In this document: in pieces, positions 1 to 64,000 of the stretch | Layout: every line of letters begins with the position of its first letter | Position numbering within the stretch: position 1 is the stretch's first letter | DNA from: Sphingobacteriaceae bacterium | Lineage (GTDB): Bacteria > Bacteroidota > Bacteroidia > Sphingobacteriales > Sphingobacteriaceae | NCBI GenBank assembly: GCA_903642215.1 | Contig: CAHJWG010000002.1 | Span: forward strand, 248,001-312,000 | Length of the DNA stretch: 64,000 nt | Direction of reading: 5' to 3' | Notes under the pieces: generated by a model | What the model saw: the letters and a program-made list of their open reading frames with translations, nothing else | Database searches by the model: none | What the model was told of the DNA's origin: nothing | Made by a program: the position numbers and the translations under genes

Positions 1-2
1 TG

Positions 3-1766
3 TTGGGGATGAAGATTTCTCCGGATGCACAATTAGGGGATTTTACTTTAGGTGCCGAAGATCTGATTACCATCGGCAGCGACGTAAGCATCAGTTCCGG
101 TGTTAATTTAAATAACGTGGTGGTGGAAGACGGCCTGTTAAAAATCCGTTCTATTTCTTTGGGAGATCATGCCTATATCGGCAGCAGCGCTATTATTTCG
201 GGTGGTGCCACAATGGAATCATGGAGCGAATTACAAGATTTAAGCTACCTGCAGGAAGGCAAAACCATCCGCCCGGGCGAAGTTTGGCGTGGTAGTCCGG
301 CTGTTTTAAAAGAAACCAAACCTTTGGCAGCTTTGCCGCAGCCGCTATCCGTTTCTGCTTCAACCCGAAGGAAATATATGTTGATTTTTACACTTTCGCT
401 GCTGATTTTTCCTTTCACCATCCTGCTGCCTCTTTTACCAACCATTATTACGCTTAACAAATTAGACAACGCCGCGGATGATTACGATTTTACTTATCTC
501 GTGGTTGTTCCTACGCTTGCATTGGTTTATATTTTGCTTTTTGCGTTGGAAACCGTTGTATTAACGCGTTTGCTTCAGCGCAATATCAAACCCGGAACAT
601 ATTCAATTTACAGTGGCTTTTACCTGCGAAAATGGTTTGCAGATCAGCTGATGTCTTTAAGTTTAATTGTTTTGCATCCTATTTATGCAACGGTTTACAT
701 CTCCGCTTTTTTCCGGGCACTGGGAGCTAAAATCGGTAAGAATACCGAAATTTCTACGGCCAGCAGCGTTACGCATCCGCTGTTAAAAATTGGTAGCGGT
801 GCTTTTATTGCCGATGCAGTTGTTTTAGGCGAATCTGATATCCGCGGCCAGCGTTTAATCCTGGATTATACAGAAATTGATAACGGTACTTTTGTGGGCA
901 ACAGTGCGCTGATTCCGCAGGGGACAAAGCTGCCGGGCAATATGCTGATTGGTGTTTTATCGATCCCTCCAGAGAAAAATGAACTCGAACAAAATCAGGC
1001 GAAAGACTGGTTCGGGTCGCCCGCAATCGCACTTCCGCGCCGGCAGGAAAGTAACCCGTTTTCCGAAGAACTGACTTCAAAACCAAGTATTTTAAGAAGA
1101 TTAGCCCGTGCAACCGTAGAATTTATCCGGATTGTTTTGCCGGAAACTTTAATTATCATCTTCTCCATTTTCTTTATCGCCTACGGCCACGATTTAATCA
1201 CCGAGGAACCGCTGTACAAAATTATTTTGTTGTTCCCGTTTTATTATTTGGGCTTTATGGGATTGCCTGCTTTTTTTACCACGGTAATTTTAAAGTACGT
1301 TTTCATCGGGAAATTTAAAGCACAGCAAAAACCGATGTGGACGGATAAAGTATGGCGCAGCGAAGCCATCACCACCACTTATGAAGCTTTGTCTGTACCG
1401 TTTTTGCTGGATTATATGCGCGGCACGCCTTGGCTGCCAATTGCCATGCGGATTTTAGGCGTAAAAGTTTGTAAACGCGTTTGGATGAATACCACCGATA
1501 TTACCGAATTTGATATGGTTTCTTTAGGCGATGATGTGGCACTGAATGAAAACTGCGGGCCGCAAACGCATTTGTTTGAAGACCGGGTAATGAAAGTTGG
1601 AACCGTAAAAATCGGTTCCAGGAGCAGCATCGGTGCCGGAACCATCATTTTATATGATACCGAAATCGGTACGGATTGTAAAATTGATGCTTTATCCTTA
1701 GTAATGAAAGGCGAAAGATTAGCCACCGGAACCGATTGGACGGGCAGCCCGGTACAACCGGCATAA
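3..1766 (+). CDS. Pls/PosA-type NRPS, C-terminal region (partial at left edge)
   Basis: This is the C-terminal part of a gene that begins outside the window, because the frame is open to base 3 and no convincing start is seen. The 587 visible residues have three blocks of hexapeptide-repeat (left-handed beta-helix) sequence, at about 20-105, 235-345 and 480-587, separated by hydrophobic membrane segments near 127-150, 165-190, 215-240, 375-400 and 408-435. This layout matches the terminal domain of Pls/PosA-family non-ribosomal peptide synthetases, the family of epsilon-poly-lysine synthetase, where the membrane domain is thought to join amino-acid units. The adenylation and carrier domains would lie upstream, so the substrate cannot be judged. 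A stand-alone membrane acyltransferase-like protein is the alternative. Confidence 0.75.
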   Translation: MGMKISPDAQLGDFTLGAEDLITIGSDVSISSGVNLNNVVVEDGLLKIRSISLGDHAYIGSSAIISGGATMESWSELQDLSYLQEGKTIRPGEVWRGSPAVLKETKPLAALPQPLSVSASTRRKYMLIFTLSLLIFPFTILLPLLPTIITLNKLDNAADDYDFTYLVVVPTLALVYILLFALETVVLTRLLQRNIKPGTYSIYSGFYLRKWFADQLMSLSLIVLHPIYATVYISAFFRALGAKIGKNTEISTASSVTHPLLKIGSGAFIADAVVLGESDIRGQRLILDYTEIDNGTFVGNSALIPQGTKLPGNMLIGVLSIPPEKNELEQNQAKDWFGSPAIALPRRQESNPFSEELTSKPSILRRLARATVEFIRIVLPETLIIIFSIFFIAYGHDLITEEPLYKIILLFPFYYLGFMGLPAFFTTVILKYVFIGKFKAQQKPMWTDKVWRSEAITTTYEALSVPFLLDYMRGTPWLPIAMRILGVKVCKRVWMNTTDITEFDMVSLGDDVALNENCGPQTHLFEDRVMKVGTVKIGSRSSIGAGTIILYDTEIGTDCKIDALSLVMKGERLATGTDWTGSPVQPA

Positions 1767-1775
1767 GTTTTTAAC

Positions 1776-1852
1776 CGATAAAAGAAGTATCAACAATTGA
1801 ATATAAATTTAATTTTGGTTTTGGCTGATCAGTTTTAATTGTTGATTTATCG
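1776..1852 (+). repeat. Hairpin element A carrying the dispersed motif
   Basis: Two nested perfect inverted repeats: outer arms CGATAAA (1776-1782) and TTTATCG (1846-1852), inner arms TCAACAATT (1790-1798) and AATTGTTGA (1837-1845). The left spacer between the arms is the AGAAGTA of the dispersed motif. The loop contains TTTTGGTTTTGGCTG (1813-1827). Element B (2391-2442) has the same plan with a different stem sequence. Confidence 0.7.
1779..1790 (+). repeat. Dispersed motif copy TAAAAGAAGYAT (intergenic)
   Basis: Exact 12-mer, preceded by AACCGA, 12 bases after the NRPS stop codon. It is the left part of a hairpin element (1776-1852, listed separately). Confidence 0.9.
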
Positions 1853-1918
1853 TAAGCTTTTTATTTCCGTAAATGAATCAGACAACTCAACAAACAAAAA
1901 AATTTCAATACAACAAGA

Positions 1919-2302
1919 ATGAAAAAGGTAACTGGAATTGGCGGCATTTTTTTTAAATGTAAAGATCCCAAAAAAATGAACGAATGGTACAAAACACATT
2001 TAGGTTTTGATACAAACGAATACGGGGCAACTTTTAAGTGGCGAGAAAGTGCAGACCCGGCAAAAAAAGGATCTACGCAATGGAGCCTGTTTGCTGAAAC
2101 AACAAAATATTTTGAGCCTTCATCAAAAGACTTTATGATAAATTATAGAGTCGAAAACTTGGAAGCTCTTGTGGAACAACTTAAAAATGAAGGCGTAACA
2201 ATTGTAGATGAAATTGAGACTTTTGATTATGGTAAGTTTGTTCATATCGTTGATGCTGAAGGTAACAAGATTGAACTTTGGGAACCTAATGACAGTGAGT
2301 AA
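1919..2302 (+). CDS. VOC (glyoxalase/bleomycin-resistance) family protein
   Basis: The 127-residue protein has the single-domain vicinal-oxygen-chelate fold signature: an N-terminal strand (VTGIGGIFFKCKDP), a YKTHLGF helix motif, and a C-terminal FVHIVDAEGNKIELWEP strand whose Glu is a usual metal ligand position. Members act as lyases, dioxygenases or antibiotic-binding proteins in the cytoplasm; the substrate cannot be read from sequence. The ATG is followed by MKKV and is the only reasonable start. The gene is AT-rich compared with its left neighbour and sits between two motif-bearing hairpin elements (A and B), as does the regulator downstream, which suggests the stretch was acquired or exchanged as small units. 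Confidence 0.85.
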   Translation: MKKVTGIGGIFFKCKDPKKMNEWYKTHLGFDTNEYGATFKWRESADPAKKGSTQWSLFAETTKYFEPSSKDFMINYRVENLEALVEQLKNEGVTIVDEIETFDYGKFVHIVDAEGNKIELWEPNDSE

Positions 2303-2390
2303 AATATTTAATTGATAAACAAAATTGAAATTTTCGATGCAAAAGATCAGGTTTACAATATCAGTACTTGATGTTATAAATTTTAGCCGA

Positions 2391-2442
2391 TAAAAGAAGT
2401 ATCAATATTAAATTACACATTTGGCTTTGGCTGTTTAATATT
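2391..2442 (+). repeat. Hairpin element B carrying the dispersed motif
   Basis: An exact TAAAAGAAGTAT (2391-2402) preceded by TTTTAGCCGA is followed by inverted arms AATATTAAA (2404-2412) and TTTAATATT (2434-2442). The loop ends in TTTGGCTTTGGCTG (2420-2433), nearly the same as the loop of element A, while the stem sequence differs but still pairs. Confidence 0.7.
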
Positions 2443-2502
2443 ATTGTCGTTACATTATCATTCCTTTTCTATCAGCGGTAATATAGTAATTTATTATGGA
2501 AT

Positions 2503-3075
2503 ATGTTAGAACTTAAACAGTACATAAAATCTTACTTTGGAGTTGTTGATACCAATGACTTGGATAAAATAGTTTCATTATTTAAATTGACAACTATTAA
2601 AAAAGGGGATTTTTTATTAAAATCAGGCAAACAGTGTGGCAAATTAAGTTTCGTCCAATCAGGACTTTTAAGAACATTTATTTCAACAGAAGATAAAGAA
2701 ATAACGCAGTGGATTTCAACAAAAGGCTATTTCGCTGCAGATTTATCAAGTTTTATATTTGAGACTCCTTCCCATTCATCAATTCAAGCATTAGTTGATA
2801 CTGAAATTTCCACTATTTCAAAAAACAATTATAAATTATTAGGAGAATTAGTCCCGAAATGGCACGAATTAGAAAAGTTATTTATTGTTCGTTGTTTTAT
2901 AATTTTAGAAGAAAGAATTTACAGACATTTATCCATGACAGCCGAAGAAAGGTATGAATACTTTTTTGAGAATAATAAAGAACTTTTTAATCAGGTTCCT
3001 TTGCAATATATTGCTTCAATGCTTGGAATGACACCCGAAACTTTTAGTCGAATCAGAAGAAAACAACTTTCGTAA
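2503..3075 (+). CDS. Crp/Fnr family transcriptional regulator
   Basis: The 190-residue protein has a cyclic-nucleotide-binding-like beta-roll at about 15-115 (TTIKKGDFLLKSGK, FVQSGLLRTF) and a C-terminal helix-turn-helix with LQYIASMLGMTPETFSRIRR at about 167-187, the typical Bacteroidota Crp/Fnr recognition helix. No cysteine cluster for an Fnr-type iron-sulfur centre is seen. It is a cytoplasmic DNA-binding protein and its effector is unknown. It is followed 67 bases later by an SRPBCC gene on the same strand, which may be its target. Codon use is AT-rich, like the rest of the 1.9-3.6 kb stretch. Confidence 0.88.
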   Translation: MLELKQYIKSYFGVVDTNDLDKIVSLFKLTTIKKGDFLLKSGKQCGKLSFVQSGLLRTFISTEDKEITQWISTKGYFAADLSSFIFETPSHSSIQALVDTEISTISKNNYKLLGELVPKWHELEKLFIVRCFIILEERIYRHLSMTAEERYEYFFENNKELFNQVPLQYIASMLGMTPETFSRIRRKQLS

Positions 3076-3142
3076 TTTCTTGATTTTTGTCAAGAGTAAT
3101 GTAAACATTCTTTTGAACATTTGTAGTGTAATTTAAAACGCA

Positions 3143-3581
3143 ATGTCAATGGAAATCAAAACAGAAATTTTAATTAATGCAACACCTGAAAGAGTGTGGT
3201 CAATTTTTACAAATTTTAATAATTATCCAAGTTGGAATCCATTTATAAAATCAATAAGTGGAGAAGTTAAAGTTGGAAGCAAAATTACAGTAAATATAGA
3301 ACCACCCGAATCAAAAGGAATGACATTTAAACCTAAAATTCTAACATTTGAAACCAACAAGGAACTAAGCTGGCTCGGGCAATTATTGTTTGCAGGACTT
3401 TTTGATGGGGGAACACAAATTTGAACTTATTGATAATCGAAACGGAACAACAATTTTTAAACAAAGTGAAAAATTTAAGGGAATACTTGTGCCATTTTTC
3501 AAAAAGCAACTTAACAGCAATACAAAAAACGGGTTTGAAGAAATGAATAAAAAATTGAAAGAACTGGCTGAACAGAACTAA
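3143..3581 (+). pseudogene. SRPBCC-family gene split by a frameshift in a G5 run
   Basis: The first frame (3143-3424) encodes MEIKTEILINATPERVW and WNPFIKSISGE, the hallmark start of an SRPBCC (START-like ligand-binding) protein, but ends abruptly after LFDGG. The remainder continues in another frame to 3581 with GEHKFELIDNRNG and a normal amphipathic C-terminal helix. The break falls at five G residues at 3407-3411; four would restore LFDGEHKFEL and a full-length protein of about 145 residues. It is therefore a recent frameshift, a phase-variable tract or a sequencing error. SRPBCC proteins bind hydrophobic ligands or act as cyclases; no specific role can be given. Confidence 0.8.
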
Positions 3582-3701
3582 TTACAATGATAAAAATCTG
3601 TTTAAATTTTATCAGTAAAAATAATCGTACTTTTTTATGCCTGTAAATTTTGTTTGTATCGAATTAAGTGCAGTAGTATGAAGTTCTGATATTTTAGGTG
3701 A

Positions 3702-3713
3702 TAAAAGAAGTAT
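3702..3713 (+). repeat. Dispersed motif copy TAAAAGAAGYAT (intergenic)
   Basis: Exact 12-mer preceded by TTTTAGGTGA. It lies in the 292-base gap between the SRPBCC gene and convergent PEP carboxylase. An AT-rich imperfect hairpin (AAAAT-AAA-ATTAA pairing with TTAAT-AAA-ATTTT) follows it. I see no gene in the gap. Confidence 0.9.
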
Positions 3714-3873
3714 TGAAAATAAAATTAATAATGCTTATCATTGATTTAATAAAATTTTGGAGAAGTTACTTTTTATAAATGTATCGGCTATTTAGATACA
3801 ATAAAAAGCATTTTGGATACTTTCAAAATTTTCCTAATAACTACAGCACAACTTTTACCTTATAAAAAAAGCA

Positions 3874-6450
3874 TTAAGCTAAATTTCGCCCGGCGTTTAC
3901 AATGCCGTAAACCGTACGAATAATTAATTTGTTGTATAAACTAACCACTTCTTCGCTTAAATCCTGGTAATGCAATTGCTGTAACGCATAGTGCTGAATC
4001 ACAACCAAAGGCAAAATAATTTTTTCGCGCAAAGCGATGGATTGTCTTTCAACAGGTGCTTCTTCCATTAAAACTTTTGTGTCGGATAGTTTTAAAAGTA
4101 ACGTACGGGTCAGTTCATATTCATCTTTCAGCATCAGCCAAAAAGTACCGTATTCCGGATCGTCTGCCAGTTTCGCGGTCACATCAAAATTAGATTTAGA
4201 CATCGACATCATACAATTATCAATGATTGTTTTGAAGAAGCTCGACTGCCGGTACAGGTTTTTTAAATCTTCCCACTTGCCTTCATCTTCCATCTTTTTT
4301 AATGCTGTTCCAACACCATAAAAACCCGGAATATTCTGTTTTAGCTGGCTCCAGGCCGTTACAAAACTGATGGCTCGCAAATCTTCCAGCTTTAGTTCTG
4401 CACCCGAATTTCTTTTTACCGGCCGGCTGCTAATATTGATTTCCGACAATAACTTTAGCGGACTTAAATGCTCTAAATATGGCAAAAACAAAGGATTGCC
4501 GCGCAGTTCCATAAAATAACGATAGCTTTCATCAGCCATATTTTGTATTAATTCACGTCCGTTATCATTAATGGTATCACCGCTTTCCTGGTTCAGGGCA
4601 GATACAATTCCGGCATTGATAAGCTGTTCCATATTAAAACGTGCGCTGTCAACAGAGCCGTATTGCGTACTGATTGTTTGTCCCTGTATTGTTAACTGGA
4701 TATAATCATTGGCAATTTCATGGCCCATTGAAGCATAAAAACGGTGTGTTTTGCCGCCGCCGCGTGCAGGCGGCCCGCCCCTGCCGTCGAAAAATGCGAG
4801 GTCAATATTATACTTTCTCGACATAGCCGTTAGCTCAACTTTTGCCTTGTAGATAGACCAGTTCGCCATCAAATAACCGCCGTCTTTTGTACTGTCAGAA
4901 AAACCCAGCATAATTGTTTGCCGGTTATTTCGCTTCTTTAAATGATTTGTATAAAACGGATTAGTGTACAGCTTTTCCATAATTCCGCCAGCTTCCTGCA
5001 AATCATTTACGGTTTCAAAAAGCGGTACAAAATCAACAGTTAGTGTTTCTGCTTTCCAACCGCTCCACAAAAATAAATTCATCAGCTGCAAAATATCAGT
5101 TGCTTCCTGGCAGTTGCTGATGATGAAGCGGTGACAAGCTTTTTCGCCGTTCGTTTCCTGTATTTCACGCATGTAACGAATGGTATCCAGCGTATCTTTT
5201 ACCATATCATCTGCCAGATCAGGGCTGTAAAAATCAGCTTCTGTAAAACGGATATTTTTCAGTTTTTCTTCTTCCGTTTGATCGTTATAATCTATTGGAA
5301 GTCTGTGTTTTACAAGTGATTCTGTTAGGTAATAATTATGTGTTTTTCTCAGGATTCTGCTATCCTGCCGGATGTCCAGCGTAGCGAAATAACTCCCGAA
5401 GATTTTTACTTTACGGATCAGATCGTCCACCAGATTACTAAACAAACCGTCATGATCTTTTTGCAAAACCTGCTTAATATTTTCCAGATTTTGCAGGATG
5501 ATTACCTGCTGATTTTTATTATGCAGCTCGCCTTCACGCGTTTGTTTGTTAAACTGTTTATCCAGTTCGGCCATAAATTGTTCTACACCGCGGAAAGTTA
5601 AACGTTTGCGCAACTGCTTGTAATCCCGCGCATAACAGCGAAAAATAACCTTGCGCAAAAGTTCTGTTACGGCTTGTGTTGACTGCAGGTTTACGTTCGG
5701 GTTGCCATCCCGGTCGCCGCCCGGCCAAAAACCAAGTTCTACCGTTTGGTGTTCGTCTTCCGCTAAAAAATCAAACTCTGTATCTAATTTTTCTTTGATG
5801 GAAGATGCAGCCTGGTAAAATACGTTCTCTAAAAACCAAGCTAAAGAAACAGCTTCGTCAACCGGCGTTGGCTTTTCTTTGTTTAAAAAAGGTGTTTTGC
5901 CCAGCTGCTGCAACAGTAAATAAATCTGGTTGATGTTGTTTACTTTAAGTGCTTCGGTTAATTCGGTGATGATTCCCAATACGCTGCCCGGATAAAACTG
6001 TGTCGGATGCGCAGTTAAAACCAATCGCAGGGAAAATTTTTCCAGTGCTTCCCTAACTTTCGCATGGGTATCCGGCTGGTTTACCACCTGCTGCAATAAA
6101 ACCTGCAGCGAACTACTGTCATCCGTAGTTTCTAATTTTGAAAAAGCAGAATCTTCAATCGCATCAAACAAAACAACCTGACGCTCAATATATTGGATAA
6201 AACGGAACAACAAGTGAAACCGGTCTGCATCCTTAATATACTGCTGATATTTACTAAAAAAGCTTTCAATAATTTCTACCGGAGACAGCTTTTTACCAAT
6301 TCCTTCTTCTACATGTGCTTTAAAAAATGGCAGCAGCGTGCCGGTAGATTTTACCTGATAAAACGGAAGGGTTAAAAATAAACTGTTGTACAAATCAAAT
6401 CGGGTAACTACCTCATTGTTAAATACAAATTCTTTCTGGCTGATTTTCAT
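3874..6450 (-). CDS. ppc: Phosphoenolpyruvate carboxylase
   Basis: The 858-residue enzyme carboxylates phosphoenolpyruvate with bicarbonate to oxaloacetate, refilling the TCA cycle. The catalytic-His motif TAHPT is at 146-150, followed by PGGDRDGNPNV, the GFSDSTKDGGYL motif with the conserved Lys, and the glycine-rich loop FDGRGGPPARGGGKTH near 555. Most family members have FHGRGG at the last site, so the Asp there marks a Bacteroidota-type variant and is not taken as a defect. The length fits the family (850-950). It ends in GRNLA instead of the common NTG. It is monocistronic, with an ATG start and convergent low-GC genes on its 3' side. Confidence 0.95.
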   Translation of the reverse strand: MKISQKEFVFNNEVVTRFDLYNSLFLTLPFYQVKSTGTLLPFFKAHVEEGIGKKLSPVEIIESFFSKYQQYIKDADRFHLLFRFIQYIERQVVLFDAIEDSAFSKLETTDDSSSLQVLLQQVVNQPDTHAKVREALEKFSLRLVLTAHPTQFYPGSVLGIITELTEALKVNNINQIYLLLQQLGKTPFLNKEKPTPVDEAVSLAWFLENVFYQAASSIKEKLDTEFDFLAEDEHQTVELGFWPGGDRDGNPNVNLQSTQAVTELLRKVIFRCYARDYKQLRKRLTFRGVEQFMAELDKQFNKQTREGELHNKNQQVIILQNLENIKQVLQKDHDGLFSNLVDDLIRKVKIFGSYFATLDIRQDSRILRKTHNYYLTESLVKHRLPIDYNDQTEEEKLKNIRFTEADFYSPDLADDMVKDTLDTIRYMREIQETNGEKACHRFIISNCQEATDILQLMNLFLWSGWKAETLTVDFVPLFETVNDLQEAGGIMEKLYTNPFYTNHLKKRNNRQTIMLGFSDSTKDGGYLMANWSIYKAKVELTAMSRKYNIDLAFFDGRGGPPARGGGKTHRFYASMGHEIANDYIQLTIQGQTISTQYGSVDSARFNMEQLINAGIVSALNQESGDTINDNGRELIQNMADESYRYFMELRGNPLFLPYLEHLSPLKLLSEINISSRPVKRNSGAELKLEDLRAISFVTAWSQLKQNIPGFYGVGTALKKMEDEGKWEDLKNLYRQSSFFKTIIDNCMMSMSKSNFDVTAKLADDPEYGTFWLMLKDEYELTRTLLLKLSDTKVLMEEAPVERQSIALREKIILPLVVIQHYALQQLHYQDLSEEVVSLYNKLIIRTVYGIVNAGRNLA

Positions 6451-6529
6451 ACGATATTGATAAGCTTATCTTCGGCAAATTAAAGATTAATAGGTTTATT
6501 ATAAGTTTTTATATCAAATTTTTATCTGC

Positions 6530-6541
6530 TAAAAGAAGCAT
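6530..6541 (+). repeat. Dispersed motif copy TAAAAGAAGYAT (intergenic)
   Basis: Exact 12-mer (C form) between the divergently transcribed PEP carboxylase and FUSC genes, preceded by TTTTTATCTGC. Confidence 0.9.
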
Positions 6542-6571
6542 CGTTCTTAAAAAAACCACCGTTTCTTAGTT

Positions 6572-6579
6572 TAATTTTG
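6572..6579 (+). promoter_or_regulatory. Putative -7 promoter box for the FUSC gene
   Basis: TAATTTTG matches the Bacteroidota TAnnTTTG box and lies about 60 bases before the ATG at 6640. No clear -33 TTG is seen. Confidence 0.4.
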
Positions 6580-6639
6580 CCGGAAGATTTTTGCAGATGC
6601 AAACAGAAAGGCATGTGCTAATCTTAATCAAAACTAATA

Positions 6640-8790
6640 ATGCGGCTACCAACCAGAAAAATTTACAGCTTCTTTTACAGTCAGTATTTCTCTGACGGGC
6701 TGCGTATTACTTTGGGTGTTTTAATCCCTGCACTTTTTTTTAACCGGATCGGCCAGCTGGCAACCGGTGTTACGGTAGCTTTAGGTGCGTTGTGTGTGAG
6801 TGTGGTAGATGCGCCCGGGCCAGTTGTGTATAAACGTAACAGCATGATAATCTGTTGTTTACTGCTGCTTTTGGTTTCGCTGATTACAGGGTTTGTCCAG
6901 CCCTATCACATTTTACTTGGTGTTGAAGTGGTACTTTTTTCCTTCTTTTTTTCCATGTTTCCCATTTATGGAAACAAAACTGCTTCTATCGGAACCTGTG
7001 CCCTGCTTATCATGATTTTTATGATCGAAAAGCGCATGGAACCGCATCAGGTGGTTGCTTCCAGCTTGCTAATTTTAGCCGGAGGGATTTGGTACACGGT
7101 TTTAAGCTTACTTTTTTTTGGGATCAGGCCGTACCGTGCTGCGCAGCAGGCTTTGGGCGAATGTATCAGCGAAGTTGCCTTGTATTTAAGACTGAAAGCC
7201 AGGTTTTATGCGGAAAAAACCAATACCGACGAAAATTATAAAGATTTGGTTTCCCAGCAAATTAAAGTTAGCCAGCACCAGGATGCCGTTCGGGAATTGC
7301 TTTTTAAATCGCGGACAATCGTAAAAGAATCAACGCATACCAGCCGGATGCTGATTTTAATTTTTGTTGATCTGGTAGATCTTTTTGATCAGATTACTTA
7401 TACCCATTACGATTACGATAATCTGCGGAAAATTTATTTAAAAACCGGCTTGCTCGAAGAAATTTCCCGGTTAATTAACCAAATGGCAGGCGAGCTTGAT
7501 CAGGTTGGTTTTTCAGTACAATCCCGTAAAAAATATAAAAGTACGATCACCCATACCGAAGATCTGGAACAGTTAAAAAACCATATTGATGAAATTGCTG
7601 CGGCAAACCAGCAAACCAGCACTTTATTTCTGAAGAAAATCTTGATTAACCTACGCAACATCAACTCGCGTTTAATCGATATGGCGAGTTATACCAGCGC
7701 ACCGCAAACTGTAAAAAAAACAGTGCAAAATTTAGAATATGCACGTTTTATAACACATCAGGATTATGCGCCGCATGTTTTTTTTGAAAACCTTACGTTC
7801 AAATCCACTACTTTTAAGCATGCTTTGCGGGTTGCAATTGTATGCGGCCTCGGTTTTATCCTGTCAAAAACAGTAGTCACCGGCCACCACAGTTACTGGA
7901 TTTTGCTAACCATTATTGTGATCTTAAAACCGGGTTTCAGCTTTACCAAACAGCGTAATTATCAGCGGCTTATCGGCACAGTTGCAGGCGGATTAATCGG
8001 GATTTTAATCCTGTTTTTTATTCCCGACAAAACAGCTCAGTTTTTTATCATGCTGTTTCTGATGTTGTTTACGTACAGTTTTTTACGGTTAAATTACGTG
8101 GTGAGCGTTATTTTTATGACACCTTATGTGTTGATCGTTTTTAGTTTTTTGGGTGTCGAACTGATTCACACCGTAGAAGAACGCGTGCTGGATACTTTTA
8201 TCGGTTCTGCACTGGCGTTTTCTTCTGCGTTTATCATTTTCCCCAATTGGGAATCTGATTTACTGAACCAGAGTTTGAGTAAAGTAATCATCAGCAATCA
8301 AAATTATCTTAAAACCGTAACTGCGCGTTTAAACGGTTTACCCTTAAACACAACTGAATATAAGCTGGCGCGAAAAGATGTTTATGTTGAATCAGGCAAT
8401 TTATCTGCTGCATTTGAACGTATGATTGCCGAACCGAAAAGCAAACAAAAACACGCGAAAGATATTCATAAATTCGTTGTTTTAAACCACATGCTCTCTT
8501 CGGCAATTGCTGCCATTGCAGCAAATTTACCTGATAAAAACAGTATCAGTTTACCGGCGCAACTTAAAATTGCCCGCCATGCCCAGATTATTTTAAAGGA
8601 AACGAACAAAAAATTAGGTGTGATTATCGAAAATCCCACAGAAGCTGCCCAAGTTGAATCTTCTGATAACACTCCTGAAAATGTTACCGATAACAGCCAG
8701 GCAGATATTTTATTTTTGGAAGATCAGCTGCGTTTTATCCTGAAAATCAGTTCTGATATTACCAAAATTGCGGATGTAATTTTAAGCTGA
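6640..8790 (+). CDS. FUSC family (YccS/YhfK-like) inner-membrane protein
   Basis: The 716-residue protein has the two-part FUSC layout: six N-terminal hydrophobic segments (about 20-170), a long soluble helical region (about 175-385), then a second membrane block (about 395-540, with SYWILLTIIVILKPGFSFTKQR, the family signature) and a soluble C-terminal tail. Relatives include YccS and the aromatic-acid efflux protein AaeB; the substrate here is unknown. It is transcribed alone. The TGA stop at 8788-8790 overlaps the first base of a dispersed-motif copy that also supplies the stop region of the convergent gene. A copy of the sister motif lies inside it at 8535-8546. Confidence 0.88.
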   Translation: MRLPTRKIYSFFYSQYFSDGLRITLGVLIPALFFNRIGQLATGVTVALGALCVSVVDAPGPVVYKRNSMIICCLLLLLVSLITGFVQPYHILLGVEVVLFSFFFSMFPIYGNKTASIGTCALLIMIFMIEKRMEPHQVVASSLLILAGGIWYTVLSLLFFGIRPYRAAQQALGECISEVALYLRLKARFYAEKTNTDENYKDLVSQQIKVSQHQDAVRELLFKSRTIVKESTHTSRMLILIFVDLVDLFDQITYTHYDYDNLRKIYLKTGLLEEISRLINQMAGELDQVGFSVQSRKKYKSTITHTEDLEQLKNHIDEIAAANQQTSTLFLKKILINLRNINSRLIDMASYTSAPQTVKKTVQNLEYARFITHQDYAPHVFFENLTFKSTTFKHALRVAIVCGLGFILSKTVVTGHHSYWILLTIIVILKPGFSFTKQRNYQRLIGTVAGGLIGILILFFIPDKTAQFFIMLFLMLFTYSFLRLNYVVSVIFMTPYVLIVFSFLGVELIHTVEERVLDTFIGSALAFSSAFIIFPNWESDLLNQSLSKVIISNQNYLKTVTARLNGLPLNTTEYKLARKDVYVESGNLSAAFERMIAEPKSKQKHAKDIHKFVVLNHMLSSAIAAIAANLPDKNSISLPAQLKIARHAQIILKETNKKLGVIIENPTEAAQVESSDNTPENVTDNSQADILFLEDQLRFILKISSDITKIADVILS

Positions 8791-8801
8791 TGCTTCTTTT
8801 A
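8790..8801 (-). repeat. Dispersed motif copy TAAAAGAAGYAT between convergent genes
   Basis: The reverse-orientation exact 12-mer fills the 15-base gap between two convergent genes. It overlaps the FUSC stop codon, and its flank (ATCACCTAAAA) contains the stop codon of the opposing gene. Confidence 0.9.
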
Positions 8802-8805
8802 TCAC

Positions 8806-9567
8806 CTAAAATTTTTCTGTTAAATGTTTCCAGTAACGCTTTGGTATATGTTGTAAATGCAGTTTTGTATTTTTCCGTGCCGGGATATTTACATGTTTAA
8901 AATAATCTTTCCATAATGCCTGGTACAGCATTTCATCCTCCGAATAAGAGGAAATAATGGTTTTGTTGTATTGCGTTCCCGAAGCAAAATCCAGCTGTAC
9001 AAATTCTACTTCGTTTAAATCATAATAAATGCCGTAAGCCCGTTTTAAATCGTAAATAATCCAGCGCTGATCTGCATACCTCTTCTTAAAATGTGGCAAA
9101 ATCAGCGGTAAAACATTAAAATCAGGTTCTACAGAAGCATAAAAAATACCGTCGGCCATTTTTTGAAAACGTACAAAAGCTTCCATCCGGTGCTTTTCCC
9201 GCCTTACCATTTTAATCACTTCCGAAACCCGGTTTACATATTTATTGCCATAATCACTTTCTACCGCTTCGCTGCTGCTAAAAGCGTAACGGATAAAACC
9301 CAGCAAATTATCTTCTTCGCCTAAAATTTCCGATAGATGTGCTGCATATAAACGCTGCACGCCGCCGGCCGAAAGCCGCTGTGTTAACCCTTTTAAAACG
9401 CGGTTTGCCTTGGCAGCATTAGAAGCGATGCTTCTTTTATCATCAAAAAAAACTTGTTGTGTTATCCCTTCGCGGCAAACTTTTACCAAACCTAATTTAT
9501 GTTCGTAAACTTCAAAAACCACCGTAAGCAAGCCTTCAAAAGTGCCGTCGTATTCTAAAATCGTCAT
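8806..9567 (-). CDS. TIGR03915-family putative DNA metabolism/repair protein
   Basis: The 253-residue protein starts MTILEYDGTFEGLLTVVFEVYE and has an FVRFQKMADGIFYASVEPDFNVLPLI block, the signature of the family that travels with the radical-SAM protein encoded just upstream. Family members end in, or resemble, a uracil-DNA-glycosylase-like linker (DUF4130), and the pair is predicted to act in DNA repair or modification, but the reaction has not been shown to my knowledge. Only one base separates it from the radical-SAM gene, so the two are co-transcribed. An exact dispersed-motif copy at 9428-9439 encodes DDKRSIAS within it. Confidence 0.85.
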   Translation of the reverse strand: MTILEYDGTFEGLLTVVFEVYEHKLGLVKVCREGITQQVFFDDKRSIASNAAKANRVLKGLTQRLSAGGVQRLYAAHLSEILGEEDNLLGFIRYAFSSSEAVESDYGNKYVNRVSEVIKMVRREKHRMEAFVRFQKMADGIFYASVEPDFNVLPLILPHFKKRYADQRWIIYDLKRAYGIYYDLNEVEFVQLDFASGTQYNKTIISSYSEDEMLYQALWKDYFKHVNIPARKNTKLHLQHIPKRYWKHLTEKF

Positions 9568-9568
9568 C

Positions 9569-10825
9569 TTAAAAAAGGCTTAACTGATTAGGTTTTTGCT
9601 TGAGATATTTGCTTTGAGATTCGGCCAGGATAAATTGTTTAATCTTCGTTCCGGATAATTCACGCCGCTCAAAATCCTGACTGTTGCAGGTAATGAAGTA
9701 ACGGGCGCGGTTAATCGCGATACCCATCGCTTTCAAATTTTCCCAGTTGAGTTTACCAAATTTCCGGGCACTAACCAACTTCTGTGCCGATTGTAATCCG
9801 ATTCCCGGCACACGCAAAATCATTTGTAAATCAGCTTTATTAATGTCAACCGGAAAATACTGCATATTACGGATCGCCCAGCTTAGTTTAGGGTCGATGT
9901 CCAGATCCAGATGCGGGTTTTGCTGATCAACAATTTCCCGCACATTAAAACCATAAAAACGCATCAGCCAATCGGCCTGATACAAACGGTTTTCGCGCAC
10001 CATCGGCACTGCAGAACTTAATCCCGGCAACCGATTATCATTACTCACCGGCACATAACCGGAATAATAAACCCGTTTTAAGTTAAAGGAATTGTAAAAA
10101 TGATTGGCCGTATATAAAATCTGCTGGTCGTTTTCCGGCGTGGCACCGATTACCATTTGGGTACTTTGCCCGGCCGGCGCAAAAAGCGGTGCTTTTTTAA
10201 ACAAGGTTTTTTCTTCTTTGCGGAGGATAATCTCGTTTTTGATAAAGTTCATCGGTTTGATCATATCCTTCTGGTTTTTATCCGGAGCCAATAATTTTAA
10301 ACCAGCTTCGGTGGGTAATTCCAGGTTTACGCTCAAACGATCTGCATATAAACCGGCTTCGCGCATCAATTCATCACTTGCGCCGGGAATGGATTTTAGG
10401 TGAATGTAGCCGTTAAATTTATGCTCGGTACGCAATTTTTTAGCGATGCGCACCAACCTTTCCATTGTATAATCAGCATCCTTAAAAATCCCGGAACTCA
10501 AAAATAAACCTTCAATATAATTACGGCGATAAAAGTTCATGGTTAAATCCACCACTTCCTGCACGGTAAAAGCAGCACGTTTAATGTCGTTGCTTTTCCG
10601 GGAAACACAATACGCGCAATCGAAAATACAATGGTTGGTCAGCAAAATTTTCAATAGCGAAACACAACGGCCGTCCTCGGTATAAGTGTGGCAAATACCG
10701 TTGCTGGCATCGCCCAAACCTTTATTGTCATTTTTACGCTTGCTGCCGCTGGATGCACAGGAAACATCATACTTGGCGGCATCTGCTAAAATGGAAAGTT
10801 TTTCTCTGATCCGTTCATCATTCAT
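9569..10825 (-). CDS. Putative DNA modification/repair radical SAM protein (TIGR03916)
   Basis: The 418-residue protein has a radical-SAM cluster C66-x3-C70-x2-C73 (CIFDCAYC) and extra N-terminal cysteines at 23, 45 and 54. A helix-hairpin-helix DNA-binding motif (ILRVPGIGLQSAQKLVSAR) lies near 337-356. The combination of a 4Fe-4S radical enzyme and a DNA-binding HhH supports a DNA lesion-processing role, which is the family prediction and is not proven. It starts with ATG and leads a two-gene operon with the TIGR03915 partner. A strong palindrome (10832-10856) lies directly upstream, shared with the divergent peroxide-resistance gene ohr. Confidence 0.88.
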   Translation of the reverse strand: MNDERIREKLSILADAAKYDVSCASSGSKRKNDNKGLGDASNGICHTYTEDGRCVSLLKILLTNHCIFDCAYCVSRKSNDIKRAAFTVQEVVDLTMNFYRRNYIEGLFLSSGIFKDADYTMERLVRIAKKLRTEHKFNGYIHLKSIPGASDELMREAGLYADRLSVNLELPTEAGLKLLAPDKNQKDMIKPMNFIKNEIILRKEEKTLFKKAPLFAPAGQSTQMVIGATPENDQQILYTANHFYNSFNLKRVYYSGYVPVSNDNRLPGLSSAVPMVRENRLYQADWLMRFYGFNVREIVDQQNPHLDLDIDPKLSWAIRNMQYFPVDINKADLQMILRVPGIGLQSAQKLVSARKFGKLNWENLKAMGIAINRARYFITCNSQDFERRELSGTKIKQFILAESQSKYLKQKPNQLSLF

Positions 10826-10831
10826 GCAGCT

Positions 10832-10856
10832 AAATTACTAAAGTAATTAGTAATTT
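10832..10856. promoter_or_regulatory. Operator-like palindrome between the repair operon and ohr
   Basis: Perfect arms AAATTACTA (10832-10840) and TAGTAATTT (10848-10856) flank a 7-base spacer. A second perfect palindrome, ATTACT-AA-AGTAAT (10834-10847), overlaps it. The position in a 93-base divergent intergenic region and the symmetry suggest a dimeric repressor site, possibly of MarR/OhrR type; the regulator is not in the window. Confidence 0.5.
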
Positions 10857-10918
10857 GTTTCATCAAAATCAAACAAAAGTTTTAAACATTGCGTTATCCG
10901 TTCAAAAAATAAAAAGAA

Positions 10919-11332
10919 ATGGAAACATTATATACAGCAGTTGTAACTGCAAAAGGCGGCCGCGAAGGCACGGTAAAATCTGCTGACGGCGTGATCGATT
11001 TACAATTGAAAAAACCGGTAGAAATGGGTGGCGAAGCCGGATATGCTAATCCCGAATTACTTTTTGCCGCTGCCTGGGGAAGCTGTTATTTAGGTGCTTT
11101 AGGTTCTGTAGGCAAGCGCGATAACGTGGATGTGAGCGAAGCAACTGTTGATGTGCATATCGGTTTTAACCAGGAAAGTGCGGCATCTTATGCTTTATCG
11201 GCAGAATTGCATGTGCATATTCCGGGAATTGAAGTTGAGCAGGCACAAAAACTGGCGGATGCGGCGCACAAAGGTTGCCCGTATTCTAAAGCAACCCGCG
11301 GCAACGTAGAAACTAAAATAATTGCAGAATAA
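10919..11332 (+). CDS. ohr: Organic hydroperoxide resistance protein (Ohr/OsmC family)
   Basis: The 137-residue protein is a thiol peroxidase that reduces organic peroxides in the cytoplasm. Both catalytic cysteines are visible: C56 in AAAWGSCYLGAL and C120 in AAHKGCPYSKATRGNV, and the latter motif places it in the Ohr branch of OsmC. Length and start (METLYTAVVTAKGGREG) fit the family. It is divergent from the radical-SAM repair operon with a palindrome in the shared upstream region, so the two may respond to the same oxidative signal. A rho-independent terminator follows at 11351-11380. Confidence 0.93.
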   Translation: METLYTAVVTAKGGREGTVKSADGVIDLQLKKPVEMGGEAGYANPELLFAAAWGSCYLGALGSVGKRDNVDVSEATVDVHIGFNQESAASYALSAELHVHIPGIEVEQAQKLADAAHKGCPYSKATRGNVETKIIAE

Positions 11333-11350
11333 GCTTTTATTTGATACATG

Positions 11351-11380
11351 AAAAGCCGGCAACCTTTGTCGGCTTTTTTT
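11351..11380 (+). terminator. Rho-independent terminator of ohr
   Basis: Stem AAAAGCCGGC pairs with GTCGGCTTTT around a seven-base loop, followed by a T run. Confidence 0.85.
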
Positions 11381-11423
11381 ATGTCTGTTTATGAAAGATT
11401 AAACTGGTAATTATATTAATTGA

Positions 11424-11435
11424 ATGCTTCTTTTA
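11424..11435 (-). repeat. Dispersed motif copy TAAAAGAAGYAT (intergenic)
   Basis: Exact reverse-orientation copy between convergent ohr and truA. Its flank completes a perfect TTTTACCGGTAAAA palindrome (11431-11444). Confidence 0.9.
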
Positions 11436-11503
11436 CCGGTAAAAAAACAAGATTGATAAAAGATAATTTTTTAAATAAGTACAAGTATCCCCCTGTTATA
11501 CTT

Positions 11504-12277
11504 TCACAAAAATAATATTTCTCCTTTGTTTGGAAGATCCAAAAAAGGATAAGAAACTTTAGAAAGATGCAAACCTTGCGGATAAGCAAGATCCAGGATC
11601 AGCGGTGTTTCTTTGCTGATCAGGTGAAATTCAAATTCATCTGTACTCATCGTTCCGGATCCGATCTTTAATAATTTTCCAACGATAATTCTAATCATTT
11701 TACTTAAAAACCGGTTGGCAGCTATTTGGATCCGAAAAAACTTTTCACTTTCATCAACATACAATTCAGCCGAACTTACTTTGCAGATAGTATGTTCATA
11801 CTTTGCCGGCGAAGTGCAAAAAGCATGATAATCCTGATATAAAAGCAGTAATTGTAAAGCTTTATTTACATTTTCGATGTTAAAATTTTTTAACCGGTAA
11901 AAAGAGCTTGTTGTACTTAAAAATGGATTTTTGTAAGTATGGATCAGGTAATCATATCTTCGTAAATAAGCATCAAAACGGGCATGTTGATGACTTGCAA
12001 CCTGGATAATATTGAAAACAGAAATATCAGCCGGAAGTGCTTTGTTTAACCTGAAAAGGAGTTCATCCGTATTGGTAATCAGTACATCTGCATGGAAAAA
12101 GAACTGGCTTGCATGTACACCGGCATCGGTCCTGCCGCAACCGTTTATAGTTATCGGTACTTTTAAAACCTGACTTAACTTTGTTTCTAAAACCTGCTGG
12201 ACTGTTGTTGTATTCGGGTGTTTTTGCCAGCCGCTGTAAGCTGTTCCAAGATAAGCAATATGGAAAAAATACCTCAA
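11504..12277 (-). CDS. truA: tRNA pseudouridine(38-40) synthase TruA
   Basis: The 257-residue enzyme isomerises uridines 38-40 in the tRNA anticodon arm. The start MRYFFHIAYLGTAYSGWQ and the catalytic motif GCGRTDAGVHA (catalytic Asp in RTDAG, about residue 52) are clear. The C-terminal half has the expected NRFLSKMIRIIVG block. The start codon read here is TTG, eight bases after the stop of the upstream deacetylase gene; no upstream ATG fits the family N-terminus. The tight spacing implies translational coupling with the deacetylase. Confidence 0.93.
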   Translation of the reverse strand: MRYFFHIAYLGTAYSGWQKHPNTTTVQQVLETKLSQVLKVPITINGCGRTDAGVHASQFFFHADVLITNTDELLFRLNKALPADISVFNIIQVASHQHARFDAYLRRYDYLIHTYKNPFLSTTSSFYRLKNFNIENVNKALQLLLLYQDYHAFCTSPAKYEHTICKVSSAELYVDESEKFFRIQIAANRFLSKMIRIIVGKLLKIGSGTMSTDEFEFHLISKETPLILDLAYPQGLHLSKVSYPFLDLPNKGEILFL

Positions 12278-12285
12278 CTTGTATA

Positions 12286-13437
12286 CTAAACTTTTTGCAG
12301 TAACTTTGATTTAATAAATAATACCTGCTTTTTAAATAATAAAAACTTTTGGTTAAGTGTTAACTCATTTTTAACTTGTAAGTTGTGGTTTGCAAATTTA
12401 AAAATAGCAGCCTGCCTGATAAATTGCGCTTGTGAAGTTAACTTACCATGATTAACAGATAAATAATTTCCATTGGTACAACGCAGTATAACCCCGTTTG
12501 CGTTAACCGGTATTAAATCAAAAGTTTCATTTTCAGTTATGATTATTTTATTTGCCAGTACAACTTCAAAAGTTTTATCGCCGCCGGTACTAAAATATAA
12601 ATTATTTGCTGCTTTTACGGCAACTTTTCCATAACCTAAATCTTCCAATTGTAATAAATTATTGGGGTTGCCCGGCTTACCTTCAACTTCCAAATCAAAC
12701 TCATTAATTAAAGAAATGTATTTTCCTTTTTTGTTGTGTAAAGTAAAGACAAGTTTTTCTGCAGCTATTTTTTTTACCGATTCAATTTCATCCAAACGAA
12801 TAAACTTGTATCCAAGTTCCAACAATTGCGGAATCAGAATTTTTAATAAATCTAATGTTTGGTTTTTCGGTTTTACTACATCCATATCCGCAATATCATC
12901 GTGCATTACGATAATACCACGGCCTTCACGTTCAATATCTGTTAAATAACGTTCGGCAGCATCTGTAACCAGCCAGTTATTTTGCCAGTAATAGCAATCT
13001 ACACCGGCAATTTCCCAATGAAAAGGGCCGATATGGTTAAGCGTTAAGATGCTTTGATTCAGTTCGTTTGCAACTTCTGCCGACCATTTACCATAAGGTG
13101 CCCGGAAATATATATTCGGACTATCGACATAAGGTTTTATGATGGTATCGGTACGCAACACCTGATCCAGCACATTTCCGTCTGCAGAAACATAATAAGG
13201 CATATCCGGGTGCTCAAAAGTATGATTACCAATTAAATGGTTCATCTGCTTTAACTGCAGTAAAATTTCCGGGTGATGGTAAGCGTATTTTCCAACTACA
13301 AAAAATGTAGCTTTTATGTGATGTTCAAAAAGGAAACGGGCAATTTCGGGAGTGTGGATTCCCGGGCCGTCATCAAAGGTGAGGCAAAGTGTTTTATCGG
13401 GAAGTTCTGTTCCGTTAAGAGAATTGGACTGATACAA
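12286..13437 (-). CDS. Polysaccharide deacetylase with a C-terminal fascin-like region
   Basis: The N-terminal half (about 10-220) is a NodB-type deacetylase: TFDDGPG (Asp 22/23), the zinc-binding GNHTFEHP (His 72, His 76) and FRAPYGKWS. These enzymes remove N- or O-acetyl groups from peptidoglycan or exopolysaccharide. The C-terminal 160 residues are unlike the usual deacetylase and show repeated GKYISL / NNLYFST / GNYLSV units, as in fascin-like beta-trefoils, which could bind glycans. No signal peptide is visible. The start read here is TTG, giving MYQSNSLNG; the true start is uncertain. It sits between truA and a glycosyltransferase on the same strand. Confidence 0.8.
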   Translation of the reverse strand: MYQSNSLNGTELPDKTLCLTFDDGPGIHTPEIARFLFEHHIKATFFVVGKYAYHHPEILLQLKQMNHLIGNHTFEHPDMPYYVSADGNVLDQVLRTDTIIKPYVDSPNIYFRAPYGKWSAEVANELNQSILTLNHIGPFHWEIAGVDCYYWQNNWLVTDAAERYLTDIEREGRGIIVMHDDIADMDVVKPKNQTLDLLKILIPQLLELGYKFIRLDEIESVKKIAAEKLVFTLHNKKGKYISLINEFDLEVEGKPGNPNNLLQLEDLGYGKVAVKAANNLYFSTGGDKTFEVVLANKIIITENETFDLIPVNANGVILRCTNGNYLSVNHGKLTSQAQFIRQAAIFKFANHNLQVKNELTLNQKFLLFKKQVLFIKSKLLQKV

Positions 13438-13472
13438 GTTTGAATTGTAAAGTTTGAATTGTATATTACTGA

Positions 13473-14459
13473 TTATTCAAAAATAGACAAATATTTTTGC
13501 GCAACAACCTGCTTTTTGTAATTGCTTAAATATTGTTTTATCTCGTTTGTATTATAATTTGGCTGGTTGTTATTTTGCAATACTTCTTTTAACAGGCAAT
13601 TTAATTGTTGTACGTTTCCGGGTTCAAATAGTTTACCAAAATTGCCTGCAGCTTCTGCCAAACCACCGGCATCTGCCGCAATAATTTTGCATCCGCAGGC
13701 CAATCCTTCTAACACAACGATACCAAAACCTTCTTTGGTTTTAGATGGAACTATCAAAACTTTATGCTGATTTAATATTGTAGCAATATCAGCACTATCC
13801 AAAGTTCCGGCAAAATTGATTTGATCCGTTAAGCAAAGTTTCTCTGCCAGCAGCTTCAATTTCTCCATTTCCGGGCCGTCGCCTATAATTGTTAATTTAA
13901 AAGCTTGATTTAAACCTGCACAAGCTTTAATTAAAATATCACAACCTTTTTGCGAAACTAAACGGCCAACAAAAACAAAATCCAAAGTTCGTTCTACAAA
14001 ATTTTGTGTGGTAAAAACAGCATCATCATAACAGTTGTAAATAATTTCTGAAGAGGTGTGCAATGATTTGGCAACACTTTTACTTACAGAAATATTTTTG
14101 GTTGAAAACTTGATCAGGAATAATTTTAACAGCGATAAAAAATTAATGCTTCTGGTAAGTGAAAAATCATTTTGAGAAACAATCCATTTTTTACGCGGAT
14201 TAATTAACAGCGGCCAAATTCCTTTTAAAGAAATATTGGGCATATAATAAACATCACACCATAAAAACAGCCTGATAGTTTTTAAAAAATCGGGAGCATA
14301 ATATATTTTAATATCTTTTATCGGCTTGTCTTGTTTTTGAAAAGTGATCACTTTAACCTCGTGTCCTTCCTTAATAAACTCTTTACTTAGATTAAGTGTT
14401 AAATTTTCAATTCCGCCTAAAACAGGATAAAAAACTGTACTAAAAATTAAAATACGCAT
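13473..14459 (-). CDS. Glycosyltransferase family 4 (GT-B fold)
   Basis: The 328-residue protein has the N-terminal PVLGGIENLTLNLSKEF glycine-rich loop and the C-terminal nucleotide-sugar-binding half: FVGRLVSQKGCDILIKA, IIGDGPEMEKL, and the EX7E-type KTKEGFGIVVLEGLACG near 250. It transfers a sugar, probably to a surface glycan or lipid carrier at the inner face of the membrane. The donor and acceptor cannot be told. It is the first gene of a same-strand group with the deacetylase and truA (35-base gap). Confidence 0.88.
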   Translation of the reverse strand: MRILIFSTVFYPVLGGIENLTLNLSKEFIKEGHEVKVITFQKQDKPIKDIKIYYAPDFLKTIRLFLWCDVYYMPNISLKGIWPLLINPRKKWIVSQNDFSLTRSINFLSLLKLFLIKFSTKNISVSKSVAKSLHTSSEIIYNCYDDAVFTTQNFVERTLDFVFVGRLVSQKGCDILIKACAGLNQAFKLTIIGDGPEMEKLKLLAEKLCLTDQINFAGTLDSADIATILNQHKVLIVPSKTKEGFGIVVLEGLACGCKIIAADAGGLAEAAGNFGKLFEPGNVQQLNCLLKEVLQNNNQPNYNTNEIKQYLSNYKKQVVAQKYLSIFE

Positions 14460-14681
14460 AGCATAACAAAAAGTATTTTGCTGATATATAACAATTTACA
14501 ATTATTAAAAACCTATTTAGAGTTTAAATATAATTAATTGTTATTACATATTTGCTATTAATTTCTTCTTTTTCGGCTTTTGATAAATTCTAAACCATAG
14601 ATGATTTTTAAATTTAATTAGATTAATTCTACACAAATAATTGTTTTTTACGGATATTTGTGCCGTACTATTACCGCCCGA

Positions 14682-14840
14682 ATGAATTCTGATAAATATC
14701 AATTTCCTGAAGAAAAAGTTATTTTTTTTGATGCTATAGAAAGTAAGATACTAAGCTCGTTTCAGTTTGAGTGCGCTTTTAAATCATGCTGCGAAAAATA
14801 TAAAAAAGGCAAACGCTGCAAAAAATGCCCGAAAAAGTAG
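14682..14840 (+). CDS. Small Cys- and Lys-rich protein
   Basis: A 52-residue protein starting MNSDKYQFPEEKVIFFDAI, with FECAFKSCCEKYKKGKRC and a CKKCPKK tail; five cysteines fall in the last 20 residues or so. An in-frame TTG lies 24 bases earlier at 14658, but the ATG at 14682 is preferred. I do not recognise a named family, although similar short Cys/Lys-rich proteins occur in Bacteroidota. The cysteine spacing suggests metal binding. It stands alone, convergent with mutS2, with 24 bases between the two stop codons. The 222-base gap before it is AT-rich and holds no other gene I can see. Confidence 0.55.
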   Translation: MNSDKYQFPEEKVIFFDAIESKILSSFQFECAFKSCCEKYKKGKRCKKCPKK

Positions 14841-14863
14841 CTGGAAAACTGATTGCCTGGTAC

Positions 14864-17221
14864 TTATTTTAAGTAAACGTAAGTAATTCCGTCTCCGCCT
14901 CTATCTGCATGTTCATCTTCAATATGGCTTACTTCGCTGTATTTTTTAAGATAATCTCGAATCAATTTACGTAAAATACCGTCGCCTTTTCCGTGGATAA
15001 TTTTTAAACTGCCCACACTCATCATGATCGCACGATCAAAATATTTTTCGATTTCATATAACGCTTCTTCACCGCGTTTGCCGCGTACGTCAATTTCCGG
15101 ACTAAATCCTGCCGTATCATTTAAAGCTGGATTGTAAGATCTTCGGATTTCTTTCGGAACTTCTTTTTTAGCTATTTTCTGTACTTTTTTACGTTTGGCA
15201 ACCGTGCGTAAATCGCCGATAGAAATAATCACATTATCGCGTGCCAACTCAATAACCTGGCCCATTGTTTCAGAATCGGTAAGTTTTACCCAATCGCCAA
15301 CCTGCAAATCCGGTACTTCTTTTACAGGTATAATTTCTGGCTTAACCGTATTTTTTTGTAATTCGCGCTGGAGGTTTTCGCGCAGGTTACGGGTAGTTTC
15401 TTTATCAGCATTACTGCTTTTAATTTCCGAAATCGTATTTTCAACTAATTTATTAGCATCCTGGATAATTGTTTTTGCCTGTAATTTTGCTTCGCGAAGC
15501 AAAACTTTTTTGTTTTCTTCCAGGTAACTTTTCAATTCCTCATTCTCTTTTAATAAAATACCGGCTTTTCGCTCCTGTTTTTGCAGGTTGAGTTTTGCAT
15601 CCAGCACTTCTTTTTTATCGCGCTCCAAATCGATCAGCAACGTATCAACTTTTTTCTGGTTAACACCGATTTTATTTTTTGCCGAATTGATTACATAACC
15701 GGGCAAGCCAATTTTTTGTGCAATCTCAAACGCATAAGAACTTCCGGGTTTGCCAACTTCTAAAATGTACATTGGCCGAAGCTGCAAATTATCAAACAGC
15801 ATCGAGGCATTTTCCAATCCGCTGGTATCGCTTGCAAACAATTTTAAATTAGAATAATGTGTGGTGATAACGCCTTTTACTTTCTTTTGATTGAGGGATT
15901 CCAGCACGGCTTCGGCAATCGGGCCGCCAAATTGCGGATCGGTTCCGGTGCCGAATTCATCGATTAAAATAAGCGTTTTGCTATCGGCCATCTCCACAAA
16001 ATATTTCATTTTTGACAGATGTGCGCTGTAAGTACTCAAATCACTTTCGATAGATTGATCGTCGCCAATGTCTGAGAAAATCTGCCTGAAAACTCCGATT
16101 TCGCTTTGCTCGGCAGCCGGAATCAACAATCCGGCCTGAACCATCAGTTGCAGCAAACCAACCGTTTTCATACAAACCGATTTTCCGCCGGCATTTGGAC
16201 CGGAAACTACAATAATTCGGTCGGTTTCATCAATCCTGATATTTAGCGGAACCACACTTTTTTGCTCTTTTTTATATGATAAAAGAAGCAAAGGATGGCT
16301 GGCGTTGATCAGGTTTACGCGCATTTCAGGAACCAGGATTGGCATTTCTGCTTCAACATCTAAAGCAAATAAAGCTTTTGCACGCACAAAATCCAGCTTG
16401 GTTAACAAGCCGTGATAAGAAATCAGGATCGGAACATAAGGCCGCAGTTCATCGGTTAACAAAGTCAGGATTTTGATAATTTCCCTTCTTCGTTCAAATT
16501 CCAGATCGCGCACTTTATTATTCAGCGTAAAAACTTCTTCCGGTTCCACGTAAACCGTTTGCCCGGACGAAGATTCATCATGAATAAAACCTTTCAGTTT
16601 TCGCTTATTTTCCGAAAGCAGCGGAATACACAAACGGCCATCACGAATAGTTAAAGAGCCGTCCGCCGTCCAGCCATTATTCCCTGCGTTTTTAAAAATC
16701 TGTTCGATGGTTTTGCGTGCCGCCTGCTCAGCCTGCGCAATGCCGGAAGTAATATCCTGCAATTCGCGCGAAGCATTGGGCCTGATTTTTCCTTTCGGAT
16801 CCAGCACACGGTCAATCGCTTTTAAAATATTTTTTTCAATCGGCAAATGCTCAAACAAAGCTTCCAAATTTGGATACAAACCTGCGCGATCATTAAAATA
16901 AGCCAGCACCGCAAAAACCGTAATCAGCGATTGCTGCATCTGGAAAAATTCTTCTTCAGATAAAAAAGCACCTTCCAGGCGTACTTTTTTTGCCAGTGAT
17001 TTTAGGTCATGGAAATTGCTGATCGGCAGAGCCGTATCGTTGGTTAAAATATTTTTAAACTCGGCAGTTTGTCGTAAAAACTTCTGTATCTGGTCAAAGT
17101 TGTTCATCACCTGGATTTTATCAACCATTTCCTGGCCCATAATACTCAGGCATTTGGCTTTAATCAGTTGTTTTATTTCGGTAAAACCCAGTTTATCTTC
17201 ACTGTTTTTGGGATAGATCAT
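14864..17221 (-). CDS. mutS2: Endonuclease MutS2
   Basis: The 785-residue protein belongs to the MutS2 branch, linked to recombination control and to rescue of collided ribosomes, and not to mismatch repair. Visible parts are the core and lever helices (about 1-320), the ATPase with Walker A GPNAGGKS (341-348) and Walker B LILIDEFGTGTDP, a long coiled coil (about 515-620), and a C-terminal Smr nuclease domain with IDVRGKRGEEAL and LKIIHGKGDGILR. No mismatch-sensing Phe-x-Glu domain is present, as expected. An 11-base copy of the dispersed motif (16280-16290) encodes LLLLSYK. The downstream gene is a DUF4296 lipoprotein on its 5' side. Confidence 0.95.
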   Translation of the reverse strand: MIYPKNSEDKLGFTEIKQLIKAKCLSIMGQEMVDKIQVMNNFDQIQKFLRQTAEFKNILTNDTALPISNFHDLKSLAKKVRLEGAFLSEEEFFQMQQSLITVFAVLAYFNDRAGLYPNLEALFEHLPIEKNILKAIDRVLDPKGKIRPNASRELQDITSGIAQAEQAARKTIEQIFKNAGNNGWTADGSLTIRDGRLCIPLLSENKRKLKGFIHDESSSGQTVYVEPEEVFTLNNKVRDLEFERRREIIKILTLLTDELRPYVPILISYHGLLTKLDFVRAKALFALDVEAEMPILVPEMRVNLINASHPLLLLSYKKEQKSVVPLNIRIDETDRIIVVSGPNAGGKSVCMKTVGLLQLMVQAGLLIPAAEQSEIGVFRQIFSDIGDDQSIESDLSTYSAHLSKMKYFVEMADSKTLILIDEFGTGTDPQFGGPIAEAVLESLNQKKVKGVITTHYSNLKLFASDTSGLENASMLFDNLQLRPMYILEVGKPGSSYAFEIAQKIGLPGYVINSAKNKIGVNQKKVDTLLIDLERDKKEVLDAKLNLQKQERKAGILLKENEELKSYLEENKKVLLREAKLQAKTIIQDANKLVENTISEIKSSNADKETTRNLRENLQRELQKNTVKPEIIPVKEVPDLQVGDWVKLTDSETMGQVIELARDNVIISIGDLRTVAKRKKVQKIAKKEVPKEIRRSYNPALNDTAGFSPEIDVRGKRGEEALYEIEKYFDRAIMMSVGSLKIIHGKGDGILRKLIRDYLKKYSEVSHIEDEHADRGGDGITYVYLK

Positions 17222-17259
17222 TCAAATTATTTGTGGTTCGCAAATCGTTTTTGCTGCAA

Positions 17260-17724
17260 TTACTTTTTTGGTTTCAATTTTTGTACTCTTTTTACAGCGT
17301 CTTTTTTGGCAGAATCAATTTTGGAAATTTTAGCCAAAGAATCCGTTCTTTTTTTACTTAGCTTAACTTCTTCGGCAGCATTCCGTTTGGTAATCGAATC
17401 CTGTTTTGCCTTTAACCGGTCAGAAACAGCTTTGTAAATGTTGTTCATCTGCTCCAAATGAACAGAATAATACTGAAAGCTTTTTTTAAACTTACCAGAA
17501 TCTACCTGATACTTTTTAAAAATAGCCGCATACAAACCGTTGGCACGATAACTCAAACTATCCGGAACTTGCGGCCCAACGCTTAAATAGCCATCCGCCA
17601 AATGGATATCTATCAAAAGCGGGATCATTTTTTCTTCTCCGATCAAACTATCCGGAACGGAATCGCGATGGCAGGCAGCCAAAACAAGCAGGAATAAAGA
17701 AAACAGGATATTATAAAAACGCAT
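17260..17724 (-). CDS. DUF4296 lipoprotein
   Basis: The 154-residue protein begins MRFYNILFSLFLLVLAACHRD, with a lipobox (LAAC) for lipidation and export. DUF4296 core features follow: LIDIHLADGYLS and FKKSFQYYSVHLEQMNNIY. The C-terminus is a charged, Lys-rich coiled coil. Function is unknown; the family is confined to Bacteroidota and is often found near yggS, as here (divergent, 41 bases apart). An ATG 18 bases upstream is possible but would put charged residues before the signal peptide. Confidence 0.85.
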   Translation of the reverse strand: MRFYNILFSLFLLVLAACHRDSVPDSLIGEEKMIPLLIDIHLADGYLSVGPQVPDSLSYRANGLYAAIFKKYQVDSGKFKKSFQYYSVHLEQMNNIYKAVSDRLKAKQDSITKRNAAEEVKLSKKRTDSLAKISKIDSAKKDAVKRVQKLKPKK

Positions 17725-17765
17725 TATGTAATTTAGCAGCAATTTGAGGTTAAAATTACGGATTA

Positions 17766-18455
17766 ATGAGCATTGCAGATAATATCAGTAAGTTAAAAAA
17801 GGAAACAGAAGGCCGGGGCGTAAAGCTGATTGCGGTTTCTAAAACAAAACCGGCGGATGTTTTAATGGAAGCATACAACGCCGGGCAGCGTGTTTTCGGG
17901 GAAAATAATGTGCAGGAAATGGTTGAAAAACAGGAGCAGCTGCCAAAAGATATTGAATGGCATTTGATCGGCCATTTGCAAAGCAACAAGGTTAAATATA
18001 TTGCTCCTTTTATCAGCCTGATTCATTCGGTCGACAGTTTGAAATTGTTACAGGAGATCGACAAGCAAGCCGCCAAAAACAAGCGCATAATTGATTGTTT
18101 ATTGCAGATTTATATTGCTGATGAAGAAACCAAATTCGGTTTAGGTTTTGATGAAGCGATAGAATTACTACGTTCGGAAGACTTCCTCGCCTTAAAAAAT
18201 ATTCGGATTGTTGGCTTGATGGGAATTGCCACCAACACGGATAACGAAAAGCAATTAAAAGATGAATTTTACGAACTGCATACTTTTTTTAACGGTATAA
18301 AAACGAGCTTTTTCCGCAAGGAAGATTCGTTTAAAGAACTTTCCATCGGCATGTCTTCAGATTATAAAATTGCGATGGAACAAGGCAGCACGATGGTTCG
18401 GGTTGGAAGTTTAATTTTCGGCCAGCGGTTAATCCCGCACTGGAAAAATAATTAA
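17766..18455 (+). CDS. YggS-family pyridoxal-phosphate homeostasis protein
   Basis: The 229-residue protein binds PLP through the Lys of LIAVSKTKP (K26) and has the family motifs FGENNVQEM, WHLIGHLQSNK and LSIGMSSDYKIAMEQGSTMVRVGSLIFG. PLPBP proteins buffer PLP and keep amino and keto acids in balance; no catalytic activity is known. It is followed by a GNAT gene only eight bases after its stop, so the two form an operon. Confidence 0.95.
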   Translation: MSIADNISKLKKETEGRGVKLIAVSKTKPADVLMEAYNAGQRVFGENNVQEMVEKQEQLPKDIEWHLIGHLQSNKVKYIAPFISLIHSVDSLKLLQEIDKQAAKNKRIIDCLLQIYIADEETKFGLGFDEAIELLRSEDFLALKNIRIVGLMGIATNTDNEKQLKDEFYELHTFFNGIKTSFFRKEDSFKELSIGMSSDYKIAMEQGSTMVRVGSLIFGQRLIPHWKNN

Positions 18456-18463
18456 TTGCACGA

Positions 18464-18949
18464 ATGAATCTATTAGTCAGAGTTGCCGAAAAAGCCGATT
18501 GTCCGCGCCTGCTGGAACTGATTGCCGAACTGGCTTTGTTTGAAAAAGCACCCGAAGAAGTAACCGTAACGCTGCCGGAAATGGAAGCTGCCGGCTTTGG
18601 GAACAATCCCGTTTGGAAAGCTTTTATAGCAGAAACTGATGGTTTTATCGTTGGTTTTGCCTTGTACTACGTTCGCTATTCTACCTGGAAAGGCTGCCGC
18701 ATGTACTTGGAAGATTTGATTATTACCGAAACTTATCGCGGCAAAGGCATTGGTACGCTCCTGATAAAAACACTGATAAAAGAAGCACAGCAAAAAGGTT
18801 TCAGCGGTATGTTGTGGCAGGTTTTAGACTGGAATGAACCGGCAATCGGATTTTACGAAAAACTCAATGCTTCTTTTGATGGCAGCTGGATCAATGTTTC
18901 GCTCGAAAAACAACAATTTGAGGATTTTGATCTGTCGGATTTGGGTTGA
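18464..18949 (+). CDS. GNAT family N-acetyltransferase
   Basis: The 161-residue protein has the acetyl-CoA-binding motif YRGKGIGTLLIKTL (about 90-103) after the EDLIITETYRG strand, and the C-terminal NEPAIGFYEKLNASF. It resembles diamine/thialysine acetyltransferases (SAT2-like: WKGCRMYLEDL, GFALYY), but the substrate is not certain. It lies directly downstream of yggS. Two motif words fall inside it: an exact 11-mer at 18777-18787 (LIKEA) and a one-mismatch copy at 18867-18878 (NASFD). Confidence 0.9.
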   Translation: MNLLVRVAEKADCPRLLELIAELALFEKAPEEVTVTLPEMEAAGFGNNPVWKAFIAETDGFIVGFALYYVRYSTWKGCRMYLEDLIITETYRGKGIGTLLIKTLIKEAQQKGFSGMLWQVLDWNEPAIGFYEKLNASFDGSWINVSLEKQQFEDFDLSDLG

Positions 18950-18975
18950 AAGATAAATAAAGTTAAGGTTTTGTC

Positions 18976-18996
18976 ATGCCGAAATTTTTTCGGTAT
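18976..18996. repeat. REP-like short palindrome
   Basis: ATGCCGAAA (18976-18984) pairs with TTTCGGTAT (18988-18996) around three T, flanked by TTGTC and CTCATC. The layout (GTCATGCnGAA...TTCnGCATCTC) is like short dispersed palindromes I associate with Sphingobacteriaceae intergenic regions; only one copy is seen here. Confidence 0.5.
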
Positions 18997-19030
18997 CTCA
19001 TCATAAAGGCAGCCAGCAAAACCAAGTTTA

Positions 19031-19038
19031 TAACTTTG
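19031..19038 (+). promoter_or_regulatory. Putative -7 promoter box for aspartokinase
   Basis: TAACTTTG matches TAnnTTTG about 70 bases before the ATG at 19110. No good -33 element is seen. Confidence 0.35.
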
Positions 19039-19099
19039 CTTGTGGGATACTAAAATAAGTTTAGCATGAAGAACCAGGAAAACACAAAAATTAGATAGA

Positions 19100-19111
19100 T
19101 AAAAACAGTAT
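19100..19111 (+). repeat. Sister motif TAAAAACAGYAT overlapping the aspartokinase start
   Basis: TAAAAACAGTAT shares its last two bases with the ATG of the aspartokinase gene. The same overlap occurs at the RND permease start (50443-50454). Confidence 0.85.
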
Positions 19112-20372
19112 GCAGGTTTTTAAATTCGGAGGTGCTTCTGTAAAAGATGCAGCAGGTGTAAAAAATCTGGCTGCCATCGTTCAAAATTATAAGGAAAACG
19201 AATTGCTGGTTGTGGTTTCGGCGATGGGGAAAATGACTAATGCGCTGGAGCGGCTCACGTTTGCTTACATCAATCAAAGAGCAGATGTTCAGAATATTTT
19301 TGCCGGAATCCGTGCTTTCCATGAAGATATTTTATCGGAACTTTTTGAACCTGCACATTCTGTTTTTAATGAAGTTGAAAATACTTTTGTTGAGATTGAA
19401 TGGATGATCGAAGAAGAACCGCATGACGATCCTGATTTTATTTACGATCAGATCGTTTCTATCGGCGAGCTGGTTTCTTCCCGGATTATCACCTCATATT
19501 TAAATTCAGCAGGTGTAAAAAGCCGTTGGCTGGATGTCCGCAGTTACATCCAAACGGATAATACTTACCGCGAAGGGTTGGTGGATTGGGAAAAAACTTG
19601 TGCATCGATCCGGCAGGATATTCCGGTTTTACTACAAAAAGAAGTTGTTGTAACACAAGGTTTTTTGGGTGGAACTTCCGAAAATTTTACCACAACTTTG
19701 GGCCGCGAAGGTTCTGATTATACCGCCGCAATTTTTGCTTCCTGCTTAAATGCGGCTTCGGTTACGATCTGGAAAGATGTTGCCGGCGTTTTTAATGCTG
19801 ATCCGAAACGGTTTCAAAATATCGTCAAATTTGATCAGCTTTCGTATGCTGAAGCCATGGAAATGGCTTATTACGGAGCCAGTATCATCCATCCAAAAAC
19901 GATAAAACCGCTGCAAAATGCTCAAATTGAGTTGTTTGTAAAACCATTTTTAACGCCGTTGGAAAGCGGGACGGTTATTAACGGCGAAGAATTACAGGTT
20001 AAAACGCCGGTTATAATTGTAAAAACCAACCAGGTTTTGTTTTCCGTTTCTTCCAAAGATCATTCTTTTATCACCGAAAATCATTTAAGCGAGATTTATA
20101 AAATTCTGGCAGAATTACATTTTAAAGTCAATCTGACACAGAATTCGGCTTTAAGTTTTTCTTTTTGTGTTGATTTTGTAACCTCAAAATTTGAACGTTT
20201 ATTACAAAGATTGAAACCAGATTTCAATTTCAAATACAATACCGAAACAGATTTAATTACGGTACGGCATTATCAAACTGCTTTATTACAGGAACTAGCC
20301 GCCGGAAAAACGATTTTACTGGAGCAGTTAAGCTGCAACACAGCCCAAATGTTAATTAAAGCTGAAAGTTAA
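19110..20372 (+). CDS. lysC: Aspartate kinase, monofunctional
   Basis: The 420-residue enzyme phosphorylates aspartate, the first step to lysine, threonine and methionine. The N-terminal MQVFKFGGASV, the VVVSAMGKMTNAL loop and the TTLGREGSDYTAA and IHPKTIKPL motifs are all present. The C-terminal 120 residues replace the usual pair of well-formed ACT domains with a weakly conserved ACT-like region, so feedback control by lysine or threonine is uncertain. It is separate from homoserine dehydrogenase, which lies 40 kb away under a SAM riboswitch. Its end overlaps the end of the convergent phosphopantetheinyl transferase gene by 17 bases. Confidence 0.92.
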   Translation: MQVFKFGGASVKDAAGVKNLAAIVQNYKENELLVVVSAMGKMTNALERLTFAYINQRADVQNIFAGIRAFHEDILSELFEPAHSVFNEVENTFVEIEWMIEEEPHDDPDFIYDQIVSIGELVSSRIITSYLNSAGVKSRWLDVRSYIQTDNTYREGLVDWEKTCASIRQDIPVLLQKEVVVTQGFLGGTSENFTTTLGREGSDYTAAIFASCLNAASVTIWKDVAGVFNADPKRFQNIVKFDQLSYAEAMEMAYYGASIIHPKTIKPLQNAQIELFVKPFLTPLESGTVINGEELQVKTPVIIVKTNQVLFSVSSKDHSFITENHLSEIYKILAELHFKVNLTQNSALSFSFCVDFVTSKFERLLQRLKPDFNFKYNTETDLITVRHYQTALLQELAAGKTILLEQLSCNTAQMLIKAES

Positions 20373-21102
20373 AAAACCGGATTGCTGTTTTTACCGGTAT
20401 AAAAGCTACGCTGCCGATATAATTTTCATCAACTTTAAAGCTTGTAATTTGCCGGTTTTCGTTTGAATTATTAATTGCAAAAGGATCTTGATAGATGCCA
20501 TCCAAACTTGGAATCTGTGCTAAATCATCAACCAAACCTTTTCCGGTTGCTTTCAACAGGCTTTCCTTGCGAGTCCATAACTGGTAAAAACTTTGACTCG
20601 GGTTGGCAGAATTTTCCACAAAATCAGCTTCAATTTTACTCAAACTGCTGTCCGACATATTTTGCCAGGTAAAAGAAGTATCGATCTTTTCTACATCAAT
20701 CCCGATTGGATTGGAAGCGATGGCAATCAAAATATAATTCCCTGAATGAGAAATGTTGAAGTGAATTTGATCTGCCGAATCGTTTTCAAAATATGGTTTT
20801 TTGTTTTGATCAGCTGAAAATCGAATTGCTTTCGGCGAAATTTTGGTATATTTATTTAGTAAAATTCGCAAAACAGCTTTGCTGATAATCCGCTGATTTT
20901 GGTCGTTTTCCTGCTGATAACGCATCGCTTTTTCAATTTCCTGCGGTTGCAGCAAAGCTTTAAATTCGTTCAGTTTCGGCACAAAAGAAGAAACGGCAAT
21001 CCGCCAAATTGAAACGGTATTATAAACGGTAAAATCTGCTGATGCTTCAGTCCAAATCAAATTTAATAGATGATTAACTGATAATCGGTTGTATAAAATC
21101 AC
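20356..21102 (-). CDS. 4'-phosphopantetheinyl transferase (Sfp type)
   Basis: The 248-residue enzyme attaches the CoA phosphopantetheine arm to carrier proteins. Visible motifs are KPYF near 120, ISHSGNYILIAI, the metal-binding GIDVEKI and the WTRKESLLKATGKGL signature near 185-200. Sfp-type enzymes serve secondary-metabolite carriers, which would suit the NRPS at the left edge of the window, though this link is only inference. The start read here is GTG. An exact dispersed-motif copy (20670-20681) encodes IDTSFTWQ, and a sister-motif copy (20383-20393) lies near its 3' end. Confidence 0.9.
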   Translation of the reverse strand: MILYNRLSVNHLLNLIWTEASADFTVYNTVSIWRIAVSSFVPKLNEFKALLQPQEIEKAMRYQQENDQNQRIISKAVLRILLNKYTKISPKAIRFSADQNKKPYFENDSADQIHFNISHSGNYILIAIASNPIGIDVEKIDTSFTWQNMSDSSLSKIEADFVENSANPSQSFYQLWTRKESLLKATGKGLVDDLAQIPSLDGIYQDPFAINNSNENRQITSFKVDENYIGSVAFIPVKTAIRFFNFQL

Positions 21103-21231
21103 ATTAATTTCGGTTTTTACGGATGTTATAAAAGTGTTTGTGTACGGACGGACAGGATTAATTTTCTTAAAAATATAAAAAACAATAAACTAAAAAATGT
21201 TACTATTGTTAAAAACAAAAAACACAATGCT

Positions 21232-21681
21232 ATGAGTATCAAAAAAGAATTGTTGAAAAAGACAAAAGAATACGCAGATCAGGCAAAAGATTATGCTAAG
21301 GATCATGCTAAAGACTATGCAGAATTTGCAAAAGGTTATGCAAAAGATAAAGCTAAAGATTACACTTCTGATGCAAAATCTTATGCAAGAGATAAAACCG
21401 GCGACGGCCATGCAGCTTCTGTAGCAATTGCTTTAATTGGCGGATTGGTTTTAGGTGCAGCATTGGGTGTTTTGTTTGCGCCGGATGCAGGTACAGAAAC
21501 CAGAAGTAACCTTGGAAACTCTTTGCAGGATTTAGGCACAACGGTTGCCGATAAAGCGCAGCAAGGTAAAGATGCGATCACTAATTTAAAAGATAAAGCT
21601 GTTGATGCCGTAAAATCAAAACTTGGCAGCGAAGGTGTAGAAGGCGAAGACCCGGATATTGACCACCCGTCTTTTAGCTAA
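21232..21681 (+). CDS. YtxH-domain protein with N-terminal amphipathic repeats
   Basis: The 149-residue protein has three parts. Residues 10-55 are a run of YAKD-type repeats (DYAKDHAKDYAEFAKGYAKD and on) that would form an amphipathic helix. Residues 60-85 are a glycine-zipper membrane segment (ALIGGLVLGAALGVLFAPDAG) typical of YtxH. The tail is a charged helix (VADKAQQGKDAITNLKDK). YtxH proteins are stress-related in Firmicutes; a role in envelope stress is only inference here. The gene stands alone, starts with ATG and ends in a strong terminator at 21704-21736. Confidence 0.85.
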   Translation: MSIKKELLKKTKEYADQAKDYAKDHAKDYAEFAKGYAKDKAKDYTSDAKSYARDKTGDGHAASVAIALIGGLVLGAALGVLFAPDAGTETRSNLGNSLQDLGTTVADKAQQGKDAITNLKDKAVDAVKSKLGSEGVEGEDPDIDHPSFS

Positions 21682-21703
21682 ACTTGTTTTTCTGTTTAAT
21701 AAC

Positions 21704-21736
21704 AAAAGCCGCGTATTTTAAATATGCGGCTTTTTT
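21704..21736 (+). terminator. Rho-independent terminator of the YtxH gene
   Basis: AAAGCCGC pairs with GCGGCTTT, with an inner TAT/ATA extension and a T6 tail. Confidence 0.9.
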
Positions 21737-21801
21737 AGTTTGTAATTATTTACTTCTGCTGCTTGCAGATACAGAAGCAACAAACACTGATTTTAAGCCG
21801 A

Positions 21802-21811
21802 TAAAAGAAGC
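21802..21811 (+). repeat. Near-match copy of the dispersed motif
   Basis: TAAAAGAAGC preceded by TTTTAAGCCGA but followed by C in place of A. The long flank shows it belongs to the intergenic family. Confidence 0.7.
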
Positions 21812-21820
21812 CTAAAAAGC

Positions 21821-21857
21821 AAAAAGCCCTCAACATTTAAGTTAAGGACTTTTTTTA
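21821..21857 (-). terminator. Terminator downstream of tRNA-His
   Basis: On the minus strand, AGTCCTTAAC pairs with GTTGAGGGCT (10 pairs, with wobble) around TTAAAT and is followed by five T. Confidence 0.8.
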
Positions 21858-21860
21858 ACG

Positions 21861-21935
21861 GGTGGACGATGGGGCTCGAACCCACGACCCTCGGCACCAC
21901 AAACCAATACTCTAACCAACTGAGCTACGCCCACC
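21861..21935 (-). tRNA. tRNA-His (GTG)
   Basis: A 75-nt cloverleaf on the minus strand. The acceptor stem pairs GTGGGCG with CGTCCAC, with the extra 5' G(-1) opposite C73 that marks histidine tRNAs. The anticodon loop is TTGTGGT, giving GTG. The T loop is TTCGAGC. The 3' CCA is not encoded. A terminator follows. Confidence 0.95.
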
Positions 21936-21999
21936 GTTTTGCTGTTACAAAAGTAAAAATCTTTGGGTAATTGTCAAGAGGTTTTATGCCGAAAATTTC

Positions 22000-22011
22000 A
22001 TGCTGTTTTTA
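22000..22011 (-). repeat. Sister motif TAAAAACAGYAT (intergenic, upstream of rnhA)
   Basis: Reverse-orientation exact 12-mer (C form) followed by CCGGGTA, between tRNA-His and rnhA. Confidence 0.8.
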
Positions 22012-22039
22012 CCGGGTATTTTTCTTCAACCTAAAAAAT

Positions 22040-22047
22040 TACTTTTG
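22040..22047 (+). promoter_or_regulatory. Putative -7 box very close to the rnhA start
   Basis: TACTTTTG matches TAnnTTTG and ends only seven bases before the ATG at 22055. If it is used, transcription would begin at or next to the start codon. The same layout is seen for purM at 30400-30407. Confidence 0.45.
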
Positions 22048-22054
22048 CCAATGT

Positions 22055-22525
22055 ATGATTGAAATTTTTACAGATGGTGCTTGCAGTGGAAACCCGGGGC
22101 CGGGCGGTTACGGCGCGATACTAAAAGCAGGCAGCCATTACAAAGAACTTTCCGGCGGTTTCCGTAAAACTACCAACAACCGGATGGAATTAACAGCTGC
22201 GATCAAAGCATTGGAAGCGGTTAAAAAATCCGGACAAGCAATCACTCTTTACTCCGATTCTAAATATATTATTGATGCCATCGAAAAAAAATGGGTTTAC
22301 GGCTGGATTAAAAAAGGCTTTAAGGATAAAAAAAATAAGGATTTATGGCTACAGCTAATCGATCTTTTCAAGCTTCATCAAATACGTTTGGTTTGGGTAA
22401 AAGGCCATGCCGGTCACGCAGAAAATGAACGTTGCGATGAACTGGCCGTTGCCGCTGCTAAACAACCGAACCTGCCGGCTGATGTTTTTTTTGAAGCAGA
22501 GGCAGCTAAAGAAAAACTATTTTAA
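22055..22525 (+). CDS. rnhA: Ribonuclease HI
   Basis: The 156-residue enzyme cuts the RNA strand of RNA-DNA hybrids. All four metal ligands are visible: D7 (TDGAC), E45 (NRMEL), D68 (YSDSK) and D128 (RCDEL), together with the VKGHAGH loop at 115-121. The frame is open further upstream (to 21971), but [20 protein letters not shown] is the family N-terminus, so the ATG at 22055 is chosen. A -7 promoter box sits just before it. A dispersed-motif copy follows the stop codon. Confidence 0.96.
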
Positions 22526-22530
22526 ACGTA

Positions 22531-22542
22531 ATGCTTCTTTTA
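22531..22542 (-). repeat. Dispersed motif copy TAAAAGAAGYAT between convergent genes
   Basis: Exact reverse copy five bases after the rnhA stop, flanked by TCGGCTTAA, in the 33-base gap to the convergent phosphoesterase gene. Confidence 0.9.
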
Positions 22543-22558
22543 TCGGCTTAATTTATAG

Positions 22559-23068
22559 CTAAACAATTGCCGTTTGTGGTTTTGCAATTTCGATTACTTC
22601 CAGGTTGGTAATGCTTTTTTTATCAATACAAAAACGCATTAAAGTTTGCGTTTTATGCCAACCTTGTTTGCCTGCTGCACCGGGATTTAAGTGTAAACAA
22701 TTGATTTTTTTATCAAACATCACTTTCAAAATATGCGAATGACCGGTGATAAATAAATCCGGCGGATTATTATAAATTTCGGGCTTAACTGCTGCGTTAT
22801 ATTTATCCGGATAGCCGCCAATATGCGTGATCCAAACGTCAACTTCTTCACAAAAAAAACGCAAATTTAAAGGATAAACGATGCGTACATCCTGCCCGTC
22901 AATATTGCCGTAAACGCCGCGTAAGGGTTTAAAAGTTGCAAGTTGATCGGCTAAATTAATATTGCCAAAATCTCCGGCGTGCCAAATCTCGTCAACCTCG
23001 GCAAAATGTTTAAAAACTGCGGGATCGAGGTAGCTGTGCGTATCAGAAATGAGTCCGATTTTTTTCAT
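22559..23068 (-). CDS. YfcE/MJ0936-type metallophosphoesterase
   Basis: The 169-residue cytoplasmic enzyme has all the metal-binding blocks of this family: SDTHSY (D8, H10), HAGDFG, YGNID, WITHIGG and FITGHSH. Members hydrolyse phosphodiesters in a manganese-dependent manner; the natural substrate is unknown. It is transcribed alone with an ATG start and is convergent with rnhA. Confidence 0.92.
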   Translation of the reverse strand: MKKIGLISDTHSYLDPAVFKHFAEVDEIWHAGDFGNINLADQLATFKPLRGVYGNIDGQDVRIVYPLNLRFFCEEVDVWITHIGGYPDKYNAAVKPEIYNNPPDLFITGHSHILKVMFDKKINCLHLNPGAAGKQGWHKTQTLMRFCIDKKSITNLEVIEIAKPQTAIV

Positions 23069-23148
23069 GGATTTGGTTTTAGTAAATAGCTGATGGTTTA
23101 TAGTCTATGGTCAATAGCCGATCCTCAAACCCCACTCCCCGCACCTTT

Positions 23149-23850
23149 TCAAAATATTATCAAAAAATTTTTCAGCAGATTCTGATATTCATCGCTGTAA
23201 ACTTTTTGAGATTTATAGATGGTAAAAGAAGTATGTTCGATTTTAGTTTGATTTACTCCGAAAGATAAAATTTGTCTGTGAGGCATTTCATTTTCAAAAG
23301 AAGAAATAGAAATTTCCCGATTTAAAAACAGTTGTTCCTGCACCATATTTTTTATAATTGACGCTGTTTTTACCGGCAAAATTATGGTGAAATTTCCTTT
23401 AGCCGATAAATAGTTGGGAATTTGATTCAGCAAATCTTCAAAAAAACCAAGTTCGGCATGTTTTGCCAGCGTTTTGTTTTCCTTCGGGGAAGTTAACGTA
23501 TCCAAGTAAAACGGCGGATTGGAAACGATGAGATCGTATTGCTGATGCTGTTTTTGCAACCAGAAATTTTGTATCGAAATTGGATAAATTTGAAGCCGAT
23601 CAGCAAAAACAGAATTAGTAAAATTTTGCTTAGCTTTTTCTGCGGAAGGAAGATCAATTTCGACGGCATCAATCTGCGCATCGGGAAACCTTTGTGCCAG
23701 CATCAAAGCAATTACGCCGGTACCGGTTCCGATATCTAAAATCGTTTTTGGGTTTTCTGCGGAGGAAATTGCGCCAAGCAAAACGCCATCGGTATTAATT
23801 TTCATGGCGCAGTTTGTTTGATCTACAGAAAACTGCTTGAAATGAAACAT
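23149..23850 (-). CDS. tRNA1(Val) (adenine(37)-N6)-methyltransferase-like protein
   Basis: The 233-residue protein has the SAM-binding motif ILDIGTGTGVIALMLAQR (about 39-56) and the adenine-N6 catalytic motif SNPPFY (about 109-114), with the family start MFHFKQFSVDQTNCAMKINTDG. This matches the TrmN6 (YfiC) group, which methylates A37 of tRNA1(Val). An exact dispersed-motif copy (23223-23234) encodes HTSFTIYK near its C-terminus. The 80-base gap upstream of the next gene on the left contains no gene. Confidence 0.9.
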   Translation of the reverse strand: MFHFKQFSVDQTNCAMKINTDGVLLGAISSAENPKTILDIGTGTGVIALMLAQRFPDAQIDAVEIDLPSAEKAKQNFTNSVFADRLQIYPISIQNFWLQKQHQQYDLIVSNPPFYLDTLTSPKENKTLAKHAELGFFEDLLNQIPNYLSAKGNFTIILPVKTASIIKNMVQEQLFLNREISISSFENEMPHRQILSFGVNQTKIEHTSFTIYKSQKVYSDEYQNLLKNFLIIF

Positions 23851-23884
23851 ATTGATTAGATTCGGAATCTTTTCCTAATAAATT

Positions 23885-24118
23885 ATGGTTTTAATTAAGT
23901 CGGTTTGGTTCAGCCAAAACAATATTTTTGTAGAAATGACTGATGGACGAGTGGTGTTTGAACCTGTTAAAAGTTATCCAAATTTGAGTAAGGGAACAGA
24001 AAAGCAATTGTCAAATTATTCTATAGAATGCGGTGGCAGATGGGTTCATTGGGACGAATTAGATGAAGATTTATCCGCAGAAGGCTTTTTAATGATGCAA
24101 AACCACAATCAATTTTAA
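23885..24118 (+). CDS. DUF2442 domain protein
   Basis: The 77-residue protein matches the DUF2442 plan: a short N-terminal strand (FVEMTDGRVVFEPVKSYPNL), an AT/EQ-type helix (LSKGTEKQLSNY) and the C-terminal GGRWVHWDELDEDLSAEGFL. These small proteins are often partnered with toxin-like or phage genes, but none is adjacent here and the function is unknown. Its stop codon overlaps the stop codon of the convergent VOC gene (24115-24118). It lies 34 bases downstream of a divergent methyltransferase gene. Confidence 0.85.
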   Translation: MVLIKSVWFSQNNIFVEMTDGRVVFEPVKSYPNLSKGTEKQLSNYSIECGGRWVHWDELDEDLSAEGFLMMQNHNQF

Positions 24119-24504
24119 ACTTCATACAATTCCAGCGGCAAACCGTCCGGATCGGCAAAAAAAGTAAAACGCTTTCCGGTAAATTCATCAATTCGGATTG
24201 GTTCTGTTTCCACATTTTTATCCGATAAAAACAGTACTGCTGCATCGAGATCCTCCACCGCAAAAGCTAAATGGCGCAAACCGGCAGCTTCCGGTCGCGA
24301 TGGACGAGGCGCAGGATTAGGAAAAGAAAAAAGCTCGATCTGATATTGTCCGGCAACTTTTAAATCCAGTTTCCAGGAATTTCTGGCTTCGCGAAAAACT
24401 TCTGCTTCGATTTCAAAACCTAAAACTTCTGTGTAAAATTGCTTGGAAACTTTGTAATCCGAACAGATAATGGCGATGTGATGGATTTGATTGATTTTTA
24501 ACAT
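24115..24504 (-). CDS. VOC family protein, YaeR/SMU1112c-like
   Basis: The 129-residue protein has the glyoxalase I-like fold with the metal-ligand positions in HHIAIICSDY (His 8/9), QIELFSF, LRHLAFAVEDL and LPLELYEV. The set HHIAI / FYTEVLGF / FFADPDGLPLELYE is typical of the YaeR branch, whose substrate is unknown. The ATG start is clear. It is 55 bases from purL and on the same strand, so the two may share a transcript. A sister-motif copy (24226-24236) lies inside. Confidence 0.9.
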   Translation of the reverse strand: MLKINQIHHIAIICSDYKVSKQFYTEVLGFEIEAEVFREARNSWKLDLKVAGQYQIELFSFPNPAPRPSRPEAAGLRHLAFAVEDLDAAVLFLSDKNVETEPIRIDEFTGKRFTFFADPDGLPLELYEV

Positions 24505-24559
24505 GTTGTTAAGATTGCATAGATTTTTGAAACGATTTATAGATTGGATTAAGTCAGAT

Positions 24560-26782
24560 TTATTCGCCTAAAATTTGGTGCAAAACGTTATCATAAACTG
24601 CTGATGCTTCTTTTATCGACCCAAAATCAGTGTCGTCAACTTCCAGGTTTCCAGAAGTAACGGTTCCCAAAAAGCTAAATTCGGTTTCCGAAGTCGCCAT
24701 CAATTCTACCAAAGCTTCCTGATTTTCCGGTTTAATGGAAACCACAACCCTGCCTTGCGCTTCACCAAAAAGGAAAGCATCTTTACGGATTTCTTCATCC
24801 GTTTCAATTTCAAAACCTAAAGAGTTTGGCAGCGAAGATTCCAGTAAAGCGATGTATAAACCGCCATCAGCCACATCATGCGCTGAAATGAGCAGCTTTT
24901 CGTGGATCAGTTGTTTGATGACCTGGTGCATCGCATACTCTTTTTCCAGATCAAAATACGGAGCCGGCGAAGCTGAGATATGATGGAAAGAAGCTAAGTA
25001 TTGAGAAGAAGAAATATCGTTTTTAGGTTCGCCAATCAGATAGATCAGATCACCTTCATTCCTGAAATCAGAACGGGTTAAGGTTAAAAGATCGTCCATT
25101 ACGCCCAGCATACCGATCGTTGGCGTTGGAAAAACCGGACCTTCATCACTCGATTGATTGTAAAAACTTACATTTCCGCCCGTAACAGGCGTTTCAAATT
25201 TGGTGCAAGCCGCGCTCATTCCTTTAATCGCACCCACAAATTGCCAGTAAACTTCAGGAACGTATGGATTGCCAAAGTTCAAGCAATTGGTAATCGCAAC
25301 CGGCTCGCCGCCGGCACAAGTGATATTACGCGCAGCTTCGGCAACGGCAATCTGGCAACCAATTTCAGGATCGGCATAAACGTATCTGGAATTACAATCC
25401 AACGTTAAAACAATGGCTTTATCGGTTCCTTTTACGGCAACAACTGCGGCATCGCAAGGCTGATTGGTAGTTACAGTGGAAGTGCCAACCATCGAATCGT
25501 ACTGATCGGTAACCCAACGTTTGGAAGCAATATTCGGATGAGAAATCAAGTGATCTGCAACTACTTTTAAATTTTCAGGTTCCTGAACCTGATCAATATT
25601 GAATTTTTTATTCTCCGCAAAGTAAGCCGGTTCGCGGTATTCACGTTCGTAAACCGGCGCACCTCCGCCTAAAACCAAATCATCAGCCGGAACATCTGCC
25701 ACCATTTCGCCATTACGATAATAAACTAAGCGTTTGGTATCGGTTACTTCACCGATCTGCACGCAGTTTAAATCCCATTTGTCAAAAACAGCCTGCACTT
25801 CTGCTTCGCGGCCTTTCTCCACCACAATCAGCATCCGTTCCTGTGATTCTGAAAGTAGAATTTCAAACGGCTGCATATTTTCTTGCCGCGTTGGGACTTT
25901 ATCCAGATCGATAATCATTCCGTGTTCGCCTTTGGCAGACATTTCTGAATTGGAACAAATAATCCCGGCCGCGCCCATATCCTGCATCCCGATTACGGCT
26001 CCGGTTTTAATCACTTCCAAAGAAGCTTCCAATAATAATTTTTCCTGAAAAGGATCGCCAACCTGAACGGCAGGCAAATCATTCACAGAATCTTCCGTGA
26101 TATTTTTAGAGGCGAAAGCAGCACCGTGAATCCCGTCTTTTCCGGTTGAAGAACCCACAATATAAACCGGATTACCTACGCCGTAAGAAGTTGCCGAAAC
26201 CGTTTCGCCAGCCTTCACAATTCCGGCAGAGAACGCATTTACCAACGGATTTACCTGGTAGCATTCATCAAAAAACAACTCGCCGCCCACGGTTGGGATG
26301 CCAAAAGCATTACCGTAATCGCCAATTCCTTTTACTACTCCTTTTATCAACCATTTTGTGCGATCGTTTTTCAGATCCCCAAAACGAAGTGAATTTAATT
26401 GTGCAATCGGACGCGCGCCCATCGTAAAAATATCCCGGTTGATGCCGCCAACGCCTGTTGCCGCGCCCTGATAAGGTTCCAACGCGGAAGGATGATTGTG
26501 CGATTCGATTTTAAAAGCGCAGCCGATTCCATCACCCAGATCAACCAAACCGGCGTTTTCTTCTCCCGCCTTAGCCAGCATCCGCGGACCATCTTTCGGT
26601 AGTTTTTTTAGCCAGGTGATGGAGTTTTTGTAGGAACAATGTTCGCTCCACATCACCGAAAAAATAGAAAGTTCGGTAAAGTTGGGCGTGCGGCCTAATA
26701 TTTCTTTAATGCGATTGTATTCTTCGGGAAGCAGGCCAAGGTCTTTGGCGGTTTGTTCGGTAGTTAAATTTTGCGACTCCAA
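24560..26782 (-). CDS. purL: Phosphoribosylformylglycinamidine synthase II (small PurL)
   Basis: The 740-residue enzyme makes formylglycinamidine ribonucleotide in purine synthesis and works with PurQ and PurS, which are not in the window. Motifs include MWSEHCSYKNS near 47-57, KIESHNHPSALEPYQGAATGVGG and the PurM-like ADGGLYIALLESS. The length is that of the small PurL form. The start read here is TTG (MESQNLTTEQTAKDLGLLPEEY); no in-frame ATG gives a better N-terminus. An exact dispersed-motif copy (24604-24615) encodes GSIKEAS near the C-terminus. Confidence 0.95.
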   Translation of the reverse strand: MESQNLTTEQTAKDLGLLPEEYNRIKEILGRTPNFTELSIFSVMWSEHCSYKNSITWLKKLPKDGPRMLAKAGEENAGLVDLGDGIGCAFKIESHNHPSALEPYQGAATGVGGINRDIFTMGARPIAQLNSLRFGDLKNDRTKWLIKGVVKGIGDYGNAFGIPTVGGELFFDECYQVNPLVNAFSAGIVKAGETVSATSYGVGNPVYIVGSSTGKDGIHGAAFASKNITEDSVNDLPAVQVGDPFQEKLLLEASLEVIKTGAVIGMQDMGAAGIICSNSEMSAKGEHGMIIDLDKVPTRQENMQPFEILLSESQERMLIVVEKGREAEVQAVFDKWDLNCVQIGEVTDTKRLVYYRNGEMVADVPADDLVLGGGAPVYEREYREPAYFAENKKFNIDQVQEPENLKVVADHLISHPNIASKRWVTDQYDSMVGTSTVTTNQPCDAAVVAVKGTDKAIVLTLDCNSRYVYADPEIGCQIAVAEAARNITCAGGEPVAITNCLNFGNPYVPEVYWQFVGAIKGMSAACTKFETPVTGGNVSFYNQSSDEGPVFPTPTIGMLGVMDDLLTLTRSDFRNEGDLIYLIGEPKNDISSSQYLASFHHISASPAPYFDLEKEYAMHQVIKQLIHEKLLISAHDVADGGLYIALLESSLPNSLGFEIETDEEIRKDAFLFGEAQGRVVVSIKPENQEALVELMATSETEFSFLGTVTSGNLEVDDTDFGSIKEASAVYDNVLHQILGE

Positions 26783-26879
26783 GTTGTTTGCTTTTGGTGG
26801 AAGGCCAAAATTATAAATTTAAAGCACGATAGCGAACGTAATCGCAATTAGCTGTGCAAATCATCCCAAAAAATAGGTC

Positions 26880-26916
26880 GTAAAAGAAGCATCAGTTTAG
26901 GTGATGCTTCTTTTAC
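26880..26916. repeat. Inverted pair of dispersed motifs forming a perfect hairpin
   Basis: Two exact motif copies, 26881-26892 (+) and 26904-26915 (-), extended by CA/TG and G/C to a 15-bp perfect stem with a seven-base loop GTTTAGG. A CCGGTATA flank follows. It sits in the 158-base gap upstream of purL and downstream of the TonB gene, where a terminator for the TonB gene would be expected; a T run is present within the motif arm itself (TTCTTTTA). Confidence 0.9.
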
Positions 26917-26940
26917 CGGTATATAATTAAAAATAAAACC

Positions 26941-27777
26941 TTATTCTTGAATAGTAAAATTAATCGGTATCGTATATCTTACCCGCACCGGTTTGCCGTT
27001 TTGAATGCCTGGTTTCCATTGCGGTGCCATTTTTAAAACGCGTTTGGCCTCCTCATCAAAGCCATGTCCGGCTGGCCGGCTCACCTGTATATCGGTAATT
27101 TTACCATCTTTCTCTACCACAAAACTCATGTAAACGCGTCCGGAAACGCCATCACTTGCAGCCTGTTCCGGGTAGCGCATGTTTTTGCTGAGAAATTTTG
27201 CCCAGGCTTCCATCCCACCCGGAAACTCAGGCAGTTTTTCTACCATCGCTGTATTTTTGATGCTATTATCCGGCTGATCTGTTGTACCCTCGCCCCCGGT
27301 TGTGCCGCCATTTACAGGCGTATTTAAACCAGGTAAATCTCCCGGAACATCCGTATTTCCGGCAATTGTATTTTGTGCTTCTATGGGTTTTGGGTCGGTT
27401 TTAGCCAGCGCATCTGCAACCGGTTTCATATTTTGCGAAACGGATACTACCGGTTTCTGCGCCGCACTTTGTGCCGGCAAAACCGTTTTTTTGCTGATCG
27501 GTTTATCCGGCGTAACCGGCGGCGTTTCAATATTACTTAAATCGATTATTATTTCCTTATCCGGTTTGATCACAGCCGCCAAATCCTGATGTGAACGGAT
27601 TAAATAAGAAGCAGAAAATAATCCGGCCGAAAACAGCACAGCCGTAATCAGCAAAGCTTTCAACAAATTGCTGTTGTAGTGCTTCCGAAGTTCGTAAGCA
27701 CCATAACTTTTGTTTCTTTCTGAAAATACAACATCGAGCCACTCCACATTGTACAAATTAAATTTTGACTGGAACAT
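26941..27777 (-). CDS. TonB-family energy transducer
   Basis: The 278-residue protein has a cytoplasmic N-terminus (SERNKSYGAYELRKHYNSNL), one transmembrane helix (about 37-57), a Pro/Lys/Thr-rich periplasmic spacer with PPVTPDKPISKKT, and a C-terminal TonB domain with FVVEKDGKITDIQVSRPAGHGFDEEAKRVLKMAPQWKPG. It couples proton-motive force from ExbB/ExbD to outer-membrane TonB-dependent receptors; exbBD are not here. The N-terminus shows the Bacteroidota style in which a GAYELR motif precedes the membrane helix. The start is ATG. Confidence 0.93.
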   Translation of the reverse strand: MFQSKFNLYNVEWLDVVFSERNKSYGAYELRKHYNSNLLKALLITAVLFSAGLFSASYLIRSHQDLAAVIKPDKEIIIDLSNIETPPVTPDKPISKKTVLPAQSAAQKPVVSVSQNMKPVADALAKTDPKPIEAQNTIAGNTDVPGDLPGLNTPVNGGTTGGEGTTDQPDNSIKNTAMVEKLPEFPGGMEAWAKFLSKNMRYPEQAASDGVSGRVYMSFVVEKDGKITDIQVSRPAGHGFDEEAKRVLKMAPQWKPGIQNGKPVRVRYTIPINFTIQE

Positions 27778-27946
27778 ATGTGATAAAATTAAATTGTTTA
27801 TTAACTAACGATTTAGTAGAACTAAAATTGTAGTTATTGTGTTATTTTCAATAATTTTTTCCGAATGAAATTTTCAGCAAAAGAATGTACAATTTCACAC
27901 AGAAAATATTACACTAATCAGGTTTCTGCATTACATAAACTTGCAT

Positions 27947-27954
27947 TAACTTTG
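27947..27954 (+). promoter_or_regulatory. Putative -7 promoter box for glnN
   Basis: TAACTTTG matches TAnnTTTG and lies about 45 bases before the ATG at 28000, which supports that start over the longer open frame beginning at 27865. Confidence 0.45.
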
Positions 27955-27999
27955 ATGAATTTTAAGCCAAATCATACACATAAACCAAATTATAAACCA

Positions 28000-30174
28000 A
28001 TGTCTAACATCCGATTTCAAGCTTTACAATCTGTTTCCACCAGAACAATACCGGAAGTAAAAGCACCTTCAACCAGAATTTCCGATTATTTCGGTTCAAA
28101 CGTTTTCGATAAAAAGAAAATGAAAGAATACTTGTCAAAAGAAGCTTACCAAAGCATTATTGATTCGATTGATAAAGGTGTTCCGGTTGATCGGGAAATT
28201 GCCGAACACATTGCCTCAGCCTTAAAAACTTGGGCCGTAAGCAAAGGAGTTACACATTACACGCACTGGTTTCAACCTTTAACCGGTACCACGGCAGAAA
28301 AACATGATTCTTTTTTTGAACCCAGCGGAGACGGAAGCGGAATAGAAAAGTTTAGCGGAGATGCGCTCTCGCAGCAGGAACCGGATGCTTCCAGCTTCCC
28401 GAACGGCGGCATCCGCAATACATTTGAAGCACGCGGTTATACGGCCTGGGATCCGTCGTCACCGGCATTTATCATCAGCCAGACTTTGTGTATTCCAACC
28501 GTTTTTGTTTCGTATACCGGTGAAGCACTGGATTATAAAGTGCCTTTGTTAAAAGCTTTGGTTGCTTTGGACAAAGCTGCGGTTGATGTTTGCCATTATT
28601 TTGATAAAGGGATTGAAAAAGTAAACGCCTCTCTCGGTATTGAGCAGGAATATTTTTTAGTTGATATCGCCTTGTTTAATGCCCGGCCGGATTTATTTCT
28701 GACGGGAAGAACGCTGTTCGGACACATGTCTGCCAAAAGCCAGCAACTGGAAGATCATTATTTTGGGTCGATCCCGGATCGTGTTTACGCCTACATGCAG
28801 GATTTTGAAACCGAAGCCTTGAAACTGGGCATCCCGTTAAAAACCCGGCACAATGAAGTTGCGCCTTCGCAATTTGAGTGCGCGCCGATTTATGAAGAAA
28901 TAAACCTGGCTATCGATCACAACCAGTTATTGATGGATTTGATGGATAAAGTTGCCTTGCGCCATCATTTTAAAGTTTTATTACATGAGAAACCTTATGC
29001 CGGCATCAACGGCTCGGGCAAGCATAATAACTGGTCGCTGATTACCAATACAGGTAAAAATTTGCTTTCGCCGGGTAAAACGCCTAAAAATAATTTGATG
29101 TTTTTAACCTTTTTTGTAAACACCATTCGCGCGGTTTACGAACATGCTGATTTGTTGCGTGCTTCCATTGCCTCCGTAACCAACGATCATCGTTTAGGTG
29201 CGAACGAAGCGCCGCCGGCTATTATTTCCATCTTTTTAGGAAGCCAGCTAAATGAGGTTTTAGACGAAATTGATACCGCTCGCATCAGCCGAATCATGAA
29301 AGACGAAAATTCTTTATGGTCTGGCATCCCGAAAATCCCGCAGATTTTACGCGACAATACCGATCGTAACCGTACTTCGCCTTTCGCCTTTACCGGCAAT
29401 AAATTTGAATTGCGCGCGGTTGGTTCATCGGCAAATTCTTCCAGTCCGATGACAATTTTAAATTTGATTGTTGCCGATCAGTTAACCAAATTTAAATATG
29501 ATGTAGATAAGCTGCTAAAAAAAGGCGAGAAAAAAGATGTGGCTTTGATGACGGTTATCAAAAGATACATCAAAGAATCTAAATCTATCCGTTTTGAAGG
29601 AAACGGTTACAGTGAAGAGTGGGAAAAAGAAGCCGTAACAAGAGGTTTAGCCAACATTAAATCCACGCCAAAAGCTTTAGATGTTTTACTTTCTGAAAAA
29701 ACAGCCGAATTATTCCATAAAACAGGCGTTTTCAGTGATCGCGAATCTCACGCCCGACATGAAATTTTGCTGGAAAGCTTCTACAAAAAATTACAGATTG
29801 AAGCACGCGTTATCGGCGAATTAATCAACAGTTCCATCCTTCCGGCGGCCATTGTTTATCAAAATAAATTGATTGATAACGTAAAAGGATTGAAAGAAAT
29901 TGGTTTGGAGGAAGCTGCTTACGAAGTACAAATGGATTTAATCCGAAAAATTTCCGGCCATATCAATGAAGTTAAAACCAACGCAAATAAAATGCTGGAA
30001 GAACGTAAAAAAGCAAATGTGCTGGAAGATATCCGCGAAAAAGCGATTGCTTATGATGAAAATGTAAAAAGTTATTTCGACCCGATCCGTTATCACGTAG
30101 ATAAATTGGAACAATTGGTTGATGATGCGCAATGGCCGCTGCCAAAATTCAGGGAATTGTTGTTTATTAAATAG
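28000..30174 (+). CDS. glnN: Type III glutamine synthetase
   Basis: The 724-residue enzyme makes glutamine from glutamate, ammonia and ATP, as a dodecamer of the GSIII type common in Bacteroidota. Family blocks seen are VTHYTHWFQPLTG, the EQEYFLVD metal site, RHNEVAPSQFE, the HEKPYAGINGSGKHNNWS loop and the DRNRTSPFAFTGNKFELR nucleotide site. The frame is open to 27865, but MSNIRFQALQ at 28000 is the typical start and a -7 box lies upstream. Nitrogen control is expected but no operator is recognised. A terminator follows at 30237. Confidence 0.96.
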   Translation: MSNIRFQALQSVSTRTIPEVKAPSTRISDYFGSNVFDKKKMKEYLSKEAYQSIIDSIDKGVPVDREIAEHIASALKTWAVSKGVTHYTHWFQPLTGTTAEKHDSFFEPSGDGSGIEKFSGDALSQQEPDASSFPNGGIRNTFEARGYTAWDPSSPAFIISQTLCIPTVFVSYTGEALDYKVPLLKALVALDKAAVDVCHYFDKGIEKVNASLGIEQEYFLVDIALFNARPDLFLTGRTLFGHMSAKSQQLEDHYFGSIPDRVYAYMQDFETEALKLGIPLKTRHNEVAPSQFECAPIYEEINLAIDHNQLLMDLMDKVALRHHFKVLLHEKPYAGINGSGKHNNWSLITNTGKNLLSPGKTPKNNLMFLTFFVNTIRAVYEHADLLRASIASVTNDHRLGANEAPPAIISIFLGSQLNEVLDEIDTARISRIMKDENSLWSGIPKIPQILRDNTDRNRTSPFAFTGNKFELRAVGSSANSSSPMTILNLIVADQLTKFKYDVDKLLKKGEKKDVALMTVIKRYIKESKSIRFEGNGYSEEWEKEAVTRGLANIKSTPKALDVLLSEKTAELFHKTGVFSDRESHARHEILLESFYKKLQIEARVIGELINSSILPAAIVYQNKLIDNVKGLKEIGLEEAAYEVQMDLIRKISGHINEVKTNANKMLEERKKANVLEDIREKAIAYDENVKSYFDPIRYHVDKLEQLVDDAQWPLPKFRELLFIK

Positions 30175-30236
30175 GTTTTTAGCGGTGAGGTTTGAGGTAC
30201 GAGCCGTGAGGTTTTAGGTTTGAGCTTGATAAATAT

Positions 30237-30267
30237 AAAGCTTCGGAAAATTTCCGGAGCTTTTTTT
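30237..30267 (+). terminator. Rho-independent terminator of glnN
   Basis: AAAGCTTCGGAA pairs with TTCCGGAGCTTT (12 pairs, one wobble) and is followed by a T run. Confidence 0.9.
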
Positions 30268-30274
30268 ATGCCGA

Positions 30275-30285
30275 TAAAAACAGTA
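30275..30285 (+). repeat. Sister motif TAAAAACAGYA (intergenic)
   Basis: TAAAAACAGTA preceded by ATGCCGA, right after the glnN terminator. Confidence 0.8.
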
Positions 30286-30399
30286 CGCCATTTATTGAAC
30301 TATCACAAACCATGAACTAATAACCATGAACTAATAACCATGAACTCTTTGCATACCTCAAACCTCACGGCTCGTACCTCAAACCTCACACCTTTTCCC

Positions 30400-30407
30400 T
30401 ACTTTTG
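30400..30407 (+). promoter_or_regulatory. Putative -7 box very close to the purM start
   Basis: TACTTTTG ends four bases before the ATG at 30412 and lies just after the right arm of the inverted repeat. If used, the transcript would have almost no leader. Confidence 0.4.
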
Positions 30408-30411
30408 CCGC

Positions 30412-31590
30412 ATGATTTCATCTCAGCGCTATGATCTGCGGGGCGTTTCTGCTTCCAAAGAAGACGTACATCAGGCCATAAAATCTATCGACAAAGGTAT
30501 TTTTCCGAAAGCTTTCTGCAAGATAATTCCTGATATTTTAGGCCGTGATGAGGCGTTTTGCAATATTATGCATGCTGACGGTGCCGGTACAAAATCATCT
30601 CTGGCTTATTTATATTGGAAGGAAACCGGCGATTTATCGGTTTGGAAAGATATTGCGCAGGATGCCGTAATCATGAATCTGGATGATTTGCTTTGCGTTG
30701 GTGCTACGGATGATATTTTATTATCTTCCACTATCGGCAGAAATAAAAATTTGATTCCCGGAGAAGTGATTGCCGAGATCATCAACGGCACTGAAGATTT
30801 ACTGGCTCAGCTTCGCGAAGCAGGAATAGGGATTTATTCTACGGGAGGTGAAACGGCCGATGTTGGCGATTTAGTACGGACGATTATTGTGGATTCTACC
30901 GTAACCTGCCGCATGAAAAGAGCGAATGTAGTTGATAACAGCCGAATCCGAGCCGGAGATGTAATTGTTGGTTTGGCTTCCGACGGACAAGCTTCCTACG
31001 AAAATAATTATAACGGTGGAATGGGTTCTAACGGATTAACTTCTGCCCGCCATGATGTGTTTAACAAAGCTTTAGGCCGCAAATTTCCGGAAAGTTTTGA
31101 TCCGGCCGTTCCGGAAGAACTGGTTTTTTCAGGCACTAAAAACCTGACTGATTTAATCGATATCGGCAATGGCAAAACCGTAACAGCCGGAAAGTTAGTG
31201 CTTTCTCCCACAAGAACTTATGCGCCTGTTATTAAAGCGATTTTGCAGGATCACCGTTCGCAGATTCATGGAATGGTACATTGCAGCGGCGGCGCGCAAA
31301 CCAAAGTGCTGCATTTTGTGGATGATGTACACGTAATTAAGGACAATATGTTTCCGGTGCCGCCTTTGTTTCGGTTAATTCAGCAGGAATCCGGCACCGG
31401 CTGGCAGGAAATGTACAAGGTTTTTAACATGGGCCACCGCATGGAAATATACGTGCCGGAAGAACTGGTTGAAAAAATTATTGAAATTTCAGAAAGTTTT
31501 AACATTGCTGCACAAGTAGTTGGCCGTGTGGAAACAGCTTCTGTTAAAAAACTAACGATCCGTTCTGAATTCGGAGAGTTTGTTTATTAG
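30412..31590 (+). CDS. purM: Phosphoribosylformylglycinamidine cyclo-ligase (AIR synthase-related)
   Basis: The 392-residue protein has the AIR-synthase fold: HADGAGTKSSLAYLYWKETGD, the AVIMNLDDLLCVGATDDILLS block and GIYSTGGETADVGDLVRTI, then GLASDGQASYENNYNGGMGSNG and MVHCSGGAQTKVL. It closes the imidazole ring in purine synthesis. It differs from the classic ~345-residue PurM and belongs to the longer AIR-synthase-related form used in Bacteroidota, so purM is the best but not the only reading. The frame is open to 30340, but the N-terminal 24 residues would be repeat-derived, so the ATG at 30412 is chosen. Confidence 0.88.
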   Translation: MISSQRYDLRGVSASKEDVHQAIKSIDKGIFPKAFCKIIPDILGRDEAFCNIMHADGAGTKSSLAYLYWKETGDLSVWKDIAQDAVIMNLDDLLCVGATDDILLSSTIGRNKNLIPGEVIAEIINGTEDLLAQLREAGIGIYSTGGETADVGDLVRTIIVDSTVTCRMKRANVVDNSRIRAGDVIVGLASDGQASYENNYNGGMGSNGLTSARHDVFNKALGRKFPESFDPAVPEELVFSGTKNLTDLIDIGNGKTVTAGKLVLSPTRTYAPVIKAILQDHRSQIHGMVHCSGGAQTKVLHFVDDVHVIKDNMFPVPPLFRLIQQESGTGWQEMYKVFNMGHRMEIYVPEELVEKIIEISESFNIAAQVVGRVETASVKKLTIRSEFGEFVY

Positions 31591-31594
31591 CAGA

Positions 31595-32413
31595 TTACCG
31601 GTGGTGTTTTCTATGCTTTCTACCAGAATTATTACTCTTTTTATGCGTTGTTTTCTTTGAAGATCTTCTGCGCGATTCAACACGGCGATGCTTCTTTTGC
31701 GAAGTATTTTTTGTGGAAGTAACCGGCGCGGCAGGCTTTGTTGCAGCAGTATCCTGCTTTGAAACAGTATTTTGCTTTTCTGCCTGATCTTTTTGTGATA
31801 CTGTTTTTACAGTGAAATTATTGTTACGGATCCCATATTCCAGCATTCGTTTATCAGCTTTTGCGGTGGTATCGTTGCCGTTCTCCACAGGAAATTCGCG
31901 CATTAAAACACCTTCCTTAATATAAAAATTATCTTCGCCATGATAACCTTTTCTTTGTGAAGAAGTTAGCTTTGGGAAATCCAGCTTTTGCGCTTTATTA
32001 TCTTTGTATTCAAAAGCATAAATCTGTGTACGAACGGTAGAATCCTTTGATTTTGCCTGGATCAAAATCTCCGGGTTACCATCCATATCCATATCCGTAT
32101 TGTAAACATCAGTAATTGCACCGTCCAAATCGCCTGTTGTGGTGGTGTATTTTGCTTCTGCCGAATCGGAGGCCAAAATCAAAAATGAACCTGTTTCTGT
32201 CGATCCTCTTCCCCAGCTAAAAACATCAAAACTGTTTCCAGGTGAAACCTCAACCACTTTGTGAAACCGGAAAGGCTGCGTTAAAACAGTTTTTCCCGGC
32301 GTAGTTACGGTTTGAACCGGCCTCTGTTCGTTTGTATTACAACCCGAAATTATTACTGTAAAAACAGCAATTACAAACGGTAATATGCTTCTTTTATCAC
32401 CTAAAAACATCAT
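31595..32413 (-). CDS. Lipoprotein with a basic C-terminal tail
   Basis: The 272-residue protein begins MMFLGDKRSILPFVIAVFTVIISGC, a lipoprotein signal with a lipobox ending in SGC. The middle (about 40-195) resembles proteins of the PliI lysozyme-inhibitor type (GSFLILASDSAEAKYTTTTG, DMDMDGNPEILI), but I hold this loosely. The last 60 residues are Lys/Arg/Ser-rich, ending in HRKHHR, and could bind acidic polymers. It follows the GH20 hexosaminidase gene after five bases. The first base usable as a start is a TTG at 32422; ATG at 32413 is preferred. An exact motif copy (32385-32396) and a sister copy (32359-32369) lie inverted within its signal-peptide region. Confidence 0.7.
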   Translation of the reverse strand: MMFLGDKRSILPFVIAVFTVIISGCNTNEQRPVQTVTTPGKTVLTQPFRFHKVVEVSPGNSFDVFSWGRGSTETGSFLILASDSAEAKYTTTTGDLDGAITDVYNTDMDMDGNPEILIQAKSKDSTVRTQIYAFEYKDNKAQKLDFPKLTSSQRKGYHGEDNFYIKEGVLMREFPVENGNDTTAKADKRMLEYGIRNNNFTVKTVSQKDQAEKQNTVSKQDTAATKPAAPVTSTKNTSQKKHRRVESRRRSSKKTTHKKSNNSGRKHRKHHR

Positions 32414-32418
32414 AGCTA

Positions 32419-34716
32419 TCAATTAAATAATATATCCGGCGGAAGTTCTGTTTGCGGTTTTCCAACCTGATTTAGATAAACTCTTAACGTACTTGATTCG
32501 CCTGCATCAAAGTATTTGATTTTGATTTTATGCGATCCTTTGGATAAAGGCACCAAACTATTTTTCTGGGAAGAAGTGCGTTTTCCTTCATTATCAACCA
32601 CCAGTTCATCATCCAGATACAGTTGCGAACCATCATCGGATTTTAAACCTAAATTATAATTTCCATCCTGATCAATACGTACATAACCCTGGTAAATTAC
32701 GCCAAAAACCCGGTTATTTTTTTTAAAACCAGTAACGCTGAGGTTTTTAGTTATTCCGGTATCGATTACCGGTGCATCATCCAGTTGTGCCGAAGCCGTA
32801 AAATTGCCGCTCAATACCTTGTATTTTAAACCTTCGCTAACGGCCTGTACATTTACGGCAGCTAATGGTTCGCGGTTATACAGTAAAATTTTATTGACAA
32901 TACTTCGCTTTCCGGCTGGCGTATATTCTACCGTTTGCAGTGTTTTAACCTGGTTTTTATCTAAATCAATGTGGATTGAACCATTATCTGCAAACAATTC
33001 CTTCGGCAAAGGATCATCGACAGTGTAATAAAGTTTTGCATCCCTTACCGAAGGTTTCCACTGATAATTTACGTTTTGTGTTAAGATTGCCGTATCGCGG
33101 ATGCCAATCGGTTCCGGAACACGAAAGTTGATACAGGCCGCATCCAAACGGTTTAAATGCCGAGGCAAACGCGTTTCGGCAAAATCCTTGTAGTTTTTAT
33201 TTGCCAAAGGTGTCCACGCAATTTCAGAAAGTGCCAGCAATCGCGGCAGCAGCATATATTCCACTTTATCCGTTGTGGCAATATATTCCGTCCATAAATT
33301 TGCCTGCACACCAATTACATAAGCTTGTTGCCCGGTTGTTAAAACTGTTGGAACAGGATTGTAAGCGTAAGTTTGCTGTAACGGCGCATAACTGCCGATA
33401 GAAAGCGGTTCCTGAATAGATTTTGACTGTGCTTTATCAAAATACAAACCCGAATTCTGGGAAGTCATAATCACATCGTGGCTCAATTTGGCAGCTGCAA
33501 TTCCGCCGGCTTCGCCTCTCCAGCTCATCACGGTTACATTCGGTGCTAATCCGCCTTGTAAAATTTCGTCCCAGCCGATAGCACTTCGCCCGTTATCATT
33601 CAAAAACTTTTCGATTCGCTGTACAAAATAGCTTTGTAAACCGTGTTCATTTTTCAGCTTTAATTTCCTGATTAAACGCTGGCAAAAAACAGATCTCCGC
33701 CAGATGCTTTTCGGCACTTCATCTCCGCCGATGTGGATGTATTTCCCCGGGAATAAAGCCATTACTTCGGTTAACACATCTTCCAGAAAGCTAAAAGTAT
33801 ATTCTGTGGGGCAATAAACATCATCAAAAACGCCCCAGGTTTCGGCTACTTTATAAACCTTTTTCGGGTTACAGCTCAGTTCCGGATAGGCCGCTAAAGC
33901 AGCCAGCGAGTGGCCGGGCATTTCAATTTCTGGGACAATCGTAATGTACCGGTCGGAAGCGTATTTAACAATTTCCTTGATTTCCTCCTGCGTATAAAAA
34001 CCGCCGTACGGTGTTTGGTCAAACTGCTGATCTGCCCGCCGGCGTGTATTTCCGATCAGCGTTTGTGCACGCTGACTACCGATTTCTGTTAATTTGGGAT
34101 ATTTTTTAATCTCTATCCGCCAGCCCTGATCGTCTGTTAAATGCCAGTGAAAAGTGTTGATTTTATAAGCAGCCAGCAAATCAATATATTCTTTGATAAA
34201 AGAAGCAGGGAAAAAATGACGGGAAACATCCAAGTGCATACCGCGGTATTTAAAGCGCGGATGATCTTCAATTTCCAAACAATTTAAGGTTGAATTTCCC
34301 TGTAATTTGGCATCTTCCAGCAACTGAATTAAGGATTGCACGCCGTAAAATAAACCTGCATCACGGCCAATAAGCTTAATTTGTGTTGGGGTGATTTTTA
34401 ACTGATAACCTTCATCCGGTAGGTTTTCTGCGCCGGAATTTGTTAAAATAATTAAAGAAGCGGCCGTATCATTTTTTAAATTCTGATTGCTGTTTGTAAA
34501 ATTATTGAGGTAGGAAGAAAGGAACGCAACCGAGCGGTCATCTTTTAAATCTGTTTGTACGATGCTTCTTTTATGCAGTAAAAATCGACCTGCATTTTGT
34601 TTAACGGCGTACGGAGCCGGAATTAAACCAAAGTTTGGATCAGGATTTTGAGAAAAACTATACTCGGCAATTAACAGAAAAACAGATATAAAAATACAGA
34701 AATGCTTGAAAATCAT
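32419..34716 (-). CDS. GH20 beta-N-acetylhexosaminidase with C-terminal PA14 domain
   Basis: The 765-residue secreted enzyme has a signal peptide (FCIFISVFLLIAEYSFSQ), an N-terminal GH20b domain (about 25-150), the TIM-barrel catalytic domain (about 155-495) with the Asp-Glu pair in HIGGDEVPKSIW near 329 and HWHLTDDQGWRIEIKKYP, and a C-terminal PA14-like domain (about 650-765, VRIDQDGNYNLGLKSDDGS). It trims terminal N-acetylhexosamines from chitin, glycan or peptidoglycan fragments in the periplasm or outside. A basic lipoprotein gene follows after five bases. Motif copies at 34197-34207 (FIKEY) and 34562-34573 (HKRSIV) are in the coding sequence. Confidence 0.93.
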   Translation of the reverse strand: MIFKHFCIFISVFLLIAEYSFSQNPDPNFGLIPAPYAVKQNAGRFLLHKRSIVQTDLKDDRSVAFLSSYLNNFTNSNQNLKNDTAASLIILTNSGAENLPDEGYQLKITPTQIKLIGRDAGLFYGVQSLIQLLEDAKLQGNSTLNCLEIEDHPRFKYRGMHLDVSRHFFPASFIKEYIDLLAAYKINTFHWHLTDDQGWRIEIKKYPKLTEIGSQRAQTLIGNTRRRADQQFDQTPYGGFYTQEEIKEIVKYASDRYITIVPEIEMPGHSLAALAAYPELSCNPKKVYKVAETWGVFDDVYCPTEYTFSFLEDVLTEVMALFPGKYIHIGGDEVPKSIWRRSVFCQRLIRKLKLKNEHGLQSYFVQRIEKFLNDNGRSAIGWDEILQGGLAPNVTVMSWRGEAGGIAAAKLSHDVIMTSQNSGLYFDKAQSKSIQEPLSIGSYAPLQQTYAYNPVPTVLTTGQQAYVIGVQANLWTEYIATTDKVEYMLLPRLLALSEIAWTPLANKNYKDFAETRLPRHLNRLDAACINFRVPEPIGIRDTAILTQNVNYQWKPSVRDAKLYYTVDDPLPKELFADNGSIHIDLDKNQVKTLQTVEYTPAGKRSIVNKILLYNREPLAAVNVQAVSEGLKYKVLSGNFTASAQLDDAPVIDTGITKNLSVTGFKKNNRVFGVIYQGYVRIDQDGNYNLGLKSDDGSQLYLDDELVVDNEGKRTSSQKNSLVPLSKGSHKIKIKYFDAGESSTLRVYLNQVGKPQTELPPDILFN

Positions 34717-34790
34717 TCGTAAACAAAAAGTTGTAACACCAAAACTATAAAATAATCCGGCTTTATAAAATCTATGCGTTTAAACAATAG

Positions 34791-35390
34791 TTACCTAAAT
34801 ATAATCCCTACTTTTTTTGAAGATAAGTTTTCGAGCATCGGCTTAAAAATCAGCAAAGCATTTTGCCTGGTCTTTGCCAGCAACTGCATATCCGAAGCGT
34901 TTTTAAGCAAACGCTGTTCAGCAATTTTATAAATTCCTTCCACCAAATCTTTGGTATCGGTTGGAAACCAGGAACCCGAAACATCATACACTTTGGATTT
35001 TTGATGATCCAGTTTTACATAGCAGATTTCCGGCTGCGGCAGGTAAACGGTTACCGAATCTTCTCCAACCTGCACAACATCTTTTTTTTGCACTTTTACC
35101 AAATCGATACAACCTGTTACTTCGCCAACGGCCACAAATAAAATCCGTTTATCCGGTAAAATAGCGCGTACTTCTTTTTGCTCGATCACATCTTTCATTG
35201 AATATTTAACCAGTTCCAATTTGCCCATCGATATAATTTTTTCGACCATTACATCTTCGTGAAACTCTTTCCGGGAACCAAATAATTTACCTTTTAGGAA
35301 GTAATAACCGCCGGCCATTATGCCCAGCACAATAACTAAAAGTATTAAAAAGCGGATCAGGCTGCCACCTGCAGAACTACGGTTCGTCAT
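34791..35390 (-). CDS. DUF4230 membrane-anchored protein
   Basis: The 199-residue protein has one N-terminal transmembrane helix (about 9-29, LIRFLILLVIVLGIMAGGYYF) and a C-terminal DUF4230 domain with VAVGEVTGCIDLVKVQKKDV and the YLPQPEICYVKLDHQKSKVYD motif. The domain is predicted to sit on the periplasmic side. Its function is unknown. It is alone between trxB and the GH20 gene, with ATG start. Confidence 0.85.
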   Translation of the reverse strand: MTNRSSAGGSLIRFLILLVIVLGIMAGGYYFLKGKLFGSRKEFHEDVMVEKIISMGKLELVKYSMKDVIEQKEVRAILPDKRILFVAVGEVTGCIDLVKVQKKDVVQVGEDSVTVYLPQPEICYVKLDHQKSKVYDVSGSWFPTDTKDLVEGIYKIAEQRLLKNASDMQLLAKTRQNALLIFKPMLENLSSKKVGIIFR

Positions 35391-35404
35391 GATTTTTATG
35401 CGAT

Positions 35405-35439
35405 AAAAAAAGCTTCTGCCAAAAACGGCCAGAAGCTTT
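35405..35439 (-). terminator. Rho-independent terminator of trxB
   Basis: On the minus strand AAAGCTTCTG pairs with CAGAAGCTTT, with an inner CC/GG pair and a loop of T residues, and ends in a T7 run. Confidence 0.92.
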
Positions 35440-35460
35440 GTTAAATTTCAGCAAACCGTT

Positions 35461-36420
35461 TTAATTCGCTGCAACAACACTTTCTTTAGCAGCTAAATAA
35501 CGTTCTGCTTCCAACGCTGCCATACAACCTGTTCCGGCTGCAGTAATTGCCTGGCGAAAAATCTTATCCTGCGCATCGCCGCAGGCAAAAACACCTTCCA
35601 CGTTGGTTTCGGTAGAACCCGATTTGGTGATGATGTAACCGATTTCGTCTGTTTCAATATATTCTTTAAAAATATCTGTGTTTGGATGATGGCCGATGGC
35701 AACAAAAAACCCGGTTACATCCAATAAACGCTCTTCAGAAGTTAAGTTATTTTTGATGCGAACACCGGTTACGCTTTGTCCGTCGCCAACAATTTCCTGC
35801 GTTTCAGAACTATAAAAAATTTCAATATTAGGTGTATTTTGTACACGGCTAACCATTGCTTTGGAGGCACGAAACTCTTCCCGGCGAACGATCATATAAA
35901 CTTTACGGCATAATTTTGCCAGATAAGTAGCTTCTTCGGCAGCGGTATCGCCTGCCCCAACAATCGCCACATCCTGATTTTTGAAGAAAAAACCATCACA
36001 AACCGCGCAGGCAGAAACACCAAAACCATTGTACTTCTGTTCGGATTCCAAACCCAGCCATTTTGCTGATGCACCTGTAGAAATAATTACGGTATCTGCT
36101 AAAATCGTTTTTACCTCATCCACAACCACTTTATGCGGCGTACCCGACAAATCTACCGAACTGATGTAACCAAACCTGATATCCGTACCAAAACGTTCGG
36201 CCTGTTTTTGAAAATGCTCCATCATTTCCGGCCCTTGGATTCCATCCGGATAACCCGGGAAATTTTCCACTTCCGTAGTTTGCGTTAACTGGCCGCCGGC
36301 CAGCATTCCGGTATATAAAACCGGTTTTAAATCAGCACGGGCAGCATAAATAGCAGCAGTATAACCGGCAGGGCCGGAACCGATAATCAGGCATTGTACG
36401 TGTTCAATATCTTGGGACAT
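35461..36420 (-). CDS. trxB: Thioredoxin reductase
   Basis: The 319-residue flavoenzyme reduces thioredoxin with NADPH. It has the FAD-binding LIIGSGPAGYTAAIYAAR (11-28), the redox-active CAVC (C138, C141), the NADPH loop VAIVGAGDTAAEEATYL and the C-terminal VFACGDAQDKIFRQAITAAGTGC. The frame is open to 36477, but MSQDIEHVQC at 36420 gives the normal length. A -7 box lies just upstream. Confidence 0.96.
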   Translation of the reverse strand: MSQDIEHVQCLIIGSGPAGYTAAIYAARADLKPVLYTGMLAGGQLTQTTEVENFPGYPDGIQGPEMMEHFQKQAERFGTDIRFGYISSVDLSGTPHKVVVDEVKTILADTVIISTGASAKWLGLESEQKYNGFGVSACAVCDGFFFKNQDVAIVGAGDTAAEEATYLAKLCRKVYMIVRREEFRASKAMVSRVQNTPNIEIFYSSETQEIVGDGQSVTGVRIKNNLTSEERLLDVTGFFVAIGHHPNTDIFKEYIETDEIGYIITKSGSTETNVEGVFACGDAQDKIFRQAITAAGTGCMAALEAERYLAAKESVVAAN

Positions 36421-36438
36421 GTGTTTTACGATTTTATG

Positions 36439-36446
36439 CAAAAATA
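36439..36446 (-). promoter_or_regulatory. Putative -7 promoter box for trxB
   Basis: On the minus strand TATTTTTG matches TAnnTTTG about 19 bases before the ATG at 36420. Confidence 0.4.
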
Positions 36447-36505
36447 CAATTTCGATTGCACAATCGGTTAAAGGCAAATGTCAAACTAAGCTAATTTTAA
36501 GGTGG

Positions 36506-36517
36506 TAAAAGAAGTAT
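36506..36517 (+). repeat. Dispersed motif copy TAAAAGAAGYAT (intergenic)
   Basis: Exact 12-mer (T form) preceded by TTTTAAGGTGG, between trxB and the antitoxin-like pseudogene. Confidence 0.9.
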
Positions 36518-36553
36518 GAGGGAACGATTGGGAAGGCGGATACAGCTGTATAA

Positions 36554-36757
36554 TTATGCATCTACATTTTTTCTACTTCTCAAGTAATCAGAAAAAGAAT
36601 TGCGCTCACCATCTTCTTTTTTTGCTTCATCATAAAGGCGGACATCTTCTGAATCTTACAATTCTTCTAACAAATTATTAAACTCCTGAATTGGAATGAC
36701 AACAGAAATTTTTTCGCCGGATTGATCTGTAATATATTGCGGATGTATGTTGAGCAT
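36554..36757 (-). pseudogene. Broken antitoxin-like gene (in-frame stop)
   Basis: Reading the minus strand from the ATG at 36757 gives MLNIHPQYITDQSGEKISVV and then IPIQEFNNLLEEL. A TAA at 36656-36658 (codon 34) is in frame, and the same frame goes on with DSEDVRLYDEAKKEDGERNS and ends at 36554. The joined 67-residue product resembles Phd/RelB-type antitoxins (MLnihPQyitD, xxLLEELED.xDVRLYDEAK). A single base change to a sense codon would restore it. No toxin gene follows, so it looks like a decayed toxin-antitoxin remnant. The 423-base gap between trxB and the next gene holds only this and a motif copy. Confidence 0.7.
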
Positions 36758-36843
36758 AATTAATTTTTATTCAGGATGGAATTAAACAAATATTAGTTCT
36801 ATAAATTTAGAAATTAATGCTTGTGAATAAAAGACAACCTTTT

Positions 36844-37335
36844 TTATTTCGCAGCTTCAACCTTTTCCCACTTCACATAATCCTTTTGCTTTTTATTATT
36901 GGTGATTGGCCCTTCCATCCAATTGTAATCATCGTGGAGTTTTAACTTGTAATAAACATAGAACTTACCTTTTGGGTAGGATTTGTTTTGTTTTCTAAAA
37001 GTTAATTCTTGCCCGTCAAATAAAACTTGGTCTATGGCAAACTTCTTTTTAGCCGGACAAGTAAGCTCCAAATTTCCGTTAGCTACAAGTTTAATTTGGT
37101 AAACATCAGCAGAATTAACATTGGTTTGCATGCCAATTCCCCAATGTTCTTTCCAATTGCCAATCAGTTGTTGTTTCGTATCAGCTTTACTTGTTACCGG
37201 TTTATTTTCTTTAATTGTAATGGTATCATTTTTTACAATTGTATCTCTTTCTATTATTTTATTTTCCTTTTGATTTTTATTATTGGTACAGGAAAATATT
37301 AGGAGAAGTAATAATAAGAAATATATTTTTTTCAC
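36844..37335 (-). CDS. Hypothetical lipoprotein
   Basis: The 163-residue protein starting at GTG (37335) gives VKKIYFLLLLLLIFSCTNN, a lipoprotein signal with lipobox FSC. The frame is open further to 37509, but that extension overlaps the next gene and has no features, so the GTG is chosen. A charged linker (about 22-60) is followed by a small beta-rich domain (QQLIGNWKEHWG, VYQIKLVANGNLELTCP) of the lipocalin-like DUF kind. I cannot name the family. The gene is AT-rich like its two right-hand neighbours. Confidence 0.6.
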   Translation of the reverse strand: MKKIYFLLLLLLIFSCTNNKNQKENKIIERDTIVKNDTITIKENKPVTSKADTKQQLIGNWKEHWGIGMQTNVNSADVYQIKLVANGNLELTCPAKKKFAIDQVLFDGQELTFRKQNKSYPKGKFYVYYKLKLHDDYNWMEGPITNNKKQKDYVKWEKVEAAK

Positions 37336-37441
37336 TTTTTTAATATTAAATGTAGTCTTAATAAAGTTTGAGATTATTGCGATTTCTAAGCTTCTGTTAA
37401 CCAGTATTTGTATTTGATTTTTCCAATTAAAGATCTCAAAT

Positions 37442-37777
37442 CTATTCATACCGATCCTTCTTGGATTGAATAATTCGGATAACATCGTCATGCAGTTGTC
37501 CATCAACAATATCTTTCAAATGCAATTGCTTATCTACATATTGGACATGTAATCTCCAGCCGGAAATTTTATCAATATCAGCCCTGTAAATGGTTTGTTT
37601 TACACCAATTACTTTATGTAATCTGGTTTTAGGAAATTGACGTGTTTTGTGTGCATTGTTGTCTTCCAATTCTGCCAAAGCTTCCAGAAACTTGATTTTT
37701 AAATCAATTAAAGGAAGGATTTTATTGGCTTCATAAATAACACCATAAGCATCTAACAGAACTTTTATTTCTGCCAT
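37442..37777 (-). CDS. Hypothetical protein, second gene of a TA-like pair
   Basis: The 111-residue protein (MAEIKVLLDAYGVIYEANK) has no motif I recognise. It has a helical N-terminal half (LPLIDLKIKFLEALAELED) and a mixed half with QTIYRADIDKISGWRLHVQYVDKQLHLKDI. It starts five bases after the stop of the gene at 37783-38145, so they are coupled. The gene is compact, AT-rich and adjacent to a broken antitoxin, so a type II toxin-antitoxin role is possible but unproven. It could also be a plain accessory protein. Confidence 0.6.
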   Translation of the reverse strand: MAEIKVLLDAYGVIYEANKILPLIDLKIKFLEALAELEDNNAHKTRQFPKTRLHKVIGVKQTIYRADIDKISGWRLHVQYVDKQLHLKDIVDGQLHDDVIRIIQSKKDRYE

Positions 37778-37782
37778 AATAA

Positions 37783-38145
37783 TTACAAAATGCCAATCTT
37801 TGAATAGATTGCTTCGCCAACTTCTTTGTAAACATTTTCTGCTTGGTCTCTATTTACTAATCGGAAAAGTGTAAGCGAAATTTTATCGAATATGGGATCT
37901 TCATCCACAGCAGCAATCATTCTGTTGTCTTGATCAACTTTTATAAGGAACAAAGAACTGTCCAGTCCGCCTTTTAAATTAAAAATATACGGAACAGAAG
38001 AATTTTCTTTAAAAGCAGTTTTACCGTTTAATAGAGATTGAGAAACAAAATTAATTTGCTTCCCTATCATTTCTCTTTGTTCGGAAGAAAAAACAGACAT
38101 ATCCTTATCGAAGGATTTTGTAATGTCGAACTCTAATTTCATCAT
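37783..38145 (-). CDS. Hypothetical RelE/ParE-like protein, first gene of a TA-like pair
   Basis: The 120-residue protein (MMKLEFDITKSFDKDMSVFS) has the shape of RelE/ParE-superfamily toxins: an initial strand, helices (SEQREMIGKQINFVSQSLL), then strands with FNLKGGLDSSLFLIKVDQDNRMIAAVDEDPIFDKI and a final helix. The central strand-Arg-strand pattern is that of the RelE core, but no catalytic residues can be assigned with confidence. The gene overlaps nothing and precedes the 111-residue gene by five bases. It is AT-rich, like its neighbours. Confidence 0.55.
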   Translation of the reverse strand: MMKLEFDITKSFDKDMSVFSSEQREMIGKQINFVSQSLLNGKTAFKENSSVPYIFNLKGGLDSSLFLIKVDQDNRMIAAVDEDPIFDKISLTLFRLVNRDQAENVYKEVGEAIYSKIGIL

Positions 38146-38227
38146 ATAAAAATACGATTATTTCGGTAATTAGTTGATAAAATTAAGCTCAATGTTTTAA
38201 ATAAAATCGAGCCCAATTTTTATCCGG

Positions 38228-38239
38228 TAAAAACAGCAT
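38228..38239 (+). repeat. Sister motif TAAAAACAGYAT (intergenic)
   Basis: TAAAAACAGCAT preceded by TTTTTATCCGG, four bases before the 3' end of aroQ (38244). Confidence 0.8.
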
Positions 38240-38243
38240 CCAA

Positions 38244-38660
38244 CTACACCGAAAAACTTTCCACTGCCAACCGGTAACTATCCAAACCAAAACCTAAAAT
38301 CACACCTTTGCAATTGGCGGATAAAAAAGAATGATGCCGAAAAGTTTCGCGTTGATGTACGTTGGAAATATGGACTTCCACAACCGGCGTTGTAACCGCT
38401 GCAATGGCATCGGCAATGGCTATGGAAGTATGCGTATAACCGCCCGCATTCAATACAATTCCATCAAATTCAAAACCAACTTCCTGGATTTTATCAATCA
38501 GTTCGCCTTCTTTGTTGCTTTGAAAATAACTGAATTCTATTTGCGGAAAACGCGCCTGCAATCCCGAAAAATAACCGGTAAAAGAAGCATTGCCATAAAC
38601 TGAAGGCTCGCGTACACCCAGCAGGTTTAAATTTGGTCCGTTGATAATTTGTATCTTCAT
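38244..38660 (-). CDS. aroQ: 3-dehydroquinate dehydratase, type II
   Basis: The 138-residue enzyme dehydrates 3-dehydroquinate in the shikimate pathway. It has the family start MKIQIINGPNLNLLGVREPSVYG (catalytic Tyr in SVYG), GIVLNAGGYTHTSIAIADAI, and the VEVHISNVHQRETFRHHS block with the catalytic His. A GTG codon precedes the ATG at 38660; the ATG is preferred. An exact dispersed-motif copy (38579-38590) encodes NASFTGYF. The divergent neighbour is xerD, a common arrangement in Bacteroidota. Confidence 0.96.
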   Translation of the reverse strand: MKIQIINGPNLNLLGVREPSVYGNASFTGYFSGLQARFPQIEFSYFQSNKEGELIDKIQEVGFEFDGIVLNAGGYTHTSIAIADAIAAVTTPVVEVHISNVHQRETFRHHSFLSANCKGVILGFGLDSYRLAVESFSV

Positions 38661-38692
38661 CACTCAAACATAAATATAATCTGTAAATAATT

Positions 38693-39592
38693 TTGGACTG
38701 GCTTTCTACAATCAACGGTTTTCGCTCCTATTTAAAGCTGGAAAAGTTTTTGTCGCCCAATTCTGTGGAGGCATATTTGCAGGATATGGACAAATTACAG
38801 CAGTTTTCCGCTTCATTAATTCCGCAGCGCAAACCCGAAACCGTTTCTACACAAGATTTAAAAGCCTTTATCCAATGGGTTAACGAACTGGGAATGACAC
38901 CGGCTTCGCAAGCCCGGATTCTATCAGGCATCAAAGCTTTTTACAAATTTATGCTGATGGAAAACCTGCTTTCCCACAATCCATCGGAACAAATTGAAGC
39001 ACCAAGATTAACGCGGAAACTCCCCGATACGTTAAATATTTTAGAGATTGATGCTTTGATTGCTGCCATCGATCTATCCAAACCCGATGGCTTTCGCAAT
39101 AAAACCATGCTGGAAGTGCTGTACAGTTGCGGTTTGCGGGTAACGGAATTGATTACTTTGAAAATATCTAACTTGTATTTGGAAGATGATTTTATCAAGA
39201 TTCTTGGGAAAGGAAACAAGGAACGTTTGGTGCCAATTGGCGAACAAGCCAGCAAACTATTAAAGATTTACTTGGAACAAATCCGCGTGCATCTCAACAT
39301 TAAAAAAGGACAGGAAGATTATGTTTTTTTGAGTAAGCGCGGCACCTTGCTTTCCCGTGTAATGGTTTTTATGATTATTAAAAGCCTTGCCGAAAAAACA
39401 GGCCTTAAAAAGAGCATCAGTCCGCATACTTTCCGCCATTCTTTTGCCACACATTTGATTGAAGGCGGTGCGGATTTACGCGCCGTACAAGAAATGCTGG
39501 GCCATGAAAGCATCACTACAACAGAAATTTATACACACTTGGACCGGGAATATTTACGGGAAACTATTATCCAATATCATCCGCGGAGCTAA
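38693..39592 (+). CDS. xerD: Tyrosine recombinase XerD-like
   Basis: The 299-residue site-specific recombinase resolves chromosome dimers with FtsK, which lies at 43.7-46.3 kb in this window. The catalytic set is complete: R149 (CGLRVTEL), K173 (GKGNKE), H245 and R248 (HTFRHS), H271 (LGHES) and Y280 (EIYTHL). The N-terminal core-binding domain starts MDWLSTINGFRSYL. The start read here is TTG; no ATG gives a full N-terminal domain. It is a housekeeping Xer protein by length and context, not a phage integrase. Confidence 0.93.
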   Translation: MDWLSTINGFRSYLKLEKFLSPNSVEAYLQDMDKLQQFSASLIPQRKPETVSTQDLKAFIQWVNELGMTPASQARILSGIKAFYKFMLMENLLSHNPSEQIEAPRLTRKLPDTLNILEIDALIAAIDLSKPDGFRNKTMLEVLYSCGLRVTELITLKISNLYLEDDFIKILGKGNKERLVPIGEQASKLLKIYLEQIRVHLNIKKGQEDYVFLSKRGTLLSRVMVFMIIKSLAEKTGLKKSISPHTFRHSFATHLIEGGADLRAVQEMLGHESITTTEIYTHLDREYLRETIIQYHPRS

Positions 39593-39635
39593 AAAATTTT
39601 TCACAATTAATCTTGATAAAACGAATATTATACTG

Positions 39636-40712
39636 ATGAACCCTAACCCCGAAATCATAAAAACAAAGCAGCATTTTACGGTTCTCGACGGATTAAGAGG
39701 TATTGCCGCGCTTGCAGTCGTGCTTTTTCATTTCATGGAAATGGCTATAGCCGATTATAGTAAAAACTTTGTCGGCCATGGTTTTTTAGCGGTAGATTTC
39801 TTTTTTTGTTTATCAGGATTTGTAATCGGTTACGCTTATGATGACCGAATTAAAAAAATCGGCCTGATCGAATTTTTTAAATCCAGGATCATCCGGCTGC
39901 ATCCGTTGGTAATTTTAGGTTCAGTATTGGGTTTGTTAACTTTTTTATTTGATCCGTTTGGCGGCCAGGCACAACTGTATAAAACCGGTAGAATTATACT
40001 CATTTTTATCAGTTCTGTTTTCCTGATTCCGTTTCCAACAATGCCGGAACGTGCATATAATTTGTTCAGCTTTAATGCACCTTCATGGTCTTTATTTTGG
40101 GAATATATAGCCAATGTTTTTTACGCTTTTTTTCTATCTAAAATCAATCAAAGATGGTTGTTTTTGCTGATCATAATTTCTGCTTCGGCACTTTTTCTGG
40201 TTGATTATCAGGCAGAAAACTTAATGGGCGGCTGGGGAAAAGATACTTTTTGGCATGGTTGCGCCCGTATCGGTTACTCGTTTTCGGCCGGATTGTTTAT
40301 TTATCGTTCTAATTGGATCATAAAAAATAAACTCGGTTTCGTCGGCTTGTCGATACTATTGATACCGGTTTTTATAATGCCTTATTTAAAATGGAACTGG
40401 CTGGCCGAACTACTGGTTGTATTATTTTACTTCCCATTAATTATCGCTTTGGGTGCCGGAACAACTGTAAAAGCAGGTTTAAAAAAAATATGCACGTTCT
40501 CCGGCAATATATCTTATCCTTTATACATGACGCATTACGCCGTAATCTGGATGTTTTCAAATTATTACAATGCCTACAAGCCCGGCACAAGTCAACTATT
40601 TTATATTATTACCGGCAGTATAATCCTTTTAGTTGGCTTTGCTTATCTGGTAATGGTATTTTACGATATGCCGGTTAGAAAATATTTGAGTGCGAAAAGG
40701 AATAAAATTTAA
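39636..40712 (+). CDS. Acyltransferase 3 family membrane protein
   Basis: The 358-residue protein has about ten hydrophobic helices and the acyltransferase-3 motifs: LDGLRGIAALAVVLFHF near 17-33 (catalytic-His and Arg region), GFLAVDFFFCLSGFVIGY and SRIIRLHPL. It transfers acyl groups to sugars or polymers at the membrane; the substrate is unknown. The frame is open upstream to 39459, but that region overlaps xerD, so the ATG at 39636 (MNPNPEIIK) is chosen. It lies 43 bases downstream of xerD. Confidence 0.9.
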   Translation: MNPNPEIIKTKQHFTVLDGLRGIAALAVVLFHFMEMAIADYSKNFVGHGFLAVDFFFCLSGFVIGYAYDDRIKKIGLIEFFKSRIIRLHPLVILGSVLGLLTFLFDPFGGQAQLYKTGRIILIFISSVFLIPFPTMPERAYNLFSFNAPSWSLFWEYIANVFYAFFLSKINQRWLFLLIIISASALFLVDYQAENLMGGWGKDTFWHGCARIGYSFSAGLFIYRSNWIIKNKLGFVGLSILLIPVFIMPYLKWNWLAELLVVLFYFPLIIALGAGTTVKAGLKKICTFSGNISYPLYMTHYAVIWMFSNYYNAYKPGTSQLFYIITGSIILLVGFAYLVMVFYDMPVRKYLSAKRNKI

Positions 40713-40782
40713 TTTGAAATAAAATCTGATATGGCATTTAGTTTTGGATATTCCCGCAAAAAATCTTAATCCAATTTTACTG

Positions 40783-40794
40783 ATGCTTCTTTTA
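40783..40794 (-). repeat. Dispersed motif copy TAAAAGAAGYAT (intergenic)
   Basis: Exact reverse copy followed by CCGGTATAAAAACAGG, which nearly forms a sister motif on the other side. It lies between convergent acyltransferase and EVE genes. Confidence 0.9.
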
Positions 40795-40877
40795 CCGGTA
40801 TAAAAACAGGAAATATTTTTGTGGAATTACCATTTGAAAATCTCACTTATTTTTGCGGAGAGATAAAAATAAATTTT

Positions 40878-41288
40878 TCAATCATCGTTTCCAAAGGCAA
40901 CAATCCGGTCAAATTCTTCTGCTTTAAGTGTCATAACAGATAATCTTCCCTGCTTTACCAAACTGATATTTTCCAATTGTTTATCAGCTTTGATTTCGGC
41001 AAGTGTTACCGGTTTTTTAAAATCCTGTACCGGTTCCAGGTCAACCACAACCCAATTCGGGTTGGAAGTTGTCGGATCTTGGTAAAAGGACTTCACCACT
41101 TTTGCAATTCCAACCACTTCTTTGCCTTCGTTGCTGTGATAATATAAAACCAGATCACCTTTTTTCATTTCTTTCAGGTTATTGCGCGCCTGATAATTTC
41201 GAACGCCGTCCCACATCGTATATTTATCTTCCTTAAATTTTTCCCAGCTATATTTATGCGGTTCTGATTTGACTAAAAAGTAGTTCAT
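40878..41288 (-). CDS. EVE domain protein
   Basis: The 136-residue protein is a single EVE domain of the PUA-like superfamily: MNYFLVKSEPHKYSW, WDGVRNYQARNNLKEMKKGDLVLYYHS and GIAKVVKSFYQDPT. EVE proteins bind modified bases in DNA or RNA. The alignment is complete from residue 1 to the end, with ATG start. It stands alone, with a motif copy in the gap on its 3' side. Confidence 0.92.
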   Translation of the reverse strand: MNYFLVKSEPHKYSWEKFKEDKYTMWDGVRNYQARNNLKEMKKGDLVLYYHSNEGKEVVGIAKVVKSFYQDPTTSNPNWVVVDLEPVQDFKKPVTLAEIKADKQLENISLVKQGRLSVMTLKAEEFDRIVAFGNDD

Positions 41289-41356
41289 TATTTTTTATTG
41301 AAAGCTGTTTTATCACTATAAATCCGGGCTAAAGATAAATGCAAGTGTTTATATTT

Positions 41357-41364
41357 TACATTTG
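41357..41364 (+). promoter_or_regulatory. Putative -7 promoter box
   Basis: TACATTTG matches TAnnTTTG, about 115 bases before the secreted-protein gene at 41479. No clear -33 element is seen. Confidence 0.35.
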
Positions 41365-41415
41365 TAGCTGCCGATTTTTTGGCAAAATTGTTAATTCTTT
41401 TTTAAATTGATTCCG

Positions 41416-41427
41416 TAAAAGAAGTAT
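41416..41427 (+). repeat. Dispersed motif copy TAAAAGAAGYAT (intergenic)
   Basis: Exact 12-mer (T form) preceded by TTCCG, between divergent genes. If the -7 box at 41357 is used, the motif would lie in the 5' leader of the gene at 41479. Confidence 0.9.
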
Positions 41428-41478
41428 CAAATAAAAAACTAAAAAAATTTCTGCTGCAATAAAAGAGGTTGATATTTC

Positions 41479-41946
41479 ATGAAAAAAACACTACTGCTCA
41501 TCATTTTATCTATTTTAAATTCAGCTGTAATTTATGCGCAGTATGATCAGGAAAAAGCGCAACAATTAGTCAAAAACTACCTGAATCGTAAAAGTCTCAA
41601 AGTCAAAAGCACAAGCTTTAGTTCAATCCAGGTTTTAAGAAGTTCATTTTCAAATACGAAACAATATAAAAATTACCAGGATAAAATTGACAGTTTGAAA
41701 CTTGCCGGCAGAAGAATTGATGCGCGGATTGCTAAAATGAAAACTACTGCCGAATTGAACCAGGCAAAAAAAGACAGTAACCGGCTTTCGCACGAATTGG
41801 TGGCCACCAGCGATGAACTTATTGATTTTATGACGGCTTACAAGGGCAATCCTGTTGGCTGGCAAATTAAAGCCAATGTTTCAAAGCGAAGTAGAAAAAC
41901 TTTTTATTTTAATCACGAATTAATGCAGATTGATTCTGTGAGATAA
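41479..41946 (+). CDS. Hypothetical secreted protein
   Basis: The 155-residue protein has a signal peptide, MKKTLLLIILSILNSAVIYAQ, with cleavage expected after AQ. The mature part is highly charged, with a coiled-coil-like region (LKLAGRRIDARIAKMKTTAELNQAKK, about 78-103) and a basic stretch SKRSRKTFYFNHEL near the C-terminus. I do not recognise a family. It sits between a motif-rich gap and tRNA-Leu and is not part of an obvious operon. Confidence 0.65.
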   Translation: MKKTLLLIILSILNSAVIYAQYDQEKAQQLVKNYLNRKSLKVKSTSFSSIQVLRSSFSNTKQYKNYQDKIDSLKLAGRRIDARIAKMKTTAELNQAKKDSNRLSHELVATSDELIDFMTAYKGNPVGWQIKANVSKRSRKTFYFNHELMQIDSVR

Positions 41947-41977
41947 ACATCAAATCCTAAAAAAGCTAACGAGACCG

Positions 41978-41989
41978 ATGCTTCTTTTA
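41978..41989 (-). repeat. Dispersed motif copy TAAAAGAAGYAT (intergenic)
   Basis: Exact reverse copy followed by CCGGCAAAA, 32 bases after the stop codon of the gene at 41479 and about 75 bases before tRNA-Leu. Confidence 0.9.
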
Positions 41990-42063
41990 CCGGCAAAAAA
42001 TTAAAAAGCTAAACAACAATTGACAAAACGTTTTTATCTTTGGCAGCACTCAAATTAAAAAAT

Positions 42064-42150
42064 GCCCGGGTGGCGAAATTGGTAGACGCACCACTTTGAG
42101 GGGGTGGCGTCCGAAAGGATGTAGCGGTTCGAATCCGCTTCCGGGCACCA
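42064..42150 (+). tRNA. tRNA-Leu (GAG)
   Basis: An 87-nt gene with CCA encoded. GCCCGGG pairs with CCGGGC in the acceptor stem, the anticodon loop is TTGAGGG giving GAG, and the long variable arm (GCGTCCGAAAGGATGT) is typical of leucine tRNA. Confidence 0.95.
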
Positions 42151-42155
42151 AAAAG

Positions 42156-42917
42156 TTAAATATCCAACTGCAAACCATCGTAAGCCAGCTTGATATTTGC
42201 CGGCAACTCTGTAGAAACATCTTGGAATTTACCTAACCGATGACTGATATGCGTAAAATAAGTCATCTCCGCTCCTATTTTTTCGGCAAAAGCAATCGCT
42301 TCCTGAAACGTAAAATGCGAAATGTGTTTTTCCTTCTGTAAAGCATTAAGCACTAAAATTTTGCTGCCTTTTATTTTTTCAGTTTCCGTTTCCGATACTG
42401 TTTTTGCATCGGTAATATAGGTAAAATCCTTGATGCGAAAACCCAGAACCGGCAGTTTATAATGCAATACCTCGATAGGGATCATCCGGATTCCGGCTGC
42501 CGTAAAGGGTTCAAGATCAATTGTTTTTAAGTTGATTTGTGGTATGCCCGGATATTGATAATCACTAAAAATATAAGAAAACTCACGCTTTAAAGCAGCC
42601 TGAACACGCAGGTTTGCAAACACATCGATAGCAGAATTTTGAAAATAATTAAAGGCTCGGATGTCATCCAAACCGGCAATATGATCTTTGTGTTCGTGGG
42701 TAAAAACAACAGCTTCCAGGTGCTTAACCTGCGCACGCAGCATTTGGTAACGAAAATCCGGGCCAGAATCAATCACCACATTTTTACCGTTATCTTCAAT
42801 TAAAATAGAGGAACGCAAATGCTTGTCGTGCGGATCGGTAGAAGTGCAAACTGCGCAAGTACAAGCAATTACAGGCACGCCCTGCGAAGTTCCGGTTCCT
42901 AAAAATGTAATACGCAC
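42156..42917 (-). CDS. MBL-fold metallo-hydrolase, PhnP-like
   Basis: The 253-residue enzyme has the metallo-beta-lactamase metal-binding motif HEHKDH (about 75-80) and GTSQGVPVIACTCAVC near its start, a four-cysteine-type element seen in PhnP-like phosphodiesterases. Later metal ligands are in THISHRLG near the C-terminus. The substrate may be a cyclic phosphodiester or a nucleotide; not certain. The start is GTG (42917). It is convergent with tRNA-Leu, six bases away. Confidence 0.88.
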   Translation of the reverse strand: MRITFLGTGTSQGVPVIACTCAVCTSTDPHDKHLRSSILIEDNGKNVVIDSGPDFRYQMLRAQVKHLEAVVFTHEHKDHIAGLDDIRAFNYFQNSAIDVFANLRVQAALKREFSYIFSDYQYPGIPQINLKTIDLEPFTAAGIRMIPIEVLHYKLPVLGFRIKDFTYITDAKTVSETETEKIKGSKILVLNALQKEKHISHFTFQEAIAFAEKIGAEMTYFTHISHRLGKFQDVSTELPANIKLAYDGLQLDI

Positions 42918-42974
42918 AGTTGGTTTTAGCTGATGGTTATCAATTGAAATCTATTTGCAATGATTTTTAGCCGA

Positions 42975-42986
42975 TAAAAGAAGCAT
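42975..42986 (+). repeat. Dispersed motif copy TAAAAGAAGYAT (intergenic)
   Basis: Exact 12-mer (C form) preceded by TTTTTAGCCGA, between the MBL hydrolase and lolA genes (both on the minus strand). Confidence 0.9.
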
Positions 42987-43001
42987 GTGCTAACACAATC
43001 C

Positions 43002-43685
43002 TCATCTTAAATCTACTACTTCAACACCGGGATAATTTTTTTTGTTGAAACCAAAAACAGCATCAGAACCTTTATAATCCGTAGCGGCAGAATTTAAAAT
43101 ATAAGTGTAACGACTTCCGTTTTTATCGGAAACAGCTGCACTGTAAATCAACGATTTTGATTTGTTAATTTGCAGTTTGATTTTGAAAAAAGGCTTTTTA
43201 CTATCCACCGGCGTTAAATCAATTTGCTGATATACAATGCCTTGCTGCTTCACTTCTCCCGTAAATAAATACTTGTACCCTTTTTCGTAAATGGTAAAAA
43301 TTTGTGCCGGGTTTAAAGATTGCGAACTGTTATCCACATCGTTAACCTGTATTTCGTTGTCTTTTTTCAGGTATGTCCATTGGGTTTTTCCATCGCTGAT
43401 AATCTCCTGACTAATACTTTTTGCACTATTAGAACCTTCATAAAGCGTTACCCGAAATTTATTTGTTTTTGGGTTTGCAATGATGGTTCCGCTTTGTTTG
43501 TAACCTTTAATATTCTCCTGCGGATTATCTAAAACGTAACTAAAATCTGATTTAATAGCCGAAAAAGCTTTATATTTTTTGCTCACACCATCCAAAATAA
43601 CTTTGGCTTTTGCATCCGTTTGTGCCTGTACAGTTGCGCAGGCAAACAAAATCAGCGCACAACTGCATACTCTTTTTAGTATCAT
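43002..43685 (-). CDS. lolA: Outer-membrane lipoprotein carrier LolA-like protein
   Basis: The 227-residue periplasmic protein has a signal peptide (VCSCALILFACATVQAQ) and the LolA beta-barrel pattern with YVLDNPQENIKGYKQSGTIIANPKTNKFRVTL and DGKTQWTYLKKDNEIQVNDVD. It would carry lipoproteins from the inner to the outer membrane; in Bacteroidota some members of the family have other roles. It starts four bases after the stop of ftsK, so the two are co-transcribed. Confidence 0.88.
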   Translation of the reverse strand: MILKRVCSCALILFACATVQAQTDAKAKVILDGVSKKYKAFSAIKSDFSYVLDNPQENIKGYKQSGTIIANPKTNKFRVTLYEGSNSAKSISQEIISDGKTQWTYLKKDNEIQVNDVDNSSQSLNPAQIFTIYEKGYKYLFTGEVKQQGIVYQQIDLTPVDSKKPFFKIKLQINKSKSLIYSAAVSDKNGSRYTYILNSAATDYKGSDAVFGFNKKNYPGVEVVDLR

Positions 43686-43689
43686 AAGT

Positions 43690-46320
43690 TTATTTTGAAT
43701 CGATATTACTTAAAAACTGTTCCAGCGCATAATCGTCCGGCATTAAAACTTCGCGCGCTTTACTTCCCTCAAACGGGCCAACAATTCCCGCTGCTTCCAG
43801 CTGATCAATAATCCGGCCGGCACGGTTGTAACCTAACTTTAATTTACGCTGAATGAGGGAGGTTGAACCTTGCTGGTGCATTACAATTAACCGGGCAGCT
43901 TCTTCAAAAAGCGGATCGCGGTCGCCGGCATCAAATTCTTTCTGATTACTTTCCCCGCCTTCTCCCACAAATTCAGGCAGCATAAAAGCGGTTGGATAAC
44001 CACGCTGGTTACCGATAAAATCAGATATTTTTTCTACTTCCGGCGTATCTACAAAAGCACATTGTAAACGAATTAAATCGTTTCCGGTAGATAAAAGCAT
44101 ATCGCCGCGGCCAATCAACTGATCAGCACCGCCGGCATCCAGAATTGTACGCGAATCTATTTTAGATAACACCCGGAAAGCCAGGCGAGCCGGAAAATTC
44201 GCCTTGATCGTTCCGGTAATAATATTTACGGACGGGCGTTGCGTGGCAATTACCAAATGGATGCCCACCGCACGGGCCAGTTGTGCTAAACGGGCAATTG
44301 GGGTTTCCACTTCTTTACCGGCCGTCATCATTAAATCTGCAAATTCATCTACAATCAACACGATAAACGGTAGAAAACGATGGCCGCTGGTAGGTACTAA
44401 TTTGCGGTTTACAAACTTCAAATTGTATTCTTTCAGGTTTCTAACCTGTGCATCTTTTAATAGATCATAACGCTGATCCATCTCAATACAAAGCGAATTA
44501 AGCGTGTTGATTACCTTTTTCGTATCTGTAATAATAGCATCTGCTTCGTCCGGCAGTTTTGCCAGAAAATGTCTTTCAATCTTTCGGAACAACGTTAATT
44601 CTACTTTCTTCGGATCAACCAACACAAATTTTAATTGCGAAGGATGTTTACTGTACAAAAGGGAAACCAGAATTGCGTTGATTCCAACGGATTTACCCTG
44701 GCCGGTTGCGCCGGCAACCAACAAATGCGGCATTTTGGCTAAATCAGCAATATACACTTCGTTGGAAATGGTTTTTCCAAGTGCAATCGGCAAATCCATC
44801 GTGTTATTCTGGAATTTTTCTGTTTCCAGAATCGAGCGCATAGAAACCATTTCCGGATGCTGATTAGGCACTTCAATACCGATAGTTCCTTTACCCGGCA
44901 TCGGCGCAATAATCCGGATACCCAATGCGGCCAAACTTAGCGCAATATCATCTTCCAGGTTTTTTATTTTGGAAATACGTACGCCCGGTGCCGGGATAAT
45001 TTCATACAAAGTTACGGTTGGGCCAACGGTTGCCTTGATTTTTGCAATCTCGATGTTATAATGATTCAGCGTTTCAACAATTTTATCTTTGTTGGATTCT
45101 AATTCTTCATTATTGATCTGGATTTTATTCGGGCCATAATTTTCCAGTAAACTAATTCGTGGCTTCTCGTAAGAACTCAGGTCAAGTTCCGGATCATACA
45201 AGCCAAATTCTTCCACCAATTTATTTGCAGTTTGCTCTACTTCCGGCTCTGCCACCGTAAAAGTTGGCTCCGTTCTAACTTCCTCCTCTAAATCCTCTTC
45301 AATTTCTAAAGCCGGTTCTGGTGTAAGCACAACAGGTTTGAAAACTTCTGTCAGCGGGATTATTTTCGGGACATTTGTTTCAGCGGGCCGCTTTTTAGGA
45401 ATATTAAATTCGAAGTTATCCGCTGTTTCAATATCCGTTTTTAAAGGTGATACTGCGTTTACCGGGTAATTTTGGGTAAGTTTTTCTGTGGATGACGGCG
45501 CAAAAACTTCCTCTTCCGCAACGGTTACTTTGTTTAGCGGAATATTTTGAGAGAGTTTTACACCAGGAAGTTCTTCTTCCGTTGCCGTAGTTACAGTATC
45601 GTTTATGGTGTCTGTTTCTAATTTTAATTTTCTTTCGGGAAGTTTAAAATCGATATTATAAACAACGATCAGGAAAGTAAGCGCGGCAAAAATTAATAAA
45701 CCGGCAGTTCCGGCTGCACCAATCTGCACATCAAGCAAACGGTTCGTCCAAAACCCAAACTGTCCTTCCAAAAAATGCGGATAATCATTAATCAATCCAT
45801 GCAAAAAACCGATGGCAACCGATAAAAAAAGGAGGCTAAAAAAAGCATATCCTAATGTTTTACTGATGGAAAACAGGCGGACTTTAAACAGTAAACGATA
45901 ACCGATCACCAAAAAAACAATTACAAATACAAAGGAAGCCACACCGAACCATTCGTAAATAAACTGGTGCGAAAGCAGTGCGCCTAATTTGCCTAACCAG
46001 TTTTGCACCAAAGGGTTGGTAACGCCGCTGTCAATTAATTCCTGCGGTGTTTTCCAGAAATTACTCCAGCCACCGTTAGATTCAAGTACGTAACTCTGGT
46101 CGTCTTCCCAGGTAAATAAATAGGATGTAAAAGCGATAAGAAAGTATAGGCAGATGATTAAAAAAAACAAACCTGTAACTTTTACAATCCGTCCGTCTTT
46201 CAAATCAAATGACGGTAATTCGGGTTTACTTTTTTTGCTTTTGGGGAACATGTAAGGTGCCCCGGACTTATTTTCTTCCTTTAAAGTAGTATTCTTAAAC
46301 TGATTTCCTTTTGGAGGCAT
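43690..46320 (-). CDS. ftsK: DNA translocase FtsK/SpoIIIE
   Basis: The 876-residue protein pumps chromosomal DNA at the division septum and activates Xer recombination (xerD is 4-5 kb away). It has N-terminal transmembrane segments (about 50-230), an acidic/Pro linker (about 240-400), the RecA-like motor with Walker A GATGQGKS near 540 and PKKVELTLF, and a C-terminal gamma winged-helix (DPLFEEAARLIVMHQQGSTSLIQRKLKLGYNRAGRIID). The start is ATG (MPPKGNQF). Its DNA-steering sequence in this phylum is unknown; the dispersed motif lacks the strand bias such a role needs. Confidence 0.95.
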   Translation of the reverse strand: MPPKGNQFKNTTLKEENKSGAPYMFPKSKKSKPELPSFDLKDGRIVKVTGLFFLIICLYFLIAFTSYLFTWEDDQSYVLESNGGWSNFWKTPQELIDSGVTNPLVQNWLGKLGALLSHQFIYEWFGVASFVFVIVFLVIGYRLLFKVRLFSISKTLGYAFFSLLFLSVAIGFLHGLINDYPHFLEGQFGFWTNRLLDVQIGAAGTAGLLIFAALTFLIVVYNIDFKLPERKLKLETDTINDTVTTATEEELPGVKLSQNIPLNKVTVAEEEVFAPSSTEKLTQNYPVNAVSPLKTDIETADNFEFNIPKKRPAETNVPKIIPLTEVFKPVVLTPEPALEIEEDLEEEVRTEPTFTVAEPEVEQTANKLVEEFGLYDPELDLSSYEKPRISLLENYGPNKIQINNEELESNKDKIVETLNHYNIEIAKIKATVGPTVTLYEIIPAPGVRISKIKNLEDDIALSLAALGIRIIAPMPGKGTIGIEVPNQHPEMVSMRSILETEKFQNNTMDLPIALGKTISNEVYIADLAKMPHLLVAGATGQGKSVGINAILVSLLYSKHPSQLKFVLVDPKKVELTLFRKIERHFLAKLPDEADAIITDTKKVINTLNSLCIEMDQRYDLLKDAQVRNLKEYNLKFVNRKLVPTSGHRFLPFIVLIVDEFADLMMTAGKEVETPIARLAQLARAVGIHLVIATQRPSVNIITGTIKANFPARLAFRVLSKIDSRTILDAGGADQLIGRGDMLLSTGNDLIRLQCAFVDTPEVEKISDFIGNQRGYPTAFMLPEFVGEGGESNQKEFDAGDRDPLFEEAARLIVMHQQGSTSLIQRKLKLGYNRAGRIIDQLEAAGIVGPFEGSKAREVLMPDDYALEQFLSNIDSK

Positions 46321-46461
46321 TTACGTTAAACAGATTTTTTTGCACAACAAAGTTAAAATATTTGTACGCAGAAGCATTTATATTTAAGTTTTAATTAAAC
46401 ACGAATAATATTTTTCAATGTATAAATCCGCTGCATATCTTGTTGTATAAGGGTTTTACAA

Positions 46462-46473
46462 TGCTTCTTTTAT
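46462..46473 (-). repeat. Dispersed motif copy TAAAAGAAGYAT (intergenic)
   Basis: Exact reverse copy flanked by TACGGTTAAAA, upstream of ftsK and downstream of the PspC gene. Confidence 0.9.
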
Positions 46474-46496
46474 ACGGTTAAAATCCAATTTAGATA

Positions 46497-46718
46497 TTAA
46501 AGGTCTGTCAGCCGTGTTCCGGTCCGCTTTATGTAATTCCTAAAATCAAGCACAATACCTGCCAGAAAGTAAAATATAAGTGGGAAACCTACCGCCAGAA
46601 AAGAAGAATAGATAAAAAACAGCCGAATTTTGGCTATCGAAATATGGAAAAATTCGCCCAGATAAGTGCAAACACCGAAAGAATATCTTTCAAAAAAGGT
46701 TAAAATACGTTGTAGCAT
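46497..46718 (-). CDS. PspC-like small membrane protein
   Basis: The 73-residue protein matches a PspC domain: FERYSFGVCTYLGEFFHISIAKIRLFFIYSSFLAVGFPLIFYFLAGIVLDF, with one membrane helix pair at about 33-58. PspC proteins are inner-membrane components of envelope stress response, but no pspABC operon is nearby. Its ATG (46718) is one base from the stop of the DUF2851 gene, so translation is likely coupled. Confidence 0.8.
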   Translation of the reverse strand: MLQRILTFFERYSFGVCTYLGEFFHISIAKIRLFFIYSSFLAVGFPLIFYFLAGIVLDFRNYIKRTGTRLTDL

Positions 46719-46719
46719 A

Positions 46720-48006
46720 TCAGCTTAATTTTAAAAGTTTATTGCCAATTCCACATTCCAGACAGCGTTTTCGATCACAATAATTATTTTTTAATTCGAT
46801 AATTGCCTGAGAACTACCCGCAGAACCAACTTTTATTCCTGCTGTTATAAAACTACTGATTATAAAATTATTTTCGCAAGGTAAATTTTCTAAAATTTTT
46901 ACGGCTTTGCTGATGTAAGGTTCCGATTGATTTGTTTTCCCAAAAGCAAAAAGAAACACGCAAACGGTGTTGATCAAAATATTTTCTACCGAAGCTTGTC
47001 CTAATTTTTTAGAAACAGGTTTGGCCTTTTTCCCAAACAGATAATGCTCCAGCCAATACGCCGAAGGATTTATACCGGTAAACAAAGCATTGATTTTTTC
47101 GATCTCGTCTGTTTTTACAATTGCTGCTAAAAAGCGGTTTGTTCGGTGCATTAACGCAGCAAATTGCGCAATCCGGATGGTTGGGAAATTTAACGGCCGC
47201 AATCTCAGGAATTTCCAAAGATGTTTTTCTATCGGCAGTAAGCCGTATTTGTGTTTCAAAAACCGATATTCCTTTTGTAGAGTTAAAAAATATGGCTCAT
47301 CCAATTCATCCTCCAAAAAACCGGCCTGGCCAAAAAGCAGTGCTTCGGTTTGTGTTAAATCGAAGGTATATTTTGCCAGGATGGATAACGGTAGGGATTT
47401 CGCCAGCATTTCAAACGGAAGCGCATTAATTTTAAAGCCGAAGCTGGCAGCCAGAACCTGGTAAAAAGCTTCTTCCCAATTGCCGTTCAATAAAGAGATG
47501 ATTTCAAAAACATGTGCTGATTTTTCTTCTAAACGTTCGATCAGCATACGGTCTAACCAGTTTTGCAGCGTTAATTCGTCAACATTCCTGATCATTTTTT
47601 CGCAGGGAAATGCAACCTGATTTTCGTACATCAAACTTTGATATCGCTGTAAAAGAACGTCGGACACGCGGTTTTCTAAAACCAAAACCGGAATAGCCAA
47701 ACCGCAGCTGTTAAAAATTTCGGCATCGTTTACATAAACTACATGCAAAATCACGTTGTCGTAAGCCAGGTCTTTTTCGTGGCCGTGCCGCAGCCAGTCA
47801 GATGAGCGAATGTGGATTTCTACGTTTCCCGCCCAAAGCGTTTCGCCAATTTGAAGTTTTGCGTTCTGGAAATCCGGCCCGGCGTGATGATGATGCGTTC
47901 CCGGAGAAAGAACCTGCAAACTTAAACCGTCGATTGTGCGAAGATCGATCTGCCGATATAAGCGAAATTTCCAGATGTATTGAAGCAAATCTTCCGCAAA
48001 TACCAT
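46720..48006 (-). CDS. DUF2851 family protein
   Basis: The 428-residue protein matches DUF2851, a Bacteroidota-wide family of unknown function: EDLLQYIWKFRLYRQIDL, the strongly conserved GTHHHHAGPDFQNAKLQIGETLWAGNVEIHIRSSDWLRHGH, and a C-terminal cysteine pair in RCLECGIG. The His-rich block suggests metal binding and a nuclease-like fold has been suggested for related proteins, but I hold this loosely. It starts with ATG and is followed by the PspC gene in an operon. Confidence 0.9.
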   Translation of the reverse strand: MVFAEDLLQYIWKFRLYRQIDLRTIDGLSLQVLSPGTHHHHAGPDFQNAKLQIGETLWAGNVEIHIRSSDWLRHGHEKDLAYDNVILHVVYVNDAEIFNSCGLAIPVLVLENRVSDVLLQRYQSLMYENQVAFPCEKMIRNVDELTLQNWLDRMLIERLEEKSAHVFEIISLLNGNWEEAFYQVLAASFGFKINALPFEMLAKSLPLSILAKYTFDLTQTEALLFGQAGFLEDELDEPYFLTLQKEYRFLKHKYGLLPIEKHLWKFLRLRPLNFPTIRIAQFAALMHRTNRFLAAIVKTDEIEKINALFTGINPSAYWLEHYLFGKKAKPVSKKLGQASVENILINTVCVFLFAFGKTNQSEPYISKAVKILENLPCENNFIISSFITAGIKVGSAGSSQAIIELKNNYCDRKRCLECGIGNKLLKLS

Positions 48007-48061
48007 TAAAGCAGGTTTAATATTGCTTTAAAGATAAAAATATTAACTTAAATTTAGGTGA

Positions 48062-48073
48062 TAAAAGAAGTAT
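48062..48073 (+). repeat. Dispersed motif copy TAAAAGAAGYAT at the DUF47 3' end
   Basis: Exact 12-mer (T form) preceded by TTTAGGTGA; its last base is the last base of the DUF47 stop codon (minus strand). Confidence 0.9.
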
Positions 48074-48720
48074 CAGCCGTATTTAATCATAATAGATTCT
48101 ACAGATTTCACCACATCTTTACACATATCCGTAGCCGTTTCCAATCCCAGTAAAATTTCCTGTAGTTTGATCATTTTGATCGGATCTTTTTCAAATTCAA
48201 AAAGATCAGCAACGGCTTTGTTATAAACCTGATCTGCTTTGGCTTCGATGGCATAAATCGATTCGCAGTAAAATTCTATTTTATCGATGTTTGTAATGTC
48301 TTTCAACTCAAAAATTAACACTTGTAATTCCTTGCTTGCATCTAAAATTAAATCTGCAAGCACCAGCATCGGCTGCGTAAATTCTTTTAAATCATACAAA
48401 AACATCCGGTTTGCAGATTCATGGATATAATCTGCCACATCATCAATCGAAGAGGTTAAAGCGTGGATATCTTCGCGGTCAAAAGGCGTAATAAAATTTT
48501 TGCTTAGCTCGATATTGATCTCATGCGTAATATCATCGCCAACGTTTTCAAGCCGATCTATCTGATGATACAGTGTTTTTGTATCGATAAAAGAAGTATT
48601 ATGTAACGATTGCCGGAGCAAGGTTGCCATGGCTACAACGTTTTCCGTAGCATGATCAAACAATGGAAAAAATAATATTTTACCTTTCGGAGTGAAGTAT
48701 TGTACCAGTGTTTTAAACAT
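48073..48720 (-). CDS. DUF47 (PhoU-like) family protein
   Basis: The 215-residue all-helical protein resembles the TIGR00153/DUF47 group of PhoU-like proteins: FFPLFDHATENVVAMATLLRQ, IDRLENVGDDITHEINIELSKNFITPFDREDIHALTSSIDDVADYIHE. These usually control an adjacent Pit-type phosphate transporter, but none is next to it. Two TTAACA repeats 11 bases apart, the pattern of a Pho box, lie 40-56 bases upstream of its start. An exact motif copy (48588-48599) encodes HNTSFIDTK inside the gene. Confidence 0.9.
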   Translation of the reverse strand: MFKTLVQYFTPKGKILFFPLFDHATENVVAMATLLRQSLHNTSFIDTKTLYHQIDRLENVGDDITHEINIELSKNFITPFDREDIHALTSSIDDVADYIHESANRMFLYDLKEFTQPMLVLADLILDASKELQVLIFELKDITNIDKIEFYCESIYAIEAKADQVYNKAVADLFEFEKDPIKMIKLQEILLGLETATDMCKDVVKSVESIMIKYG

Positions 48721-48759
48721 AATTAGGATCGTATTTTGAGTTAAAGGTAGCTTAACTTG

Positions 48760-48776
48760 TGTTAAGAAATTGTTAA
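48760..48776 (-). promoter_or_regulatory. Pho-box-like direct repeat upstream of the DUF47 gene
   Basis: On the minus strand TTAACA (48776-48771), five bases, then TTAACA again (48765-48760), followed by a weaker TTAAGC. Two TTAACA words with an 11-base period match the PhoP-type box known from Bacillus. The inference is that this gene answers to phosphate; a PhoB site in Bacteroidota may differ. Confidence 0.45.
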
Positions 48777-48903
48777 GTATTTTTGAATTCTATCGAAACT
48801 GAAAACCAAGAGCTATCTTATGTTTTTAATTAAATACATAATATGGTGTGCAAATACCTGCTAACCTAATAAAGTTGTTACAAATCGCTTACCCTTGCAA
48901 AGC

Positions 48904-48911
48904 TATATTTG
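48904..48911 (+). promoter_or_regulatory. Putative -7 promoter box of the RND operon
   Basis: TATATTTG matches TAnnTTTG about 90 bases before the TolC ATG at 49001. The rest of the 280-base gap holds the Pho-box-like repeat and no gene. Confidence 0.5.
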
Positions 48912-49000
48912 CGCTGTTAGAAAGTGCAAGCAGCCGTTACAAATCCTTATCCTTCTTTCTAACTATTTTTTTACCCTGATCTTTATCATCATAACTGCAC

Positions 49001-50404
49001 ATGTTCTACAGAACAAATTTTTGCTACGGGTTATGCTTGATGTTTTTATTAAGCGCCTGTAATGCTGTTTTTGCACAGCAAAAAATTTTAACCTTAAAAG
49101 AAGCTGTCCAAAATACGCTTCAAAACTATGGTACCATTAAGGCCAAAGCTAATTATGTGCAAGCAGCAGCAGCTACATTGAAGGAAACAAAACGTGAATA
49201 TTTGCCGAACCTAAATGTTTCCGCACAGAATGATTTCGGTACAGTTAATTCGCAATACGGCCCATCCTATGGTTTGGGCGGATATGCGGTTTCTTCGAGC
49301 GGGCCGATTTTAACCGGACAAAACTGGAATGCTGCTTTTGGCGGACTTTATTTAGCAAACCTGAACTGGGATTTCTTCGCTTTTGGTAAATCCAAAGAAA
49401 AAATAAAAGTTGCCCGCAGTCAGGTTACTTTAGATCAAAGTGATTTGGTACAGGAACAGTTTCAGCAGGAAGTGCGCGTTTCCGGTGCTTATTTAAACCT
49501 GCTGGCTTCCCAGCAATTAAGTATTTCACAGGAAAAAAACCTGAAACGTGCCGTAGCTTTACGCGATGTAATTGCGGCGAGGGTTAAAAGCGGACTAAAT
49601 CCCGGTGTAGATTCATCGCTGGCAAATGCCGAAGTGGCAAGCGCACAAATTGCTTTAACCAATGCGCAGGATGTGGTACAGCAACAGGGAAATCTTTTGG
49701 CACAATACACAACGCTTGCACCGGTTGATTTTTTGCTGGATAGTAACTTTGTAAGTAAAATCCCGAAAACGCTGGATACGAGTACTGCTTTTAACATCAA
49801 AAATCATCCGTTACTGCAGTTTTATCAAAACCGGATCAACATCAGTACAGAACGGGAAAAATATTTCAGAACTTTTAATTATCCAACTTTTTCCTTGTTT
49901 AATATTTTTCAAAGCAAAGGTTCCGGGTTTAACAGTTACACGCTTACCCAAACATTGTTTACGCATGATTATTTTACCGGTGTTAACCCAACCCGATCCA
50001 ACTATTTACTCGGAGTTGGCTTGAGCTGGAATTTAACTTCGCCTTTACGGGTGCACGAACAGGTGCGGTCGCAGCAATTTAATTCGGAAGGTTTGCGCAA
50101 CGAATACGAAGTGGTTAACCAACAGCTTACCGCGCAGTTAACCCTTTCAAAAACACGTATTCAAAACGCGCTGAAAAATTATCAGGCGGCACCGATCGGT
50201 TTAAAAGCGGCATCCGATGCTTATCTGCAAAAAACAACTTTATACAAAAACGGGCTGGCTACAATTGTTGATGTAACGCAGGCCCTATACACTTTAAACC
50301 GCGCCGAAACCGACCGCGATATTGCCTTTAACAACGTTTGGCAGGCCCTGCTTTTTAAAGCTGCCGCCAGCGGAGATTTCGGATTATTTTATAATGAATT
50401 TTAA
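49001..50404 (+). CDS. TolC-family outer-membrane efflux protein
   Basis: The 467-residue protein has a signal peptide (YGLCLMFLLSACNAVFAQ) and the repeated long helical hairpins of TolC, with LTLKEAVQNTLQNYGTIKAKANY near 30-52 and a second set at about 350-440 (RIQNALKNYQAAPIGLKAASDAYLQKTTLYKNGLATIVDVTQALYTLNRAE). It is the outer-membrane duct of the efflux system encoded by the next two genes. It opens the operon, 48 bases before the permease. Confidence 0.93.
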   Translation: MFYRTNFCYGLCLMFLLSACNAVFAQQKILTLKEAVQNTLQNYGTIKAKANYVQAAAATLKETKREYLPNLNVSAQNDFGTVNSQYGPSYGLGGYAVSSSGPILTGQNWNAAFGGLYLANLNWDFFAFGKSKEKIKVARSQVTLDQSDLVQEQFQQEVRVSGAYLNLLASQQLSISQEKNLKRAVALRDVIAARVKSGLNPGVDSSLANAEVASAQIALTNAQDVVQQQGNLLAQYTTLAPVDFLLDSNFVSKIPKTLDTSTAFNIKNHPLLQFYQNRINISTEREKYFRTFNYPTFSLFNIFQSKGSGFNSYTLTQTLFTHDYFTGVNPTRSNYLLGVGLSWNLTSPLRVHEQVRSQQFNSEGLRNEYEVVNQQLTAQLTLSKTRIQNALKNYQAAPIGLKAASDAYLQKTTLYKNGLATIVDVTQALYTLNRAETDRDIAFNNVWQALLFKAAASGDFGLFYNEF

Positions 50405-50442
50405 ATCGCCTTATCATTCCCACGATAAAGGTTTATACAGCA

Positions 50443-50454
50443 TAAAAACAGTAT
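50443..50454 (+). repeat. Sister motif TAAAAACAGYAT overlapping the RND permease start
   Basis: TAAAAACAGTAT shares its last two bases with the ATG at 50453, as at the aspartokinase start. Preceded by TACAGCA. Confidence 0.85.
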
Positions 50455-53400
50455 GGGATTAATTAGAAGTGCCCTCAGAAAACCGATCACCATCCTGGTT
50501 ATCGTTGCCGGAGTTTTCTTTTTCGGGATCAGTGCCATCCGTAATATCAAGATAGATATTTTCCCGGATTTAAATTTACCGGTTATCTATGTTTCCCATC
50601 CTTACGGCGGTTACGCGCCATCACAAATGGAAGCTTATTTCGGTAAGCAATACGTTAATTTAATGCTGTATGTTTCCGGCGTAAAAAGCATCGAAACACG
50701 TAATATCCAGGGTTTAACGCTGATGAAATTAACGTTTTACGAAGGCACGAATATGGCGCAGGCGGCAGCGGAGGTAACCGCTTTTGCCAACCGGGCGCAG
50801 GCTGTTTTTCCGCCGGGTTCGCAGCCGCCGTTTATCCTTCGCTTTGATGCTTCCACGCTGCCGGTTGGTCAGTTGGTTTTAAGCAGCCCGACCAGGAGCA
50901 ACAATGAACTGCAGGATTTGGCCAACGTTTATATCCGTTCTGCTTTTACCTCGATCCCGGGTTTGGTAACGCCGCCGCCTTTTGGCGGAAATGCCCGTAC
51001 CATCGTTATCAAAGTTGACCCGGAACTGCTACGTTCGCACAACCTCACCCCTGATCAGATTGTTACTGCACTGCGTGATAACAACCAAACTTCGCCTGCC
51101 GGAAACGTACGTATCGGCGATATCAATTACCTCACCCCAACAAATACCAGCATAAAAACAGTAAAGGATTTTGAAACCGTGCCGATATACAAAGGTGGTA
51201 TCCAGAATGTTTTCCTGCGGGATGTGGCAACTATAGAAGACGGCGCGGACATTACCAGCAGCTATGCCTTGATTAACGGCAAAAGATCTGTCTATCTGGC
51301 AATTACAAAATCTGCCGATGCCTCCACCTGGGAAGTTGTACAGAATCTTAAAAAATCATTGCCTCGTTTACAAAGCTTACTACCGGATGATGTAAAGCTG
51401 AGTTACGAGTTTGACCAATCTGTTTATGTTATCAATTCTGTAAAAAGTTTGGTTACCGAAGGTGCAATCGGTGCCGTTTTAACCGGTTTGATGGTGCTGC
51501 TGTTTTTGGGCGACAGGCGCGCGGCACTTATTGTAATCTTTACAATTCCGATTTCATTGGTTTCCGGGGTGATGTTTTTATACCTGTTTCATCAAACCAT
51601 CAACATTATGACTTTGAGCGGTTTATCCCTGGCCATCGGTATTTTAGTGGATGAATCAACCGTAACAATCGAAAATATCCACCAGCATCTGGATATGGGC
51701 AAGCCAAAAAGTTTGGCCATTTGGGATGCCTGTAAAGAAATTGCGTTTCCAAAACTATTGATCCTGTTTTGTATCCTGGCAGTTTTTGCGCCGGCCATCA
51801 CGATGAAAGGTATTCCGGGTGCTCTGTTTTTACCGCTGGCACTGGCCATCGGTTTTTCCATGATCACCTCCTATTTGTTGGCGCAAACATTTGTGCCGAT
51901 TATGGCTAACTGGATGATGAAGGGACATGAAATTGATCAGCATGAAAAAGATTTTGTTCTTGATAAAGAAGGCGATACCTGGGATCAAAAGAAAATGCTG
52001 CTAAAAAAAGCATCCGCAGATCTGGAAACGCAGCCTACAAGGTTTGATAAATTCCGTTCCGGTTACCTGCGTTTGATGAACAGCCTGTTTAAAAATCGCA
52101 AAATTGTGGTTTCCGTTTACGCAATATCGGCCCTTGGTATTACCGGTATTTTACTGGCCACAATCGGTCGCGATGTGTTGCCAAAAGTAAACGGCGGACA
52201 GTTCCAGGTACGGTTAAGGGCACCAACCGGTACACGGATTGAACGTACCGAAATTGATGTGGTAAAAACACTACGCCTGCTGGAAGATATGGTTGGCAAA
52301 AAAAACGTGGCGATTACTTCTGCTTTTATAGGTCAGCATCCGGGCCAGTATTCTACCAGCCCGATCTATTTATTTATGGCCGGCCCGCAGGAAGCTGTTT
52401 TGCAGGTAAACCTGAGTGAAGATTACAAAACGAACTTGGATGACCTGAAAGAAAAATTTAGGCGAAAAATGAAAGCTGCCATGCCGGATGTTCAGTTATC
52501 TTTTGAACCGATTGAGCTAACGGATAAAATTTTAAGCCAGGGTTCGCCTACGCCTATCGAAGTTCGGGTTTTGGGAAAAAATAAAAAACTGAACGAGGAA
52601 TACGCTGCTAAAGTAATAGATAAACTAAAAAAGATCCGGTATTTGAGAGATGTGCAGCTGGGGCAGGCAACGGATTATCCAACCATAAATATTGATATCG
52701 ACCGAACGCGTGCAGCACAGTTAGGTTTAGGTGTTTCTGATATTTCCCGTTCTCTGATTGCTTCCACTTCCTCCTCCAGATTCACTGAAAAAAATGTTTG
52801 GCTTGATGAAAAAGCCGGGCAAACCTATAGCGTGCAGGTAGAAGTGCCGGAGTATAAAATGGCCAGCATCAATGATATACAGGAAATCCCATTATTAAAC
52901 AACCAGTCGCGGCCGGCTTTAGGTGATGTAGCCGGCATCCGGCAGGGAAAAACTTATGGCGAAAACGATAACCTGGGAGTACTGCCAATGCTTTCGGTAA
53001 CTGCTAATTTAAATCATATGGATTTGGGTACGGCAACTAACGATGTAAATAAAGCAATAAAATCTATCGGGAAACTGCCCCGCGGTTTAAACATCGATAC
53101 CAAAGGTTTAAGCCAGGTATTAACCGAAACGCTGGACAGCCTGCAATCCGGTTTGATTGTTGCGGTTGTGGTAATTTTCCTGATGCTGGCAGCTAATTTT
53201 CAGTCGTTTAAAGTATCGCTGGTTGTTTTATCAACTGTTCCGGCTGTATTGATGGGTTCGATGCTCCTGCTGATCTTTACCGGCTCAACCTTGAATTTAC
53301 AATCTTATATGGGCATGATTATGTCGGTTGGCGTATCCGTATCCAACGCGGTGCTGATGGTAACCAATGCAGAACATCTGCGCAAGCATAACGGCAATGC

Positions 53401-53710
53401 TTTAGAATCTGCCCGCGAAGCTGCGGCACTTCGTTTACGGCCTATTTTAATGACCAGTTTGGCAATGATTGTAGGTATGATCCCGATGGCATCCGGTTTG
53501 GGGGAAGGCGGAGATCAAGCCTCACCGCTGGCACGTGCCGTAATCGGCGGATTAATTGCCTCAACCTTTGCTGCCCTGCTTATTTTACCGCTTGCTTTTG
53601 CCTGGCTGCAAGGCGGCGCAACTACAGAATCGGTATCCTTAGACCCGGAAGACAAAGAAAGTAAACACTATATTTCATCACTTTATGAAAATCCGATTGA
53701 TCAAGAATAA
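50453..53710 (+). CDS. RND efflux permease (AcrB/MdtB-like)
   Basis: The 1085-residue inner-membrane pump has the twelve-helix RND layout with two large periplasmic loops. The first helix is followed by NIKIDIFPDLNLPVIYVSHPYGG, and the TM4 region reads LAIGILVDESTVTIENIHQHLD, with the Asp that carries protons in this family. TM10 has MSVGVSVSNAVLMVTNAEH. The substrate is unknown; the helix-4 charges place it nearer multidrug than metal RND pumps. The gene overlaps the downstream adaptor gene by 26 bases. An exact sister motif (51153-51163) is in the coding sequence. Confidence 0.94.
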   Translation: MGLIRSALRKPITILVIVAGVFFFGISAIRNIKIDIFPDLNLPVIYVSHPYGGYAPSQMEAYFGKQYVNLMLYVSGVKSIETRNIQGLTLMKLTFYEGTNMAQAAAEVTAFANRAQAVFPPGSQPPFILRFDASTLPVGQLVLSSPTRSNNELQDLANVYIRSAFTSIPGLVTPPPFGGNARTIVIKVDPELLRSHNLTPDQIVTALRDNNQTSPAGNVRIGDINYLTPTNTSIKTVKDFETVPIYKGGIQNVFLRDVATIEDGADITSSYALINGKRSVYLAITKSADASTWEVVQNLKKSLPRLQSLLPDDVKLSYEFDQSVYVINSVKSLVTEGAIGAVLTGLMVLLFLGDRRAALIVIFTIPISLVSGVMFLYLFHQTINIMTLSGLSLAIGILVDESTVTIENIHQHLDMGKPKSLAIWDACKEIAFPKLLILFCILAVFAPAITMKGIPGALFLPLALAIGFSMITSYLLAQTFVPIMANWMMKGHEIDQHEKDFVLDKEGDTWDQKKMLLKKASADLETQPTRFDKFRSGYLRLMNSLFKNRKIVVSVYAISALGITGILLATIGRDVLPKVNGGQFQVRLRAPTGTRIERTEIDVVKTLRLLEDMVGKKNVAITSAFIGQHPGQYSTSPIYLFMAGPQEAVLQVNLSEDYKTNLDDLKEKFRRKMKAAMPDVQLSFEPIELTDKILSQGSPTPIEVRVLGKNKKLNEEYAAKVIDKLKKIRYLRDVQLGQATDYPTINIDIDRTRAAQLGLGVSDISRSLIASTSSSRFTEKNVWLDEKAGQTYSVQVEVPEYKMASINDIQEIPLLNNQSRPALGDVAGIRQGKTYGENDNLGVLPMLSVTANLNHMDLGTATNDVNKAIKSIGKLPRGLNIDTKGLSQVLTETLDSLQSGLIVAVVVIFLMLAANFQSFKVSLVVLSTVPAVLMGSMLLLIFTGSTLNLQSYMGMIMSVGVSVSNAVLMVTNAEHLRKHNGNALESAREAAALRLRPILMTSLAMIVGMIPMASGLGEGGDQASPLARAVIGGLIASTFAALLILPLAFAWLQGGATTESVSLDPEDKESKHYISSLYENPIDQE

Positions 53711-54803
53711 TTTGTTTAAATGCTTTGTGCTGCTCGGCCTTGCGGGTATAGTTTCCTGTAACTCCGGCAGTAAAAAAGAAGCAGCAGAGAATGCCGATCA
53801 GGAAACGGCACCGGCCACAACGGAAACCGTTTCTTTACATAAAGGCATGCTCTCTACCACGATGCAGGTTCCGGGAGAATTAGCGCCTTACCAGCAGGTA
53901 GATTTGTATGCCAAAGAAAGCAGTTTTGTTAAAAAAGTTTTTGTTGATGTTGGTTCCGAAGTAAAACAAGGCCAGTTGCTGGTGAGTATGGAAGCACCGG
54001 AAATTAACTCGAACCTGGCAGCAGCACAATCCAGGTTACAGTCTCAGGCGGCAATTTATACAGCCAGTAATTCAAATTATAACCGTTTGATAGAAACCAG
54101 CAAAACTCCCGGCACCATTTCTAAAAACGATATAGACCAGGCTACGGCTCGTAAAAACTCTGATAAAGCGCAGTTAGAAGCAGCAAAATCCGCCTATAAT
54201 TCTGTTGCTGCAACGCGTTCTTATCTGGATATCCGGGCTCCTTTTAATGCGGTTGTTACCGCGCGTAACGTTAATCCGGGTGCTTATGTCGGTCCGTCCG
54301 GCAAAGGTTCTGATCTGCCCATATTTGTTTTGCAGGAACAAAAACGGTTAAGGTTGGTAATCTCCGTACCCGAACTATATACCGGTTATTTAAAAATGAA
54401 TGACGAGGTTACTTTTGATGTAAAAGCATTGCCCAATCAGCAGTTTACGGCTAAAGTAAAACGCCTGGCCGGTGCTTTGGATGCACACTTGCGTTCCGAA
54501 AGATTAGAAATGGATGTTTTTAACAAGGATAAAAAACTGCTTCCGGGTATGTATGCGGAAGTAAATATTCCGCTTCCGGCTACGGATAGTACGTTTGTGA
54601 TCCCGAAATCAGCATTGGTTGTCTCAACAGAAAAAGTTTTTGTTATCAGAGTGAATAACCACAAAGCAGAATGGATAAATGTAAAAAAAGGCCGCGAAAC
54701 TGAAGATAAGGTTGAAATTTACGGTAAGCTGAACGAAGGCGACGAACTGGTAAAAGTTGCCACGGATGAGGTAAGAAACGGATCAACTTTAAAAACGAAG
54801 TAG
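53685..54803 (+). CDS. RND periplasmic adaptor (membrane-fusion) lipoprotein
   Basis: The 372-residue protein begins MKIRLIKNNLFKCFVLLGLAGIVSC, a lipoprotein signal with lipobox IVSC. The biotinyl-lipoyl-like hairpin (VDLYAKESSFVKKVFVDVGSEVKQGQLLVSME), a helical hairpin (about 100-180) and the beta-barrel and membrane-proximal parts follow in order. It links the permease to TolC. It is last in the operon; many RND operons place the adaptor first. Its ATG lies inside the permease gene (26-base overlap), implying translational coupling. Confidence 0.93.
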   Translation: MKIRLIKNNLFKCFVLLGLAGIVSCNSGSKKEAAENADQETAPATTETVSLHKGMLSTTMQVPGELAPYQQVDLYAKESSFVKKVFVDVGSEVKQGQLLVSMEAPEINSNLAAAQSRLQSQAAIYTASNSNYNRLIETSKTPGTISKNDIDQATARKNSDKAQLEAAKSAYNSVAATRSYLDIRAPFNAVVTARNVNPGAYVGPSGKGSDLPIFVLQEQKRLRLVISVPELYTGYLKMNDEVTFDVKALPNQQFTAKVKRLAGALDAHLRSERLEMDVFNKDKKLLPGMYAEVNIPLPATDSTFVIPKSALVVSTEKVFVIRVNNHKAEWINVKKGRETEDKVEIYGKLNEGDELVKVATDEVRNGSTLKTK

Positions 54804-54884
54804 AAAGTTAAGCGTAAAATGTTCTCAACGATATAATAAATTTAAAAATAGCCGTTGCCTATAATTGATTATTTTATAATTTTG

Positions 54885-54926
54885 TGCTTCTTTTAACACC
54901 TTAAATTTTAGCTGGTAAAAGAAGCA
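54885..54926. repeat. Inverted pair of dispersed motifs upstream of tRNA-Arg
   Basis: TGCTTCTTTTA (54885-54895) and TAAAAGAAGCA (54916-54926) form an 11-bp perfect stem around a 20-base AT-rich spacer that itself contains TTAAATTTTA. The tRNA begins seven bases later (54933). The pair is the second such inverted arrangement in the window. Confidence 0.85.
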
Positions 54927-54932
54927 TTACAA

Positions 54933-55009
54933 GCACCCATAGCTCAGTTGGATAGAGCAACGGTTTTCTAAACCGTCGGTCTCTGGTTCGAATCCAGATG
55001 GGTGTACCA
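54933..55009 (+). tRNA. tRNA-Arg (TCT)
   Basis: A 77-nt cloverleaf with CCA encoded. The acceptor stem starts GCACCCA and ends TGGGTGT; the anticodon loop is TTTCTAA giving TCT; the T loop is TTCGAAT. It is followed by a terminator and preceded by a motif hairpin. Confidence 0.95.
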
Positions 55010-55044
55010 AAACCCTCTCTGCATTTTACAGCGAGGGTTTTTTT
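55010..55044 (+). terminator. Terminator downstream of tRNA-Arg
   Basis: AACCCTC pairs with GAGGGTT around TCTGCATTTTACAGC and is followed by a run of T. Confidence 0.85.
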
Positions 55045-55074
55045 AGTTATAGCATTTTTCTGCTGATAACGCCT

Positions 55075-55578
55075 TTACTCCAAACCCAACCTCGAAAACA
55101 AACTCAGAAAAAAAGTAACCAGCTTGTTTTGCCGGTAATCCGGCAGGGTGTCGTAAACCGGCGCCTCCATTAAAGCACTGGTTATTTGCTTTTGTCCGTG
55201 TTTTGGGAAAAGATGTTTATCAACTTCTAACCAATCTACATGTGCTTTATCACTCAAACCGCTTGTTATTAACGGGCAGCCTAATGCGGCATCATCAATA
55301 TAAATGTTGGCGTAAATTTTTGGTGATTTAGAGTGTAAAAACTGCGTTGGATTATTATTTACACCAAAAAGCGGAATGTCGTGATCGTTCAGGTAAGCAA
55401 CGGCTTCGGCTAAACGCTTGCCGCTCCTCATGGTAATCAGCACAATTTTTCCACCCTGATCGGTTATTTTTTTCAGCGTTTCCAAACAATGCGGCAAATC
55501 TTTACCAATTGCAGGGAACTCGTGCGTAACCACCGTACCATCAAAATCTAACCCAATTATAACACCTTTATAGAACAT
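55075..55578 (-). CDS. HAD-like hydrolase of small size
   Basis: The 167-residue protein begins GVIIGLDFDGTVVTHEFPAIG, the DxDGT nucleophile motif of haloacid-dehalogenase phosphatases, and has IVLITMRSG (motif II Thr) and IYANIYIDDAALG (acidic motif IV). Its lack of a large cap places it with C0-type members. The C-terminal 60 residues are less conserved. The substrate is not clear. It is convergent with tRNA-Arg and starts with ATG. Confidence 0.85.
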   Translation of the reverse strand: MFYKGVIIGLDFDGTVVTHEFPAIGKDLPHCLETLKKITDQGGKIVLITMRSGKRLAEAVAYLNDHDIPLFGVNNNPTQFLHSKSPKIYANIYIDDAALGCPLITSGLSDKAHVDWLEVDKHLFPKHGQKQITSALMEAPVYDTLPDYRQNKLVTFFLSLFSRLGLE

Positions 55579-55741
55579 AAATCAGTTTTTTAAGTTCTTA
55601 TACTGATTTAAATTAGTAGGGTTGTAATTTTTGTGCTGATTGCTACATGACAATGGAGTAAGGCAGCAACAGGAAATGCTTATTGCCGTTGTTAACTGGC
55701 TTAATTATGATGATATCAAAATCGAATCAGTTAATATAATT

Positions 55742-56485
55742 TTATAAATCTTTGATATAAGCTAAAAACAGATCTAATGCTTCTTTTTTTTGATCCGTTA
55801 GATTGAAATCCAATTTGTGGAAAAAGTAATCATGTAAACTGAAATCCGGATAAACCGGGAGATCTTTTACTAATTGTTCACGGGCATCTAAACCAATTTT
55901 TAACGCTTCATTAAAACCCTTCATAAATTCCGGGTTGATTGGTTTATTAGCAATCCAGGCAGCAAAAACAAAAGGCAAACCGGTTAGTTGCTGCCATATT
56001 TCTGCCAAATCATAAACATACGGAAACCGGTTTTTTTTGCCGAAAGTACGATCTCCGATTTGTACAAATGCTGTTTTTATATTGGTAGATTTTGCATAAT
56101 CTTCGGCGTTAATAATTTGTTTTGGATTGATTTTCCAAAAGTTTTTCAACAATACATTTGCAAGATTATTTGATGATCTGGACTCCGGATCTAACTGAAT
56201 ATTATGTACTTCTTTTATCGGACAATTGCTAAAAATAAATACAGAATTTACCGCTCCTACTGCTCCGATACAATAATCGGAAACTATCTGCCAATATGGC
56301 AATTGCAGGATTGCAGCGACAGGTATTAAACCTATATCTACATTATTATCAATAAGTTTTTGAGCGCAATCTGAAGGAGTATCTAAGCTTAAATCTATTT
56401 GATTTTTGATAGGATGATGTTGTAATCCATAAATAAAAGGCTTTGTATTGGTATAGCTTACTGCCGAAATACGAATATTATTCAC
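55742..56485 (-). CDS. mqnA: Chorismate dehydratase MqnA
   Basis: The 247-residue enzyme dehydrates chorismate to 3-enolpyruvylbenzoate, the first step of the futalosine menaquinone pathway. It has the family start IRISAVSYTNTKPFIYGL, the NVDIGLIPVAAI block and LPFVFAAWIANKP. The start is GTG (MNNIRIS). It is separated from the phosphatase gene by six bases. A motif copy (56207-56217) encodes PIKEV in its middle. Confidence 0.92.
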   Translation of the reverse strand: MNNIRISAVSYTNTKPFIYGLQHHPIKNQIDLSLDTPSDCAQKLIDNNVDIGLIPVAAILQLPYWQIVSDYCIGAVGAVNSVFIFSNCPIKEVHNIQLDPESRSSNNLANVLLKNFWKINPKQIINAEDYAKSTNIKTAFVQIGDRTFGKKNRFPYVYDLAEIWQQLTGLPFVFAAWIANKPINPEFMKGFNEALKIGLDAREQLVKDLPVYPDFSLHDYFFHKLDFNLTDQKKEALDLFLAYIKDL

Positions 56486-56491
56486 AAGATA

Positions 56492-57115
56492 TTATAATAA
56501 ATATTTTAGATGATCGGTGTTATTAAAGTCGGCGATATGATATTTTTCACCATCAAAATTAACCCGGTATAAAGTAGTGTTTCGGTGCGGATAATTGTCC
56601 ATCTCTGTTAATTTCTGTCTGTTAAGCAGGCAAAGTAAAAGGCGCATAGCTCGGCCGTGCATACAAATTAAAACAGTGGTTTCTTCCGGTTGCGACATGA
56701 TCGTTTTTAGAGCTTCTATCTGCCGAAGCTGCACTTCGTTCGGGCTTTCGCCGTTCTCAAAACGCACATCCAGATCACCGTCTTTCCAGCTTTGCATTAT
56801 TTTTTTAAAACGGCCCCGGGTTTCTTCACTTACCGCTTTACCTTCATAATCGCCCCAAGCCATTTCATCCAAACCCGATAACTGCTCCCATGCAATACCG
56901 CTGTCGATAAATTTTTGTACCGTTTGATGTGTCCGTTTTAACACCGAAGTATAAATTTTGTTAAAAGGGACATCTTTGTAAGCCTTATAAAAAGCTTCGC
57001 CTTGTTTTCGGCCGGTTTCATTCAAGTTGGTGTCCATTCCCCGGCCTTGTACAATTCCGGCTTTGTTTAAATCGGTTTCGCCGTGGCGGATAATATAAAG
57101 GGTTTTTTTAGCCAT
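56492..57115 (-). CDS. Histidine phosphatase family protein
   Basis: The 207-residue enzyme has the phosphoglycerate-mutase-like RHG motif YIIRHGETDLNK (R10, H11, G12) and the second catalytic His in VLICMHGRAMRLL. It may dephosphorylate a small metabolite or be a general phosphatase. It lies between mqnE and mqnA in one operon, six bases from mqnA, so a role in the menaquinone branch is possible but only inferred. A dispersed-motif copy abuts its start codon (57116-57127). Confidence 0.85.
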   Translation of the reverse strand: MAKKTLYIIRHGETDLNKAGIVQGRGMDTNLNETGRKQGEAFYKAYKDVPFNKIYTSVLKRTHQTVQKFIDSGIAWEQLSGLDEMAWGDYEGKAVSEETRGRFKKIMQSWKDGDLDVRFENGESPNEVQLRQIEALKTIMSQPEETTVLICMHGRAMRLLLCLLNRQKLTEMDNYPHRNTTLYRVNFDGEKYHIADFNNTDHLKYLL

Positions 57116-57127
57116 TAAAAGAAGTAT
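57116..57127 (+). repeat. Dispersed motif copy TAAAAGAAGYAT abutting a start codon
   Basis: On the minus strand ATACTTCTTTTA is directly followed by the ATG of the histidine phosphatase, in the position where a ribosome-binding site would be. Confidence 0.9.
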
Positions 57128-57165
57128 ATGATTTTACAGGTTCTGTGTTTGATAAAGCTGATGCC

Positions 57166-58353
57166 CTAATTCAGAACCGGCAATTTATAAAATTGAGGCT
57201 TAATCTCGTCCTCAAAAACGTAGTCCTGGTAATTGGTAACCACATTATACAAAGTATCGCGTTCAACCGGTTCGCGGCCAACCTGTTTAATCAGCTCTAC
57301 TAATTCTTTCGTACTCATGCCCGGATGCTTCTCTTCCGCACCAGCCATCGAATAAATTTTGGTAGTATCGTCTAAAGTTCCATCGATGTCATCGACACCA
57401 AAATTTAAAGAAAGCTGTGCCGTATTTCGGCTGATCATGGCCCAATATGCTTTGATATGATCAAAATTATCTAAATAAATACGCGCAATGGCATAATTTC
57501 GCAAGTCTTCAATCACGGTAGATTCTGGAACGTTAGACATCTGGTTATCCTGATTTCTAAATTTTAAAGGGATAAACGTTTGGAAACCACCGGTTTTATC
57601 CTGTAACTGCCGTAATCTTTCCATATGGTCAACACGATGCCAAAACTTTTCAATATGGCCGTAAAGCATGGTTGCATTAGATTTTTGGCCCAGCTTGTGC
57701 CATTCTTCATGGATAGCCAGCCACTGATCGGCCGTACATTTATCTTTCGCAATCTGCTCCCGTATTTCAGGATGAAAAATTTCTGCACCACCGCCAGGGA
57801 TCGATTGCAATCCGGCATCTAGCATCAGCTTCATCCCTTCTGCATAATTAATTTTCGCTTTCTTAAAAATATAATGATATTCTACAGGTGTTAATGCTTT
57901 GATGTGCAAATCCGGGCGGTGGTTTCTGATCCGCTGAAAAAGCTCCTGATAAAACGGAACATCATACTGCGGCAAAACGCCGCCAACAATATGAACTTCT
58001 GTAACAGGCTGGTTATCATACTTTTTTACAATGTTGAACATATCATCCATTGTATATTCCCAACCTTCAGACCGTTGTTTTAACAAACGCGAATAAGAGC
58101 AGAATTTGCAATCGTAAACACAAAGATTAGTTGGTTCGATATGGAAATTACGGTTGAAATAAGTTTTATCGCCATGCCGTTTTTCGCGGATATAATTGGC
58201 CAAAATACCTAAATACGGTAATTCGCAATTTTCGTATAAATAAACGCCGTCCTCAAATGTAATACGCTCGTTTTCGAGAACTTTAGCAGCAATTGCTTTT
58301 TGTTGTGCAGAAAGCCTTGGGTTGTTTAACAAACCCTGTAGAGAACCTGGCAT
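57166..58353 (-). CDS. mqnE: Aminofutalosine synthase MqnE (radical SAM)
   Basis: The 395-residue enzyme joins 3-enolpyruvylbenzoate with SAM-derived adenosine to aminofutalosine. The radical-SAM cysteines are C78, C82 and C85 in CVYDCKFC. The EVHIVGGVLPQYDVPFY, IPGGGAEIFHPEIR and ATMLYGHIEKFWHRVDHMERLR blocks match MqnE. It heads a three-gene operon with the phosphatase and mqnA. Starts with ATG (MPGSLQGLL) with a -7 box upstream. Confidence 0.95.
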   Translation of the reverse strand: MPGSLQGLLNNPRLSAQQKAIAAKVLENERITFEDGVYLYENCELPYLGILANYIREKRHGDKTYFNRNFHIEPTNLCVYDCKFCSYSRLLKQRSEGWEYTMDDMFNIVKKYDNQPVTEVHIVGGVLPQYDVPFYQELFQRIRNHRPDLHIKALTPVEYHYIFKKAKINYAEGMKLMLDAGLQSIPGGGAEIFHPEIREQIAKDKCTADQWLAIHEEWHKLGQKSNATMLYGHIEKFWHRVDHMERLRQLQDKTGGFQTFIPLKFRNQDNQMSNVPESTVIEDLRNYAIARIYLDNFDHIKAYWAMISRNTAQLSLNFGVDDIDGTLDDTTKIYSMAGAEEKHPGMSTKELVELIKQVGREPVERDTLYNVVTNYQDYVFEDEIKPQFYKLPVLN

Positions 58354-58369
58354 AACCTGATATTTTGTG

Positions 58370-58377
58370 CAAAAATA
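58370..58377 (-). promoter_or_regulatory. Putative -7 promoter box for mqnE
   Basis: On the minus strand TATTTTTG matches TAnnTTTG about 17 bases before the mqnE start codon. Confidence 0.45.
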
Positions 58378-58427
58378 CTATAAAAACCTGTAACTGTTAG
58401 AAAGCCGGCACGCATAGAAGTGGCAGC

Positions 58428-58439
58428 ATGCTTCTTTTA
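58428..58439 (-). repeat. Dispersed motif copy TAAAAGAAGYAT (intergenic)
   Basis: Exact reverse copy preceded by GC, followed at once by CAACTGTTTTTA, which is nearly a sister motif in the same orientation. Confidence 0.9.
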
Positions 58440-58548
58440 CAACTGTTTTTACAATAGATTGATTGAAACCGGATTTAGGCAATTTAGGATAAAATCCTGT
58501 GCTTTCCCTTTCTGTGTAAGTGTTTGTATCGAAGAATTTTTTTGCTGA

Positions 58549-58560
58549 TAAAAGAAGTAT
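58549..58560 (+). repeat. Dispersed motif copy TAAAAGAAGYAT (intergenic)
   Basis: Exact 12-mer (T form) preceded by TTTTTTTGCTGA, about 60 bases before the riboswitch promoter. A hairpin ATAGCA/TGCTAT follows. Confidence 0.9.
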
Positions 58561-58620
58561 CAAAACCTGATCCTGATTTATAGCAAAATGCTATCAAATT
58601 CAAACTAAAAAGAATAAAAT

Positions 58621-58652
58621 TTGGAGAAATTACTTTTCTGATTCTATATTTG
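58621..58652 (+). promoter_or_regulatory. Promoter of the SAM-riboswitch operon
   Basis: TTG (58621-58623) and TATATTTG (58645-58652), 21 bases apart, match the Bacteroidota -33/-7 pair. Transcription would start near 58660, about 45 bases before the riboswitch. Confidence 0.65.
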
Positions 58653-58704
58653 AAACATTATTTGGTAGCGATACCGGCATAATCAACTCCTTTCAAAGGC
58701 TTTG

Positions 58705-58810
58705 GTTTATAAAGAAGTGGCGAGAGATCAGGCTCTGAAACCCACTGGCAACCCTCCGCAAAGAGAAGGTGCCAATTCCTGGCCCGGCAAATAACCCCGG
58801 GAAATATAAA
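58705..58810 (+). ncRNA. SAM riboswitch (SAM-I family)
   Basis: The leader has the SAM-I core landmarks: AGAAGTGGCGAGAGA, GAAACCCACTGGCAACC and AAGGTGCCAATTCCTG, with flanking TTTAT/ATAAA able to form the P1 closing stem. It binds S-adenosylmethionine and is expected to switch off the homoserine/methionine genes when SAM is plentiful. There is no terminator hairpin with a T run between it and metX, so control is likely at translation or in another way. A 36-codon ORF follows directly. Confidence 0.92.
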
Positions 58811-58820
58811 TTGAAAAAAC

Positions 58821-58931
58821 ATGCATAAAAAGAGCTTTTACCTTAGTTTATTGAATGATTTTGAAATGAATATTAAAGCTTATAACGCTTTAAATTTCTG
58901 TAGTAAACTTCTTGTTGCAGGTTCAAACTAA
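58821..58931 (+). CDS. Possible 36-residue leader peptide ORF
   Basis: An ATG ten bases after the riboswitch opens a frame that encodes MHKKSFYLSLLNDFEMNIKA and then YNALNFCSKLLVAGSN, ending in TAA. It lies in the SAM-riboswitch leader, 76 bases before metX. I do not recognise it. The frame could be chance (AT-rich DNA), or the peptide may take part in coupling the riboswitch to metX. Confidence 0.3.
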   Translation: MHKKSFYLSLLNDFEMNIKAYNALNFCSKLLVAGSN

Positions 58932-59007
58932 AATTCAAAAATAGAATCATTAACAAAATGCTGCTAACGTTCCGCCTGCTATTTAAGGATGACAGTTTTT
59001 CTATCTG

Positions 59008-60063
59008 ATGAGCTTAAAAACTTTTACTTATAATCAGGATTTTCAACTGGAATCCGGGAAGCAGTTAAAACGGCTGGAAATCGGCTACCATACATTTGGC
59101 GAATTAAATGCACAAAAAAATAATGTAGTTTGGGTTTGCCATGCGTTAACAGCAAATTCGGATGTGTTGGATTGGTGGCCGGGTTTGTTTGGCGAAAAAG
59201 CTTTGTTTAATCCTCAGGAACATTTTATTGTTTGTGCCAATATTTTGGGTTCGGCTTACGGTACCACTAATCCTTTGAGCATCAATCCAAAAAGTGAGGA
59301 ACCATATTATTTATCATTCCCGGTTTTTACTATCCGCGATGTTGTAAAAGCGCATCAGTTACTGGCAAATTGGTTGAATTTAGATAAAATTGAAGTATTA
59401 ATCGGAGGTTCTTTAGGCGGACAACAAGCAGTAGAATGGGCCATTACGGAACCCAAAAAAATAAATCAACTGATTATTCTGGCCACCAATGCAAAGCATT
59501 CTCCCTGGGGAATTGCTTTTAACGAATCGCAAAGATTGTGTTTAACAGCCGATCCTACTTTTTATAAAAGTTTGCCGAATGGAGGAAATGCCGGGTTAAA
59601 AGCAGCACGGAGTTTGGCACTTCTTTCCTATCGCAGTTATAAAACGTATGCGATAACACAAGCTGAGGATGATCTCCATAAAAAAGATTCCTTTAACGCT
59701 TCCTCCTATCAAAATTATCAGGGACAAAAATTAGTAAACCGCTTTAATGCTTACAGTTACTGGTACTTAACTAAAGTAATGGATAGCCATAATGTTGCCC
59801 GGAACCGGATCAGTTTTGAAAACGCTTTAGGCCGTATTAAAGCACGAACGTTGATTATTGCAATTGCTTCGGATATATTATTTCCACCCGAAGAACAACG
59901 CTTTTTAGCAAGGCACATTCCTGATGCTTCTTTTACAGAAGTAAAATCTTTATTCGGTCATGATGGCTTTTTGATTGAAACAGAAGCTTTAAGCAGGATT
60001 ATACAATTGTTTTTAAAACAAGCATTTACAGAAGAAATTTCTGAAGTTGCCGGAATTATTTAA
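59008..60063 (+). CDS. metX: Homoserine O-acetyltransferase (MetX)
   Basis: The 351-residue alpha/beta-hydrolase acetylates homoserine with acetyl-CoA in methionine synthesis. The nucleophile S135 is in GGSLGGQQ, the Asp/His partners are near ILFPPEEQ and FGHDGFLIE, and the NVVWVCHALTANSDV block is typical of MetX. It begins with ATG (MSLKTFTYN) and is followed by homoserine dehydrogenase after two bases. The SAM riboswitch upstream fits its role. An exact motif copy (59924-59935) encodes PDASFTEV. Confidence 0.95.
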   Translation: MSLKTFTYNQDFQLESGKQLKRLEIGYHTFGELNAQKNNVVWVCHALTANSDVLDWWPGLFGEKALFNPQEHFIVCANILGSAYGTTNPLSINPKSEEPYYLSFPVFTIRDVVKAHQLLANWLNLDKIEVLIGGSLGGQQAVEWAITEPKKINQLIILATNAKHSPWGIAFNESQRLCLTADPTFYKSLPNGGNAGLKAARSLALLSYRSYKTYAITQAEDDLHKKDSFNASSYQNYQGQKLVNRFNAYSYWYLTKVMDSHNVARNRISFENALGRIKARTLIIAIASDILFPPEEQRFLARHIPDASFTEVKSLFGHDGFLIETEALSRIIQLFLKQAFTEEISEVAGII

Positions 60064-60065
60064 TT

Positions 60066-61250
60066 ATGAGTAAAAAATTAACTATCGGACTTTTTGGTTT
60101 TGGCGTAGTTGGCCAGGGTTTGTATGATATCGTTAAAACTAAAAACCTCAATTTAGAAATTGTACGTTTTGTGATTAAAAATGCTGAAAAGAAACGATCA
60201 CTTTCCGGAGAATTATTTTCTACCGATAAAAACAGTATTCTCCAAGATCCAAACATTAACACCGTTGTCGAACTGATTAATGATACAGAAGCAGCTTTCG
60301 AGATTGTTTCGGCGGCAATGAAAGCGGGCAAGAATGTAGTTTCGGCCAGTAAAAAAATGATTGCGCTGCATTTAGCAGAACTGATTAACCTGCAGCATCA
60401 ATACGGGACTTCGCTTTTATATGAAGGTGCGGTTTGCGGCAGTATTCCGATCATCCGGAACCTGGAGGAATATTATGATAATGAACTGCTGCATTCTATC
60501 AGCGGAATATTTAACGGCTCTTCAAATTACATTTTATCGAAAGGATTTAACGAAGGCCTGGATTATCATACCGCTTTAAAACAAGCTCAGGATTTAGGTT
60601 TTGCAGAAACCGATCCAACAATGGATGTGGGTGGCTATGATGCAAAGTTTAAATTGGTTATTGCTGCTTATCACGCTTACGGGATTGTGGTAAAACCAGC
60701 AGATATTTTTAATCTCGGCATACAAAATATATCTGTACAAGATATTCAGTATGCGAAGGAGAAAAACTTAAAAATCAAACTGATACCTTCTGCACAAAAA
60801 ATTGGCGATCAATATGTTTCGCTATATGTGTTACCGAAATTCATCAGTAAAAAAGAGCTTTTGTATAACGTAGATTATGAGTACAACGGCGTGATCGTAC
60901 AGGCTGCTTTTGCAGATCAGCAGTTCTTTTTTGGGAAAGGTGCCGGCGGACATCCAACAGGTTCGGCTGTTCTGTCAGATATTACTGCGCTGCGTTATGA
61001 TTATCATTATGAATACAAAAAAGCTGCCGATACCGGCGGATTGCAGTTTACAAATAACATCAGCCTCAATATTTATTTACGTTACCACGACGAGCATTTA
61101 ATTGAAGCTTTAGGCTTTGATCATATCAGTGAACGGTTTTATTCTGATAATTTTAAATTTATTACAGGAAATATCAAATTAAAAAATCTGATTGAAAATG
61201 AACACCGTATATCACAAGACAAAGCTTTTATAGCTGTAACCAACCGGTAA
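60066..61250 (+). CDS. Homoserine dehydrogenase
   Basis: The 394-residue NADPH-dependent enzyme turns aspartate-semialdehyde into homoserine. The nucleotide-binding GLFGFGVVGQGLYD (8-21), SASKKMIALHLAEL and the DVGGYDAKFKLVIAAY catalytic region (Asp and Lys) are clear. There is no aspartokinase domain; lysC is 40 kb away. A C-terminal ACT domain is not evident. It follows metX in the riboswitch operon, and a terminator follows. An exact sister motif lies inside (60227-60238). Confidence 0.93.
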   Translation: MSKKLTIGLFGFGVVGQGLYDIVKTKNLNLEIVRFVIKNAEKKRSLSGELFSTDKNSILQDPNINTVVELINDTEAAFEIVSAAMKAGKNVVSASKKMIALHLAELINLQHQYGTSLLYEGAVCGSIPIIRNLEEYYDNELLHSISGIFNGSSNYILSKGFNEGLDYHTALKQAQDLGFAETDPTMDVGGYDAKFKLVIAAYHAYGIVVKPADIFNLGIQNISVQDIQYAKEKNLKIKLIPSAQKIGDQYVSLYVLPKFISKKELLYNVDYEYNGVIVQAAFADQQFFFGKGAGGHPTGSAVLSDITALRYDYHYEYKKAADTGGLQFTNNISLNIYLRYHDEHLIEALGFDHISERFYSDNFKFITGNIKLKNLIENEHRISQDKAFIAVTNR

Positions 61251-61311
61251 GCGTTATAAAAGGGCTGATATAAGTTTTGTAGTAGATTTCTTTTATCAGA
61301 TTTAAATTGTT

Positions 61312-61347
61312 GAAGAGGTGCACCTGGTCAGTGCCCTCTTTTTTTGT
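61312..61347 (+). terminator. Terminator of the metX-homoserine dehydrogenase operon
   Basis: AAGAGG-GCAC pairs with GTGC-CCTCTT (one bulged T) around CTGGTCA, then a T run. Confidence 0.9.
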
Positions 61348-61390
61348 TTTACAGTTTTGCTAATATTAAAACTTAATTCAACAATTTTTT

Positions 61391-61398
61391 TATGTTTG
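61391..61398 (+). promoter_or_regulatory. Putative -7 box of the glycan cluster
   Basis: TATGTTTG matches TAnnTTTG, 22 bases before the ATG at 61421. Confidence 0.5.
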
Positions 61399-61420
61399 CA
61401 ATAACAGCCCGATTCGCAAT

Positions 61421-62587
61421 ATGTCAGCCTTTTCAAATTTTCTTTTACAAAAAAAAACTTCTCTGTTTATATGGTTTGGGTTGAGTTTTTTTGTGGCGAT
61501 GAAACAGGTATTCGGCCATATTCATAACAATTACTTCATTTACAAATACACTTTCTTCAATTTAATTCATCAGCATAATTTATACTTGCCGCAGCCGGAG
61601 CATTATTTAGATGTAAACCATTACGGGCCGCTTTTCGGAATTTTTATTGCGCCTTTTGTATGGTGGCCAGATCATTTGGGCGCAGGCTTATGGGTGATGT
61701 TTAATGCGTTTATTTTGTTTGTAGCAATTAAGCAGTTACCAATAGTTAACCATCAGAAAAACATCATCTTATTGCTTTGTGCACACGAATTAATGACTGC
61801 TTCTTTTAGTACACAATTTAATCCGTGCATGACAGCAATTATTTTGTTGAGCTTTGTTTTTATAAGGCAAAAAAATGATTTGTGGGCAGCTTGTGTTATT
61901 ATTTTGGGCACTTATATTAAACTGTACGGGATTGTTGGTTTAGCTTTTTTCTTTTTTTCAGATCAGAAACTGAAGTTTGTTGCCAGTCTGGTTTTTTGGT
62001 CTATTGTATTTTTTTTACTGCCGATGACCGTCTCTTCGCCAAAATTTATAATCCAAACTTACCAGGATTGGTTTCATGACTTGATACACAAAAATGATGA
62101 AAATTCAGAATCTTTGATGCAAGATATTTCGGTAATGGGTATGGTTCATCGGATATTTCATCTATCAAAAATTTATAATTTATATATTTTATTTTTTGCA
62201 ATCACTATATTTGGTTCTTGTTATCAATTTGTACGAAAATACAAATACAGTAATTATCAACTACTAGTTCTGAGTTCTACTTTAATATTCACAGTTTTAT
62301 TTAGCTCTGGTTCAGAATCTCCTACCTACATCATTGCTTTTGTTGGTGTAGCAATATGGTTTATCAATCTGAAAAGACCGCTGACTAATTTACATATTGG
62401 ACTGATGATTTTTGCTTTTATTTTAACGAGCCTTTCACCTTCTGATCTTTTCCCTAAAAATATCAAAACAGAGTATATAGTAAAATTTGCTTTAAAAGCA
62501 CTTCCTTGTTTTTTTATTTGGCTACATGTAATCTATGAAATTTATACTAGAAAATTTGATAATAGTATCTCTCAAATAGCCTCATGA
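61421..62587 (+). CDS. GT87-like (DUF2029) membrane glycosyltransferase
   Basis: The 388-residue protein has about ten predicted membrane helices and the early DVNHYGPLFGIFIAPFVWWP loop, with the acidic Asp-Val-Asn-His motif typical of GT-C enzymes that use lipid-linked sugars. The sugar and acceptor are unknown. Its last four bases (ATGA) overlap the start of the GT2 gene, so they are coupled. Codon use becomes AT-rich towards its 3' end. A motif copy (61798-61808) encodes TASFST. Confidence 0.82.
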   Translation: MSAFSNFLLQKKTSLFIWFGLSFFVAMKQVFGHIHNNYFIYKYTFFNLIHQHNLYLPQPEHYLDVNHYGPLFGIFIAPFVWWPDHLGAGLWVMFNAFILFVAIKQLPIVNHQKNIILLLCAHELMTASFSTQFNPCMTAIILLSFVFIRQKNDLWAACVIILGTYIKLYGIVGLAFFFFSDQKLKFVASLVFWSIVFFLLPMTVSSPKFIIQTYQDWFHDLIHKNDENSESLMQDISVMGMVHRIFHLSKIYNLYILFFAITIFGSCYQFVRKYKYSNYQLLVLSSTLIFTVLFSSGSESPTYIIAFVGVAIWFINLKRPLTNLHIGLMIFAFILTSLSPSDLFPKNIKTEYIVKFALKALPCFFIWLHVIYEIYTRKFDNSISQIAS

Positions 62588-63543
62588 ATCAACAAAAAGT
62601 ATCAGTAATTGTACCAGCTCACAATGAAGAACTTAATATACCAACATTAATTTCCGCCTTAGCCGATACATTTCGAACCCTTGATTACGATTACGAAATT
62701 ATTTTAATTGATGACGGAAGCTCAGACAATACTTTATCAGTACTTATAGACCAATCCAAAATTTATGAAAATGTATTTTATATAGAACTGTCAAAAAATT
62801 TTGGAAAAGATAATGCGCTAAAAGTTGGTATAGATCTTTCGCATGGTGATTGTGTAATTACTATGGATGCTGATTTGCAGCATCCCCCAAGCTTAATACC
62901 ACAAATGCTTTCCTTGTGGCAACAAGGCTTTGATACTGTGTACACTTATCGTACGAATGATAATCCACATGCTAAAAAGAGTCAGAAAAAAACATCGAGG
63001 CTCTTTTATAAAATAATAAATTTTTTATCGGATATAGAATTAGAAGATGGAATTGCAGATTTCCGTTTATTGGATAACAAGGTTGTCAGTCAAATAAAAA
63101 ATGTTACCGAGTATGCAGTATTTTTGCGTGGATTAATCAAGTGGGTTGGTTTTAAACAAATTGGTATTCCATATACTCCAGCAAAAAGGCATTTGGGAGA
63201 AGCTAGTTATTCATTTTACAGTTTGATAAAACTAGCTATTAATGGTATTATGTCATTTAGCGTAAAACCTTTATACCTCGCTACTGGCATTGGATTATTT
63301 TTTTCAGTATTAGCTGTGTTCTATATACCATATGTACTAATTAGTTATTTTTCTGGATATTCTGTATCAGGCTGGGCTTCTTTGTTGGCTACAATTGTAT
63401 TTTTTGGCGGCTTACAACTGATGGTTTTAGGAATTATCGGCATGTATCTCGGCAAACTTTTTATGCAGGCTAAGCAAAGGCCAAATTACATTGTACGCTC
63501 TTCAAACCTGGTAAACATCAATCATGATCTTGTTAAGTTTTGA
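62584..63543 (+). CDS. GT2 family glycosyltransferase with two C-terminal membrane helices
   Basis: The 319-residue enzyme has VIVPAHNEE (9-17), LIDDGSSDNT (41-50) and the catalytic DADLQHPP near 95, followed by a helix pair at about 232-265 and 270-300. This is the layout of DPM1/GtrB-type transferases that charge polyprenyl phosphate with a sugar. The GT87-like gene upstream could use the product. It overlaps the upstream gene by four bases and the next gene by 20 bases. It is AT-rich. Confidence 0.9.
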   Translation: MNQQKVSVIVPAHNEELNIPTLISALADTFRTLDYDYEIILIDDGSSDNTLSVLIDQSKIYENVFYIELSKNFGKDNALKVGIDLSHGDCVITMDADLQHPPSLIPQMLSLWQQGFDTVYTYRTNDNPHAKKSQKKTSRLFYKIINFLSDIELEDGIADFRLLDNKVVSQIKNVTEYAVFLRGLIKWVGFKQIGIPYTPAKRHLGEASYSFYSLIKLAINGIMSFSVKPLYLATGIGLFFSVLAVFYIPYVLISYFSGYSVSGWASLLATIVFFGGLQLMVLGIIGMYLGKLFMQAKQRPNYIVRSSNLVNINHDLVKF

Positions 63544-64000
63544 TATTGAAGAATTTGATATGCCGTTTGAATATGGCAGAACTATTTCTTTTGCTGATCA
63601 ATTATCTATTTCTACCGAGGGAACAGAGCAAATTTTATCCTTGTTAAAACAGCACAATATCTGTGCTACCTTTTATTGCACCGCAAATTATGCTTTAAAT
63701 AAACCTGATATCATAGCTAAAATAGTTGCAAACGGGCATGAAATAGCATCACACGGCTATTACCATTCTAATTTTAAAGTTGAACATTTAAGGCAGTCAA
63801 AAGAAGCATTGGAGCAGTTAACCCAAAAAAAAGTTTTAGGTTACCGGATGGCGAGAATGATGCCAGTAGATGAAAAAGAAATTTTTGAAGCAGGATATAC
63901 TTATAATTCATCTATCAATCCAACCTGGCTGCCGGGCAGATACAATAATTTTAAGAAACCACGCACCTGGTTTTACCAAAATCAGGTTTTACAATTACCA
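63524..64000 (+). CDS. Polysaccharide deacetylase (partial at right edge)
   Basis: An open frame from the ATG at 63524 runs off the window, giving 159 residues. It begins MILLSFDIEEFDMPFEYG, with the catalytic Asp motif SFDIEEF, and has IVANGHEIASHGYYHSNF, the zinc-binding His block. This matches XrtA-associated or PgdA-type deacetylases. The start overlaps the GT2 gene by 20 bases, so the three genes form one surface-glycan operon. A one-mismatch motif word (63798-63809) is inside. Confidence 0.85.
   Translation, partial: MILLSFDIEEFDMPFEYGRTISFADQLSISTEGTEQILSLLKQHNICATFYCTANYALNKPDIIAKIVANGHEIASHGYYHSNFKVEHLRQSKEALEQLTQKKVLGYRMARMMPVDEKEIFEAGYTYNSSINPTWLPGRYNNFKKPRTWFYQNQVLQLP

Follow-up and report, generated by a model that had tools for sequence, protein, structure and literature searches.

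A candidate terminator hairpin formed by opposed copies of a genus-specific, putatively uptake-signal-like motif in a Sphingobacteriaceae bacterium

A perfect hairpin between a tonB-like gene and purL of a Sphingobacteriaceae bacterium is built from two opposed copies of a dispersed motif that, among the genomes compared, is restricted to one genus and stands at chance level in the other members of the family and class. We give an even chance to a joint reading of these sequence data, in which the hairpin pairs opposed copies of a genus-specific recognition motif, acts as a terminator at the tonB-like 3′ end, and the motif is of the uptake-signal kind. The evidence comes from the hairpin itself, from the distribution, conservation and pairing of the motif, and from the competence and pilus genes of the genus.

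Results

A perfect hairpin made of two motif copies

At positions 26880–26916 of the window (the whole 64,000-nucleotide stretch of DNA analysed), the sequence reads GTAAAAGAAGCATCA-GTTTAGG-TGATGCTTCTTTTAC, a perfect 15-bp inverted repeat. An earlier note on this DNA had described it as two motif copies folded into a hairpin between the TonB and purL genes; the arms are indeed exact reverse complements separated by a 7-nt loop, and gene positions together with Pfam domains place them between these two genes (Table 1). The hairpin starts 25 bp downstream of the stop codon of the tonB-like gene, which is probably the gene that it terminates.

Table 1 Features of the window
Feature	Positions	Strand	Basis
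Left arm, motif copy GTAAAAGAAGCATCA	26880..26894	+	26.9 bits in motif matrix
Loop GTTTAGG, 7 nt	26895..26901	.	Read from sequence, fold
Right arm, motif copy GTAAAAGAAGCATCA on − strand (TGATGCTTCTTTTAC on +)	26902..26916	−	30.6 bits in motif matrix
AT tract of left copy, AAAAAT, motif positions −12 to −7	26869..26874	+	Sequence and matrix
AT tract of right copy, ATTATA on − strand	26922..26927	−	Sequence and matrix
TonB_C domain protein gene (PF03544), tonB-like	26941..27777	−	Pfam
purL (PF00586/PF02769), downstream neighbour, same strand as TonB_C gene	24560..26782	−	Pfam
Converging motif pair, mixed words (AC + GA), within a gene	32358..32396 (bounds approximate)	.	
Second inverted motif pair, diverging, shared AT tract, between HlyD-like gene and tRNA-Arg	54885..54926	.	
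SAM riboswitch (RF00162)	58704..58812		69.8 bits

The hairpin is far above chance. Folded in isolation, the stem-loop has an energy of −19 kcal/mol (z −9); within its 81-nt context the value is −25.6, whereas shuffled versions average −9.65 (z = −6). Within 1.655 Mb of the source genome, 50 perfect stems reach 15 bp or more around a loop of 3–15 nt, whereas no such stem arose in any of three sequences of this length simulated under an order-3 Markov model. Of these stems, 21 are motif pairs and another 6 have a motif nearby; the other 23 are unrelated, which shows that the genome contains terminator-like hairpins of the ordinary kind as well. The 15-mer of the hairpin arm occurs in 75 copies in the genome, whereas its reversed control occurs in none.

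The exact hairpin is not kept at this locus in two congeners, which counts against our best explanation. Each of the three species has several motif copies upstream of purL, in an arrangement that differs between them, indicating that motif sites turn over between genes.

A dispersed motif of about 28 bp

Motif statistics were collected from 1.655 of the 3.84 Mb (43%) of one draft genome that is 92% complete, with home-made gene calls and score thresholds of our own. Each hairpin arm is one copy of the motif (AT tract)-N2-SYGR-TAAAA[GA/AC]AGYATY. Alignment of core occurrences yielded a motif of ~28 bp, with an AT tract (AWTTTW) at positions −12 to −7, about two free bases, SYGR, the core TAAAA[GA or AC]AGYAT and a final Y, followed by a milder AT bias at +16 to +20; beyond this span, conservation drops to background. 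A position weight matrix found 1846 sites above 13 bits in the 1.655 Mb (1.1 per kb), against 23 in the reversed-sequence control. The sites are mostly single, lie within and between genes and occur in both orientations. Their most frequent core words are TAAAAGAAGYAT (GA; 976 sites) and TAAAAACAGYAT (AC; 485), with AA, GC and others rarer, and TAAAAGAAG is the top over-represented 9-mer of the sampled genome on an order-3 background. The two bases that tell the GA and AC words apart (positions 5–6) are correlated, and both words coexist in all three species of the genus. In the sampled contigs, overlapping 12-mers of ~66 copies also spell a separate 46-nt repeat that starts with GTTGTG and ends with CACAAC, probably a CRISPR array.

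The word TAAAAGAAGYAT is present in 1644 copies in the source genome and in 2321 and 2624 copies in two congeneric genomes, against 0–15 in 57 other genomes of the family and class. The AC word has 714–856 copies in each of the three genomes of the genus, and GRTAAAARMAGYATY, with 1249 copies in the source genome, has about 10 or fewer in 394 others of the class. The nearest named relatives by PurL belong to Mucilaginibacter (82–84% identical). K-mer counts in 20-kb samples of 20 further genomes, most of them from the family, turned up no comparable dialect of the motif, in samples small enough for a weak motif to escape, and viral contigs searched for exact copies of a 19-mer yielded one isolated match.

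Among 80 loci anchored on PurL, Fibrella showed a strong second motif and Pontibacter a weak one; strong k-mers at two other such loci were local repeats and were rejected as dispersed motifs. In Fibrella forsythiae HMF5405, the 9-mer AACGTACCT has 2635 copies in the 7.8-Mb genome (control, 20). Its consensus, AACGTACCTG, is without an AT tract and unrelated to the motif of the window; AACGTACCT was not found at the Fibrella level in the Rudanella, Spirosoma, Siphonobacter, Aquirufa or Pontibacter genomes tested, and PF00437 has no match over the cut-off in F. forsythiae. In an uncultured Pontibacter, octamers of the AAGTATAA/AACTATAG type are over-represented ~5–6 fold in 200 kb, a weaker and more degenerate pattern than the window motif. 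The Fibrella motif suggests that dispersed genus-level motifs may be commoner in Bacteroidota than reported; we found no description of such motifs in the open-access papers searched.

Conservation and genomic placement

Motif sites were compared with regions aligned from the two congeners (123 kb of one and 79 kb of the other, at 78–80% identity). Identity between species is 90–93% in the core and 87–88% in the AT tract, against 74–75% in the flanks. About 73% of the sites are kept in the other species, whereas a 12-bp core would survive by chance in ~3% of cases at 75% identity.

This pattern bears on the possibility that a short, hairpin-forming mobile repeat of the REP or MITE kind left these copies behind as remnants. 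Such an origin would fit the many dispersed copies, the hairpins that some of them form and the confinement to one genus, but conservation ends at the motif edges, loops vary in both length and sequence, and more than half of the sites are inside genes. Aligned sites keep their motif bases while the flanks diverge; with flanks not conserved, we reject copies of a mobile element and consider this origin very improbable.

Genes hold 56% of the sites; the remaining 44% are intergenic, in only 13% of the DNA. Site density is 0.72 per kb in genes; in intergenic DNA it is 4.0 where the flanking genes are codirectional, 5.0 where they converge and 2.4 where they diverge, such that codirectional and convergent spacers are 5–7 times as dense as genes. 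Orientation is near even, whether judged by contig strand or against the upstream gene. Strand counts on contig C1 are 639 to 604, and a Chi- or KOPS-like replication motif was rejected because strand skew is absent; an action of single sites as RNA signals was likewise rejected because of their near-even orientation to the upstream gene. The near-even orientation indicates that the motif most likely acts as double-stranded DNA rather than as an RNA signal; it is not a replication-oriented motif.

Spacing between sites is more uneven than random placement would give (CV 1.51 vs 1.03), with long motif-free gaps of 33, 23, 23, 15 and 12 kb. The gaps contain genes of a Mu-like prophage and of restriction systems, as well as a relaxase, a Piwi-domain protein and a lantibiotic dehydratase: the motif is depleted in recently acquired DNA and missing from islands with prophage, mobilisation or defence genes. 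One stretch of 71 kb (C1:49155-120478) is nearly without the motif and encodes type I restriction-modification, a Piwi-domain protein, a KAP NTPase and a lantibiotic dehydratase.

Inverted pairs at gene ends

The earlier note had set a genome-wide excess of inverted pairs as one of its tests, and the excess was found. Adjacent sites within 60 bp of each other form 122 inverted and 21 direct pairs (p about 2e-18), and at 26–60 bp, a range that leaves steric room for direct pairs too, 74 are inverted and 19 direct (p about 8e-9). With all orientations pooled, close pairs show no excess (239 within 100 bp, against ~285 for random positions); the enrichment thus lies in the inverted orientation and in particular spacings. 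Converging pairs prefer 10–12 and 20–31 bp, and diverging pairs 18 and 28–33 bp. At 61–90 bp, ~49 diverging and fewer than 15 converging pairs were counted. Inverted pairs recur at similar spacings in the two other species, in smaller samples (15 vs 8 direct and 7 vs 4 direct).

Converging pairs, the type to which the hairpin belongs, are concentrated at gene 3′ ends (34/38, against 540/1662 for single sites; odds ratio 17.7, p 8e-13), and by our gene calls their centres lie a median of 32 bp downstream of the stop codon. Diverging pairs show a weaker tendency (30/52, p 3e-4). The two arms of converging pairs agree at variable motif positions in 0.76 of comparisons, compared with 0.63 in random draws, and they match beyond the motif, at +13 to +16, at 0.45 compared with 0.28; for each measure, 0/2000 random draws were as high. 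This extra matching indicates that base pairing of the converging arms is under selection, on top of whatever maintains the motif.

On either strand, a converging pair has the layout AAAA-GAAGCATC-loop-GATGCTTC-UUUU. The core AAAAGAAGCATC, once placed in such a pair, would provide all the parts of a bidirectional terminator, namely AAAA, a GC-containing stem and UUUUA. To judge from shape and placement, converging pairs are likely bidirectional intrinsic terminators, and the opposed copies at the 3′ end of the tonB-like gene would be used in this way. The inner stem GAAGCATC/GATGCTTC is followed by UUUUA, and the shortness of this U tract speaks against the terminator part of our reading.

Selection for transcription termination could, in principle, have spread the motif mainly as a terminator half-site. 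This would account for the density of intergenic sites after stop codons, for the placement and extra pairing of converging pairs, and for the share of motif pairs among the longest perfect hairpins (21/50). It leaves aside, however, the 1666/1846 sites outside close inverted pairs and the majority of sites that lie in genes, as well as the near-even orientation to the upstream gene and the conservation of an AT tract that is outside the stem. We therefore consider a half-site origin improbable.

Competence genes and the type IV pilus

Known USS and DUS systems, as in Haemophilus and Neisseria, take up DNA through type IV pili. In the three genomes of the genus, the pilus motor ATPase (PF00437) gave no match over the cut-off and the platform protein (PF00482) no match at all, and two of these genomes, the congeners, are 99–100% complete; the PF00437 ATPase is present in some other members of the family. 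The undetected motor and platform weigh against DNA uptake as the role of the motif, and the motif cannot be filed as a classical USS or DUS.

ComEC, DprA and HHH-domain proteins are present in the genus, although ComEC and DprA are widespread in bacteria and so are weak evidence for uptake. In the source genome, comEC lies 2 bp behind the gene for a 681-aa protein (contig C2, about 70–74 kb). Read by eye, this protein is probably an HHH domain joined to an outer-membrane barrel; it has no family in Pfam, NCBIfam or PDB. The pair of HHH-barrel gene and comEC is conserved across most of the family genera sampled, and it cannot, being family-wide, explain a motif found in only one genus.

The main alternative to uptake is that a nucleoid or chromosome-maintenance protein peculiar to the genus binds the motif, with inverted pairs at gene ends co-opted as terminators and no import of DNA. 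An AT tract with a core resembles a double-stranded DNA binding site, and conservation between species, the absence of strand skew and a genus with no detected pilus motor or platform all agree with this; conservation and genus specificity, which we take as signs of uptake, fit a DNA-binding protein with another role as well. On the other side, the motif has three traits typical of uptake sequences: it occurs at ~1/kb, favours 3′ ends and is absent from acquired islands. To our knowledge, no nucleoid protein has thousands of sites as specific as this motif, and no candidate protein was identified. On balance, we regard a nucleoid role as unlikely, though worth keeping in view.

Discussion

Taken as a whole, the motif is in our analysis best accounted for, as a single reading, by DNA uptake, which would cover its genus specificity, its density, its conservation in and out of genes, its absence from islands and its co-option in terminators. 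A surface protein would recognise the motif as self DNA, and preferential import followed by recombination would spread and maintain it. Because pilus motor and platform genes were not found, we propose that import would take a pilus-independent route ending in ComEC and DprA, as reported for Riemerella anatipestifer. A pilus-free, sequence-specific import route is plausible. That the genus has evolved an uptake-signal system of its own, with sequence-specific import of self DNA by a machine other than a type IV pilus, we put forward tentatively, at somewhat short of an even chance.

The earlier note had likened the arrangement to that of Neisseria and Haemophilus. The likeness extends to genus specificity, to a density like that of USS and DUS, to an AT tract beside the core, to inverted pairs that follow stop codons and to scarcity in foreign DNA; it breaks down at the pilus, for which motor ATPase and platform were not found. 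The H. influenzae USS core has 1,465 copies at a mean spacing of about 1,000 bp (PMC7811141), and in some Pasteurellaceae species the USS motif is part of up to 22% of terminators (PMC13020248). The window motif shares with Pasteurellaceae USS a core with AT-rich tracts at about 1/kb, but it is unrelated in sequence, has its main AT tract 5′ of the core and has two core words; its host is a member of the Bacteroidota with no detectable pilus motor or platform, in which uptake is putative. Neisseriaceae DUS are spaced at about 1.1–1.5 kb, and their close inverted pairs act as rho-independent terminators (PMC2397512). Here too the motif is lineage-specific, similarly spaced and found in closely spaced inverted pairs, whereas its sequence is unrelated, it is longer and degenerate, it has an AT tract, and no counterpart of the ComP pilin receptor was identified.

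A closer comparison by descent is Riemerella, of the same phylum, with which the genus shares ComEC, DprA and HHH proteins. Transformation of R. anatipestifer depends on ComEC, DprA, ComF, RecA and an HHH protein, together with three more that resemble no known uptake machinery (PMC8459023). In R. columbina, own DNA competes in transformation at amounts where foreign DNA is without effect, and the top k-mers of Riemerella are A/T runs, with no clear dispersed motif established (PMC7965970). The genus of the window differs in having a dispersed motif and in that its competence is putative.

Pasteurellaceae and Neisseriaceae are both pilus-using proteobacterial families, and within the open-access papers searched, uptake sequences are named only in these two. 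Should uptake fail as an explanation, a protein that recognises thousands of sites per genome would still have to be accounted for. If the uptake reading is true, a Bacteroidota genus with no detectable pilus genes would have a motif that matches theirs in density, conservation and use in terminators, which would represent an independent origin, and the motif would offer a concrete handle on DNA uptake in Bacteroidota, a poorly understood process.
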